Positions 1 through 64,000 of a stretch of DNA of 64,000 nucleotides are shown here, piece by piece (position 1 is the first letter of the stretch; each line of letters begins with the position of its first letter). The position numbers and the translations under genes are program-made. This DNA is from Hysterangium stoloniferum (taxonomy: Eukaryota; Basidiomycota; Agaricomycetes; Hysterangiales; Hysterangiaceae). The notes beneath the pieces were generated by a model, which made no database searches, was not told the origin of the DNA, and worked only from the letters and a program-made list of their open reading frames with translations. Location of the stretch: assembly GCA_015178975.1 (NCBI GenBank), contig WHVD01000050.1:372001-436000 (forward strand), in the 5' to 3' direction.

Positions 1-1117
1 AGGTCTATATTGTACACCTTATTTGTACTATTATGCTGTGTGGTAGCTCGTGTTGGAGCATTCGCGGTAGTTCAATCACCAGCGAAACAGTCCCATTTGC
101 TGCGCCTTAGGCCAACTCCTCCGCCTTCTCATTACCTGTCACTCCTACATTCCCTGGTCCCTTTTATCTACCACATCGTGATATGCATCCTCACGGCAAG
201 CTCATATACAAAGCGTCCTAGAGGTAGTGCTTCGGCTTTGACTTGCGTTGCTCAAGCACCACTTGGATTTCTCCAGGCGCATCCCTTTTTAAAACACATT
301 ATTTTGTCTTATACAGTTGTTGTCTCAATATTCGTCATTTTCCAACACATGCATCTTTGAACTTGGTCGTCAACTATTTCCTCGCGCCATAAATATTTTC
401 GTGGCTGTTTTCCAGTCCTGGAAGAAAGGCAAGCACATCCCCTGTCAGACCTATTGACCGCAGGGCAAATCTGGATGACGTCAATGGAAAATGAAACAAC
501 AGGGAATGCAAGCGAGTGTGAGTTATATCTTTGTACTATGAAGTATCGATCATACGATGGAGGATATGAGGAACTCGTCACGATAATTGTCGGACTGACA
601 ATGTGGAAAAGGTTGAAATAAACGGGGATAGTGAGGGCATCGGGGTTCATGTATTCGTGCTGAACCGAAACAGCTGTAATTTATAAGGCGATGACGTGAG
701 ATCGGCTATGCAGCACTAACCAAAATATATCCCTCTGTCTCAACATTTTCCCCATTCCCTTCGGCTTCAGCTGGCTTCACAGGGTTTGCATCTCGGCTTT
801 TATTTTTGGCTTCGGCTATGGCTAACCCCCAGTTGTCCTATAAAGGCAAGTCCCACGTAGCCAAATGGTTCCCCGTTTTTTGGTGGCTTTAGTTTATTGT
901 TTCTGAACTCTTATTTTTTTGCTTCTAACAATTATCATTTGCTTTCAAACTCTCTTGATCAAATCTGTAACATCTTTTCTCTTTTCTGTTTACCTCCTTC
1001 TTTAAGTAAAAATGGTACCTGTGTTTAGCTCCAAATGATTAGTATGTGAGAACATAGTGGCCACAAGTGATCCTTGAGTTTGTCATGTGAACTCGAAGCG
1101 CTCTTTCAGTGTCCGCC
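1..1117. other. Upstream intergenic DNA, no supported gene
   Basis: I find no convincing coding segment here. The open frame near the start (10-360) has no recognisable domain. The last 250 bases should contain the promoter of the uracil phosphoribosyltransferase gene; they are pyrimidine-rich (around 895-1010) without a clear TATA box. Confidence 0.4.
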
Positions 1118-2322
1118 ATGTCCTCCCCACAATCGACACCAGCACCATTCGATATCCCTAAAAATGTTTTCACTCTTCCTCAAACAACTCAGTTGAATGC
1201 CCTTTATACAATCATACGTGACAAGACAACATCTCGGGGGGATTTTGTTTTCTATTCAGACCGCATTATTAGGTTACTTGTCGAAGAGGGACTCAACCAT
1301 TTACCGGTAGTTCCAATTACGGTGGAAACCCCTACAGTAGGTAACAAATACTAGAAGATGCGTGGCGTCAAACGGATAAACATATAAATATATATCATCA
1401 CTATCATCACAAAAATCTGATGGAACCTTTCCATGTAGGGTGCTTCATATAATGGAGTAGGATTCGAAGGGCGGATATGCGGGGTGTCTATCTTACGTGC
1501 AGGAGAGGTAAGTCTCGATTTTTTTCTTTTTGCAAGTTCTTGTTTCGTTTGCGCTTCCCTAGGCTATGGAAGAAGGACTCCGTAAGGTATGCAGGAGTGT
1601 GCGCATTGGGAAGATATTAATCCAAAGGGTGAATTACCACACTATTTGATATCAATGAGAGAGTTCTAATACTTGTGATCTGTAAAAGGACGAGGAAACG
1701 GTTCAGCCAAAACTATTTTATTTTAAGGTATGGTATATATTTCCCAGTATTGCACCATTATTAAAATTATGTTTCCAGTTGCCTCCGGACATTGCTTCAC
1801 GTTATGTGTTATTACTCGACCCTATGTTGGGTATGATTTGTTCTTCTTCTAACCAATGTGCCACTATTTAATGCCTGTGATAAATCTAGCTACCGGCAGA
1901 ACGGTAATGAAGGCCGTCGAAGTGCTTCTGGCTGAAGGGGTTCCAGAAGATCGAATTGTTTTTGTTAATGTTGTGAGTGTGCATATTTCTGCATGTTCTT
2001 CGGTGCATGTTTTTCTCAGTTGGATATTCAGATGTCTAATCCAGTGGGCCTTAACACGGTCTGTACAAGATTTCCTGAACTAAAAGTCGTAGGCATTATC
2101 TACTATACTATATCTTCCCAGAAATAACGGATGAATTCAGATTACCGGTTGGATAGACCCTATTTTAAATGAAAAGTCATGGATTATCCCTGGATTGGGA
2201 GACTTCGGCGACCGCAGGTTAGCAGTAATACCTGTTTATTTCTCCTAGAACGACACATCCTACAATTTCATTACTATGGTGCTCTGAAGATAATACTGAT
2301 AAATTTCAGGTATTGCTCCTAG
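1118..2322 (+). CDS. FUR1: Uracil phosphoribosyltransferase (pyrimidine salvage), nine exons
   Basis: Converts uracil plus PRPP to UMP and pyrophosphate in the cytosol; the family also activates 5-fluorouracil. Exons by reading frame and GT-AG sites: 1118-1336, 1439-1507, 1563-1628, 1689-1727, 1779-1830, 1890-1972, 2032-2088, 2141-2217, 2310-2322, giving about 224 residues, normal for the fungal family. Conserved blocks seen in order: FVFYSDRIIRLLVEEGLNHL near residue 45, GRICGVSILRAGE near 87, IGKILIQRDEET near 112, LLLDPMLATG near 143 (PRPP loop), IIPGLGDFGDRRYC at the C-terminus. ATG 1118 is chosen because it directly leads into the conserved start. Oddities: the usual ATGG of the PRPP loop reads ATGR, the usual DQGLNEK..Y segment reads DPILNEKSW. 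Exon 7 has a second in-frame acceptor 12 nt upstream (2020). It could be a diverged paralogue rather than the main enzyme. Confidence 0.9.
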
Positions 2323-3976
2323 GTCCAAATTCATATTTCGTATTGGCTACATACTATGCACAACAGCACTGTGAATAGTTTGGAGTTGTTCCCTTGAGTA
2401 AAATTAGTAGCAGGGGAAAGACAAACATACGTACAACACCGTCCACAGAATAATTGTTTATTAATAGGGGAGGTATAACGGCACGAAACCGACAAACCTA
2501 AAAACCGACAATTATCATGAATTATATAGGATACACGCAACGAATAATCTAGGAATACTGGTTGAAATCACTTCTTGGTAAATAGCTCAACAAGAAATAG
2601 CCACCATTGGGTGTCCATAATTATTGGTTTGGGGAGGCGGGGACGGGAAGGCCAGTGAGACAGAAGGACAGAAAACTGCAAGACTGTTATTACAGCGTGA
2701 GGTTCTCTTACTCGGCTAAGCATGGCTCTATACTCTCGGCTATCATCCCAGATATGTATAACTAAAAACGAACGTTATGGCACGTCGCTGGATATGCAAT
2801 GGGTTTATGGCAACAACACAGGGTATTTTCAATATGAGCAAGAATTTGAAAGAATGGTTTTACATTTCCTCGTTGACCATTCCAGTTTGGTTCGAAGTGT
2901 AGATGCTAGCGTCACGGATTTCACGCGTTTGAAATACTTATTTTGTTAAGAATCAAGGTGCCGCGACTTGAACTTATCAGGGTCGGAAATAGACGAACAA
3001 AGAATGAGACTGAAATAAGGCCATGCACTTTTCTTGCACATGTAAACTCTTTGTTCTAGTTTGTCGTCTGTGTCACTTTCATTTCTATCGTTTATGTATC
3101 TTATATAAACCATGCCCTGTAACGAATAGGCTCAGTCGACAAGAGTAGGTGATCCGACTACTGATATTTACTACCTATAACGAATAGGCTACAATTTCGA
3201 CTGAGGTATGGGCTGCGAGTATTGAAGACTAAATAGGCAAGGTCAATGTGAGAGTGAAACAATAGTTGTAAGACATGGTATATGAAAGGAAAGGTAGGAT
3301 ACGGTGTGATGTTGCCGTTTAGGCTTGGCATAAGGCTAGAGTGCGAGAGCCTAATTCAACATGCCCCAATCATAGTTGCCCTTCAGTCCGGTATATAAGT
3401 GCTATCTTATACTCGAGACTGAGACACAAATTTTAAGAGTACCTCTCCACACATTTTGTCGTGGTATAATGTGCAATATATAGACCCCGGAATATGTCCC
3501 AGATCGACATCCCAAAGGAATTTTGTTGGAAGCTGAGTGTGATATAAACCCCACTAATCACACAAGGATCCTTTGAGATTTTGGATCCGTGGCTTTTTTC
3601 TGTGAGTTTAGTTACCGCAGCGCTGGCAAGGACAGACCCGCCCTAGAGTTCAGCCGTCAATTTGTCTCTGGACGACATTTCTCCTATCAGTCACTTTCAT
3701 GAAACCGACCAAGCAGCTATTGAGACAAATTTTCAAACATTTGTTACACTTCCAATATGGGGTCGTACTAGTAGAATGCTAGATGTATTGTGTCCCTTAG
3801 TTCCATATATAGCACCCTCGAATCTTCGCTACGTGCCACGGCAGATTGGCGTTGCCAGTTGCCAAATGTAACGGGCTCAACCGAAGTTTATAATGTAACC
3901 TTATTCGACCATAGGGCGCTGCTGGCCTCGGTGCTGCCGATTAACCGAACATTAAGCAACGACCTTCCAACTGGCA
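2323..3976. other. Intergenic DNA between the first two genes
   Basis: No gene can be supported. A 75-codon frame at 2722-2949 has no recognisable domain. A TATA-like TATATAAG at about 3392 could serve the downstream membrane-protein gene. Frames at 3662-4020 overlap the start of that gene but do not join it through good splice sites. Confidence 0.35.
3129..3206. repeat. Small inverted repeat with CTCAGTCGA / TCGACTGAG ends
   Basis: The segment opens with CTCAGTCGA and closes with TCGACTGAG, and contains two copies of CGAATAGGCT about 60 bp apart. The same end motif occurs as compact palindromes near 60.3 and 60.4 kb, so this is probably a tiny dispersed element or relic of one. Confidence 0.45.
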
Positions 3977-5554
3977 ATGCTTTTCGTTCTGACTCTCCTA
4001 TATCTCTCTCATTGCTCTGACTATGGTACACTTGCACGCCCCATCACTGCGACGCTCTCCTCGAGTCTACTCGCAAGCCCTTTAAGCCCAGACGGCAGTA
4101 TCGCTATCCAGAGATCAATTTGGGATATAATTTGGAGCTGTCTTGTGACGATGACGGCTTGTTCATGGGTTTCTTCCCATCCAAACATTCCTGATCCAGC
4201 TGATGGTTCTATTACTGTCATAGTCAGGAGATTGAAGATAATGTTTTGGGCGCTGATCGCGCCTGAGCTTATTATTATGTGGGCAATGAGGCAGTTTTAC
4301 GGGGCATGCCGCATAAGAGATACTTTCCGAGGTCTGGCTCTCATTCCTTTGGTGCTTGCTGTCATTTACGGAGATCTAGAAAAGGACTGGACACTAACTG
4401 AGGGTCATTTCTTGCAGATGGGCGGTTTTGTTTACTCCAGCAATGGTAGACATGAGGTACTCTCGTTCGTTCGATTCAAGGACCTGGTGAATAGCGGTCA
4501 GATTCAATTCCCCAAGGTTGATAGATCTCAGATTGAGGACAAGAGCAAAGGCGATGCGTTTTCCAAATTCGTCGCAATTTTTCAGACGTCCTGGTTTATC
4601 GTGCAATGTATTGCACGAACGGCGCAGCACCTACCAGTGACACAGCTAGAATTGGCGACGGTTGCCCTAGCTGCGGCAAATGCCTTGATGTACGTATTCT
4701 GGTGGTACAAACCTCAAGGGGTTCGTTGTCCGATTTACATAAAAGCAACGTCCCCTCCTTCGGAAGATTCTCCCATTAATGGGAACACTGAATCGCCGGA
4801 ATTGCGAGGCAGATCTACATGTCGTCAGCAATTACCTTCGGGGTCAGACAACGCGATTGGTTCTTCCCAAGTCCGCCCTGAAGCGCTTGAGGGTGAAGGA
4901 GAAGGGAAAACAAGAAGCTTTTATCTCCTCCCAAGAGTATCAATACTGAGACTCATGCCAGACCTTGTATGGCGAATCGATATGGGAAAAACTGTAACGC
5001 ATGTTCCGATGCTGTACTCTATCGACCCGGATGGGCCAGATGGCGAAAACACCAGATTTTATCAAATAGTGGTAACCGGCGCCGCCGTCGGAACGATCTT
5101 CGGAACGATTCATTGCATTGCATGGAACTTTGAATTTCCATCACGGGTCGAGAATGATTTATGGCGGGCTTCCTCGCTTGTTGTGACCGCTATCCCGGTT
5201 CTTCTCATCATTACAGAGGTGGTTTATCGAGGGGTGTCCAGTTCGGTCAAGGGGGACGGTCGGGATCCCTCAGAGGTCGAAAAGGATACCCCTAACCCAT
5301 CGGCGCCGCAGGAAACTGTTATGAATGATGTAAAACCGCGCCGCAAAAAAGCAATTAGCTTCACATCAATGGCATATGGTCTGCTTTTGAAGACCGGTGG
5401 CAGCATATATATAGTACTCTCAGTCATGTCTGTTTTTTTATACATTACTGCTCGCATTATCCTTCTCACTGAAGCTGTTATCTCTTTGAGACGCCTCCCT
5501 CATAGTGCACTGGACGGCGTTCAATGGGTTCTTTCAATTCCACACACGGGATAA
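3977..5554 (+). CDS. Multi-pass membrane protein, agaricomycete-type family of unknown function
   Basis: Single uninterrupted frame of 525 codons. Residues 1-13 look like a signal peptide. Hydrophobic spans are visible near 48-66, 86-105, 118-130, 198-213, 222-243, 355-378, 394-414 and 474-500; a long hydrophilic, serine/glutamate-rich loop lies near 250-315. Family-like landmarks are a segment IIWSCLVTMTACSWVSSHPN near residue 51, a FWWYKPQGVRCP segment after the fifth span, and a short C-terminal tail ending in IPHTG. From memory, proteins of this layout occur in many copies in mushroom-forming fungi with no known function. The start is supported because the frame opens with the hydrophobic leader and the known landmarks follow at the usual distance. 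Function, partners and substrate cannot be stated. Confidence 0.75.
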   Translation: MLFVLTLLYLSHCSDYGTLARPITATLSSSLLASPLSPDGSIAIQRSIWDIIWSCLVTMTACSWVSSHPNIPDPADGSITVIVRRLKIMFWALIAPELIIMWAMRQFYGACRIRDTFRGLALIPLVLAVIYGDLEKDWTLTEGHFLQMGGFVYSSNGRHEVLSFVRFKDLVNSGQIQFPKVDRSQIEDKSKGDAFSKFVAIFQTSWFIVQCIARTAQHLPVTQLELATVALAAANALMYVFWWYKPQGVRCPIYIKATSPPSEDSPINGNTESPELRGRSTCRQQLPSGSDNAIGSSQVRPEALEGEGEGKTRSFYLLPRVSILRLMPDLVWRIDMGKTVTHVPMLYSIDPDGPDGENTRFYQIVVTGAAVGTIFGTIHCIAWNFEFPSRVENDLWRASSLVVTAIPVLLIITEVVYRGVSSSVKGDGRDPSEVEKDTPNPSAPQETVMNDVKPRRKKAISFTSMAYGLLLKTGGSIYIVLSVMSVFLYITARIILLTEAVISLRRLPHSALDGVQWVLSIPHTG

Positions 5555-5779
5555 TATTCTCCATCTCTTTGTTGTATTTCTATAATTCTGTCACCATCCC
5601 TAAAATGAAGTATATTTTGTTGAAATTAATTCTTGAAGCTCATGAGAATCACAAGCACAGGCAAATATAATTTCCATTTGGCCTCTGTGTCTCATAGGAG
5701 GGAAATGGATGAATAGGTACATGAATGATGAGCTACATAGGAGGTGGGTTGCTTTTGCTGTTAAAAAGTGGAGAAAATG

Positions 5780-5860
5780 AATGGCCAGGCTGGGAATTTA
5801 ACCCAGGGCTTCTGCATATATAAGCAAGGGTGTTACCAATTACACCACTGGATAACAGTG
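5780..5860 (-). repeat. tRNA-like sequence (SINE head or tRNA pseudogene)
   Basis: On the minus strand there is a box-A-like TGGTGTAATTGG followed about 45 bases later by a box-B-like GGTTAAATTCC, which sits in a T-arm of 5 perfect pairs (CTGGG/CCCAG) with a 7-base loop. The D-arm is also plausible, but the anticodon stem is poor. That suggests a tRNA-derived SINE or a decayed tRNA rather than a working gene. Confidence 0.45.
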
Positions 5861-5946
5861 CTAGCATTACAACCACACTTACATATATTGTTCTTACAGC
5901 TATTTGCATTATGTAAGGCAGGTGCTCCATTAGCTGCCACCAAATG

Positions 5947-6251
5947 TGTTGAAACAGTTGAATAACTCTTGACAAACACCCTGTGAGTGTGAGGAAAGTA
6001 AACACTTAATGTATTCAACTGTGAAATAAATACATACCTGTGAGTGTGAGGAAAGTAAACACTAAGGAGACTTTCCCACACCCACAGCGGAGTATACTAC
6101 AGGGTGCTTACCTAAGCACCTACACATCAGTTACCTTACTAGGTAACTCACTCAATACTGCACCTACAGTGCTGGGAAAAATACTACAAATATCAGAAAA
6201 ATATAGGGAACATCATAGACTATGTAAGAGCTGTAATATCATACTCTAACA
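5947..6251 (-). repeat. 3' LTR of the Copia element
   Basis: Begins TGTTGAAACAG and ends CTCTAACA as read on the plus strand; matches 11119-11423 almost base for base. A purine-rich stretch (AGGTGGGAG on the minus strand) directly precedes it and is the likely polypurine tract. Confidence 0.95.
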
Positions 6252-6272
6252 CTCCCACCTGATGAGACAGCT

Positions 6273-9200
6273 CTATGCTAGTCCCAGTAGTTTTCGTAAG
6301 TATTCTACCTTTGGCTTAGCCAATGGTTTTGTCAATAAATCAGCAGGCATCTCTGAAGTAGGGAGATGAACAACTTTGATCTTCCCACTATCAACTTCCT
6401 GCCTTAACCAATATGTTCTCAAATCCAGATGCTTCATACGGCCATGATGTTCAGGATCTCTGGCAACTGCAATAGAAGATTGGTTGTCAAGATACAAAGT
6501 GGATGCAGTCTTTTGAGGATATCCCAATTCCTCAAATAAGTTTCGCAACCATAGCACTTCCTGACCAGCTGACACTGCTGCAATATACTCTGCTTCAGTA
6601 GTAGAGAGAGTTACAATAGTCTGGAGTTTGCTCTGCCAGCTAATGGCTCCAGTACCCATCTTAACCACATATGCACCAGTAGATTTTCCAGTTGACTTAT
6701 CACCTCCATGGTCAGCATCTGAATAAGACACAAATAATTCCCTGTCATTACTAGGGCCAAAGGTCAAGCCCAAGTCAAGGGTGCCTTTGAGATATCGAAA
6801 GAGATGTTGTACTGCTAGCCAATGAGCCTTTCCTGGATTGTGATTAAATCTGGCTAATACTCCAACAGTATAGGCAATGTCTGGATGAGTGGCAACAGCC
6901 AAATACATAAGAGAACCAACAGCATGGATGTATGGAATGTCCTTCATGTATGCAATCTCTTCAGGAGACACTGGAGCCTGGTCTTTACTCAATTTTGAGT
7001 TAGGTATCATAGGTGTACCAATGGGATTGCAGTCAGCAAGACCATAACGCTGTAACATGTCCAAGATGTATTGACGCTGTGATAGAGTAATAGTACGCTT
7101 TGTCCTGTCTCTTTCAATGCCAACACCTAACAAGTAAGAAGTAGGACCAAGATCATGCAATTTGAAGTGGCTCTTTAGATCATCTTTGAGCTTTTTGATA
7201 GCCTCCTTGGATTTAGATGCAATAGTCATGTCATCTACAAATACTGGTATAATGACTTTGACATCACCCTTTTGGAAGACCCAAATGCTATGATCGCATA
7301 GCACTTGTTTGAAACCCAAACTGAGCAGGACAGCATTCAACTTCTTGTGCCAGATACGAGGTGACTGGCGTAAACCATATAGTCCTTTCAGAAGAAGTAA
7401 GAACTCATCACGAGCACCTTGGTGAAAACCTTCAGGCTGCTGCAAGTATACTTCCTCTTCAAGTTCACCATTCAAGAATGCAGAGGAGATATCTACACTC
7501 TCAAGTTCCATGTCCTCCAGTGCAGCCAATGCTAGGACAGCACGCAAAGTGGCCCATTTGGCAGTAGGAGCAAAGGTATCAGTGAAGTCAAACCCTGGTC
7601 GTTGTGCATAGCCTTTTGCAACAAGACGAGCTTTGAACTTGTCAATTGACCCATCCTTCTTACGCTTGATCACAAACACCCAACGAGAGCCAATAGCTTT
7701 ACGACCCTCAGGTAGTTTAGCAAGGCGAAAAGTGCCATTTTCAAGCAGGGATTGCATTTCTGCATATGCAGCGTCATACCACTTGTCAGCATCAGGACTT
7801 TGTAAGGCCTCTTTGAGAGTTCTCGGTGCATCATCATGAGCACTGGCCTTGTAGGCAAACTCAAAGGCTTCATCCACACCAATATAAAGATCTCCCTCAC
7901 TGGCAGCTAGGGCTTCTTCCTCAGACTCAACTGGAGGAGGAGAATGTAGTGGAGAATCCTCTGCCTCATCACTGGACTCAACTACAGGAGTAGATTCTCT
8001 ATAGTTGTGGATGTGAGCAGGGTCAACTTGCCAGAAACGCTTAGGAGGAACTCTGTTTCTGGGTGGATTGCGACGTGGTTGAGGAGGAGGACTCGGTGAA
8101 CGTTCAGAATGTTCAGAATTAGAATCAGAGTTGGAACTAGGACCAGGAGGCAAAGCATTATTCTGACCATCTCCCACTGGATTTGGTTCCTGTGGAGCTT
8201 CCATCTGATTAGGCTGGGCTCCCACCTGAATAGACCTAGAGGGTCCAGGAATAAACAAATCAATAAATTGTGGAGTATCAGGAAGAACATCAGGAGCAGT
8301 AGGAGTAGAAGGTATGGCAGGTTTAGACAAGCCTGGTAAGACTCTCTCATCAAAGACAGCATTATTACTGATAATAGTCTTCTTAGTCAAGGGATTGTAA
8401 AACATCCAACCCTTATAATCTGGAGGATATCCAATAAAGACACATTTCTGTGTATGAGAGCCAAGTCCAATACGTTGATCCTTCTGTACATGCACATAAG
8501 CAGTACAGCCAAATACCCTAAGATGTGATACTTCTGGTTTCCTACTATGCCAAACAGTATAAGGCACAGAATGCTTAAGAGCAGTGGTAGGTGAGCAGTT
8601 GCGCACATGAGTAATGGCAATGACAGCATGTCCCCAGAATGAGGGAGGGAGGTGGGATTCAGCCATAATTGAAGTAGCCCCTTCTTCCAATGTTCTGTTG
8701 AAGCGTTCAGCAACCCCATTCTGATGTGGTTCATTCCGCACAGTATGCTGCCGGCTGATGCCAGCAGTGGAAAGGAAGGTATCAAACTCCTTAGACATAT
8801 ATTCTCCACCCTTGTCATCTCTGAATATCTTGATCTTCTGACCAAGCAAGTTCTCCACTTTAGCCTTATATTGCTTAAATGCCTGAAAGGCATCACTCTT
8901 ATTTTTGAGTAATGCAATCGAAGCATAGCGTGAGGCATCATCAATGAAAGTGATCCAGTAGCGAAACCCTTCCACAGTTTGTGTAGGCAAGGGACCATGA
9001 ACATCACTGTGAATGAGTGCAAGTGGTTTAGTATAGCGTGTTGTTGCTATTTTATTAATCACTCTGTTCTGTTTTCCAGCCAAACAAGGTTCACAAATAG
9101 GATCAGGAGACGTGTGAGAGTCAATCTTTATCCCACCAACCAAATCACCTTTGAGGAGCTTCTGGATATCGGCATGATTGAGATGATTAAAGCGACGATG

Positions 9201-10517
9201 CCAAAGTGTGGAGTCCAAGGGACAGGTTGTAACAAGACCTGCATAATCCGTCATAGGTACCGTCATTCCATCCAAATAGGCCTGGTTATGTTCATTGACT
9301 GTGGCAGTGAAACGCAAGACCTTTCTCAAATAGAAAGACATGGTGGAATGAAAGATAGAGACACGGAAATTCTTTCTCTTTGTCAAATACAAGACGGAGA
9401 GGAGGTTACTTGTGAGATGGGGAACATGGAGAACCCTTTCAAACTCTATTATTACATTTCCATTCCCTTTAGGCTTAAACCGCACTGCTCCTATCCCTGC
9501 AGACATAACTATTTGTCCATTTGCAACTTGGATAGGTGTTTGAAACGGGGTATAACTTGAAAACCAATGACGATGGGGAGTCATGTGCGAAGAAGCACCT
9601 GTGTCAGCAGTCCAGTCAGAACTAGCATTGACAAGGAGAGCACAAGATGGATCGGTAGAGTCAGGGATAGAAACACTTGCATTTCCAGCACTCTCTGGTT
9701 TCTTCTCCTCTGATACCTTGTCAGACGCACTAGCTTTGTCAGCCTTAGCAGTCTTTCTTTCTTTATACTCCTTTTTCTTCTGCTCAACTTTGGCCTTTGC
9801 CTGTTTCTGTGCATTTGCATACTCGTAACAATTGTCTTGGGTGTGGGTGGAACCATTGCAGAATGTGCAAGGAACTTTACCAGAAGTGTTGGAAGTCTTT
9901 GACACAATTTTGTTCGCCATCTCTAAACTTCTGGCAGACTGCAAACTCTCTTGTGATGCAAAGTGAGTTTTGACATCAGAGAATGTGATAGCAGTATTCA
10001 TCATTAAAGATGAAGTCCACACAGAGTCAGATTCAGGCAGAGAACGAAGTAAAGTGAGAGCAGCAAGCTCATCATCCAGCATGGCAAGAGTGTACCCCTT
10101 TGGACGCAAGTTCTGGACACGTGCACAAACCTTGTCAACACGACTCATTAATGAAGTTAGAGATTCATCAGGTTCCTTCCGAATATTAAAGAGGTCATTG
10201 TAGGCACTAAAACGAACTGCAGGGAGTTGTTTATTATGTGCCTTGTCAATTTTAGACCACATATCATCAGGACCATCATCAATGTCAACATGGGTGCGCT
10301 GTGTAGGTCCAAGAGAGCGCCATATGATACCAGCTGCTTTATTGGAGCGCTCCAACCAGGCAGACTGTAAACTAGTCTCACTAGGTTGTTTTTCTTTGCC
10401 AGTGGCAATAGAGAGACAGTTCTCCATACGCAAAAGACCAATTATGTCATGTCTCCAATCCTCATAATTATTCTCTCCCAATATGACACTACATTTGTAA
10501 GTATCACTGGATGCCAT
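6273..10517 (-). CDS. Copia Gag-Pol polyprotein
   Basis: 1414 codons in one frame, the usual length for fungal Copia. Seen in order: a Gag region (about 1-210) with a CX2CX4HX4C zinc knuckle near residue 218; protease motif DTGASSHM near 303; pre-integrase HHCC region near 440-480; integrase core near 500-640; reverse transcriptase with the FVDDM active-site box near 1120; RNase H with SDADHGG and the TEAEY motif near the C-terminus. Gag and Pol share one frame, as in many Copia elements. The start is the ATG about 600 bases inside the 5' LTR. It copies its own RNA into DNA and inserts it. Confidence 0.95.
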   Translation of the reverse strand: MASSDTYKCSVILGENNYEDWRHDIIGLLRMENCLSIATGKEKQPSETSLQSAWLERSNKAAGIIWRSLGPTQRTHVDIDDGPDDMWSKIDKAHNKQLPAVRFSAYNDLFNIRKEPDESLTSLMSRVDKVCARVQNLRPKGYTLAMLDDELAALTLLRSLPESDSVWTSSLMMNTAITFSDVKTHFASQESLQSARSLEMANKIVSKTSNTSGKVPCTFCNGSTHTQDNCYEYANAQKQAKAKVEQKKKEYKERKTAKADKASASDKVSEEKKPESAGNASVSIPDSTDPSCALLVNASSDWTADTGASSHMTPHRHWFSSYTPFQTPIQVANGQIVMSAGIGAVRFKPKGNGNVIIEFERVLHVPHLTSNLLSVLYLTKRKNFRVSIFHSTMSFYLRKVLRFTATVNEHNQAYLDGMTVPMTDYAGLVTTCPLDSTLWHRRFNHLNHADIQKLLKGDLVGGIKIDSHTSPDPICEPCLAGKQNRVINKIATTRYTKPLALIHSDVHGPLPTQTVEGFRYWITFIDDASRYASIALLKNKSDAFQAFKQYKAKVENLLGQKIKIFRDDKGGEYMSKEFDTFLSTAGISRQHTVRNEPHQNGVAERFNRTLEEGATSIMAESHLPPSFWGHAVIAITHVRNCSPTTALKHSVPYTVWHSRKPEVSHLRVFGCTAYVHVQKDQRIGLGSHTQKCVFIGYPPDYKGWMFYNPLTKKTIISNNAVFDERVLPGLSKPAIPSTPTAPDVLPDTPQFIDLFIPGPSRSIQVGAQPNQMEAPQEPNPVGDGQNNALPPGPSSNSDSNSEHSERSPSPPPQPRRNPPRNRVPPKRFWQVDPAHIHNYRESTPVVESSDEAEDSPLHSPPPVESEEEALAASEGDLYIGVDEAFEFAYKASAHDDAPRTLKEALQSPDADKWYDAAYAEMQSLLENGTFRLAKLPEGRKAIGSRWVFVIKRKKDGSIDKFKARLVAKGYAQRPGFDFTDTFAPTAKWATLRAVLALAALEDMELESVDISSAFLNGELEEEVYLQQPEGFHQGARDEFLLLLKGLYGLRQSPRIWHKKLNAVLLSLGFKQVLCDHSIWVFQKGDVKVIIPVFVDDMTIASKSKEAIKKLKDDLKSHFKLHDLGPTSYLLGVGIERDRTKRTITLSQRQYILDMLQRYGLADCNPIGTPMIPNSKLSKDQAPVSPEEIAYMKDIPYIHAVGSLMYLAVATHPDIAYTVGVLARFNHNPGKAHWLAVQHLFRYLKGTLDLGLTFGPSNDRELFVSYSDADHGGDKSTGKSTGAYVVKMGTGAISWQSKLQTIVTLSTTEAEYIAAVSAGQEVLWLRNLFEELGYPQKTASTLYLDNQSSIAVARDPEHHGRMKHLDLRTYWLRQEVDSGKIKVVHLPTSEMPADLLTKPLAKPKVEYLRKLLGLA

Positions 10518-11103
10518 GACACGTCAATATCCACCAAGAATTTAACTTAAAAAGAACTAAGTAATTGGACTTGCAGTTGTAACACCGCCTTGCTCAACAG
10601 GGTTACCGTGATATTGCAAGGAAGGTAAAAACAAAGGCCCACTGAAGAGCACAATGCCAACAGTTCAAGTTCAATGTATCTAAAAGACCGTGTTAAAAAG
10701 GGAAAATGACGTGGCACAGACCCAGATGATACTGTGAAGTGCTTGAGGTGTGAGGGAAGAGTGTGACTGGAGAGAGAGGTGACAGGGTGTGACAGGGTGA
10801 GTCACAAGGGTGATAAAAATGAAGTTGCCCAAAAAAGGGAAATTGAGCGACGACAAGCGATTTGGAGCGTGGGAATATATGTCCTTTTATGGACACGGGC
10901 GCCTAAATGGGCGAAAAATGCGCACAATCACAGGTGTGAGATGTGAGTCCAAAAAGCGACCAAATCAGGCCAAAATCCAAGGAGATATAACCAAAATAAA
11001 ATCCAAACGCAATGTAGAGTGTTTTGGACAAGTAGAAGTTGTCAGAAAAGATGTGCAAAGTGATGGATTGCGCAGATGACAACTGGATGTACCGGTTTAG
11101 AAG

Positions 11104-11118
11104 CCGGGGCCCATAACC
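11104..11118 (-). other. Primer-binding site matching the tRNA-iMet anticodon stem-loop
   Basis: Immediately inside the 5' LTR the minus strand reads GGTTATGGGCCCC, the complement of GGGCCCAUAACC, which is the anticodon stem-loop of eukaryotic initiator tRNA-Met (anticodon CAU). This is priming by an internal half-tRNA, as known for Drosophila copia and yeast Ty5, rather than by the tRNA 3' end. Confidence 0.75.
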
Positions 11119-11423
11119 TGTTGAAACAGTTGAATAACTCTTGACAAACACCCTGTGAGTGTGAGGAAAGTAAACACTTAATGTATTCAACTGTGAAATA
11201 ACTACATACCTGTGAGTGTGAGGAAAGTAAACACTAAGGAGACTTTCCCACACCCACAGCGGAGTATACTACAGGGTGCTTACCTAAGCACCTACACATC
11301 AGTTACCTTACTAGGTAACTCACTCAATACTGCACCTACAGTGCTGGGAAAAATACTACAAATATCAGAAAAATATAGGGAACATCATAGACTATGTAAG
11401 AGCTGTAATATCATACTCTAACA
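11119..11423 (-). repeat. 5' LTR of the Copia element
   Basis: Same 305 bp as the other LTR; followed on the plus strand by the AAATG target duplication. The promoter of the element should lie within it. Confidence 0.95.
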
Positions 11424-11543
11424 AAATGTTCCAAACACAATACATCCATGAATACACCACCAAACATTGAAATTAGGATGAGTTGAATTATTGTAAATAC
11501 ACAATCTATGAGGGTTTTATAAACTTGTCATACAGTAGGAGTA

Positions 11544-12894
11544 CAGTGGGTCAAAAAACTGCCCCAATGTTTGTGCATTTTAGAAAGATTGATATTGTGT
11601 GAAGGAATGACATTAGCAGAAATTCTGAAAAATTCACATGATATACTAGAACATGTTGGCTATCTATCAACTTAAGAAATCATGTGATTCCAATCAAAAC
11701 TCATTGCTCAATAAATCAAACAAAATAATCACTCATTGGGGCAGTTTTTTGACCCTCTATTATTTACAATCTAATAATTTGTATGACCCCCCTTTTCCGT
11801 TAAAACTGGCTGTATCCTCCTAGGCATGGTTTCTATTACATGTAGCTTCTGGCATGTCTCTGGTGGTATTTCAGTCCACTCCTTTGCCATCCTGTCCCAT
11901 AATTCATGTACTCCTTTGGGTGGTATGTCATATTGTTGGAGTTTGGCCTTGAGGTGTTGCCAGAGGATTCAATGGGATTTAGATCAGGGGATTGGGCAGG
12001 CCACTTCATGGGAATGATGTTATTGTCAGAAAACCACTGGTCTGCCTTTTTTGAGGTATGTTTTGGATCATTGTCCTGTTGGAAGTACCACTTATCCTCA
12101 GCCATCTCCAAACTTTCAATGCTCACCTCCACTCCCTCCTCCAAAATCTCACAATACTGCACTGCATCCATGTTCCCCTGCATCTCTATCAGCTTCTCCA
12201 CCCCATTTCAGCCCATACACCCCCAAACCATCAAGTTAATCTCCTCTCTTTGTATGACAGTTGGTGTAGTGGTCCTGTCTGATACTGGTTCCCCTTGTTG
12301 CTTCCAAACATTTACCTTCCCATCTGACCCAATCCTATTGATTTTTGTCTCATCAGTCCACAACACCCTTTTCCAGTCCTCCATAGTCCAATTTTCATAG
12401 TATTGGGCAAACTTTAGATATTGCTAATGATGAGACCCCTTGAGCATAGGGACTTTCTTCTTTATTACTAACCAAAAGCCAGCTTCCTTCAACACATTCC
12501 TAACAGTCTGAGGAGTGACAGAGGTAGATATGATGGAATTTATATTGGGTGGCTTGGACAACATTGTCAAGCTTCCCAGAGCTGATTTGATGGATAATTG
12601 ACTGTTTATCATAAAGGGAAAGCTTGGAAGGACGGCCACCAGGATGATTTTCCTTATCCCCCTCTACCTCCCTACTGATCCTGCCAATAGTATCCTTCCC
12701 CAGGCCAGTCCTAGCTTGAATTTGACGATGGGAATACCCCTCATTGATGAGAGAAACAACAGAAGAATGCTTTTCAGCAGAGATGGATTTCATAGTGGTG
12801 GTAAGGAGTCAAGAAGATGAATGAACAAAGTTCAACATACCAAATTGATACAAATAAGGTCACATGACATGTTGATGATTCACATGACCCACTC
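11544..12894 (-). mobile_element. Tc1/mariner element A, right end lost
   Basis: The left end starts after TA (11542-11543) with CAGTGGGTCAAAAAACTG. An inverted copy of the same site (AGTTTTTTGACCC) lies about 200 bp inside. Minus-strand frames give a transposase in pieces: an N-terminal helix-turn-helix region starting at 12793 (HRQIQARTGLGKDTIGRI), a middle part around 12424-12639, and a C-terminal catalytic part at 11836-12201 with FQQDNDPKHTSKK and WPAQSPDLNPIE. Several frame breaks separate the pieces, so it is inactive. The matching right-end inverted repeat is not found beyond the retroposon inserted at 12895. Confidence 0.8.
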
Positions 12895-13442
12895 TTTTTT
12901 TTTTTTTTTTTTTTTGATATATTTGTATCCCGCTTCAAGCAACAATGGCTAACTGCGGCTAGGGGGTGAAAAGGCCCCCAGAGAAACTATGCTACGGTGG
13001 TACGAAGTTCCGAGTGAGCTACGTGCGTGGAAGGGATTTTAGTAAGCAAAGGGGGGGGATGTAGATATACATATACATGGTATAGAGCTGAGGCCGTGAG
13101 GCCTTGGGCCGAAGCCCCAAGAAAAGCCCGAGATCCTGCTAGCAGGCGTCGACAAGGGCTGCAGGCACACCGAAGTCTTGCATTGCTAGTGCATAGGTGA
13201 ATGCTGGAGTCGGGGGTGGGTAGGAAGGGTAGACTGCTGCCAGGCAGCAGTCATGGTTGGTAGGTGCCAGTGATGTTCCGCAGACGACACTGGTGCGCGG
13301 CTGAAGGCTGCCGACTTTGACAGAGCAGTGAATTCAGAGGCCCCAAACCTGTTCACTGTCATCCGCCTCTCCACCCCTCACCACGAGCACTGGGGGCCCC
13401 AACCCCAGAGGCAGGTGATGGTCACGGAACAAGAGAGCCTTG
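12895..13442 (-). mobile_element. Poly-A retroposon (SINE or truncated LINE) with 15-bp target duplication
   Basis: On the minus strand this 548-bp insertion ends in about 21 A residues, preceded by GGGATACAAATATATC. It is flanked by perfect 15-bp direct repeats TCACATGACCCACTC (12880-12894 and 13443-13457). This is the signature of LINE-type target-primed insertion. I see no reverse transcriptase and no clear pol III boxes, so SINE versus 5'-truncated LINE is open. It is more GC-rich than the Tc1 relic around it. Confidence 0.85.
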
Positions 13443-13593
13443 TCACATGACCCACTCCTACCTTATACTGGTGTGTAACATTGAAAATCAGAGAAAATAA
13501 TAGAGATCATGGCTCTTGCTTTGGCAACCTCATCAACCTCATCTCCATTTGCTGGCTCTAGACCATCTATCCTCCCCTTTTCTTGTAAGGGAG

Positions 13594-13859
13594 TGTAACT
13601 CCCTTACACTGTGATTTGGTAATAGATAGTTCCACTATTGTCCACATTCAATTGTTGACATTCCATTGTTGTCCACATCCATTGTTGTCCACATCCATTG
13701 TTGTCCACATTCTATTGTTGTCTACATGCCATTGTCCTCATCTCCCATTGTTCCTCACTAGTATATAATATGTACATGTGGATTTCAATACAGCAGTGGT
13801 TTATTCCCCATCACTCATTCTAGTGTCTGTCTGCACCTGCAGTAGATACTAGTCTTACA
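13594..13859 (+). repeat. Possible solo LTR
   Basis: Starts TGTAACTCCC and ends AGTCTTACA, holds four copies of a short TTGTTGTCCACAT-like repeat, then a TATATAATAT box about 100 bases from the end, an arrangement typical of an LTR promoter and R-U5. No target duplication is visible, so boundaries are uncertain. Confidence 0.35.
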
Positions 13860-13919
13860 CTCTTCACCTTCATACTCAATTATACTTCCATTCTTACTCT
13901 CATCATTACTCTCATCACA

Positions 13920-14256
13920 TTCTTCAACCAAATCATCACCATATCCATCAGAGATTGTACCAGAAGGAGTATGTAATTGTGTAGTAAGGAATATACTATA
14001 AAAAAGTATAGTTATGTACCTCTTCTGGTGCAGTATTGCTGTGAGTAGATCTTTTGGGAAGTATTTCTCCAGCTATTAGTTTTGGTGACACCTTCTGTTT
14101 ACTTTTTTTAGCTTTGATGTTCTGTTCACCCCATGGTTTTAGTAAGAAAATAAAGAGAAAAACAACACAACTTGCTTGTTGGCTATTTTGAAGTTTGTTC
14201 AACAGAGCAAGGTTGGGTATAGTTTGTTTGGCTTTGACTATGATGAAAGGGATGTG
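13920..14256 (-). repeat. Dispersed repeat copy 1, preserves two empty insertion sites
   Basis: The reverse complement matches 31905-32146 and then 36969-37245. At 14017-14018 the uninterrupted TA corresponds to the target of the 4.8 kb Tc1 element D. Around 13995-14002 the uninterrupted TATAGTATATTCC corresponds to the target of the small LTR at 37001-37159. The minus strand encodes a fragment rich in lysine and serine (frame 13996-14202), continued after an intron-like gap by a segment reading SGTISDGYGDDLVEE, so it may be part of an old gene. Confidence 0.8.
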
Positions 14257-15241
14257 ACATGGAACAATAAAAAAAAATTTAGGTTCAGACTATCGGAGTT
14301 TCAATTTTGGACAAATTGCTATTGGAGCTTCAATATTTAATATGAGATCAAATCAGATCTCTGTCCTGACTTCAATCTCAAACTAAAATCAATTCTGCTT
14401 AGCCTGGTTATGCCTATCTGTATTGTGCCTAGTTGTGGGAGGATTTTGGTACTGAAATAGGACTAGTAGTACATCAAATGAAAGTGAGCAGCAAGAACAA
14501 CTTGTTCAGACAGTTTTCTAGATAGTGATTACTTAATGGGATGCCATACAGTATGTTTAGCATCAGAGGATAGTATTGTATATTAGTTTCTCTTTTTCCA
14601 CAGTTGAGTCCACAAGGTTGTTACTATCTGTAAGACCCAAGAACAGAGTAAGTTGAGAGCTGCTTTCAGTGGGATGATCTTGAAAAGTGTTTGTCTAATA
14701 CATGTATATCTCTGTGATTTTTTTGATTTTTTTTTTCTATTTGCTAATTTTCCACACAAATTTCTGGTCAAGCCCTTCAAAGCCTTTTTGGCCAGCCAAA
14801 GAGTAGGACAGGTGCCCATGGGGCCAATGGGGCCTTTCTTGCCCAGCATTCCAAAGTTGGGTTGCAGGAATAATCCTGCATAATCCTAGTGTCTATAATG
14901 AAACTTTGTAATATTTCTGCTTTAAATACTCTAGAAGTGATATTGGGACATTATCTGTTGTAAAATAATACATATTATTGATGTTTTGTACTTTGAGCAC
15001 TCTGACAGCCAGCACCTATCCTCTACCACTAAAAAAAGGGATGGGAGCAAACTGGATCATGGTTGGCAGCTCCAGTGGCTAAACCACTTTACTGATGTTA
15101 AGCTCTGAGAAAGACATCTACTTTTGAATCTTTGCTCTTCACTGTTAACTTTGTGTAGGCCTGCTGCAATGCTGGAAAATCATGATAATCCATAAAGCCA
15201 AGTGTAATATCTGATGATGATTCAATGTTGTAATTACCTTA
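14257..15241. other. AT-rich DNA, nothing recognised
   Basis: No domain, target duplication or repeat end could be identified. The short open frames on both strands (around 14583-14883) overlap each other and lack any family signature. Confidence 0.35.
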
Positions 15242-17796
15242 CAGTGACTCACAAAAGTGTCCCAATGTTTTACACTTTTTGATTGTTTTCTGAATAAATT
15301 GAGAGTAATAACAAATATAAACAAAGCATTGGTGTATCAAACATAGTGTTTGATTGTGGCTATGCAACAAAACAAGAATTATGTAATTTCCATGAATATT
15401 TATTGAGATACATGTAATTTAATATATTAACTCATCAGGGCACTTTTGTGAGTAGCATCAGGAAATATTAAAATCTGATCTTTACCAATTATGTTGCTCT
15501 CAAACCTTAATGAGTACCTGAATTCAAGCTATATAATCAAGGCTAATCATTTCAGAACTTCATAACTTCCAATGCACCATATCTCCTCTGCTCAGAAAGA
15601 AAACATCCTTTTCATGGCCTCTAATGGCATCTCCACTCATCATATTGCCTCCAAATTTGGTATTGGTAAGTCTACTGTCTCTAGGACAGTTCAAAATCTC
15701 CTTCCCAATCACCAAACCCCTTCTACTGGCATCTTTCCAAGCTTTCTGCCACAAACCAGTGGGCTATCCTTACACAAATCACCACTGGCAAGGCTGCTAA
15801 TGCTGTTCAGGCTGTCAAACATATCAACACTATCATTTCTACTTCAGTTTCCTCAGAAACAGTCAGAATAATCCTCAGGAAAAACTCATTCAAGACTGTG
15901 GTGAAGAAGAAAAAGCCCTTGCTTAGTATAAGATATACATACATAGAAAGAAAAGATTGGCTTTTGCCCAGAAGTATAGGAAATAGACTGTGGAGGACTG
16001 GAAGAGAGTCATTTGATCAGATGAGACCAAGATAAACAGGTTTGGATCAGATGGGAGGCAGTGGGCCTGGAAAGAGAAGGGAGAGGGATTGATTCAGAGA
16101 GAGGTGCAGGGAATAGTCAAATTTGGTGGAGGAAACATCAGGGTATGGGGATGTATGGGATGGAATGGGGCATCTTGCAGAGGTTGAGGAGAAGATGAAT
16201 GCTGACTAGTATGTGTCTATTTTGGAGGATCATGTGAAGTTCCATTCCTGGGGACTCCTCAGAGTATTTCCTGGAAATCATATCAAGTTCTGAACCATCT
16301 TCTGGACGAGTATCAAGATCCAGAATCCACCGGAACCTGACCTTCATCACTCAAGTACCCTTCAATCCAAATCCCATTCTGGTATTCTCCCTCAACTAGA
16401 CACCTCTTGTTATGACCCAGAACTCATTGGACTCTGCCCTTTGGCAGTTGAGTTCTCCATATATCCCTAGTCATTTTCAGGCCCAAACTTCTGGTCAGAC
16501 TCCCAGTGTTTATTCTAGATATGTATGTACCTTGATCTGTGACCCAACCTTCTGTTATGACCCATTCCTGGATACTTCAATTCTCTGTAACTTTCTGTAA
16601 CTCTTTGACCTGACTCCCATCCATGGAACATTTCTAGTTCCCGGATTTCTGAACCTTATCCTTGTTCCATATTTGGTAACTGACAGGTTAACAGTTATTC
16701 ATTTGCTTGTTTATTGTTCTTGTACTTATTCCCTGATCTGTCCCCATCTGTGTTTCCCCATTTATCTGACTTGTTGTTGTATTCCCATTTCAGAATCTTC
16801 ATCCTAATCTGTCTTATTATACTTCTAGATTTGTAGTACAATTACTGGAACATCTATATAGTTTTCCATAGTCATGTACTTACTCTTTAGTTTTAATCTC
16901 AACTTAGTTTGTATCTCTTCTGTCTTTCCATACACTCAATCTTCAGAACTCTCTGGACTCCAAATATCCAGAACCCCTGGGACTTCTGAGTATCCATAAA
17001 CACTCCAGCATATATCCATTCTCTGAAATATGGACATCCAAGTGAGTGCATGAGGGCACAGCACATAAACTGAAGCCAAGTCCATCTGTACTCTGGTAAT
17101 ATTCTGATACTCCTGAACTAATCCCCAGAAACTCCCAGACTAATTCTCCAAAACTCTGTGGACATATTCCCGGGAAGTGTCTGGAATATCCACTGGAAAA
17201 TCTGCACAAGATCTGGAACTTAACAGATCACATGCTGCCTAGCTTGAAGGAGAGTGGAATTTCTAGAGAGGAGGTAATTTTTCAACTGGATAATGATCCC
17301 AAACATACCTCAAAAAAGGTCAAGAAGTAGATGGAGGACAACAATATCACACTCCTAGACTGGCCTGCACAATCTCCAGACAACAGCCCTATTGAACATC
17401 AATGGGTTCATCTCAAGAGAGAGCTATCCAAGTGTCCAACAGCTCTCAAGAGAGTTTGGGGGATGTGGGAGAAAGTGGTGAAAATCTGGACTAATATTCC
17501 ACCAGAGATGTGTCAGAATTTAATTAAAAGTATGCCTAGAAGACTAGAAGCAGTTATTAAGGCAAGGGAGGTCATACCAAATATGAGAATTACAAATACT
17601 ATATTTTTAATATCCACTCACAAAAGTGTCCCAATGAATTATTACATTAAATTACATAATTCTTTTTTTGTTGCATAGCCACAATCAAATACTATGTTTG
17701 ATACACCAATACTTTGTTTATATTTGTTATTGCTCTCAAGTTATTCAGCAAACAATCAAAAAATTTAAAACATTGGGACACTTTTGTGAGTCATTG
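15242..17796 (+). mobile_element. Tc1/mariner element B, split by an LTR insertion
   Basis: Flanked by TA on both sides (15240-15241, 17797-17798). The ends are inverted repeats starting CAGTGACTCACAAAAGTG (left) and, read inward from the right, CAATGACTCACAAAAGTG; each terminal region is about 200 bp and is closed on its inner side by an inverted copy of CTCACAAAAGTG. The transposase is on the plus strand: N-terminal helix-turn-helix from 15572 (ISTHHIASKFGIGKSTVSRT), C-terminal part 17260-17585 with QLDNDPKHTSKK and WPAQSPDNSPIEH. Without the 993-bp insertion and its 5-bp duplication it would be about 1557 bp, normal for the group. Several frame breaks make it inactive. Confidence 0.85.
16233..17225. 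mobile_element. LTR-derived fossil inserted in Tc1 element B
   Basis: 993 bp starting TGTGAAGTTCC and ending GGAACTTAACA, flanked by perfect 5-bp duplications GATCA (16228-16232, 17226-17230). It shares segments with the Gypsy-type LTRs at 32.4, 35.2, 54 and 56 kb, such as a GTTATGACCC start and a stretch ending in CACATAAACTGAAGCCAAGT. No coding region remains. It is younger than the Tc1 copy it sits in. Confidence 0.75.
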
Positions 17797-17878
17797 TATG
17801 AGCAAAGCATGTCCTGAAGTTTCTCATGCATTGTCAATGTGGCTTCCTAGCTCTGTTTGACAGAAGGTCCTTGAATTA

Positions 17879-18841
17879 CAGTAGACAACAAAATCCTTAC
17901 AATGTTGTGTACCTTTTGAAAGACATGTCTATTCCTCATGAAATAAATTCTCTACATTTCTGAAAATATTATATAATATACTTCAACATCACACCTTATC
18001 ACATGCACAGCCACAAGGCACCATGTCCTTATTTAGTAAGTCCACTATCCCACACAAACCAACAACTCATTGTAAGGGTTTTGTTGCACACTTGTAAAAT
18101 TCAAAATGGGTCCTAGTCACATGACTTTGTTTATTACATTCAACAAAGTCATGTGATCACCTTCTCCAAATGTATATAAGGTGAAAACAACCAGTTGGAA
18201 TCCCACACACACCCTTGCCCACAATGCAAAAGCTCTCCTCCAGCCAAATTCAACACATTCTTACTCTGCTTGACTCTGGTAATTCTGGAGGTCAAATATG
18301 TCACAAAACTCATCTCAGCAGTGTTACAATCACTCATAGTCACTCTGAGCATCATCCTGACCTCCCCAAGTCCCCTGGTGGCCATCCCACCAAGCTTACC
18401 CCTACCAATATTGACTATGCTAGATGAATAATTTGCATGGCGAAGGTTGATGATGCTACACAGGCAACTAAGGCACTTCAGGGCATCATCAACACACCCA
18501 TTACTTCACAAATATTGTGTTGCCACCTCAAAACCAAAGGCATGAGGGCTGTGGTGAAGAGGAAAAGGCCACTTCTCAAACCTTATTATCAGAAATCTCA
18601 GTTGGAGTTTGCAGAAAGGCATTTGGAATAGACTCTGGAGGATATGGTCTGATGAGGCTGACCTCAATCAGTTGGGGTCAGATGGAAGGAAATATGTGTG
18701 GAAATATGTGGGTGAGGGCTTAACTGATAGGTTGGTAGAGGGAACAGTCAAGTTTGGTGGAGGAAATTTGATGATGTGGGGATGCATAGGCTGGGCTGGG
18801 GTTGGGTTTGCAACCAAAAATGATGGGAGAATATGTGGGAT
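17879..18841 (+). mobile_element. Tc1/mariner element E, left part only
   Basis: Begins after TA (17877-17878) with CAGTAGACAACAAAATCC, matching the end of element C at 25.2 kb. An inverted inner copy of the end site lies near 18075. The plus-strand transposase starts at 18224 (MQKLSSSQIQHILTLLDSG) and continues with interruptions through the GVGFATK segment near 18815. There it meets the tail of element F in the opposite orientation, so the catalytic C-terminal half is missing. Confidence 0.8.
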
Positions 18842-19919
18842 CATTGTCTTGCTGAAAGACAATATCCTGAGTCTTCTTCTTGTAATGCTTGAGAGATTCT
18901 TGAAGTTCATCCTCCAAAATGCTAATATAAAGTTCAGCATCCATCCTCCCATCAATCTTGGTGGCATATCCTGGTCCTTCCCAGAACATACAACCCCACA
19001 ACATCAGATTCCCCCCTCCAAACTTCCCTGTGCCCTCAACCAGCCTATCACTGAGCCCCTCTCCTGCTTTTTTCCACACCCACTTCCTCCCATCTGACCC
19101 CAAATGATTGATTTTAGTCTCATCTGACCAAACAACCCTCTTCCAGTCCTCCAGAGACCAGTTCTTGTGTGCCAATGCAAAGTCCAGCCTCTCCCTTCTA
19201 TGCCTTTTTGGAGTTTAGGCCTTTTCCTCTTCACCACAGCCTTCATTCCAGCTTTCTTCAGTTCTCTATGAATTGTTATTGCAGAGATAGACTCCCCATT
19301 CATATCTTGTAGGACTTTAGAGGCCTGAGTGGCATGGTCAATCTTCTGGGAAGTGATTTGTTGGATGATGTAATGGGTATCAGAGGGGGAAAGTTTGCAT
19401 GGACAACCTCCAGCTACTTTGGAGAGGGAGGAAGAATGTTTAGAGTGAATTCTGGATATAGTGAGACAGAATGACCAGTGGTAGCAGCTACTTCATGTGC
19501 AGACTTGCCCTTGTCAAGTAGAGTAAGAATACGATCAAGTTGTGCAGGAGTGAGAGCTCTCATGATGTAAACTGATGGGTTGTTGGGATACTATCACTTG
19601 GAGAAGTAAACAGCTGTATATATACACAATTTGAACAGGTCACATGATTTCATTTGCATTTATTTGTGGATAATCAATAAGGTTATGTGCTAATCATGTG
19701 GCAGGGACAAAACTGTTCCAATGGGATTGCATTAGTATTTGATTTATAGTTTGATGACAAATAATGCTTATGTCATAGAATTCTTAGGGTATATAGCCAA
19801 CATATATGACATATGACTACCTAAATTAAAAATTTCAGGTCAATTGGTCAAGTACTCATTGAGTTATTCAACATTCTTTGACATATAAAAAATCATTGGA
19901 ATGGTTTTGTCCCCCACTG
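18842..19919 (-). mobile_element. Tc1/mariner element F, right part only
   Basis: Minus-strand transposase pieces at 19303-19004 and 19175-18842 include LEDWKRVVWSDETKINHLGS and IVFQQDNDPT. The outer end at 19919 (CAGTGGGGGACAAAACCA read inward) is followed by TA (19920-19921). An inverted inner copy of the site lies near 19704-19725. The 3' portion of the gene beyond the second catalytic Asp is gone; its place is taken by element E. Confidence 0.8.
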
Positions 19920-19979
19920 TAATAGGGTCTATTAATTGACTCTGAATTGTTTAGGATGTGGAATACCTGACTGGGAACT

Positions 19980-20935
19980 GAGCTTAAGGGTACCTGAGGG
20001 ACGAGGGTCAGGTTCCAGTGGATTCCAGATCCTAGCACTAGTTTGCCAGATAAGTCTTTAAGAAATTGTTTCTGATAAAATTTATATCTACAAAACAATG
20101 GGTTGAGCCAGAATCTACAAGGGTACAAAAAACAGAGTCCTTAAACATATCAGAAGTGAGTTGTACAAATAATGAGCCAGAGCTCAAAAGAGTGGATGTG
20201 TTGAGATGGGTGAACTCTTGAATGCATGGAGAGGCAACACCACCTTCAGTCTGGATGGAGTCTGGATGGTTGTTTCCCCCTCCTTCAACTCAGAGGCTGG
20301 TTTCTCCTTCAACAGGGATGCTGTGGAAGAAGTGGTGGCTTCTTGAACTTTGGAAGTGTTGGCTATTGCTACTGGGCACTCTGGGATATGATGGCTGGGT
20401 TTTCTATGCAAGACATGAAGGTTATTGTCCACTTGACACTGTCTTTCTTGTAGGGGTAAGTTTTTCTGTTGGGCCCAAGTTTCCCATTGGGTCCAAGTTT
20501 GCCTAGTCCAGTCGATTGCTGTTTGCCAGATTGCTGACCTTTATTGCTGCTGCCAGAGTTGTTGTTGTTGGAAGACCTTTTCTCATTCTTCCAGTTGGAT
20601 TGCATGGAGGTTGAGTTGTTGTTGGATGGGTTGTTGCTGTTGGATTTGAGTCTCATGGGCAATTTCTGCACAATGTTCCCAATAGCATGCATCCATGTTT
20701 TGAGCCTTGAGGTACACATTCACACCAAGTGCCATCCACCCATTTCTCCTAAAAAAACAAGCTTTGTTCTACACTGAATATTTCAACTCACATTTTGTCA
20801 TACAACCAGTATCACAAAGTCTCCATTCCTCCAGTGAATGTCAACCACTATGTCAACTATGTATTTCAACATGCCCTATGCTCACAGGGACTAACAATTA
20901 TCAAATATGGAAAATCCGGGTCACTATTTAACTTT
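19980..20935. mobile_element. Retroelement debris (Gag-like and LTR-like fragments)
   Basis: 20000-20060 matches, in reverse, a part of the LTR-derived insertion at 16.3 kb. Minus-strand frames at 20184-20719 are low-complexity, rich in Asn, Ser and Lys, as in linker regions of Gypsy Gag proteins. 20870-20931 encodes LTGTNNYQIWKIRV, which resembles the start of a Copia Gag. All are fossils; no complete element is visible. Confidence 0.5.
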
Positions 20936-22475
20936 GAAAACAAAACATACTCAGTACAGTCACTGGCACAGACATATGTCCCACCAACTCAAGTAGAAGT
21001 AAAATTGATTCAGAGGAGGTGCGAAAATGGTAGGAGTGAGATGAAAAAGCATCTGGTATCTGCAAGGGTATCACCGGGGATTTGAGAATGTCTACACCCA
21101 TTATGTAGACTCCATAGGCTCCCTAGATTTATAGTAAGCTTTTATACCGACTGGTAAAAAGGGATCTCGCAAAAGTAGTGTGTCTAGCCAAGTCTAGCTG
21201 AGATAGTTAGCTCTCCTAGATGGCTCTAGACAATATAGACGGCATACTTACTGATCTTCCCACTTTCCTAATGATGTTCCATTTCTTGTTTTATCAATTC
21301 GGTATCATGTCTCTCTCTATGTATTTAACCAGTTTCCCCATTATTTGCAAGATGCCAATACCCCATTAAATACATGGCACATGACTCAATAATAAGAGCT
21401 GATGCTGTTGAAAGTATAGTTCACTCTACTGCACAACTACACTTGATGTTCTTAATTCTTAAACGTTATACAATCAATTATTTTACCAAGTGGCTGTAAG
21501 CTCAAATGATTAAGCTACTGTAATGTGCCATGTTCCCACATATATTGGAGGCTGCACCACTCCACAGGTTGGAAGGATGGTGGGAGTAGTACTGTCCAGG
21601 GAGTCTTCATGGTTGCCGATAGTGTCTCCACACTTAACGACATCATTGAATTTCCCTCACATATGATTTAAACACAAACAGCTGAAACATAGGGTTTGTG
21701 TGTGGAGTCTTTGCAAAAACGTAGATATATGATCACATGCAAAGAGCATGTCACTGAGATGGATGGTGACCATATCACTTCATGCATGAGCTGATCTAGC
21801 AGAAGTATTGGATGTCTTGCAGAATTTGAAGGGTACCTGATCAGTAAGATGAGTGACATTTATGAACACGGGATAGTCAGACTGGTGTATCCCTGAGGCA
21901 TTGCGGAATGTTTAGGAGTGAGCCATGACAAGCTATGACAGATAATGTGGAATGATGTGGTGACAGAAGTAATGAATATCTGTTAGAGTGTCATCACATA
22001 GACACACATTGCAGAATTTCCACAGATACGGGATATATCATTCGAAGTGAATAGGGTATTGACAGTGGAAGCATAATTTTGAAGTAGCCTCATTGGTAGA
22101 TTGCAATGCTAGGTTGAAGCTGACACTGTGTTGAAGTTTGGAGAGCACCACCATGCGATATAAAGCTAAGACTGTTTGATTCAATGGATTTAGTGAGGAA
22201 ATACACATGTTTAGGCCTGTCAAGAGTGAATTAGTGGCAACTTCGATGATACAATGTGGAAGTGAGTATTTTCGCTTTAATGTCGGAAATCGTATAATCC
22301 AATTACTCATTCCAGGCACATGAACCCAAACAATACAGACTGGATATACCAACACATGGAATATCTGCAACGGCCAAGATAACACACAAGTGAGATTGTG
22401 ATAAGGATATGCTGCAAGCGACTATTAGCATACGGGATGACTGTGTTGGATAACGCCATAACTATATTTGGATCA
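20936..22475. other. No recognised gene
   Basis: The longest frame here (22038-22385, minus strand) encodes a cysteine-containing stretch but matches no family I know. No repeat ends or target duplications were found. Confidence 0.35.
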
Positions 22476-23767
22476 ATATAACAAGGGCCATGGGAAAGTG
22501 CTGCACAGGGTGTCGCGCTGCCACACAAGTGCTGCAACACCTCAAAATGCCCTCAAATATGCATTTAACTAGCATAAAATAAATATAGTTTTGTACATAT
22601 TCTTCATAATATATCATATGTCTACTGGGGCTCTGCTAATTTACTTTAAGACTGGGTTTAATGTTTAAAATTGTGAATTAGCCACTTTTTTTAAGAGTAT
22701 ATATCATTTAAAATGGTATTTTGAGTCTTAACATTCAAAATATAGCTATGTTTTAGTTTGAAGCCAAAATGTATATTTGCAGCAATTGTTCACTTTTCGC
22801 GGCACCCATCACAGCAGTGTGCGGCACCTACAGTGAGATTCAATGTCGGAGTTTGAAAAACTTTCAAGTCTCAACAGTCAATATTTGCAAGTCCTGACCC
22901 AAAGCACACTATATCATTTGGTGACACTCTGATCAGTTTTTCTACTATCCACTGTTATTGAGCATTGTTTCTTTCCAGTTATTCTACACTTCTGTAAGAG
23001 TTTGGGAATCTCTTACTTTGGAAAGGTACTATCCTTCCTCTTAGATAGTTGTCTCTTTTTCTTATTTTTTATAGCTTGCTCTTTGATTAGGTTAGGAGTA
23101 CCTGGCTGATAGATTAAGACAGTGAGAAGTTACCTCTTTCACTTATACAGTGTGAGTGGCTTCCACTCTAGACTCTAAGGTGTAGGTTTAGTGTTTATAT
23201 GTTTTGGTCACTCCCACAGCAACAGATTATATTATACCAGTCAGGGAAATATATATACAATACACTCCTTACTGGACTTCCTGAAATTTACAGTATTCAG
23301 TTATTCCTCTTACATATTTCTCTAATGGTATATCATCATAACATTTTTTTGAACTGATTCTCATGTATTATTTATATAGTTTCTGTTCCATCATTTTCAC
23401 AAACTATTTGGATTTCATTCTAGGCCTGATATTGTCAATACCAAAGACAATAAACCAAAAGTATCTATTCCTGGAAAAGGTATGCCAAGTTTCCCTTAGT
23501 GATGTCTTTATTTTACAAATTATATACATACCGTATGTAGTTGTTGGACTGTACCATCATGGACCTTATCCACCTAAGATGTTACCTGGTTATGACCTGG
23601 ACGGTATGTACAAGCTATACTCAATTATTTAATACAGAATAATGAATTCATTATTGACAGGAAATCCTTTTGGTTATTTTTGAAATCCAAATTATATCAA
23701 CCTATCTATATTCAATTCCCAAGCCCAATCTCACACTGTTCCTGATGACATTGCTTCCAAGCCACCA

Positions 23768-24720
23768 ATGCCCAACATTACCATTACTACTCCCTCAATT
23801 CCTTTATCAAAATTACCACCAAAGCCCAACATCACCATTACTGCTCCCTCAGCTCCTTTTCCAAAATTAGAGAAATTATCACTATCTCCTAACTTCATAT
23901 CTGGGAACCATCTCAAGGATCTACAATCATCTATTGGACCAATGGAAAATAGAAAAGTTAAAGACTGGGATGGATGGCCCAATGGTGAATGGTCATATCA
24001 GTTTACACATTCTGAATATGAAGCCCTCAACAAACTATCTGTTTACTGGGCAACTATAGTGCTAAATGGGGATAAACACCATGATATAAATTCTTTAACT
24101 TTAGATGGTGGAAAGTATACAAAGTGTAAATGTTTGGGTATCATACATTGCAAAAATCCTGACTGTGATATTGTCATTCAGCCTCAGACCAGAGATGCTG
24201 GTGTTCAAAAGCAATTAAAATGTAGTTGTGACTGTGGATGGAATTTACATCATGTCACATGCATTTCCCTGCTATAGATGTTGACAAAGAGGCCATTGGA
24301 TTACTTGAACATGAAATGTTTGAGACTTCAAAAGCAGCAGGGCCTGCCAGCTTTCAACAATAGGGATTGGATGCAGGTAATCATCAGAATAAATGGAGTC
24401 CATATCCTTTTGTTCCCTACTCTTGGAATGAATGTGATATTCCTGAACCAGAGGAGACTGAATATCAAGTATTTTACTATCAATTTCAAAATCTGATATA
24501 GATTACTACTCATACTTTGATATAGCATGGGCCAGAATTTAGTGAAGGCAGTGAACCAGACACTCAAGAATCCCATATTTTCCCTCTAAATAGACTAAAG
24601 CCCCAACCAGCTCTGAAGCGCAAAGCAGAGGAAGTGTGTGAGGAAGCTTTGTTTGAGAAGCAATCTGAAAGAATACTCAGAAAACAACCCAGGTTGAATT
24701 ATAAAGAGACTGGAAGGTAT
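23768..24720 (+). pseudogene. Cys/His zinc-finger coding segments of the MULE-like element
   Basis: A 169-codon frame (23768-24277) has a Ser/Pro-rich N-terminus, then a segment KDWDGWPNGEWSYQFTHSEY, then a finger with spacing C-x-CLGIIHC-x3-C ... CSCDC ... HHVTC. This resembles the N-terminal DNA-binding finger of basidiomycete MULE-type transposases. Further coding-like segments follow after intron-like gaps: one around 24387-24490 reading PYSWNECDIPEPEETEY, and one around 24535-24720 with a basic KRKAEE stretch. The catalytic domain expected downstream is not found before the internal Tc1 element. The protein would bind the element ends. Gene structure here is uncertain. Confidence 0.5.
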
Positions 24721-25230
24721 AAAATATTTTAATGCAAATAAACAGAGTTTCTGTATATATAATTTGTATTTTAAGAGCATTTCACACATAGTATTTGACA
24801 TTTTTTGGAGCCTCTGTCATCCATAAGTAAAGTTGTTATTCAATGTGCCAAAATAGAAAGGGAATGGTAGTTTTTCTGCGGAGAAGTAAGTTTAAATGCA
24901 ATGTGATGTAACACTAGATTCAGATTGGATTGCAAATACTATTTCTACATGTATGTGTATATAGACAGAGGAGTTATTTTAATATGTAAGAGGTTATCCA
25001 AATATCAAACCAAGTTCACATACAGTTCTGATTGAGGTCACAATGACAGTTGAATCTGAATCATATCACATTCATCACAAATGAATGGCTTATTTCCAAG
25101 GTTACTAACCCTTCCTTCATGTTGACAACCAATATAGACCAATTATGATATTGATCATAGTGAATATAGTCATTGGTAAACCCCTGAGCTGCCTCCTCAT
25201 TGTTATCACCAGTGCATTTACAGTGACATA

Positions 25231-26831
25231 CAGTAGGCAACAAAACCCTTACAATGTTTTGTACTTTTTGAAAGACATGGCTATTCCTCCAGAAATAAGT
25301 TCTGTAAAATGCCGAAAATATTATGTAATATACTTCAACATCATACCTTCCAGAAATGCACAGCCACAAGGCACCATGTCCTTATTTGGTAAGTCCACAT
25401 CACACACAAACCAATAGTTCATTGTAAGGGTTTTGTTGCACACTATTTTGAGACTATTATTACAAGAAATTAGTAGTTAGTATGGCCCCCCTTTGCTCTA
25501 ATCACTGCTGCAAGTCTTCTAGGCATACTCTCAATAAGCTTCTGACACTCCTCCTTTGGAATCTCTTCCCACACCTTCTGCACCCTCTCCCACAGTTCAT
25601 GAACACTATTTGCAGGCTGTTCATACTCCCCCAGCTTCTTTTTGACATGATTCCACAGATGTTCAATAGGATTCATGTCAGGAGATTGTGCAGGCCACTT
25701 GAGGACTGTAACATCATGGTCAATGAACCATTTCTGGGCCTTTTTGTTGGTGTGTTTGAGGTCATTGTCTTGTTGAAACACAATGTCAGCCACTGTTTTG
25801 TTGTAATATTTGAGGGTTTGCTGGAGTTCATCATCCAGGATCTCCACATAAAGCTCAGCATCCATCCTCCCATCAATTTTGGTTGCAAACCCAACCCCAT
25901 CCCAGCCCACGCATTCCCACATCATCACGTTTCCTCCTCCAAACTTGACTGTTCCCTCTACTAACCTATCATTTAACCCCTCACCCACATTTTTCCACAC
26001 ATTTTTCCTTCTATCTGATCCCAGCCTATTAATCTTAGTCTCATCAGACCATATGACCCTCTTCCAGTCCTCCAGGGTCCATTCCAAATGCCTTTCTGCA
26101 AACTCCAATCGAGATTTCTGATGATGAGGTTTGAGAAGTGGCCCTTTTCTCTTTACCACAGTCCTCATGCCTAAGGTTTTGAGGTGGTGATGCACTGTTT
26201 GTGAAGTAATAGGAGTGTTGATGATGTCTATAAGTTTCTTGGTTGCCTGTGTGGCATTATCAACCTTCCCCATGCAAATTATTCTTCTAGCATAGGCAAC
26301 ATGGCTGTGGTAAGCTTTGTAGGATGGCCACCAGAGCATTTGGGGAGGTCAGGGCAATGCTCAGAGTGAATACAACTGATGGTGGCACTGCTGAGATGAG
26401 TTTGGTAACATATTTGAGCTCCAGAAATGCCAGAGTCAAGTAGAGTAAGAACATGTTGGATTTGGCTGGAGGAGAGCTTTTTCATTGTGAGTAGGGTGAT
26501 TGTGGGATTCCAACTGGTTGCTTTCATCTTATATACATTGAGGAAGAGTGGTCACATGGCTTTGTTGAACTTTATAAACAAAGTCATGTGACTAGGACCC
26601 ATTTTGAACTTCAAAAATGTGTGCAACAAAACCCTTACAATGAGCTATTGGTTTGTGTGTGATGTGAACTTACCAAATAAGGATGTGGTGCCTTGTGGCT
26701 GTGCATTTCTGGAAGGTATGATGTTGAAGTATATTACATAATATTTTCGGCATTTTACAGAACTTATTTCTGGAGGAATAGCCATGTCTTTCAAAAAGTA
26801 CAAAACATTGTAAGGGTTTTGTTGCCTACTG
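25231..26831 (-). mobile_element. Tc1/mariner element C, nearly complete
   Basis: 1601 bp flanked by TA (25229-25230, 26832-26833). Terminal inverted repeats of about 210 bp start CAGTAGGCAACAAAACCC at both ends and are closed on the inner side by inverted copies of the same site (25421-25440, 26620-26640). It belongs to the same family as element E. It inserted into the larger MULE-like element. Confidence 0.92.
25470..26485 (-). pseudogene. Tc1 transposase of element C (DD34E), one frameshift
   Basis: Cut-and-paste transposase. The N-terminal helix-turn-helix half starts MKKLSSSQIQHVLTLLDSG near 26485, and the remaining 289-codon frame ends at 25470. The two frames overlap near 26280-26339, consistent with one frameshift. 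Catalytic residues are visible: Asp in VIWSDETKI, Asp in FQQDNDLKH and Glu in NPIEHLW, with exactly 34 residues between the last two. This is the Tc1 signature. The C-terminus ends RAKGGHTNY as in relatives. Confidence 0.88.
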
Positions 26832-26841
26832 TAAGATTGGA

Positions 26842-27310
26842 AATAGTGGAGTCCATATTCTTTCATTTCTTACTCTTGGAATTAATGTGATATTCCTGAA
26901 CCAGAAGAGACTGAATATTAGGTATTTCACTATCAATTTCAAAATCTGATACTTATACTTTCATGTATGTAATATGGGTCTAGTGAATGCAGTGAACCAG
27001 ACACCCAAGAATCTCACATTTGCCTCTAAATAGACCAAAATTCTGATTAGTTCAGAAGTACATACAAAGCAGAGTGAATGGGTGAGGAAGCTATATTTCA
27101 GAGGCAGCCTAAAAGAATACTCAGAAAATGACCCAGGGTGAATTATGAAAAGACATAGAGGTATGGTAAATCCTAACCCTAACCCTAACCCCTAATAACA
27201 AAGTTTTTGGTAGATAATATTCACTTTTAAGAGCATATAACATAATATAAAGCATTTCACATATAGTATTTGACATTTTTTAGAGCCTCTCATCCACAAG
27301 TACAGTTGTT
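26842..27310 (+). repeat. Second copy of an internal duplication (first copy 24385-24850)
   Basis: The two stretches align along almost their full length, for example TGATATTCCTGAACCAGA in both and a shared GTATTTGACATTTTTT near the end. The second copy starts just right of the Tc1 insertion and carries the telomeric repeat that the first copy lacks. Confidence 0.85.
27172..27195. repeat. Short interstitial telomeric repeat
   Basis: About four CCCTAA units in a row (one with an extra C). CCCTAA/TTAGGG is the common fungal telomere repeat. The aligned first copy of the duplication has no such units at this position. Confidence 0.85.
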
Positions 27311-27314
27311 TCCG

Positions 27315-27438
27315 TGTCGCGGCAGTTACCTTCCTAATGAGGAAGTGCCGCGCAGGTCGCGGCAGTCGGCCTAATTAGGAAGGACAACTGCCGCGACTTG
27401 CGCGGCACTTCCTAATTAGGAAGGTAACTGCCGCGACA
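27315..27438. repeat. 124-bp palindrome of CGCGGCA motifs
   Basis: Two arms of about 54 bp, differing at only two or three positions by eye, around a CCTAATTAGG-type centre. The arms carry GTCGCGGCAG and GTGCCGCGCA, the same words that make up the terminal repeats of the MULE-like element. Confidence 0.85.
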
Positions 27439-27782
27439 TGCAAGTTTTTCGTGTAAACCTAGAACCCATGTCATTTAGAAGTTATATTTTATTATTTAAG
27501 ACTTTAATAAGTTTATTTGAGAATTAATACCACTCAAGGAAGGGCTAAAACTAAGTATGTGCCAATTAAAGTGGTGCACAAGGTATATTTCAGCAGGAAA
27601 ATGTACACTAGATGTAACAGTGCTCATGTTTTAATGATATAATGTCAAATATTATTTTATTTTGGTAATTTTCAATACAAAATTGACGAAGTATCTACTG
27701 ATTTTGAAAAAAGAAACATGTCGCGGCACTTGCGCGGCAGCGCGACACCCTGCGCGGCACTTTCCTATAGCCCATATAACAA

Positions 27783-29440
27783 CGGGACCACATGGACACA
27801 TAAGGAACCAAGGTGTGGCCACACGTCTCGTTGTCCTCTTTATCTTATTGTATATTTCCTTTGTTCCTGTCACGTTGAACGGCGCGTGGGCTGTCAGCAA
27901 CTCTCGTCAGGCGAAGAGATGGTTAAACATGATACACATCTAATATAGTCTCAATGCATATATGGAAAATGGTTTATGATCGACCAAAGGTCTGAATTGC
28001 ATTAATGACAAATGCACCTATTGGGTGGCCTACCATAGCGGGGAGTGCGGCTTGCAGTTCCGGATTCCCCTGAGATAATTGTTTCTGTTCGGGATAGTCT
28101 CAATAGCGAAGACGCACCATACCAGAGCATTACTGACTAACCGACACACGTGGGACAAAGGTCTTCGTTCTCATGAATTATCAACCGTCAAAAAATGAAG
28201 TTATTCTTTTGTGCGCACTAATAGAGCATACTGTTGTTGTGTTGAGACACGTCACCTAGAAACATCGCTACACTCACATTTGCCTTTGTTGCGACCACTG
28301 CACTACTTCACGAGGCAGCAGACCGAAAATTCACATTGTAACCTGAACTAATATCAGTATTTTCATCCTGCCATATTTTGCAATATTCTATAATGCACAC
28401 TTGAGAGTATGTGGGGTATGGTGTGCTACAACGTTTCAATGTTTCATCAGAGTTCATCTTGAGAAGTCGGTGGATAACCCTTTATTATCCTCGGGGGGAG
28501 GGAAGAGGAATTTTTCTGAACGGCGTGTAACGTCTAGTAACATCCACTTCAAAATCATGGAATTTTATGACATCCCTTGATGTTATTCCGGTAATCATCG
28601 ATACTCGAAAGACTGGAGAGCCATTGGAACATTCCCGCGGCGAATGGCACTCGCATCCAATATTTGTGAGATAATCACCAAATTATACACTTATCCGCAG
28701 GAATGAAGGGGAAATACAGCATACGTGTTATTAGCACGCCCGATCGGTTAATACTCTGTGGTACTCTAGTCAAGTCCCTGGTGTCCTGAATTCTTTTAAC
28801 TACACAATGCGACGCCAAATGAAGAAGACATGAAGGTACCATCTGGTCCAGTGTCACGACTTACCTTACTGGATGGCATCTATATCTTTGCATCAGGACG
28901 CTGGTGGAGGCATGAAAGGTGCGTAGGGGGCAAATAGTGAATTACTATGTGCGAAGTGCCAGACTTGGTGTTTGACAGATGGAGTTGCAATTTATTTATA
29001 CCAGACACTGAGAAATAATGTCGAAGAAAGCTATTTGAGGATGTGAAGATAGCAAGCAATGTGTTCCATTTGGTTGGCAGATGTCGATGGCCGGTCAGGG
29101 CGGCTATTTAAAATAGTACTTAGTACCCATCTGGTGCGTTGGCCGGATTCGGTTCTGACTCACTGAAGTGCATCAAAGACTGAACTGTGTCAAAAAAATC
29201 ATCAAGAAAATATATTATACATTTGGTATTTTGTATAATTGCGAAGGGACACAACAACTATGACCTAGAGTCAAAAGCTGGGGACTGCGCAACTGAAGAG
29301 CGTGGTTCGAACTGCCGACAGCAGGCAACAGACGGCAATACGAATTGACACTTCTTTTACACGGTCGAACATGTGGAAAGCCTTCACACTAGACCCACTC
29401 ATTATCTCAGCCTCTGCTTCTTATTAACTTTTTCATTAAG
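27783..29440. other. Host-like intergenic DNA, no supported gene
   Basis: Base composition returns to that of the host genes. No domain-bearing frame was found. The last 100 bases contain CT-rich sequence that could belong to the promoter of the following gene. Confidence 0.4.
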
Positions 29441-30862
29441 ATGGCCAGTATTGGGAGGATCGTTACAGTCGGCCTCATATCGCTGTTGTTTGCGTTGGGA
29501 GTTGACGGTCAGGCCGTGAGTACTTATAAATAACACTGCCGTCGCCAAACTGATCAAATGTGTTCATAGACCACGACGGCAGTTTGTACCTTGGACCCTT
29601 GGGTGAGACGTCATGCTACAAGAAAGATTACCTTGTGCTGAGGTGAGACCATCCTGTAGACAGCGAATTCAAAAGGTCAGAGCCCATGCGAAGGTATGTC
29701 GTCTGTTAAACTGTGTATCCGACTTCACTCATGATGGTACAGTGGCCTCCGCACTACAGGCAGCATGTAATGGCGGAAGTACGTTACATGTTGTGTATCT
29801 CCATATACTTACGTTAAGCCAGCTCTCAGACTACGAAATCCCAGCCATACCTAAGGGCGATCTTTATATCGGACCAGATGTAGGATACAGTAATCGATGT
29901 ATATGCAGCTCAGTGACGTATTCAATGGTTTCGGCATGCGGTGCTTGTCAAGGCGCGAGTGTAGATCGGCGAGCCTGCTTGTTTATACTTTGTACTGGCT
30001 TCTCCGAGCTAATAAGGAAATCAGATGGTCAAACTGGATTAAAAATTGCACTGATACTGACATCACCCTGGGACAGTAAGTCTAATCCCATAATGGTCCT
30101 GGTATATTTTAGACATCCTATTCCAGATACCCCCTCAGTATTCCCCCCGGAATAAGTATTCCCGCGTGGGCATTCCTTAATGTCACCGAACTTAACACGT
30201 GGGATCCAACTGCTTCACTAACATCTCATAATTCCGGTTCGTCAATGTTTTTCCCTTTTACCACCTTTTCACTAATGATGGCTCATCTCTGTTAATTCTC
30301 AGGTAACCCTGACATTTCTGCAACCTCTAAGTCCAAACCCAAGTCGTCGACTAATGTTGCAGCGATTGCTGGAGGTGCCGCGGGTGGTGTTGTTTTCATA
30401 ATTATTATTATCGGGTTGATAGTGTTCTTCATGAGACGTAATAGGAAGGCGGGCGTTAGGATGGAGCAGATTGCTTATCCTGGGGCTATGCAATCACCAC
30501 CACCGTCTGTTAGACCGTTCTATCCTAATGGCACGCCGCCTGTATTGGATCAGAAGCCATACGTTTGTCATTCTATTATTGTTAAAGTTTCTCCTGACGA
30601 CTCCCCTCTCTGCAACTAGGATCCCTCTGATGCATCAACATTCCCTAAGAATTTAGTCCCCCATCACATAGGCTCCGCAAGTATCCCCAACAGCGAACCT
30701 TACACCAATGGTCCCCCTTCTCAATACCTCGCTTCATCTCCCTATGTCCAACCAGATCCGTACTCGATGCTTTCAGGAGCGTTTGGACAACCCCAAACAT
30801 CGCAGCATCAACGAGGGAGTTATAGTTCGAAAGTGGGGTATACGGGAGTTGCGGAGGTTTGA
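29441..30862 (+). CDS. Single-pass membrane protein with Cys-containing ectodomain
   Basis: Nine exons by frame and splice sites: 29441-29515, 29570-29602, 29660-29693, 29743-29778, 29830-29960, 30017-30075, 30127-30236, 30303-30562, 30620-30862; 326 residues. Residues 1-23 form a signal peptide. The ectodomain (about 24-175) has pairs of cysteines, including GQSPCEVASALQAAC and RCICSSVTYSMVSACGACQG, and a conserved-looking IPAWAFLNVTELNTWDP. A glycine-rich start (IAGGAAGG) leads into a strong transmembrane helix near 193-215, then an MRRNRK stop-transfer, and a proline/tyrosine-rich cytoplasmic tail of about 110 residues. From memory this layout is common in agaricomycetes, where its role is unknown; surface sensing or wall attachment would be a guess. 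All phases match across the eight introns, which supports the model. Confidence 0.8.
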
Positions 30863-31304
30863 GTGAGGGGGTTGGCTTACTTGTAATTGGGGCTTCATTC
30901 ACTCCGCTTTGGTATCGCCATTTGTTGTAGCTCAGTCTAGTTGAGAGGGTCGTATTTATGAATATTCTTTTACAAAGGAGTGCATTTTTTATCGGAAGGG
31001 TTAGGTTACTACATGTGAATGGTCAGACTAATTTATGGATCTATTTATCAAGCGCATGGCTCCTTGAAACACCTCCGTCCGATGAGGTATATCAAGTTGT
31101 GATGCCCCCGATGAGGATGGCCGAATGCACCCTGCTGCTAAGTGTTCCACAAGTAAGAGCTTCCAAGAATCATGGAATTTCTTTGGGGCTGAATATCCCT
31201 GTCCCTTTGTTACCTTGGAGGGGTCCTTCAGGCATATTTGATGGTAGATGTGTGGGTATATCAGCCATATTGGGTAATCATAGTGGGAAACAGTCCACAA
31301 AGGT

Positions 31305-31900
31305 ACAATCCAGTCAGAAAATTGACTAAGTTCTCCCCCGGTTACTTAACATATTCCACTCCATCCCCACCACTATTGACCTTATCAGAGCCTGTGGGCT
31401 TTCTGACTGGTCTTTTGACCTATCAACCTCCAACTGATCAACCTCCAACCTATCAATCTCCAACCTATCAACCTCCAACCTATCAACCTCCAACCTATCA
31501 ATCTCCAATCTATCAACCTCCAACCTATCAACCTCCAACCTATCAACCTCCAACCTATCAACCTCCAACCTATCAACCTCCAACCTATCAGCCTCCAACC
31601 TATCAATCTCCAACCTATCAACCTCCAACCTATCAACCTCCAACCTATCAACCTCCAACCTATCAACCTCCAACCTATCAACCTCCAACCTATTGACCTC
31701 TGACCTATTGACCTCTGACCTATTGACCTCTGACCTATTGACCTCTGACCTATTGAGCTAATTGACTACACTTCCATCTGCCTGTCTGAAATTGGACACC
31801 ATGATCTCATGAGGGTGCTGCCTATAAGCTGAAACCAAGTCCTACCAGAATATCTGTGGGTTTTTCCAGAAACCCTCTGTGAGCCTGCACAACCTTTAAT
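31305..31900 (+). mobile_element. Gypsy-type LTR fossil fragment
   Basis: Shares with the LTRs at 54.8-55.2 and 57.9-58.35 kb the run GAGCCYRYRGGCT, then a tandem array, then CCTGTCTGAAATTGGACA and CCTATAAGCTGAARCCA. The left boundary is uncertain. Confidence 0.6.
31418..31756 (+). repeat. 15-bp tandem repeat array inside the LTR fossil
   Basis: About 18 units of ACCTATCAACCTCCA with few variants, then four units of GACCTCTGACCTATT. The period of 15 keeps a frame open on both strands, so apparent proteins of PTYQP or DRLEV repeats are artefacts. Confidence 0.95.
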
Positions 31901-31904
31901 ACAC

Positions 31905-32146
31905 ATCCCCTTCATCATGGTCAAAGCCAAACAAACTATACCCAACTTTGCTCTGTTGAACAAACTTCAAAATGGCCAACAAGCAAGTTGTATTTTCTTC
32001 TCTTTGTTTTCTTACTAAACCCATGGAGTGAACAGAATGTCAAAGCTATAAATAAATAAAGTAAACAGAAAGTGTCACCAAAACTCACAGCTGTAGAAAT
32101 ACTTCCCAGAAGATCTACTCACAACAATACTGCACCAGAAGAGGTA
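31905..32146 (+). repeat. Dispersed repeat copy 2, left part
   Basis: Reverse complement of 14256-14017. Continues at 36969-37245 after the Tc1 element D. Confidence 0.85.
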
Positions 32147-32859
32147 CAGTGGCTTCCAAAACTGTCCTAATGTTTTGGTAATTCTCAATAAACGCTTTAT
32201 AACCTACCAAATAAATTTTCTAAAATAGTGAAAATATTCTCACATATACCTTGGCATACTAGCTTGGATATACCCAAATATACATAATATAGATGGATAT
32301 TGGTGTCACAGTGAATATTTAAAAATGACCAATCATTGGAACAGTTTTGCAACCTGTGGCTTCAGCTTATGTGCTGTGCCTCTACGCAAATGCTCAAAAG
32401 TCCTTAATTTCAAAGGTGAGACTTATGATGGAAGATATGGATATTCAGGGTTCCAAAGAGTTCCGAATATCAAGCATACAGAAAGACGGAAGAGGGAATA
32501 AGAAACTAAGTCGATATCAGATCTAAAGTAAAGTACAAATTTGTGGAAACTAATATAAATCTTCTCGTTATTGTACTACAAACTAAGACCACAATAAGAC
32601 AGAAATGGAAGTATTCTGAAACGGGAATACAACAAGATGAATTGGGGAGACAACAAGATGAATTGGGGAGACAATATTCTGAAATGGGAATATAATAAAC
32701 AAATGAGTGAATACTTGTCAACAGACAAATTACCAAATGTGGAACAAGGGAAGAATGCGGAAGATACGGTAACTAACGGAACATGTTAATTAAACATTGG
32801 AACAATATCTACATATCTATTGCAACTATCAACAGGACAACTGGAAATCCCTTCTTCTG

Positions 32860-33568
32860 ATTGTGGAATTCACCTACAATAACTCTCCAAATGCAACTAC
32901 CAGCATCTCTCCCTTTTTCGTCAACAAAGGCTATAATCCGAATCTCACAGTACATTCCAAATGAGATTTGGCTTCTATCTGTGCTCAAGAATTTATTACC
33001 AATCTCAACGAGTTACATCAAGAACTTCAGAAAGCTATTTCTTCTGCCCAGGAATATTATCAACGTTCCACGGACAAAAACAGGATCCCGCCTCCTAATT
33101 TTAAAATTGGTGATCAGGTTTTTGTAAAAGCTCAATTCTTCTGTACCACCTGACCTTCTAAAAAACTTGCTGAGAAATTCTTAGGCCTTTTTGAAATTAT
33201 AGCACAAGCCAGTTCACTTTCATGGACTCTCCAACTTCCCAATAGTATGCAAGCAGTCCACCACATTTTCCACATTTCCATGTTAGAACCTTGTGTTCCT
33301 AACAATATCCCGGAACATACTCAACCTCTGCCCCCTCCGGTCATCATTGATGGAGAACCCGAATTTGAAGTTTCTGAGATCTTGGATTCAAAAATTGACA
33401 ATCACCAACATACTTGTAAATTGCTCTATCTAGTCAAATGGGCAGGTTATGAAGGTACCGATGAGGAAACTTCATGGATATTGACTACAGAACTTGGACA
33501 CACTATGGAAATTGTTACCAATTTCCACACAGTTTATCCGAGTAAACCCAGACCTTTATCCTCACTCT
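32860..33568 (+). pseudogene. Integrase C-terminal region with chromodomain (Gypsy fossil)
   Basis: The sequence encodes a typical Gypsy integrase tail followed by a chromodomain with LYLVKWAGYEGTDEETSW, the aromatic cage region that in living relatives reads histone marks. It identifies the parent as a chromovirus-type Ty3/Gypsy element. Broken fossil. Confidence 0.8.
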
Positions 33569-33895
33569 AACTTTTTCTGTTTTCTTTCTGTTCAGTTTCT
33601 GACACTTCTGACACTTCTGATATCACACTTGTTTTGGATTATGCAAGTCAAAAAAATATTATTGTCACTATTTTAAAGTTTCTGACACTCCAAATCCTCC
33701 TTCCACCTCAACTCCCGTATCATCTGCAATCTCCACACTTTCCACCATACATATCCTGCACCTCTTCATCCTCACCTTCCAGCCCCTTTCCTGACTCCCA
33801 CCTTTTCTCAACACATTCTGCCAACAGATCATTTGGCTGGTCCCTTGCCTTATTGGAAAATATTTCAGAAACTGCGATAACGCCAATGCTAACCA

Positions 33896-34291
33896 TTACC
33901 TTCTCCAGAAATTCTTTTGCCTCTGGAATTTCCAGGTCATTGAACAGAAACCTTTTTCCTGGATATTGTTATGGCACTCCAGTGCATCCCACATTTTCAT
34001 AAGTTCTGTCCTGATAAAAACTAATGTGTCGACAGTGTCCTTGAGGAGCTCAATGCCAGTACTATCTGTATTCAGCACTTCAGTTTCCGTAACCTTGGCC
34101 GTTCCCGAATTTTCCATATTGTCAGTTTTCTGAGCCTTCTCACCTTTTGAAACTCTCTTCATGGTGAGAGTGCATAGAAGTTTGAGAGCCGCGCAGGGAT
34201 GGCAAGCCCCACCCCATTTTACCTTCTGTTTCCAACATGTCATCTTCCGAATTGAACAGCAGTAACATGGACCATTGTGGATGACCTCCAT
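33896..34291 (-). other. Minus-strand frame with a cysteine cluster, inside the Gypsy block
   Basis: 131 codons, with CYCC-x6-C and CHPC-x6-C near the N-terminus, spaced somewhat like a fungal zinc-cluster finger, then a Glu/Thr-rich stretch. It lies antisense to the Gypsy pol remnant, between it and the LTR segment. I do not recognise the family; an antisense accessory frame or an unrelated fragment are both possible. Confidence 0.35.
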
Positions 34292-35023
34292 CCTTTCCAG
34301 AGCTTTGACTTTTTGTTTCTGCCTTGGAAATTAATCAACTTCTGACTGTTTACAAAGTCACTTACTTTTGGACTTGAAGGCCCAGCCTCTCCCTCTACCT
34401 CCACCTCCACAGCTTTTCGCTGTATCCAATCGTTATCGGATGAAAATATGGAAACTTATTGTTTAGACTTACCTTTCCCTCCCTTATCTCCTTTCTCTTT
34501 TCCACCACCTCAGACTCCCACTGCTTCTTATCTGCCTCTTCCTTCTTCCTCTGATCCTATGCCATCTTCCACATCCATGCTTCCTTTTCCACCTTCACCT
34601 GCTCCAACTCCCACTTTTCCACCTCTTCAGCCTCCTTCAACTCCCACATCAACGCCTTTTCCTCCTCCTCTTGTCGTCACTTCATCTCCTCCATCCTCTG
34701 TCATTTTCATTGAAGTTCTTCGACCTTCAACATTTTTTGGGGTATGGTAATTTCGGCATCTGAATCTTCCAGGGTAGTGATGAACAATGGCCAACAAATT
34801 GACATGCAAGTTGTGGATAAAGAAACAAAATTGTTAATTCGAATATTTGGAGGTTTTTATACTCAGACCAGCAGCCAAAACTCTCACCTCCAGAATTGCA
34901 TAAATTTCACAACATGTAACAATCAGCCATTGCTTCAATCACTCAGTACCTATTCACCTCTATGGGACTTCGGCCTAACAGGGGGGTACTGTTATGACCC
35001 GTTCCCAGATGTTTCAATATCTG

Positions 35024-35117
35024 ACTTCTGACCTCCAACTTCCAACTTCCGACCTCCAACTTCCAACTTCCGACCTCCAACTTCCGACCTCCAACTTCCG
35101 ACCTCTGACCTCCAACT
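35024..35117 (+). repeat. Tandem CAACTTCCGACCTC-type repeat in LTR segment
   Basis: Degenerate units of CCAACTT and CCGACCT alternate for about 90 bp directly after the GTTATGACCCGTTCC start of an LTR segment. Confidence 0.8.
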
Positions 35118-35729
35118 ATGGAACATCATAGTTACCATATTTTCCACATTCTTCCCTTGTTCCACATTTGGTAATTTGTCTGTTGACAAGTATTTACTCA
35201 TTTGTTTATTATATTCCCATTCCAGAATATTGTCTCCCCAATTCGTCTTGTTGTATTCCCGTTTCAGAATACTTCCATTTCTGTCTTATTGTGGTCTTAG
35301 TTTGTAGTACAATAATGAGAAGATTTATATTAGTTTCTGCAAATTTGTACTTTACTTTAGATCTGATATCGACTTAGTTTCTTATTCCCTCTTCCATCTT
35401 TCTGTATGCTCGATATTCAGAACTCTTCGGAACCCTGAATATCCATATCTTCCATAGTAAGTCTCACCTTTGAAATTAAGGACTTTTGAGCATTTGCGTA
35501 GAGGTGCAGCACATAAGCTGAAGCCAACGTCCTGACCCTATCTGATAGTTCCTGACTTCCCAGTGACTTTCTGATAGTTCCAGAATAAGTTCCCGACACG
35601 GCACTTACCAACTGTGGATGATTGGAAAAGGGTCTTGTGGTCTTATGAGACCAAGATCAATATGATTGGGTCAGATGGACATCAATATGTGTGGAAGAAA
35701 GCTGGAGAACCACTTTCTGATAGGATAAC

Positions 35730-36230
35730 TGTCACGAACGTACAAGCTCAAATTTCGATAATATTCAATTTAATATTTCTTTGACATTCCTTCGACTTTC
35801 CGACTCAATTTCCAACTCAACTTCCGACTCAACTTCTGACTCAACTTCTGACTCGACTATTCTTTGACCATATCTTCGACAATCTCGAATATCTTCGACT
35901 TGTCTCAGTTTGATGTCATTGATGATTTCACTTTGATATCATATTATCATCATAGGTAAATGATATAGTATATAAGGGCAATGATAGGAATGAAGAAAGT
36001 CAGTCAGAAAACCTGTATTATATTGTATTATTACTGTATTACATAATCGTTGAACTTTTCCGAGTCCTTCTTTGACTTATTTATTCATGAGCCTCTGTGT
36101 CCTATCTTTGCCTCACGCTTTATCGACAGGACGAATTAATACTTCATCGAATGAGGCATCTTTATTCAATATTGTTGAATATTCTTCAATTGTTTATTTG
36201 ACTTTATTGGGTAAAATTCAATTCGTGACA
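35730..36230. mobile_element. Solo LTR with 5-bp target duplication, in Tc1 element D
   Basis: 501 bp starting TGTCACGAACG and ending ATTCGTGACA, flanked by perfect ATAAC repeats (35725-35729, 36231-36235). It interrupts the transposase remnant of element D. A family distinct from the other LTRs in the window. Confidence 0.85.
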
Positions 36231-37000
36231 ATAACCCAACTTACAGTCCAGTATGGAGGTGGAAATATCATGACATGATGTGGGGCTGTATGGGTTGGAA
36301 TGGAGTGGGAATGCTTGCAGATACTGAAGGAAGGAAGGATTCTGCACAATATGTGGAGATCCTGGCTCAGCATTTGTCCCAGAGCATTGAAGATTTGAAG
36401 ATTCCAGCAGGTGAGGCCATTTTCCAGCAGGATAATCACCCTAAACACACATCCAAGATGGCACAAAAATGGTTTTCTGAAAATCATATTCAGGTGTTAG
36501 ACTGGCCAGCATAGTCTCCTGACCTGAATCCCATAGAAAATCTTTGGTTTCACCTGAAGAAACAGCTCCAGAAATATCCTTCACCACCAACAGGAGGTTG
36601 GGAGTTATGGAAGAGGGTCAAAGTAGAATGGCCAAATATTGAGCCTCAGAGGTATCAGAAACTGATAGAAAGTATGCCCAGAAGACTTGATGCTGTATTA
36701 AAGGCTCAGGGAGGCCATACAAAGTACTAGAATAACAAGATATCTGATGCAAAAAGAGTGGTTGCAAAACTGTCCCAATGATTGGTCATTTTTAAATATT
36801 CACTGTGACACCAATATCCATCTATATTATGTAATATTTGAGTATATCAAAGCTAGTATGCTAAGGTATATGTGAGAATATTGTCACTATTTTAGAAAAT
36901 TTATTTGGTAGGTTATAAAGCATTTATTGAGAATTACCAAAACATTGGGACAGTTTTGGAAGCCACTGTACATATGATAACTATACTTTCTTATAGTATA

Positions 37001-37159
37001 TGTTGGTTTTAGTTATATTATGTTGCAAGTCATTGAGGAAACTCATGATTTACTAAATATGCACTTTCATAGAATACACTCAGCTAAGATGTACTTTACA
37101 GTAGCTTAGTCATACATACAAAACTTTGTCTGTTTTCATTATACCGTCAACATTTAACA
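37001..37159 (-). mobile_element. Small (159 bp) solo LTR, TRIM-like
   Basis: Starts TGTTGGTTTTAG and ends CATTTAACA, flanked by GTATA and ATATA, a 5-bp duplication with one change. The uninterrupted site is present at about 13995-14002. In reverse it matches the 163-bp solo LTR at 54099-54261 (shared GGTATAATGAAAACAGACAA). Confidence 0.75.
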
Positions 37160-37189
37160 ATATATTCCTTACTATACAATTACAGGCTC

Positions 37190-38280
37190 CTTCTGGTACA
37201 ATCTCTGATGGATATGGTGATGATTTGGTTGAAGAGTGTGATTAGAGTAAGGATGGAAGTATAAGTGAGTATGAAGGTGAAGAGGAGGGTAGGATAGATG
37301 GTCTGGAGCCAGCAGATGGAGATGAGATTCATGAGATTGCCAAAGCAAAAGCCATGATTGCCCATCTTTCCCAGCAGCTGAAGCTGCTAGGGTCGACAAG
37401 TTTGTGTTGGATTTCAAACATCATCCAAGCTCATGTTCCATTGTTCCCTTCCCCTATTGTTCCATTATTTCCCCTTTTTTCACATTCTCATTGTCTTCCC
37501 CATATCCATATAGCATTCTATTGTTCTCAGAGTTTATATATGTACATAGCTACATGCAAATATAGCTCCCTGCATAATTGTGAGGGTCTTCTGCTACCCA
37601 AGTACATGATAGAGACACATGTATTTTAACAGTTTGAGCCAGAGAATAAGTTAAAGGTTAGGTTGAATTTTCTTATTTTATTGTCACTTACAGATTTTAT
37701 CATAGAGAATCATCTCTCAATTTTTTGATGTTGGAGAGAAACACAACAGAAAAAGCATAAACAAGGTATTTTAAAGCTCCCAGACACTGTGAAGCTCTGT
37801 GATCATATTAAAAAGCATGTTTAATTTTATTTCTTTGTATATAAATAACTGTCAGCACAGGAGCAACATGCACACAGCAAGTTCTTTGTCATCTCATTCT
37901 CCAGGGCTTAACACCACTGCCACCTCTAACTATCTATCACTCAGCCCCACTCATCATATTCCCTCTAGTATTAAATCAATTCAGTGGGCATCAAGTGATA
38001 GCAGCATTGCTACAACCATCCCTGCATCTCTGCCCAGTACTCCCCCTCCAACAGGCTTGAAGGCTGGTGCACCACCAAACAAGCTGCAGTCTTACACACC
38101 AAGACATCAAAAGACATTTATACAATTAAAGCACTGTATTAACCTGTTTATTGCAACTCAAGATGCATTTCCTGATCATGTCAAGACACATTGTTTGCAT
38201 TAAATGCAATCAGTCTTGCTGCAAATGACCTTGGAATGAATCTCCCTGATACACCTGATAATGAGCTGTTGGTAAGTACA
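37190..38280 (+). pseudogene. Remnant of an unidentified gene, part 1
   Basis: Segments encode SGTISDGYGDDLVEE (37196), an acidic EYEGEEEGRIDGLEPADGDE stretch (about 37268) leading to KAKAMIAHLSQQLKLL (37345-37392), then after a solo LTR a Ser/Thr-rich region and LQSYTPRHQKTFIQLKHCIN with LFIATQDAFPDH (38080-38190). The last part recalls an uncharacterised domain found in many agaricomycete proteins. Because a second copy of its start exists at 13.9 kb, it is probably carried by a repeat. Not a confirmed gene. Confidence 0.4.
37405..37631 (+). mobile_element. Solo LTR (227 bp) with 5-bp target duplication
   Basis: Starts TGTTGGATTTC, ends TATTTTAACA, flanked by perfect GTTTG (37400-37404, 37632-37636). 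Contains a TATATATG box. Interrupts the unidentified gene remnant. Confidence 0.8.
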
Positions 38281-39380
38281 TCTAAATTTGTATATTATAG
38301 CTAATACATTTTTAGGTTCAAAATTATTTCCCGAATGCTTATGGCCACTGGAAAACATATTTGCATGCTCATATTCACAACAACTACAAGATCACAGGGT
38401 ATTAAGATCTAAGCAAGGGGGCAAAAGGGGATGAGTTCAGAGGTCCAAAAATGGTGCATTGTACTAATTTGGAGATCTGATTCTATAAGGCAAAGTGGAG
38501 CTTGGCTTCAATGTATATGTTTCACCCTTGCATGAACTGTTAGAATGCTCTGGTATTTCAAACAGAGTGGATATTATGATAAAGACTAAAGACAGCACTT
38601 AGCTCAATCAACTGGAGGGCCAAAAATACTAAAGGTTTGTAGAGTAAGAGGAATAAGAGTAATGTGAAGAGGACTTAAGCAAGAGGAGGGTAATATAGGT
38701 TGAGTTTCAAACTAAAAAACTGTAGCATACATGGTAGGAACTTCATACAATGGTATAATGTGGAGTCAGAGGTCTGATTCAGGAAGCAGAAGTAGTGATG
38801 GGTCACAAAAAAAAAGAAGTAGGGGGAAGAACAGGGATCCAAATGAGACTAAATACAACAACATAGGAAAGTATTCTGAAAAGGTGTGAGGTGGCAAATA
38901 ATGTTTACACATAGAACAGATGAAGGGAGAGCATCAGAACAGAGATGGAACAGAATGCCTAAAGGGGTATTCTACAATGAAACAGGTTTTGGGATGCCAA
39001 AGTGGTGGTACCTTGTTCCAGGGGCTCCAATGTTGGTGTGCTGGAGGGTTACAAGGGCATGAACAACCTGCAGGGCTGTAAGAGGGGGATAACAAATAAA
39101 CCAAGTGTCAGGGTCCTGAGGCGGTGGCTCCATAGTCTGAGGCACTGATGTCGGGGTCCTGGAAAGGTTATAAAGGTAACGCCAAGTTGTGGGGGCAGAG
39201 AGGGTGAGGATCCTAACACAGGGTCAGCACAAGATGTAGTCACACATGTACATTTCTTATTGCAAGACCATCACTATATCTATGGAAAACTTCTACATTG
39301 TTTATTCTTATATTCCTATTATTTTTCTAATTGGGCTATCTACTACTTACAGGTCAAATGTCTGAAATCTTTCCATTATC
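38281..39380. other. Repeat-rich DNA, nothing resolved
   Basis: A coding-like segment (VQNYFPNAYGHWKTYLHAHI, about 38314-38373) may continue the gene remnant before it. The rest, purine-rich with G-runs, has no recognisable domain or element end. Confidence 0.3.
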
Positions 39381-39833
39381 CCTATATAACCACCCTCATC
39401 CCTATATAACCACCCTCATCCCTATATAACCACCCTCATCCCTATATAACCACCCTCATCCCTATATAACCACCCTCATCCCTATATAACCACCCTCATC
39501 CCTATATAACCACCCTCATCCCTATATAACCACCCTCATCCCTATATAACCACCCTCATCCCTATATAACCACCCTCATCCCTATATAACCACCCTCATC
39601 CCTATATAACCACCCTCATCCCTATATAACCACCCTCATCCCTATATAACCACCCTCATCCCTATATAACCACCCTCATCCCTATATAACCACCCTCATC
39701 CCTATATAACCACCCTCATCCCTATATAACCACCCTCATCCCTATATAACCACCCTCATTCCTATATAACCACCCTCATCCCTATATAACCACCCTCATT
39801 CCTATATAACCACCCTCATCCCTATATAACCAC
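39381..39833. repeat. 20-bp minisatellite, 22 full units
   Basis: Unit CCTATATAACCACCCTCATC repeated head to tail 22 times plus a partial unit. Only two units differ, both by a final T. Each unit carries a TATATAA word. The near-perfect homogeneity points to recent expansion or an assembly-sensitive locus. Confidence 0.97.
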
Positions 39834-39987
39834 AGCCACCAAGGATGGCCCTGCAAGGCTCTCTACCAGTGCACTTTCCCCTGTTCCTTTGGAGATGATT
39901 GTGATTGCATCCCTGGCAGTGTGTTTTTTATTTTATTTTATTTTATTTATTGTTTATTTGTTGCCCTGACTAACCATCCCTTTCTAG

Positions 39988-40340
39988 ATGTTCAATTCAC
40001 TGTCCAAACTTAGGACATCTGACCAATGCATCAACATTGACACGAATAAGCAAGAATATATGAAAACTTACCAAAAAACTCTCAGTTTCCTTGATAGAAT
40101 GTCCAAGATGGTTCCTTATGTCCTGGTAGGCCTTCAGAAAGAACTCTCTAGAACAAGCAGTTATGTAAGTAAATTATCAGATTTCTATTTTTACTGCTAA
40201 TGTTTTATGGCAGGGCGAAATTCACCAATGGAGGAGAGTCTGATCTTGAGGATAACTTCACATCTGGGGAAATTGAGATGGATGTGGCTTTGGATTAGAG
40301 GCTCGAATTTGAGGGGGCAGGTGGAATTGGATGCAGCAAC
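39988..40340 (+). pseudogene. Remnant of an unidentified gene, part 2
   Basis: A frame 39988-40200 encodes MFNSLSKLRTSDQC and LSFLDRMSKMVPYVLVGLQK, followed by an acidic segment (ESDLEDNFTSGEIEMD, about 40236-40283). A distant relation to the 38.1 kb segment is possible but the link between them is unproven. Confidence 0.3.
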
Positions 40341-41555
40341 TTGATGGTTTTTGACAATTGGTGAGCATAAAAACATTTCATCAGTTAGCATTAGTACACT
40401 ACTGGTACTAATCCATCATACTATCAATTAATTGCTTTTTAAATCACAATCACATTTGAAATTTTTAAATTATTTTTCTAAATAAATATTTATTAAATAT
40501 ATTATAAATACAGATGGAGCAACTAAAGTAATAGGAGTAGTGAGAGTAGTGAGAGAAAAATATTCACAAGAGATGTTGCGAGCGCTTGCCGTCTCTCTAG
40601 TGCTCTGAGAGCATTTGAAACCGGGCGATGTTCTCTGAATACTCCGATGCCGCTGGAGGCTCCAGAGCACATGGCAAATTTTACTGATGAAGGGCAATGG
40701 CGACGTAATGGCAAGGGGTAAGGACTAAAGGTTTGGTGCTTGAGAGGACAAGCAGCAAGTAAGGCGGCGAAAGATATTCGGAAAGAGTGGAGCAATCCCA
40801 ACTTCTGTCAGCGGCTGGAAGGGGGGGGAGAGATATAAAAGAAATGTAAGAAGTTGAAAATGGACTGGAATATCCCATTTAGGGCGCGATTAGCCTGGAA
40901 TAAGTAGAGATGAAACATTATACTAAGTCGTACTGTAATCATGGGTAATCATGTTGTACTTGAGTCATACAAAATGAACTTTTTGAAGAAATCGCCAATG
41001 GAACATTTCAAAATAGAGGATTAGTCAGCCTTAACTATCGTTTTGTCTGTCGTAGATTGATACTGGTGACACAGCAGCTTTATATGGGAAATCAATATAT
41101 TTGTTTTAAAATAGAACAAGGTCTATCGGGGTATCCAGAATGGTGTACACTGTGGGAAATTTTATGTGCGGCACCGAGCGTTACATAAATTTATGACTTG
41201 GATCGACATCAGTCAAATGAATTATCTGAGCCCGGAAAGAAAGCTATCCGAAGCTTCGTGAGTTAGGCAGTCGTGCATCCGTCAAGTTATTGAAATTAAT
41301 AGTGACTACCTTCGTTTGACTTCCCCGCACTGTCTGACATCCCGAATCGGTCATAGGCATTCCGTGAGAACCATTGACTAAGACTGACACGGCAAGACAT
41401 TGGTCCGCGTCTTTTGGGTATTATTTCAAATACTGTTCTTGATTAGCAATGGATCATTTCGGCTTACCTGAGACATGCTAAGCGTAATGAACTGAAGAAC
41501 GCATAAATATCGGGACTCATGGGGAAAAACATGAATCTCAGACTAAAACTCTCAG
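40341..41555. other. Transition from repeat DNA to host DNA, no supported gene
   Basis: AT-rich to about 40510, then host-like composition. A minus-strand frame at 40523-40801 has a hydrophobic end but no domain. The final part is the likely promoter of the dehydrogenase gene. Confidence 0.35.
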
Positions 41556-42712
41556 ATGGCAGCTAAGCAACTTGTGTGGCTTATTACAGGAACATCGTGA
41601 GTTCGGGAACGAAACGCAGAACCGTTCACCAACATGAATACTACTGATAGACAACCTCACCAGAACCGGATTTGGCCGCGATTTAACTCTTGCAGCACTG
41701 AAACGCGGCGATAAAGTCATTGCAACCGCTCGTAACGAATCGAAGATTCAGGACCTTCGCGATGCTGGAGCAGACACTCTACAGCTTGATGTAACATCTC
41801 CGTTGGAAGTATTGCATGAAAGCGCCAAGAAAGCTATTAGTTTCCACGGGAAAGTCGATGTTCTTGTGAATAATGCTGGATACATTGCCGTTGGGGCATT
41901 GGAGGAAAATACGTGGGCGATTTTTAATGTCATTGAATGTCAGATCTTTGCTCAATATTCTCTCAGGCCGGAAGAAACTCTCCAGCAATTCAAGTCTGTA
42001 CTGTCTTGTCCAAGGCTGATCTATTAAATTAACCGGTGGTTTAATATAGCACGAACGTATTCGGTGCATTGAACGTCAGCCGTACCTTTCTTCCATACAT
42101 GCGCAAAGAGAAGTCCGGCACCGTTGTATGGATAGGATCCCTCGGTGGCTATCGAGGCTCTCCGAATGCAGGTCTTTATTGCGCTACAAAAATCGCTGTC
42201 AGAAGTAAAGTCGACCCCTTATTCACCAAGGAGACCCATCGTTAACGCTTTCTTCAGGCCTTTCCGAAACTTTACATATGGAAATCTCGCCTTTGGGTCT
42301 TCGAAGCATATGCTTTGAACCTGGTTACTTCCGTACCGCCTTTTTGACAGGTGATCACCGGAGCCCCTATGAGCCTCGTATAGAGGACTACGCTGAAATG
42401 GGCCAAAGAGCGAACAATGTTCTTCTCGGTACGTGAAATCTGTGGCTTTCGAGTAGTTGAGGGATAGCTGAGGTTGAAACCGATTTTCTAGCTTATAATG
42501 GCAAGCAGCCCGGGGATCCCAAAAAACTCGTGGAAGTGATGCTCGACGTTATACGCGGTGAAGGCGTTGGGAAGGGCCGAGAGCCACCTTTGACTTTGCT
42601 GCTCGGCTCAGACGCTTATAACGTCGTCCGTAAGCTTTGTGATCGAACATATGACGTAACGAAAGAGTGGGAAGAAGTCACCAAGGGAACCGATTTCCCC
42701 GAGGGCACGTAG
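41556..42712 (+). CDS. Short-chain dehydrogenase/reductase
   Basis: NAD(P)-dependent oxidoreductase, substrate unknown. Six exons by frame and splice sites: 41556-41596, 41664-41912, 41967-41993, 42050-42204, 42258-42428, 42492-42712; 287 residues, normal for the classical family. Visible motifs: cofactor loop TGTSTGFGR at 12-20, structural NNAG near 91-94, catalytic Ser in WIGSLGG near 147 and YCATK near 160-164, then the EPGYFRTAF segment typical of this branch. The start gives VWLITGTS directly at the N-terminus as expected. No signal peptide, so cytosolic. The glycine-loop codon for the second Ser is built across intron 1 (acceptor at 41663). No neighbouring pathway gene is visible. Confidence 0.9.
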
Positions 42713-45700
42713 AGCCACGCTAAAGAGTATTGTAAACTCTAACACAGTTACGCTGTGCATCACTGGTCTACTCTCTCGTTGGTGGCATTAATTGAACCCA
42801 ACTATCACGCATGTGGAGATGAGGGGACAGGCTTGGCGAAAAGAGAGTACAAGCCTCAATCCCATGAAATTTCTTTTTTGCCAACTTGAAATACGAGAAA
42901 AAGTAAGAAAATAATCAAGGTAAAAGTTGTTGAAAAGAAACATCTGACTTCATCAATCGATGTGTTTCTTCGATATGGTCGGTTGCATATTGTGATATTG
43001 GGCTACAGCGGCTGCTGATAGCCCGGAAGCATAGGCGTCCGCTTCACCACAATCTAACCTCTAGTAAGATTCCCATGGTTTTAGGTAGTTCCAATGCTGT
43101 GTCTTATCCCCATGGCGCAAAGTGGAGAAAATATATCATAGCATTTGGTTCTATGCCGCCCCTGTTGCACCATATTGAGTATTCAGAACTATCATCATTA
43201 TCCACAGAAGATCTACAGAAGATGACATTGATCATACACTTAGCGTACAACCAAGCAAATCCAGTCCCCTACCACGATGACAGATTATTTTCAATAGACC
43301 CTGCAGCAAAGGGGAAGGAGAATCCAAAGCTGTTAAAAAATGGTCCGGCGTCGAATTCTGGCCGTATATTAAGAACGTCTGCTTCACGAGAAAATAAAAT
43401 CTTGTGTCTCGGTATGACGACCGAGCGAGGTACATTGTCTTGCGTAGCGTTCCTGAAATGAGCAAGTAAAGAGTAGGACGCCTCGACTGTGCGAGTGAAT
43501 TCGAAGTGCTCACATAAGGAGTGCTGTGAGAGAGAGGCAACTTAAGGCAAGGAGGACTATGAGTCTACTGATATGACTTGACGGCATTGGAAAAATGGTC
43601 GCTGGAAAAATGATAATTTATGCAATGGAGCGCAGCTCGTTATTAAAAGACCGGATAAATGTTAGAAATAGCGACGACGCCATCATCGTTATGTTATTTA
43701 CTCACTGACCAGCACACAAAAAGTGGAAGAAGGAAGAAGGCTAAGTTGGAAGAATCATCATTTTACATGTACTTATTATCAAAAATAGTATGTGTTGGCT
43801 TGTTGTAATACACAATCTACAAGGGGGTAATAGTCTTGTAATAAAAGTATTTGTTTGTTAATCAATGTGTCAGTTAGTGGATCACCTTCTGATATGATAG
43901 GTAGGGTGCTAGTTTAGGTGTACACTGGTTCTGGCATGCATTAACCTCAGAAAACAAGGTCCACAATTAGCATCCTCCTATGAAAAAGTGAAGAATTGGG
44001 TGAACTGCCCCTAGGAAAAGGATGGTTTCATCACCAATTCCAACACTTATTGTCCCTGGAGTACCGCCCCAGGCATACCAGTGGACCTTTAGTTACTTAT
44101 CTAATCATCCTGTTTTTCCCGCTGCCCAGCCATGTATCCTGTTCGTTAGTTCGTCGAGCAATACACCGTGGTCTTATCAACCCGTGCGACCCGGACCCAG
44201 TGAGCCTATTTGACGACAGGCTTTCAAAAATGGTGTTTAAACTTGTTTACACAGATCTGATCAAAAGGGGCATCATAGCAACCACACAGGTACCCAAATA
44301 ACACCACACTATTAGGATGAGAGAATAGAAGGGGGATCGGGCACAAAATAGTGACCCTAGTGGACAAATGGACCACTCAAACACAAACACATAATAGTCA
44401 CCAGAAGTGACTGGACTCATACGACTGCATCGTGGACAGAAGAATCAAAGCCATGGATAAGAACTAGTATGGATACATGTGGGCTTAGGGTTCCGAACCA
44501 CATATTCCAACACACACTGTGGTTCGTTCCTCTCGCTGATATATACCTCAGCAGTACATCTTTGTGACAGTAACATTTCTCTGCCTAAACCCTCATCGGG
44601 TCATAACGATTTGATAAGATGTCGGATCTGGCCAATATACCGGATGGCGCAATTAGTAGGGACGTCCAGTGCTGTGGCACTGTCTGTCATTGAACAGTAG
44701 TTGCTCCCTTTCTACCGTCCACGCCAAGATAATCGGGAACATTCTCTACTTTTCCATCGGATAAGTCACCAGAAACTTCCTGTAATATATCGCATCATGA
44801 ACTCCTTGACGTCTTTGACCGGATTTCGATCTTATCATATCCACTAGGCCAAACCCAACCGCGGAAGACACCTATACGAAATTCCCATCTTTGTGGCTAC
44901 ATCAAAAAAACTCAAAACTCTGGGATTGACGGCACAAGACTCAGAGTTACGAATGTCTTGATGCCGCGCATTTTTTCCTGGCTTGCTAGTTGAGTCGAGT
45001 TTGTGAGCCAATGCAGTGTTGGCCGAATCACCCGAACTTGCAGGCCCTACACTCATATCGTACCGTCCCCTGTAAATTATTTATACGCTACATGAAATCT
45101 TGCAACATTGATAAACCCCTTATTATCATCAGTAAAGCAGTTGTCAATCCGGAGATCCTCCCATTTTTGGATCCTCCATCTGATCGAAGGCCTGGTTTGT
45201 AGAAGAAGGTACCGGTTAAACAATTATAGTGATGGCGTTTTTGATTGGAAGCCTTGCATTACTCTCACGATCAACACGGGTTTTCCAGATTGGATAATTC
45301 CGCTCACGTATATGTAAGCATCGCGTCCCAGTAAAACTCACAAACTTATGATGGGTTGCCTTAACCCAGATAGAATTCGATCGTGATAAAAGAGGTGGAT
45401 GAAGCGACGTGGCCAAATTTTCCCTGCCCTCCTAAAACAATTCGCGATAATTATCAGCACTGAAAATATCTACCTGCAATACGATGCTGGTTCGGGACAG
45501 ACCTTGCGCACTAGATTGGATTTTTTACTGCGCTCGGCGCGTATCTGAGAGTATTTGCTACAGCGACGTTTCAGAATCTCCACGCTAAGAATAGCATCGG
45601 CCGGTATTTTTCCTGAGCGTCTTATTTTAATGTTCAAGGCCTAGTCTTCGGAGACTTTCGCCTACCTCAACTATATTTCAGGCCATTCACATTTCCGAAG

Positions 45701-48694
45701 ATTAATAGCGGCGGCGAATTTGAGTCGCTGGTTTCAAATACGGCTTGAATTAGTCCCGATCATTTTCGTCCATCCCAGTTCAGGCCAAATGACCTTTGTG
45801 TTTAATTGCTATTTTAATCGAAAACCAATGTCTGGGTTGGTCGTTTCCTTGCTTGTTGCACGAAAGCCCTCAAATTACAATGGCAAACACTTCGACTATG
45901 CAACAGTTTAAAGAGAAATCTTAATTTATTCAGTACATGCCCGTTTGAAAAATAGTCATACAGATTGATATTACTAGAGTATAATAGCCTCATCAATAAG
46001 TGGACAAGTGTCCAGTGGAAAGCATCCACCCTAGATTTGCGCCACGACAAAGGGACGAAGTCAAAGCAACTTCAAACAGTTCGTAAAAACGCCTCCGAGC
46101 TCCAAAGATGACATATCAGCCCAGTGTTTAAGTAAAACAGCCTTTTTATGGATTGTGCTTATGCTCTCTGTGAGAGAACATATTCTGGTTAGATGGTCAT
46201 TCAGATGTGTCACGTCTAAACGATCTAGCCCCGATCCGGGAGGAAGGTCTTGTGTGTACCGTTTTATCCAAGTACAGAAGAGCGTGATTGTTGCAGTACT
46301 GATGTTTTATTCAGTGTCAATTATTGTGTAAATCGGTTGGCTCGTGTCAGGTTTGTCTAGATCATGGAGTCATTTAGTGAGGGCCGGGTGGGGATAATGA
46401 TCTGTCTTTGTCTTAGATAGTGGTCAGATCGTAACCTGTTGGAAGTTCATTAAGAGTGTATTTTCCTCAATGAAAAAATTCTATTTCATGCCTAACAATT
46501 ACTCACAGATCAACCGCTAATAGAGCCGTGATTCGTACTTCACATTGTGTACGACGTGCGACTCTGGGGGCACAAGAGTTGATTCTTTTCAGTAGTAGAT
46601 AAAATGAAGAAAAGGCTGCTCAACAGATGATTGCATCTGTCCCCTATAAGTGTGGCCTCGTGCCCAACCTAGAGACTAATAGTAGTTTTAGTACTAAATA
46701 TACATAATGAGTCATGCTTTGAAATGAAGAGAAACAATATGACTACGCACTCTCAGCGTCGATAAAATCGCTGAGACTTTTTCTTACTAGACTATGGGTA
46801 TATAATAACACATTAAGAAGGATATTTAAATCAAACAAAACTTATGGTGTCATTTCGAGATACATTGTTCTCATTTTTGTTCGCGCGCTTAATTCTTCAA
46901 CATTCGTTCCTAATAAGAAACTATTTTCCTGACCTCTTGCAAATTGAGTGTATCCGACTGGGACCACGGCTACACCCTTCCGCTTTCTTCTTTGCCCAGC
47001 TTCCACTTTCAGGGGTATCTGTGATATATCTTGGTCCAGTCACATATTTAGGGTCCCATTCGCACATTATCACCTGGTTGAAGTCGTCTGTCTTAAACAT
47101 AGCTGTCAAGCTGGAGGAAGTGGACCTCCCCACGTTTTCCTCCTCAGTGAGGGAAACGTTCTGGATAATAAACCTACGTATCACCATGGCTGGGGGCTTG
47201 TCCACAATTCGGAGCAGAGAGATCGGAAGGTGTGAATTTGCTCACGTCGTATCGATGCATATGAAACGAGGGTAGCCGGTCTGGCATGTGCGCTACATTG
47301 CTTGGCAGTAGTTACTAACGGCTGAGTGAAATATTCTCGTGATACCAGCCTTTTTCGACCACTACGATGTGTAACGAAATTTACGCGGCTGTATTGCTCG
47401 ATTGCCGCTTCAATGTTGTGCTATGGCGATATTCTGAGATATTCGACCATTACTCACTGGCCCTGTAGTCAACTACAAAGGGCTTCTCACATCCTTTTAT
47501 TTTTCATTCCGAGAAACCGTGTGAATCGGTACAGCATGAGGTTCACCGCCAAAGGTTGTGTCACTGGCGGCGAATTGGCCTAACCGGTTGGGCCCGGGAA
47601 GCATTGTCGTTTCAAGGGTCGCAGAGCGGGGTTTGATTTTCAGCCAGCTACCAAGAATGAGTATTTGATTCCAGAAAAATTGTAACTATCGCAATGCTTA
47701 ATGTATGTATAAATTCATATGGGATGGGGGAATAATTCGAGTTCAAAAGTGGCGGATAGTTTGGAGCTACAATTTATGAATTTTGGAAGTATTTAACAAA
47801 ACGAATTAGAGTCAGCATAGAATAACAGGATAGGTTGTCTGAAATGATGTCTATTCGGGTGACTGACGAGTGTCATCAGGGGTGCTAGCTGAGGGTACCT
47901 CATGATCCGTGATATCCGGTATCCACAGCAGTGAACAACCAAGTTCGAATCAAGGCTAGTAGCTCACAGCCCTACTAATGCCCAATTTATTCCTACAAGA
48001 CGGAGAAAGAGTGTGTTATTCAACTGGAAGCAACTAATCTGGTTATGGTGGAGTTTAGAGAACGCGTTACAAATTAATCACGGGGACACCGGGCCCGGCA
48101 TCAGTGATAGCCTGCCGAGATACCCGTTTAAAATGCCGACTGATTCCTTACAAAGCGAAAATTGCCGTAGGTGTTACTCATAAACGCAACTGGGACGATT
48201 ATACGTTGCGAAATCTGTTTAACCAAATAATGGGAAGTGAAAGATGAAAGATAGTTTGACCCCGATATCATTGACGGTCACCATCTTACTACTTATCCAT
48301 ACATGGTCTGTCTTTCCGGAATCGCTGTTCCATTTAAGCTAGGACGATACATGCCGAGACAAGGATCAGATTTTTTCCACTCCCAAATGATTTCCGATGA
48401 ATCATCAACACAGACTTGGTCCCTTTGACGCCATCCTGTCAAAATCAACAACCGCGAATTTAGATACGCCGGCTGCAGAAGATTCTCCCATTCGGCATCG
48501 TCTGTTAGTGGCTGGTTGTCTTCTCGCATATGTACTCAATGGAGTTATTCACAATTACGGTTAACAACTGGTGGTATTCATCGCCATCATGAATACGGAT
48601 TGAGAATTTTCATCATACGACGACTACCCAGCTTGTGTTATCCCCGATAGATATCTTATGCGTATGTCAGGGGGCCGTCTCGGGAATGCATTCG
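42713..48694. other. About 6 kb of host-like DNA without a supportable gene
   Basis: Open frames such as 43075-43461, 43996-44301, 46844-47275 (plus), 46921-47205 and 48293-48529 (minus) lack recognisable domains, signal peptides or consistent splice continuation. Composition is like the host genes and I see no repeat ends, so small lineage-specific or decayed genes may be present. Transcript data would be needed to tell. Confidence 0.35.
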
Positions 48695-48702
48695 TATAAA
48701 TA
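48695..48702 (+). promoter_or_regulatory. TATA box of the repeat-precursor gene
   Basis: TATAAATA about 235 bases before the start codon, followed by a strongly pyrimidine-rich stretch (48728-48760) as often found at fungal transcription starts. A GGTGAGT at about 48767 may open an intron in the 5' leader. Confidence 0.5.
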
Positions 48703-48930
48703 TGCATGAATGGCCCTAACTTACCTCACCCCCTCCTTTTCTTTTCGCTCTTACTTGGTGCTGGTCGGTGAGTAGTCCACTTGCATCCAACGTGTCTTCT
48801 AGATGTGATTCATCCCTGCGTATAGCCCTAATTCTCAATAGTAAATTAATATTCATTCACTCCGGATTAATTTGTTCTTCCCCAAACGAACTCGACATCA
48901 ACACTAATCTTTCACATTAAATCTATAATA

Positions 48931-51644
48931 ATGCACTCTGTCGCTCTCTTCGCCGTCGCCATCCTCATTGCCCAGGGTGCAGTGGCCGCCCCCCTCAGGT
49001 GAGTCTCCATGTCCCAAATGTTTACCTACCGGCATGTTTATCAATTCTTCAGTATTCCCAAGATCTCGTCTGGTTCAGGCGTCGGCAGCACTGTTCTCGG
49101 TGGTGTCGCCGCCGGAGCTGGGGGTGCCCTCGTCAGCAACATCTTGGGCGAGATCGAGAGCCTTTTCAAACGTGACGGCGTCACTCTCACTAACGACCAG
49201 AAGAAGCAGATCCTCGTTGCTCTTGTTAACAAGGCCCAGTCTGCTCACCCCAGCAAGCGTGGAATTGTAAGTCATCATATCAGTCCTCATGATACTTGTT
49301 TTTCAATATAGCTTTCTGAATAGGGCTCCACTCTTGCTTCAAGTGCAGCCGCCGGTGCAGGAGGTGCCCTCTTCAGCAACATCTTGGGCGAGATCGAGAG
49401 CCTTTTCAAGCGTGACGGCGCCACTCTCACCAACGACCAGAAGAAGCAGATCCTCGTTGCTCTTGTTAACAAGGCCCAGTCTGCTCACCCCAGCAAGCGT
49501 GGAATTGTAAGTCGTCATATTAATCCACATGATATTTTTTTCTCAATATTACTTTCTGAATAGGGCTCCACTCTTGCCTCAGGTGCAGCCGCCGGTGCAG
49601 GAGGTGCCCTCGTCAGTAACGTACTGACTGAGATCGAGAGCCTGTTTAGGCGTGAGGAACTTGAGGCGCGCGTTGCACCCCCCAAAGCACCCGCCTCGTC
49701 CGGCTCGGGAATTGGCAGCACTATTGTTGGTGGTGTAGCCTCCGGCGCTGCAGGAGCCGCCGTCAGCAACCTCCTGTCCCAAATCGAGGGTCTCTTTTCG
49801 CGTGAGGAACTTGAAGCCCGTGTTGCACCCCCCAAAGCCCCCGCCTCTTCCGGCTCAGGAATTGGCAGCACTATTGCCGGTGGTGTAGCCTCTGGCGCTG
49901 CAGGAGCCGCCGTCAGCAACCTCCTGTCCCAAATCGAGGGTCTCTTTTCGCGTGAGGAACTTGAAGCCCGTGTTGCACCCCCCAAAGCCCCCGCCTCTTC
50001 CGGCTCAGGAATTGGCAGCACTATTGCCGGTGGTGTAGCCTCTGGCGCTGCAGGAGCCGCCGTCAGCAACCTCCTGTCCCAAATCGAGGGTCTCTTTTCG
50101 CGTGAGGAACTTGAAGCCCGTGTTGCACCCCCCAAAGCCCCCGCCTCTTCCGGCTCAGGAATTGGCAGCACTATTGCCGGTGGTGTAGCCTCTGGCGCTG
50201 CAGGAGCTGCCGTCAGCAACCTCCTGTCCCAAATCGAGGGCCTCTTTTCGCGTGAAGAGCTTGAAGCCCGCGTTGCACCCCCCAAAGCACCCGCCTCTTC
50301 CGGCTCAGGAATTGGCAGCACTATTGCCGGTGGTGTTGCCTCCGGAGCTGCAGGAGCTGCCGTCAGCAACCTCCTGTCCCAAATTGAGGGTCTCTTCTCG
50401 CGTGAAGAGCTTGAAGCCCGCGTTGCACCTCCCAAAGCACCCGCTTCTTCCGGCTCAGGAATTGGCAGCACTATTGTCGGTGGTGTTGCCTCCGGAGCTG
50501 CAGGAGCTGCCGTCAGCAACCTCCTATCCCAAATCGAGGGTCTCTTTTCGCGTGAGGAGCTCGAAGCCCGCGTTGCGCCCCCCAAAGCACCCGCTTCTTC
50601 CGGCTCAGGAATTGGCAGCACTATTGCCGGTGGTGTTGCCTCCGGAGCTGCAGGAGCTGCCGTCAGCAACCTCCTGTCCCAAATTGAGGGTCTCTTTTCG
50701 CGTGAGGAACTCGAAGCCCGCGTTGCACCCCCGAAGGCGCCTTCCTCGTCTGGTTCAGGAATTGGCAGTACTATTGCCGGTGGTGTAGCCTCCGGCGCTG
50801 CAGGAGCCGCCGTCAGCAACCTCCTGTCCCAAATTGAAGGCCTCTTCAAGCGTGACGGCACCACCCTCACTAACGACCAGAAGAAGCAGATCCTTGTCGC
50901 TCTTGTTAACAAGGCCCAATCAGCTCACCCCAGCAAGCGTGAGCCTGGTCTCGTCAGCAGCGGTGCTAATGCTGCGGTCGGTGCCGGCGTTAGAGCCGGA
51001 ACCGACGGCATTGTTAGTGGTATATTGACCGATATTGAAAACCTCTTCAAGCGTGAACCTGGCATTGTCCGTCCTACTTATTTTTTCCTCTGTTTCCCCT
51101 TTTAAATCGCTAAACTATAGGGATCCACCATTGCGAAGGGAGCTGCAACTGGAGCCGGCGGCGCTGTCCTCGGCAACTTGTTGGGCCAGATCGAAAGCTT
51201 GTTTAAGCGTGAGCCTGGTATTGTGAGTAGAATCTCCCCCATTAACTATCCAGCATCTCATTGTCATTTTAACACGGCAGGGGTCAACCATTGCCGGAGG
51301 TGTTGCTTCAGGAGCCGGTGGCGCCATTGTTAGCAACCTCTTGGGCGAGATCGAGAGTCTCTTCAAGCGTGACAGCGCCACTCTCACCAACGACCAGAAG
51401 AAGCAGATTCTTGTTGCCCTCGTTAACAAGGCCCAGTCAGCTCGCCCCAGCAAGCGTGAGCCTGGTATTGTACGTCAAATCTCTCCCATTCACTATCCAG
51501 TATCTGACCGTCATTTCAACACGGCAGGGGTCAACCATTGCCGGAGGTGTTGCCTCAGGCGCCAGTGGTGCCGTCGTCAGCAACGTCCTAAACGAGATCG
51601 AAAGTTTGTTCAAGCGCGAGTCTAGCCTTAATGATTTGGATTAG
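48931..51644 (+). CDS. Secreted repetitive precursor with Kex2-type sites between glycine-rich repeats
   Basis: Seven exons: 48931-48998, 49053-49266, 49324-49506, 49564-51066, 51121-51222, 51281-51469, 51528-51644; 791 residues, all phases consistent. Residues 1-21 are a clear signal peptide. KR or RR ends after residues 63, 92, 124, 153, 185, 585, 614, 652, 686, 720, 749 and 783. Between them are two peptide types: type A, about 30-40 residues, opening GIGSTIAGGVASGAGG (glycine-zipper-like) and ending GEIESLF before KR; type B, 29 residues, TLTNDQKKQILVALVNK then SAHPS before KR. Residues 186-585 are eight 50-residue units in which KR is replaced by SR. Several sites are followed by EP, a dipeptidyl-aminopeptidase motif. 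Golgi Kex2 cleavage and secretion of peptides is inferred from architecture, as in Candida Ece1 and Ustilago Rep1; I see no sequence match to either. Confidence 0.88.
49654..50853 (+). repeat. 150-bp coding repeat, eight units
   Basis: Exact period of 150 bp inside exon 4. Each unit encodes EELEARVAPPKAP, a GSGIGST opening and a VSNLLSQIEGLFSR ending. Units 2 to 4 (49804-50253) are almost identical at the DNA level, pointing to recent amplification; the eighth unit ends KR instead of SR and leads back to the single-peptide part. Confidence 0.97.
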
Positions 51645-53479
51645 TTGATGATCTTTTCTTACGAGCCGTTTTGTTATAATTCGGAGTCATGATATTAATG
51701 AAATTCGTTTTGGGGGTCAACATTGCTTGAATGACACAAGCCTTGAAATATTTTCAACCACTACATTATTTCTCCTAACAGTCTTTCTTTAGAAGGATAC
51801 CCTTGCACACATAACCAGAAGCATTGTGTCTCGCAAGCCGAGGCGACATCAAACGGAGATTGTGTGAAGTATATCGTGAATGAGGTACATGGCATTAGAG
51901 GGGTATATGCCCTCCACAGCGTGATGACTTCAGCGTTCTTGTCCTTGATTTGAACGAGGCGCTCAGCCTGGGCTCATGCACCTTCCTCTCCATTACACCA
52001 TCTTGTCCACCTTGCATCAGTTACCATCAGTCCACCGCCTACTCTTGTCAGCCAGACATATTCAGTCATTGGGTGTGCAATAGAAACACATTCCCCCATT
52101 AAAACATTGCCAAACAGTATGGGTTACAAGTTACCAACACAATTTTCTTTCCTCTGGACATTACTGTGTGAACGAAACGATATTTTATCATGAATTTCCA
52201 ATGTCCCCAAAAGCTTCCTTACCAATGAGGTGGTCTGCGAGCGTTAGCTTGTGGAAGCTTCCTGATCTTTTAACATAGATTTGTGATCAGTGAAACTACG
52301 ATTATCCATAACAGTACCCCGCCTATTTCCCAATGCTCTGACATATAGTCTTCCATCATCATCAACAGCTTGGCGTGTAGACTTCAATCTCTCTTTGGCA
52401 TCGTTCCAACCGGCGACGAGTGGCGTGTGGCATATAATACATCATAAACTATTTCATATATTTATATATATTCACTAACGGGGATATACATTCCTTGTTA
52501 AAGCAAGACTTCCTCTTCTCATCTGATCCAAAAGTCTATATGTGATGGTGCCGTTTGTTCTTGTGTGGTCGACAATCAGGTCAGGCGCTGCAGTATATTT
52601 TAAATACCGCCGGATATGACTTCTTAAAGCCTGAAGCGGCAAGAGGATCAAGGGAGCTCTTTTCTGGAAGGAGCCTGTCGTGGGCCGAAGGTCTACTCAT
52701 ATTCGTACAATATTCAGGATTGATTACATACTTCATCCTCAATAGGTGCCCAACACTCCCGTCAGAGGAAAATTATGAATCCTGCTTTCTCGTTCCCAAG
52801 ATTACGTAGATTCCCTCGAATCTTCACATACACATCACAGAGGGTTTGTTTGACCTCCAAGAAACTAACCAGACATCCCGCTGATATAGCCTGACTGTAG
52901 ATGATAGCAAAATCACAAGAAGTATCGAGAAGCGGAAAGCTTTCTGTAGTTATCGACATTCTACAATGGATGCCCCCCCCACCACTCTAGACACTATTGG
53001 TGAAGGTAGATCCAATTATATATGCAGGTTCACAAAGATCACATTGCAGCGGGTTTCCATTATCAATTTGGAATGATTATGAGAGCAACTCTAGTCAATC
53101 CCCTCACTGTCTGTGCAGCCTTGGAAAGTAGCATTAATCCAAATTCATTGCACTTTAAGAATGCCAATCACTATGGCAGTTGTGATCACAACAATTATCC
53201 ATACCATGGTCTCATTTTATGCCTAACTTTGATTTTCCATAAGATGCATATGGGGTGGATTGTACAGGTTTTCAGACTAGATTGAACAATACTGTACAAA
53301 ACAACTCAGACTATGTTTTTAAAGAGTATTATCACATAAAGGACGAGTGGAACAAGGATGGGGACAGATCAGGAAATAGGGGCAGGAACAATAGACAAAC
53401 AAGTAAATACTTGTCAACAGACAAGTTACCAAATATGGAAGAAGGATGAAGTTCAGAATGTCCAGGAATTAATAGGTTT
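51645..53479. other. Intergenic DNA, no supported gene
   Basis: 3' flank of the precursor gene, then about 1.5 kb without recognisable coding signal. From about 53340 the sequence resembles a Gypsy-type LTR end (CTTGTCAACAGACAAGTTACC), shared with 32.7 kb and 55.98 kb. Confidence 0.4.
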
Positions 53480-54017
53480 TGTTAGGACCAGACTACCCAC
53501 CAGGACCTGGAACCCCCATTACTCCCTTTTCATATGAATTGGTGACCTGGAGATCCCAGCTCTCATGATATATGAAATTTCCATCCTGATCAGTTGTGGT
53601 ACCTGGATGTCAGTCAAACTAGTATATTCCATGTGTATGTTCCTGGATTCATCTTGAACTTTCCCCAGACTTCAGCCTCCCTCCCCATTCCTTGTCTTCT
53701 GCCCATTTGTTTGTTTATCTGTTCCACTGGGATTGTAGTATGACTTGTCTATATAAACTAGACAGATTTTTATTTACAATCCAATCAGAAAATCACCCCC
53801 ATACCTTACATTGGTTAATCTCTATTTGTACCCTCAGAACCCATGGGCCGCCATCACTGTCCCTTTGTCCTTTTGGACCTCCTGGACTTTCTGTTTGTCC
53901 CTTTTGAAATTGGACATAATGATCTCATGATGGCATGGCATATAAGTTGAAGCCAAGTCCTACCTGAATACCAGATTATCCATGGGTTTCCCACTGAACC
54001 CTACTTGGAGCTTAACA
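53480..54017 (+). mobile_element. Solo LTR with 5-bp target duplication
   Basis: 538 bp starting TGTTAGGACCAG and ending GGAGCTTAACA, flanked by perfect GGTTT (53475-53479, 54018-54022). A TATATAAA box lies at about 53750. Same family in reverse at 54030-55624. Confidence 0.88.
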
Positions 54018-54098
54018 GGTTTCCAGAGGTGTTAAACTCTGGGCTTACAGGTAGGGTCTGGTGGGAAACCTGTGGATAATCTGGTGTGCAGGTAGGAC

Positions 54099-54261
54099 TG
54101 TAAGATGTTGATGGTATAATGAAAACAGACAAGGTTTTATTTGTGTGACTAAGCTACTGTAATGTACCATTTAGTTGAGCATATTCCACAAAAGTGCATG
54201 TGTTGTAAATTGTGAATTAATGCAAGATCAACAGCTTGCAACCTATAAATAAATTCTAACA
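54099..54261 (+). mobile_element. 163-bp solo LTR, TRIM-like, with target duplication
   Basis: Starts TGTAAGATGTTG, ends ATTCTAACA, flanked by perfect AGGAC (54094-54098, 54262-54266). Shares GGTATAATGAAAACAGACAA and GACTAAGCTACTGTAA with the reverse of 37001-37159. Confidence 0.85.
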
Positions 54262-54322
54262 AGGACTTGGCTTCACCTTATATGCCATGCCCTCATGGGA
54301 TTGTTGTGTCCAATTTAAAAGG

Positions 54323-55158
54323 TGTTATGACCAGTAAACCCACCGGACTCTGGGCACTACCCTATACACACCCACACCCTACATGCACCAGTTATCAGTT
54401 TACCAGAATACCCACTGGGACCTGGACGTCAATCCTGTTCATGCCCAACCTTCACCATCTCATGTATGTATCAGTCACCGGAATACCCACCAGGACCTGC
54501 ACCTGTCTATCTCCGACCCTGTCCCACATACCAGTCACTGGACTCTGCTTGGAAAACCCGTCAGCTCTCTAACTGAGCCCCATTCCCATTATGGACAAAT
54601 GACCTGTCATGATTCAGACTCCACTCCCACTCCATTCCCATTATGGTCTAATGACCTGTCACATTTCAGACTCTGTTCCACTCTGCTCTGTTCCTAACAC
54701 CAAACTTGGTGTTTACTTATCTCATTTCATGATTACTTGTTTTGATCTCATTATTACTGGATTTGATACTGCATACACTCAGCAGTCTATATAAATTAGC
54801 AGCTAATGTTGTACATACAATCTGGTCAGAAAATCAACTAAGTTCTCAGCTTAGATTTCCCACTCTATCCCTCTTTGAAACACACCACTATTTATCCTGT
54901 CGGAGCCCACAGGCTCCGGCCTATCTATCTCTTGACTTCCAACTCAATCTGTTACTCAACCTCTGACTCATCACCACATGACCCTCTGACCTCTCAACTC
55001 ACCAACTACTTCCAGACTCCCCAGGATTCCCATCCACCTGTCTGAAATTGGACAACACAATCTCGCAAGGGTGCAGCCTATAAGCTGAAGCCACATCCTA
55101 CTGGAATATCCACAGGTTTCTCCAAAACCCTCTGCTAAGATCCACATGCTCCTTAACA
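54323..55158 (+). mobile_element. Solo LTR with 5-bp target duplication
   Basis: 836 bp starting TGTTATGACCAG and ending CTCCTTAACA, flanked by perfect AAAGG (54318-54322, 55159-55163). Related to the LTRs at 31.3 and 57.4 kb. Confidence 0.88.
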
Positions 55159-55624
55159 AAAGGGATGAACAGAAGGTCTGGGGAGTCCAAAAGGATGAAG
55201 GGATAGTGATGGGTTCTGGGAGTACAATTAACTAGTTATTATTAACTAATTGTACAAATAGAGGTTTAACTAATGCAAAGTATGGGGGTAACTTGGTTGA
55301 TTTTCTGATTGGATTGTAAATACGAATTTGTCTAGTTTATATAGGTGAGTTCTACTATAATCCCAGCAGAATGGATAAACAAACAAATGGGTGAGAGGCA
55401 GGGAACAGACAGGGGAGGCCAAAGTCCAGGGAAAGTGTGAGATGAATCCAGGAACATACACACAGAACATACTAGTTTAACTGACAACCAGGTACCACAA
55501 CTGATTGGGGCAGATATTTCATATATTGTGAGAGCAAGGATCTCTGGGCAGGTTCAAGTTACCAAGTTGTATGAAAGGGGAGTAATGGAGATTCCAGGTC
55601 CCAGCAGTTAGCCTGGTCCTAACA

Positions 55625-57389
55625 AAACCTATCAATCCCTGGACATTCTTGGGTGCTTATATTCAGAGGGCTGATATATGCCAGAGAGTTTATGGATATT
55701 CAGAGTTCTGAAGAGTTCCAGATATTGAGTGTACAGAGAGAACAAAGGAGTAGATTGATTGAGACTAATTTGAGATACAAACTGGAGAGTAAGTACATGA
55801 CTATGGAAGACTATATTGTTGTTCCAATTGTTGTAATACAAATCTGGGAGTATAATAAAACCTATTTGGAAATGTTTCCAAACTAAGCATATGTATAATA
55901 ACAAGTCAGATAAATGAGGAACAAGGATGGGGAAAGATCAGGGAATAAGGGCAGGAACAATAAACAAACAAGTGAGTACTTGTCAACAGACAAGTCACCA
56001 AATATGGAACAAGGACAAAGTTCAGATTGGAGGACAGCTTGGCTTACAAGGGAGTGGTGCTCCAATAAAGAGCCTCCTGACTACTGTGAGGTGGCAACTC
56101 ATTCTTGACCAAATGGCTCAGGATCCCACAATTGAAGCTGACAAGGACCATGGGTAGTGAAGGAAGCCATCGCTGCAGGGACTGGGGTTAACTTAACACA
56201 GTATGTGTGTGCATTGCAGCCTACTGCATTTTTTAATAATTCTTTCTAGAAGTTTTATCAGCCTGAACAACGAGGCATAGCAGCAGATCACAAAAGCTGT
56301 TGTGGTTTTTGGATAAAAAGCACCATGTATAATACTTTATATAGTTTATATATTTTAAACTTCAGCTTGAGAATACAGTGGAAAGTACTCATCTGTTTTA
56401 TTCAAAAATGTTGAATTGCAATTACACAGTGATATCATGGGGCACTGGCATCAACAGTTCATGATGAAGCTAACTAGCATACAGTCCTCTGCATGATTTT
56501 TTATTCATAATTATTCACACTATAATAAATATAATCTACATTTTTATGATGCTTATTATGCTGTAAAATTAACTGCTGAACATTGACCAAGGATGGCTGA
56601 CTCATCAACACAACTGAAGCGCTGATTAACCTGTCAAACTCAAAATTCAAAATTCATGCTAAGCAGAGTGTATGAGGGTCTATTTCATAATCTGGTAATA
56701 TTCCAATACTCCTGAGACTGATCCCCAGAAACTCCTGGACTAATACCCCAGAAATTTGCAGACTATTTCTGGAAGTGTCTGGAATATCCACCAGACTAGA
56801 TTGGGAACTTAACAGACTGGCCAAAGACTAAATTACTAGGAGGTCGACAATAAGGGCTAGAGAGTTAACCTAAGTTGATATTCAAACTAAGGAATAACAA
56901 AATACAAGAGGGAGAATTTATACTACTACATATGCAAGAAAATGGAGTAGTACAGAACAAGTGGGGGTCCAGAGAACTTTTAGTAGAAGAATGGAACAAA
57001 CTAGTAATATATCAAATAAAACTGGAGGGTCAAATAATGAAACAATGTCTTCAATAGAAAATGGAGAGATCAGTAATGCAACATAAAATAATGATGGGAG
57101 ACTGTTGGAATGGAGATGGAAAGGTGTGTCCAAAAAAGAAAATGTCTTGAGGGTGAATTGTTGGGGTACTGGCATCAGGAGCACCAAAGGCTTGGTATGC
57201 CAGAAGGGTTGGTATGCCAGAAGGGCAGATACTACAGGTGGGGTCCTAAAAGCTATGGTTCCTAACAAACAGCAAAGAACAGGACAGTCAAGAGAGGAAC
57301 AGTCACAGAAAGAATAGCCTGGAAAGAAACAACAGTCAGGGAAGCAATGATAGTTGGTGAAGAAATGATGGCTGGGAAAGGAACAATAG
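55625..57389. mobile_element. Mixed LTR-derived fossil DNA
   Basis: 55640-56040 resembles, in reverse, the Gypsy-type LTR segments at 35.2 and 17 kb. 56690-56820 resembles 17090-17225. The rest, including a purine-rich block at 57240-57389 similar to 59350-59500, has no boundary I can fix and no coding content. Confidence 0.45.
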
Positions 57390-58352
57390 TGTTACAGCCG
57401 GAATTCCTGCCAGACTCCGGGCACTAACTTATATGCACCCGTGCCCTATACGCACCAATTGTCTGTTTACTGGACTTCCTGCCAGACTCCATACGTCAGA
57501 ATTGTCTACATTCAACTTTGTTATGTTGTGTATCAGTCACCGGAATACCCACCGGACTCTGCCCCTGTCTATGTCTGACCTTGTCCTGTGCATCAGTTGC
57601 CGGACCCCACTCAGAAAACCCGTCTTCCCTCTAACAGAGCCCCATTCCCATTTTAGTCAAATGACCTGTCATGATTCAGACTCCGCTCCCACTCCGTTTC
57701 CCATTATGGTTTATGATTTGTCACGATTCAGACTCCATTCTGTTCCGTCCTGTTCCTAACACCAAATTTGGTGTTTACTATTCTCATTTTATGTTTTGCT
57801 AGTTTTGTTTCATCATTACTGGATTTGGTATGTCATTCATTCCACGGTCTATATAGTCTGGCAGATGTTGTACATACAATCCAGTCAGAAAATCGGCTTA
57901 GATTCCCCCCAGTAATCTAATACATTTTTTGTTCTAAACTCCTACTTGAATCACACTGCTCATGCTAGTTGGAGCCCACAGGCTCCAGCACATCTATCTC
58001 TCTTATCTATCCTGACTCACAACCTCTCGACCCACGACCTCCAACCTATGTATGACCCCCTGACCTATGACCCCCTGACCTACGACCCCCTGACCTACGA
58101 CCCCCTGACCTACGACCCCCTGACCTACGACCCCCTGACCTACGACCCCCTGACCTACGACCCCCTGACCTACGACCCCCTGACCTACGACCCCCTGACC
58201 TACGAACCCCATCTGGACTCCCCAGGATTCCCGTCCACCTGTCTGAAATTGAACAACATGATCTTGCAAGGGCACAGCCTATAAGCTGAAGCCAAGTCCT
58301 ACCGGATATCCCACAGGTTTCTCTGGAAACCTGCTGTGTATGTACCCTAACA
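57390..58352 (+). mobile_element. Solo LTR, older, imperfect target duplication
   Basis: 963 bp starting TGTTACAGCCGG and ending GTACCCTAACA, flanked by AATAG and AATAA. Has a TATATAG box near 57850 and the same downstream landmarks as the LTR at 54323. Confidence 0.75.
58054..58203 (+). repeat. 15-bp tandem repeat inside the LTR, about ten units
   Basis: Units of GACCCCCTGACCTAC, almost perfect. Sits at the same place in the LTR as the arrays at 31.4 kb, just before CCAGGATTCC and CCTGTCTGAAATTG. Confidence 0.95.
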
Positions 58353-58449
58353 AATAATCAGGAAATGAGCAACTGTTAATGGTTATAGGAAGGCTGAAAA
58401 TGTTAAAATAATCTGCTAGCCTGGTGATCACAGTATGAGGACTCTCTAC

Positions 58450-59342
58450 TGTTGGAGTGTAGCCACTAAGAGTAGATGCTAAACCAGTGATATAACTAGG
58501 CTTTCCGATGAGGGATCTACTCCTGTGAGAGGTATGGCGAAATACACTCAGGAAATATAGTCGGATGAGCTCTTACTATATTCCCTTTATTATTTCTGTT
58601 TTCTCTCTCTTTTATTATATATCTATAATTAGTTTGACAACCTATGTATGCGGTACATTGACTCTTGTGGGCGCATACACGCCAGACTTATGTATTCTAG
58701 CGCCCGTAGTTTAAAACTCAGACACTTTTACACCGCAACCATGACTTACTCAGACACCTGTTAGTGTCCTGTAAGTTGTGATTGGTGTATCATCTCGACC
58801 GTCACAGACGGGCTTTAGCTATCTACTCAATCAGAGTTTCGAACTGTACCAGTCGAAACTCAATCCTTATCTCAACCCGTGTGGACTACATCCATGCTAC
58901 TCTATTATTTGACTCTCTAGTTACTCTACTTTGCACTCGAGCAGTCGTTCAGAATTGCGCTTAACAGTTGATTCTACTTATTCGTTCTAGCTCTCTACCT
59001 TACTCTAGATAGCTACTTCTCTCTACCATATTGAACTAAGTAGTCAATATGCGTCCAGTCTGTATTAGACTTAGACAGTCAATACATCTTAGTGTCGTAC
59101 CTAAACGGTTAATATTCTTCATATATAGAACGGTTAGAACTTCCACCACTCTTCACAACTCCTTATCTGAACTAACTATATACTTGAATACATGGTCTGT
59201 GCACTGCTCTGTACACAAATATGCTACAGATCTAGTGAACACTAAACTAAATATAACAATCACATCTGTAAACTGGTTGGAATCTATACAGTCACAAGAT
59301 GAGATATGAGATTATGATTAATCACGTTATCATATTCTAACA
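58450..59342 (+). repeat. Possible Copia-type solo LTR
   Basis: Starts TGTTGGAGTGT and ends TTATCATATTCTAACA, similar to the end of the Copia LTR at 6.2 kb (ATATCATACTCTAACA). No matching 5-bp duplication is seen. It separates related purine-rich blocks (57.24 and 59.35 kb). Confidence 0.45.
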
Positions 59343-60670
59343 GAAAATGGTATTTGGGAAATGATGCTCAGCAAAGAAAGAACAATTGATGCAGGAGCAG
59401 CAGTCACAAAAGGGGCAGACAAAAGGAACAACAGCTGCAAAGGAATTACTGTCAGGAAAGGAATAGCAGTAGAGAAAGACAGAATAGTCAAGAATGGAAC
59501 AATTGGAATTTTCTTGAATTGAATGATATAGATTGATAATTGACAGGATTTTATATGGATGGTCTCATATTTATGCAATTGATCACCATTTTCTCAGATT
59601 TATTGCTATTTTTATCAGATTTTATTTGAATTTACTTGCCTATTTTTGAGTTTGTTTGATTTTGTAAAATTTCATTTTGTTTTAGTATTTTATTTCCATT
59701 TTCTTTGTAGGTTTACTCGAGGGATTTTACAGAGCTTAACCAGACAACCAATTATAATTTCCAGGAACTGGTTACAAAAATGCTCCCCGCAAAATTTGGT
59801 CCCGCGCTCAGGAAATGCTTCCGCACCGGCGAATTTGGTCCCGCGCTCGGGAAAAGGCTTCCACGCCTAGCAAAATGGTCCCGTGTGGGTGGAAATACTT
59901 CAGCGCGAGGTGTGTCTGCAGCAGGCGGGGAGCTGTGTAGGTAAATTAAGCGCAGATGTTGGGGGTGATAAGACGCGCTGATAATCGGGGTAGGGCATAC
60001 GATATATACTGTGGAGCCGAGGCGCGCGATCACTGCAGGGAGAATTTGAGCATACCAGTCGGCAATGCAGATTTCTGCGGGAACCGGTGCCCGTTGCAAA
60101 GCTGGATTTTGGCATATGAATGACTGGACGGAAAAGAGATACAGGATGCATTAGTTATGATTGTCAGGGGATGTGTGAACGTACAAGGGAATTGAAGGGC
60201 TGAGGTTAGGTACACGCGAGATTGTAAATTACTGCTTCAATTCAACGAACCTTGTATTATCAATCAAGACCCTATTACATTATACCTGTAACAATCATTA
60301 TATCTCAGTCGACGGGTAGATAGGAATCGACTGATATTTTAGTATGTACCTGTAACAATCATTATATCTAAGTGTAATGAGTATCTAGTTCTGACGGTAA
60401 GAGAGAAAGAAGCGTACCTCAGTCGACGGGTAGATAGGAATCGACTGAGGTAGCTCTTGGTAGTTTGAGTGTATTTATACGTCTCCGGACAGTGATGCCC
60501 GTAAATCACATGCTTCTCACTGACTCCCAATTGCATTACGTCTTAGAGCATGCGTAAGCCCTCATTTCACAACACCTTGGCACAACTTCGACATACCCCG
60601 TTAAGTACATCATGTTCAGGATAACCTACCCGCCACAATAAGTACTAATTATGTATACATAAACGTGTAT
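59343..60670. other. Intergenic DNA with short degenerate repeats
   Basis: No gene. 59785-59905 holds three degenerate units of about 39 bp with TTTGGTCCCGCGCTC and a TTCCRC word. Palindromes at 60.3-60.45 kb are listed separately. Confidence 0.45.
60285..60450. repeat. Repeated palindromes CAGTCGAC...TCGACTG
   Basis: CAGTCGACGGGTAGATAGGA followed by ATCGACTGA occurs at 60307 and again at 60419; TACCTGTAACAATCATTATA occurs at 60284 and 60346. Same terminal word as the inverted repeat at 3129-3206. Confidence 0.75.
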
Positions 60671-60681
60671 AACTGTATACA

Positions 60682-61614
60682 ATAGTGATTGGCAAGGCCC
60701 GGCCTCAGGCCGTGGGCCGGCTGAGCCGGGCCCTGAAAAGCCCAAGCCGAGATGGGCCGAGTAGTACTTAGGTCGTCCACTCTGGGCCCGGCCTGGGATA
60801 TTGTAAGCTCAAGCTGGGCCACCAGGCCGCGGCCTGCTAGTGGCTCCACAAGGTAAGGACAAAGTACTGCATGGTCAAGGATTTTGTTCTGTATATGTAA
60901 GCGACCAGTTCAATTTCTGTTCAGCCCCTTTGTACACAATGCCACCAAAGTCAAAATCTTGCGGGGGATGGCCAAGTAAGTCCCCAGGGGTGTTGGAAAC
61001 CACTAAGCCAATGTTGGCTTAGTGGTTTCCAACATAAAGTAAACTCCAATACTCTGAAGACCCCACTTGGTCATGAGTTCAATCCCCGCCCATACCAATA
61101 GTTTGAAGCCCAAGAATAAGTGGCAAAATAACTTGTATTTGGCATTAAGAGAGATAAAAGTTTAGTTAATATCTAGTTGGCCCACACACAACATTGGCTA
61201 CCAGCCTTACACAAGCCACAGGGGAGTTACTACTGACCTTCAGGTTGGAGTTTACTTTATGTTGGAAACCACAAAGCCAATGTTAGCTTAGTGGTTTACA
61301 ACAAAGGGGATATTGAGGATGACAAAGAAATTGAAACAAGTTCGCAGCGGGAAATTTTGGCTAGCAGGGATTCAGAGGCTGCATTACTTGAAGTTAAGTT
61401 ATCCTTTGATGAAGAGGAAATTTATGTGCAATATACATTAATAATATTTTTGAGAAGTTTATTTTATTTTATTAGTAGACTACAAGTTTACAAATGCCAT
61501 CTTGTACCATTTTTACCCGCGGCCTGGGCCCAAGCCCGGGTGAGCCCAGCCCAAGCCGTCAAAGCCGAGCCCAAACCGGGGCTTTCAGGGCAGGCCGGGC
61601 CTTGCCAATCACTA
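60682..61614. mobile_element. 933-bp non-autonomous DNA element with 22-bp inverted ends and 11-bp target duplication
   Basis: Ends TAGTGATTGGCAAGGCCCGG in perfect inverted orientation (22 bp), flanked by perfect 11-bp repeats ACTGTATACAA (60671-60681, 61615-61625). The end sequence looks hAT-like, but hAT duplications are normally 8 bp; 11 bp would fit a Mutator-like element better. Subterminal regions are very rich in GGCCCGGCC. No transposase inside. Confidence 0.8.
60991..61303. repeat. Nested foldback structure with tRNA-like core
   Basis: Two 44-bp palindromes, 60991-61034 (two perfect 21-bp arms around TG) and 61260-61303 (slightly decayed), enclose an inverted pair (61032-61049 and 61245-61262). 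Near the left arm, CTTAGTGGTTTCCAAC and GAGTTCAATCCCC about 50 bases apart look like pol III boxes A and B. Confidence 0.65.
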
Positions 61615-61625
61615 ACTGTATACAA

Positions 61626-62592
61626 TAATTACTGCGTTATATAACGCGCTGCACCTCTGACGTTCGCAGCGTTTATGCTCTTCGATGATGTTATTATGAC
61701 CTGATATAATGCTGCTTACGCTTGGGCTTCCTGAATTCGTTTCGTTTTATGGCGACTGAGCGCCGGCCTTCTTGATACACGGCGGACGAGAGCGGTCATA
61801 ACGGCAAAATTGTACAGGGTAGCTTTATGCGATTATGAGAAACAGGTACTTAATTTCTGAAGTGTTTTCCATGTGTGCAGATACTTTAACCTTAAGGATT
61901 TCTCTTAAAACAGGCGACACTTGGGACCGGACTGGACTTTGTTCGAGTCGCGGAGTGTCGCGATAGTAATGAGGGGAGTTTGTGTTTAGCGTTATATACG
62001 TCATTAATCTTCGCATCCGCATTGCCACCCTATCTTGTGGTATTGTGAAATATCATCTTATGAGGCCTGTGCTCATGATATGCAAGGGGCGGCTTGCGAA
62101 TTCAGGGTCCATTTGAGAATCATGATCAGGATAGATTGATGCCTCCCTCAAAGCCTGTATGAGCAGAAGTCGGCTGACCTTCAACATAAGTTTGAGAAAC
62201 CAATTTTTCTAAAGAGATAAGCGATTGGTATATGCTGTGGATGTAATCGAAAGTGGCGATTGATCCAATTTTATAGTTTGCACCCGCCGCCGGGGACATA
62301 AGTAAGTGGTGCGTAGAAGCGCCCACGGACCCACCAAGTTCATTTACTATAGAGTTGACAAGCTTAAGAACCCTTGCTACGCTGCGGGGCGGTCACATTA
62401 TGAACTGCCCTACTACTCTGCTGCGGGATCCAGCTTGTTATTATATAAGATATAAGATGGTGGTGATGAGTTACGAAATTGAGCAGCGCTTATAGGATCC
62501 ATAAAACTTGAAGAATGAGAGTCGCTATACAGAAGACGAATCTTGTTGTCTCCTTCACCCCTCCCCCCCCCCTTGATTCTAATTTACGAAGG
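61626..62592. other. Intergenic DNA before the nucleoside hydrolase gene
   Basis: No supported gene. A CT-rich, C-run stretch (62549-62576) just before the start codon is the likely core promoter. Confidence 0.4.
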
Positions 62593-64000
62593 ATGCGGCA
62601 CGATCCAGCATTAGCACTTGCAATCTCTGTCTTCTCACTTCAAGCTTATGGTCTGCATAAGAATCTTTGCAGTTGTGCGTGATACCCCTCTTCCTGAAGC
62701 TAATAACGTGTCTCACACGCCCCCGATCAGCCTTATCCTCTCTAGGAGGATTGTCAAAGGACATAATTATTGACACTGATTTCTTGAGCTGTGAGCAGGT
62801 TTTCAACATCGAAAAACAATTTCTGACACCTTTTCTTCAGTCCCAAATGATGGTGAAATCCCTGTACTGCACTCGCAATTATCAGCTGACAATCATTACT
62901 ATAGTCGGTGCATATGCTCTGGCGAACACCTTTGAATATTGCGGAAAAGCCCGTATCCTCGGTGTAGTTTCTGGTGTGTCCTTGAGGATGTTACCTGCAT
63001 ATATCACAGATTACCTTCTGCAGATGTGAACAGCCGATACGCCATCCCAGCCATGGATGCCATCAATACATGGTATTGTCATCCAAGCATCCCTTTTGCC
63101 CGAAATCGCACACTCACCAACGAAACCGCTGCGCCTAATATCGCCAATATCGATCCGACTCAAAATCCTGTCTTCGTGACGACGCTTGCGGACCCAGCTA
63201 GATTCCCACAGAGCCTCCAGGACAATTCCATCAAAGTTCCGCTTGATTTTTACAGGGAAACCTTGTCCGAAGCTAAAGACCACAGCGTTACCATTATTGC
63301 CATCGGATATTTGCAGAATCTTGATGCTTTATATCACTCTCCAGGAGGACAGGAGCTCATTCAACGGAAGGTTAGAGAACTGGTGGTTGGGGTTGGCGAC
63401 TTCGGACCTAACTCCGGACCTAACCGTGCAGCATACAACTTGGGTAAATCTTCCTCTAATTTTTTATTTTTTGATTTTTTAATTATTTGCCCCATACTTA
63501 GCAATCAATATCACTGCTGCAAAAGTTCTTGAAGATTGGCCGTCACCCGTCACCTTCCTGGGCAGCAACATTGGTGGGGCAGTCATCACTGGTCAGGGCG
63601 TCGAAAAGACCCCTGTTAACAGCCCCGTTCGCGTCGGTGAGTCCAGGTGCGACAATGGTAGTCAAACTCACATTTTCTGACTACTTCCCAGCTTACGAAA
63701 TCTATTACAATGGTACTAATGTCGAAAATGGCTCTTGGGATCTTTTAGTTACTTATTTTGCTGTCTTGGGTCTTGAGGAAGGGTCGTTCCAATACGGAAA
63801 TGACAATCGAGGCGGAAGGATTGAAGTCTTCCCCAATGCTACCGCTAAATGGAATTACAACGTGACTGTGCCTTTCCAGAGGAGGCAACATTTCTTGGAG
63901 TAAGTGTCCGTTAGATGCGCTGCATGTGGGCTCTTCTCACGCATGTCGATCGCTTCATTTTAGTTTCAAGCAGAGAAATGTTACCATCGCCAATAAAGTT
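62593..64000 (+). CDS. Nucleoside hydrolase (inosine/uridine-preferring type), 3' end cut by window
   Basis: Hydrolyses nucleosides to base plus ribose. Exons: 62593-62650, 62746-62790, 62841-62852, 62905-62973, 63024-63443, 63502-63636, 63692-63899, 63964 onward; 328 residues to the window end, all phases consistent. Residues 1-20 look like a secretion signal, so it may act outside the cell or in a vacuole. The N-terminal metal/ribose motif reads IIDTDFLSFPNDVGA, followed by ANTFEYCGKARILGVVSDVN and NSRYAIPAMDAIN, VPLDFYRETL, VVGVGDFGPN; near the C-terminus an RRQHFLDF segment. The 12-nt exon 3 encodes most of FPND. In the family the motif normally carries two adjacent Asp; here Asn-Asp. The first donor (GTCTGC) is weak, so the N-terminal join is the least certain part. 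Confidence 0.85.

What the first reader, a model, noticed from the sequence alone, without database searches (positions are those of the whole stretch)
48931..51644. Undescribed Kex2-type peptide precursor with two alternating peptide families
The gene encodes a signal peptide, 12 dibasic KR/RR sites, seven separate glycine-rich hydrophobic peptides and four separate copies of a second, lysine-containing peptide. Ece1 (candidalysin) and Rep1 show that fungi use such precursors for membrane-active or surface-coating peptides. I do not recognise this repeat family. Opening residues GIG are also common in membrane-active helical peptides of other kingdoms, which may be coincidence.
Basis: partly seen in the sequence, partly recalled or inferred. 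Interest (0 to 1): 0.88.

Follow-up and report, generated by a model that had tools for sequence, protein, structure and literature searches.

The report
Mushroom precursor of three repeated peptides
A fungal gene encodes a secreted-looking protein that seems built to be cut into many copies of small helix-like peptides of three kinds, and relatives of it sit without a known function in several distant mushroom groups.

Summary
The gene at 48931-51644 has seven exons and encodes 791 aa: a signal-like N-terminus, 12 KR/RR sites and four B peptides. There are 15 A-type peptides rather than seven, because seven more lie in an internal block of 150-bp repeats and end in LFSR, and one is a third kind, A2. 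Copies differ mostly at synonymous sites (dN/dS 0.07-0.25; spacer 0.013), so the frame is under selection.

[quoted passage not shown] Relatives are hypothetical proteins of Ramaria, Clavulina and Peniophora plus metagenome pieces; an inverted paralogue lies about 25 kb away. B directly precedes A2 in 13 of 16 cases, in this fungus and in Clavulina. A tail [IL][HND][EDQ]LD ends 12 of 27 proteins and resembles the RSIDELD motif of Serendipita DELD effectors.

Most likely kexin and trimming peptidases release hydrophobic, anionic-to-neutral A peptides and weakly cationic B peptides, which coat surfaces as U. maydis Rep1 repellents do. A membrane-active role is the main rival. Release, expression and function are untested. 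New variant of a known kind.

The parts
48931..48998 (+). Exon 1: start codon and signal-like N-terminus (48931-48990 codes aa 1-20)
   Evidence: Sequence; splice model; Ramaria P0001 starts alike and P0024 has a like stretch; no signal-peptide predictor was available
49053..49266 (+). Exon 2: A1 unit 1 and B unit 1
   Evidence: GT..AG borders
49324..49506 (+). Exon 3: A1 unit 2 and B unit 2; intron borders at the same point of the repeat (GI|GST)
49564..51066 (+). Exon 4: nine A1 units, B unit 3 and A2
51121..51222 (+). Exon 5: A1 unit
51281..51469 (+). Exon 6: A1 unit and B unit 4
51528..51644 (+). Exon 7: last A1 unit, C-terminal tail and stop
49654..50853 (+). Internal tandem block, eight 150-nt units (aa 186-585): acidic spacer EELEAR, VAPPKAP linker, A1; seven end in LFSR, the last in LFKR
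   Evidence: spacer dN/dS 0.013
49174..49260 (+). B peptide 1 (aa 64-92), DGVTLTNDQKKQILVALVNKAQSAHPSKR
49414..49500 (+). B peptide 2 (aa 125-153)
50854..50940 (+). B peptide 3 (aa 586-614)
51371..51457 (+). B peptide 4 (aa 721-749)
50941..51054 (+). A2 peptide (aa 615-652), EPGLVSSGANAAVGAGVRAGTDGIVSGILTDIENLFKR
   Evidence: On the same side of a 100/98 branch as the 10 Clavulina A2 rows; directly follows B as 13 of 16 A2 units do
51618..51641 (+). C-terminal tail ESSLNDLD after the last KR
   Evidence: 12 of 27 proteins end in [IL][HND][EDQ]LD; resembles RSIDELD (paper passages)

Best explanation
The gene encodes a secreted KEX2-processed repeat protein. In the late Golgi, kexin cuts after L-F-K/R-R and P-S-K-R and, less efficiently, after L-x-x-R (LFSR, LEAR). 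Kex1 then trims the basic residues. A Ste13-like dipeptidyl peptidase removes EP where it precedes GIGST or GLVSS, and possibly VA-PP-KA-PA in the block. The products are 14 copies of A1 (rich in small residues, hydrophobic, anionic to neutral, about 30 aa), one A2 and four B peptides (weakly cationic helix). The ELEAR spacers and the C-terminal -LD tail are discarded propeptides. The A peptides most likely assemble into a surface-active film on the fungus's own hyphae, as Rep1 repellents do, with B as a soluble partner. Shown: gene anatomy, selection on the frame, family, module order, genes for kexin-like and DPPIV-like enzymes. Inferred: all cleavages, assembly and function.
For: Splice model and 12 dibasic sites. 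dN/dS 0.247 (14 A1 copies), 0.146 (six outer A1), 0.072 (eight block A1), 0.100 (B), 0.013 (spacer), against 1.07-2.50 in the other frames. Relatives in Ramaria, Clavulina and Peniophora. B directly before A2 in 13 of 16 A2 units over 27 proteins, permutation mean 4.85, reached in 0 of 10000. Leu at P4 at 8 of 12 dibasic and 15 of 17 single-Arg sites of this protein, 7 of 9 and 4 of 6 in Ramaria P0001, and 34 of 44 single-Arg sites in 7 of the 9 Clavulina proteins. EP after 4 of 12 dibasic sites. S8 and P domain matches side by side on C29 and a DPPIV_N gene on C552. Coprinopsis KEPs expressed in Pichia gave products that appear cut after single Arg and trimmed at XA/XP (PMC9769878). Rep1: 12 amphipathic repeats of 34-55 aa, cut by Kex2 into peptides that form surface-active fibrils (PMC4617103 passage). 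Five A peptides: GRAVY 0.73-1.01, charge -2 to 0.
Against: No transcript or peptide data could be searched. Cleavage at LFSR and LEAR is not shown. Leu at P4 is not a family-wide rule: dibasic sites in the 7 Clavulina proteins 31 of 71, Peniophora 3 of 11 dibasic and 4 of 18 single Arg, paralogue 2 of 6 and 7 of 39. XP/XA after dibasic sites is rare in Clavulina (9 of 79 over 9 proteins). Structure models are weak: mean pLDDT 54.7 from one sequence and 57.8 with 11 rows; only the B helix and the end of A1 reach about 80. The i+4 ridge of small residues is not clearly beyond composition (322 of 5000 shuffles reach it). Rep1 was not compared by sequence. Six Coprinopsis kep knockouts had no visible phenotype, though those KEPs were not compared with this one.
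Confidence: 0.45

Rival explanations
1. The A peptides are membrane-active: helices rich in small residues insert into membranes of competitors or grazers, possibly with B as a second component.
For: A1 is about 30 aa with GRAVY 0.80-1.01 for the four computed, and 14 of the 18 columns 1-17 and 20 hold small residues in 90% or more of 43 distinct A1 units. The B sequence computed is weakly cationic (+1 to +2). KEP peptides are suggested to serve biotic interactions (PMC9769878 discussion).
Against: A1 is anionic to neutral (-2 to 0). Copies are under purifying selection and show no diversification, unlike many arms-race peptides. No test of activity.
Confidence: 0.25
2. The peptides are signals, in the manner of alpha-pheromone-like KEPs of basidiomycetes.
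For: EP after 4 of 12 dibasic sites; STE13 signatures occur in some basidiomycete KEPs (PMC6339444 passages).
Against: Products of about 30 aa, mostly hydrophobic, no Trp in the protein; three peptide kinds at very different copy numbers.
Confidence: 0.1
3. Secreted effector or interface proteins of a plant-associated fungus, related in use to DELD effectors.
For: The C-terminal tail resembles RSIDELD; mobile-element pieces lie in the same window, and DELD genes are described as lying near transposable elements.
Against: The tail is not RSIDELD itself, the protein is 791 aa against 101-135, and it is not His-rich (0.5% His). The lifestyle of this fungus is unknown.
Confidence: 0.15
4. The protein is not processed and acts as an uncut repetitive wall protein.
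For: The middle block has no dibasic sites except at its ends; the paralogue has 6 dibasic sites in 804 aa.
Against: KR or RR ends A units in this protein, in Ramaria and in most Clavulina units, and B units in this protein.
Confidence: 0.05

Closest known systems
KEX2-processed repeat proteins (KEPs), fungi; Coprinopsis cinerea KEPs (PMC9769878, PMC6339444, PMC7329392)
   Same: Signal-like N-terminus, repeated peptides between dibasic sites, possible Ste13 dipeptides, single-Arg sites.
   Different: Three peptide kinds in a recurring A1-B-A2 order (in the 2019 survey 2 of 1193 KEPs had three repeated kinds and 77 had two), acidic ELEAR spacers, -LD tail.
Rep1 / Hum3 of Ustilago maydis
   Same: Many amphipathic repeats (34-55 aa in Rep1, 31-36 aa in Hum3) between Kex2 sites (PMC4617103 passages).
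   Different: No hydrophobin domain as in Hum3; sequences not compared; a second peptide kind and a tail are not mentioned in the passages read.
Ece1 / candidalysin of Candida albicans
   Same: Kex2-cut multi-peptide precursor (passages of PMC9769878 and PMC7329392).
   Different: Here the main peptide is present in many copies and is anionic to neutral; sequence not compared.
DELD effectors of Serendipita indica
   Same: Their RSIDELD end is like the [IL][HND][EDQ]LD end after Arg or KR here, most closely KR-AINELD in Peniophora P0021.
   Different: DELD proteins are 101-135 aa and His/Ala-rich; they are not described as cut precursors in the passages read.
Class IIb two-peptide bacteriocins (recalled, from no call)
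   Same: Two different helical peptides with small-xxx-small motifs.
   Different: Bacterial; only an analogy from memory.

Membership tests
KEX2-processed repeat proteins (KEPs) | N-terminal signal peptide | tested here: inconclusive
   Hydrophobic N-terminus, mean hydropathy 1.93 over 20 aa; no predictor run
KEX2-processed repeat proteins (KEPs) | Repeated peptides bounded by KR/RR sites | tested here: met
   12 dibasic sites; 8 A-type and 4 B units end at them
KEX2-processed repeat proteins (KEPs) | Processing enzymes in the genome | tested here: met
   S8 and P domain matches adjacent on C29 (the S8 match reads through stops, as introns would give); DPPIV_N on C552. Kex1 not searched
KEX2-processed repeat proteins (KEPs) | Peptides actually released | not testable with these tools
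   No peptidomics or transcript data
Dikaritins (cyclic RiPPs) | Tyr-containing cores and a DUF3328 (UstYa-type) gene nearby (Tyr role recalled) | tested here: not met
   No Tyr, Cys or Trp in 791 aa. No DUF3328 match among the 20 scanned of 33 window ORFs of 130 aa or more; unspliced ORFs only, so the neighbour part is weak
Repellents (Rep1) | Sequence relationship to Rep1 | not tested
   Rep1 sequence was not obtained
Repellents (Rep1) | Surface-active fibrils | not testable with these tools
   Needs bench work
DELD effector family | C-terminal RSIDELD | tested here: not met
   Ends ESSLNDLD; relatives end AINELD, SINELD, EIDELD and similar
DELD effector family | 101-135 aa, His/Ala-rich | tested here: not met
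   791 aa, His 0.5%, Ala 16.7%
Candidalysin (Ece1) | Sequence relationship and cytolysis | not tested
   Not fetched; activity not testable here
Any Pfam family | Match over curated cut-off | tested here: not met
   aa 1-235 and aa 536-791 scanned, none over cut-off; the stretch between repeats the same 50-aa unit

The most novel reading that the evidence does not exclude
The -[IL][ND][ED]LD tail is a cleavable sorting tag of the agaricomycete secretory pathway: it directs kexin-cut precursors (this family) and the DELD effectors of Serendipita to the same Golgi route and is removed at the Arg before it. The A1-B-A2 cassette would then be an old three-part peptide system, shared by this fungus and the Cantharellales, whose parts assemble together.
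Probability: 0.15. Interest if true: 0.78.

Novelty: new variant of a known kind. Interest (0 to 1): 0.55.

Why it matters
KEPs are common in fungi, but most have no known function; in one survey 2,560 of 7,878 had no homologue (PMC7329392 abstract passage). Here the A peptide recurs in three agaricomycete orders, the A1-B-A2 order recurs in this fungus and in Clavulina, and copies are under purifying selection, so the peptides probably do something general. The finding gives defined peptides to synthesise and look for, and a testable reading of the unexplained RSIDELD motif.

Tried and rejected
Pfam on two pieces of the precursor (aa 1-235 and 536-791) gave only sub-threshold matches. PDB by sequence gave no convincing match: one at E 0.02 and six at E 0.68 to 4.3. 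Pfam labels over cut-off on relatives (Voltage_CLC and UvsW-1 on P0001; DUF6440, RLMM_N and RM3_Med14 on P0021; YidB on P0009, 6 of 25 relatives scanned) do not agree with one another; I set them aside as hits of repeats, except that DUF6440 lies on the second repeat of Peniophora P0021, a peptide absent here. Searching more paralogues with Ramaria P0001 found only this gene and the same neighbour.

A helical period for A1 was tested: hydrophobic moment reached by 118 of 5000 column shuffles, for A2 by 16 of 5000; the i+4 contrast of small residues by 322 of 5000. So a 'glycine zipper' is suggestive only. The A1 and A2 sets were picked by patterns that fix the letters around positions 20-23 and 25-30, so those columns say nothing; G13 (43 of 43 A1 units) and the small residues at 8, 9 and 12-17 were not in the patterns. 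A clade test for 12 A2 units (3 P0012 units left out) did not reject one clade but does not show it (p-AU 0.158). In that tree the 3 P0012 units that my pattern called A2 fell on the A1 side, and 6 odd units fell on the A2 side; the nearest row to this gene's A2 is a long-branched Ramaria unit (P0024); 64 rows, 30 columns, bootstrap not settled. Fold searches were not run, since the models are of low confidence. A literature search for the letters of the tail matched 1,930 papers, and the 20 listed were unrelated.

Full report
Observation. Five of the six introns fall between codons, and all five cut the A repeat at GI|GST, so exon and repeat were probably duplicated together. The protein has no Cys, Tyr or Trp.

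Units. There are 12 dibasic sites. Eight A-type units and four B units end at them. A block of eight 50-aa units (DNA period 150 nt) holds eight of the A1 units; seven of these end at LFSR and one at LFKR. In all there are 15 A-type units: 14 A1 and one A2.

Selection. Nei-Gojobori counts between copies give dN/dS 0.247 over 91 pairs of the 14 A1 copies (A2 left out), 0.146 for six outer ones, 0.072 for the eight in the block, 0.100 for the four B copies and 0.013 for the 14-codon spacer in the block. The same DNA in the other two frames gives 1.07 to 2.50. Four stretches compared with the paralogue give 0.237 together. The reading frame, and so the exon model, is under purifying selection. 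The spacer is the most constrained part, which suggests that EELEAR is a working propeptide.

Family. Three protein searches found 25 proteins: P0001-P0005, six more, P0006-P0011, and fourteen more, P0012-P0025. Those with a named organism come from Ramaria rubella (Gomphales), Clavulina sp. PMI_390 (Cantharellales) and Peniophora sp. CONT (Russulales) (orders) and are called 'hypothetical protein'. Peniophora P0021 is joined by the A core, the KR sites and the tail only; it has no B or A2 by my patterns (E 1.1e-14, 8% of the query covered). Ramaria P0001 has seven A1 units and one B-like stretch and no A2. The weakest rows (P0023-P0025, E 5e-7 to 3e-5) are 118-226 aa pieces. Each search scored only the 8,000 or so candidates that share most words, so absence elsewhere means little. 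In the own genome one other locus matched at E up to 1: 4 of 19 matches lie on C442 at 448.7-451.0 kb, minus strand, and 15 in this gene. That paralogue has four exons and 804 aa, keeps the N-terminus, two B units and the ESSLNDLD tail, and has a strongly diverged middle with 6 dibasic sites in all.

Cassette. Over 27 proteins (the 25, this one and the paralogue) A2 is directly preceded by B in 13 of 16 cases; shuffling units within proteins gives 4.85 on average and never 13 in 10,000. Most of these are Clavulina paralogues, so they are not independent; for this gene alone the chance is 0.20. In a tree of 64 distinct A units a branch of support 100/98 separates 46 units, including the eight distinct A1 units of this gene, from 18 others: this gene's A2, ten Clavulina A2 rows, P0010's A2 and six odd units. 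The three P0012 units that my pattern called A2 lie on the A1 side. With 30 columns this is a hint, not proof, that A1 and A2 parted before these fungi did. P0010 from a metagenome has the bare order A1-B-A2.

Processing. The genome has an S8 peptidase match next to a P domain match on C29, as in kexins, and a DPPIV_N gene on C552. Leu stands at P4 at 8 of 12 dibasic sites and at 15 of 17 single-Arg sites of this protein; the 15 are copies of two motifs, LFSR and LEAR. In 7 of the 9 Clavulina proteins it is 34 of 44 single-Arg sites but 31 of 71 dibasic ones; in Ramaria P0001 4 of 6 and 7 of 9; in Peniophora 4 of 18 and 3 of 11, and in the paralogue 7 of 39 and 2 of 6, where no such rule is seen. 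Four of 12 dibasic sites here are followed by EP; in three of these the peptide then reads GIGST, the same start that two other copies have directly after KR, and in one GLVSS. In Clavulina most A1 units follow ELEAR-AP and go on with LS, the start that most A2 units have after KR; but XP or XA follows only 9 of 79 dibasic sites in the nine Clavulina proteins. This fits Ste13-type trimming at some sites, which was inferred from detected peptides in basidiomycetes (PMC9769878: abstract, the first two of nine parts and two sections read).

Peptides. Four A1 sequences of 30 aa have GRAVY 0.80 to 1.01 and charge -2 to 0; A2 (34 aa) has charge -2; one B sequence (27-28 aa) has charge +1 to +2. AlphaFold2 on the A1-B-A2 piece gives three helices with mean pLDDT 57.8; the B helix and the end of A1 reach about 80, the start of A1 and of A2 stay under 50.

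Tail. Twelve of 27 proteins end in [IL][HND][EDQ]LD, the last 6-10 residues after an Arg; 15 do not. One of the 15, P0009, ends NEL in a record marked partial; P0003, P0008 and P0011 of Clavulina lack the tail in records not marked partial; the rest are 118-226 aa pieces. The nearest published motif known to me is RSIDELD of the Serendipita indica DELD family, 101-135 aa, His/Ala-rich, function of the motif unknown (PMC3192844, PMC3708536, PMC4620400, passages). A search for papers with DELD, Kex2 and effector as whole words found none in the library. The proteins here are not DELD effectors by size or composition; only the tail is alike, and it is short.

What it works like. High dose of a small hydrophobic peptide from one precursor, strong conservation and the size of the repeats resemble Rep1 and Hum3 (PMC4617103, passages). 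That is the reading I prefer, at moderate confidence. A membrane-active pair of A and B is the main rival. Literature: PMC6339444 and PMC7329392 were read as passages; the other papers were seen as listings only, except those named above.

Verdict. Expression is not shown. New variant of a known kind.

Noticed in passing
G000 C442:448557-451129 (locus L026, minus strand; about 25 kb from the gene, outside the window): Inverted paralogue of 804 aa with the same ends and a strongly diverged middle; 6 dibasic sites in all.
   Followed up: yes
window 6276-10523, minus: One open frame of 1416 aa with Ty1/copia-type gag, integrase and reverse transcriptase domains.
   Followed up: no
window 25473-26348 minus; 33154-33567 plus: A piece with DDE_3 and Tc3-type transposase domains and a piece with Tf2-type SH3 and chromo domains.
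   Followed up: no
window 3956-5551, plus: Open frame of 532 aa without a Pfam match at E 0.01.
   Followed up: no
P0021 (Peniophora sp. CONT): Its second repeat, with VDTETG(V/T)IY, matches DUF6440 well over the cut-off (68.5 against 26.5 bits), although it lies between kexin-like sites.
   Followed up: no
P0006 B units (LSPADKAAIKNALMNKIG): Looks like the first helix of vertebrate alpha globin as I recall it; probably chance.
   Followed up: no
P0001 residue 65 and the A1 unit at aa 655 of the window protein: These two single copies group together (96/87), so some repeat copies may be old orthologues.
   Followed up: partly
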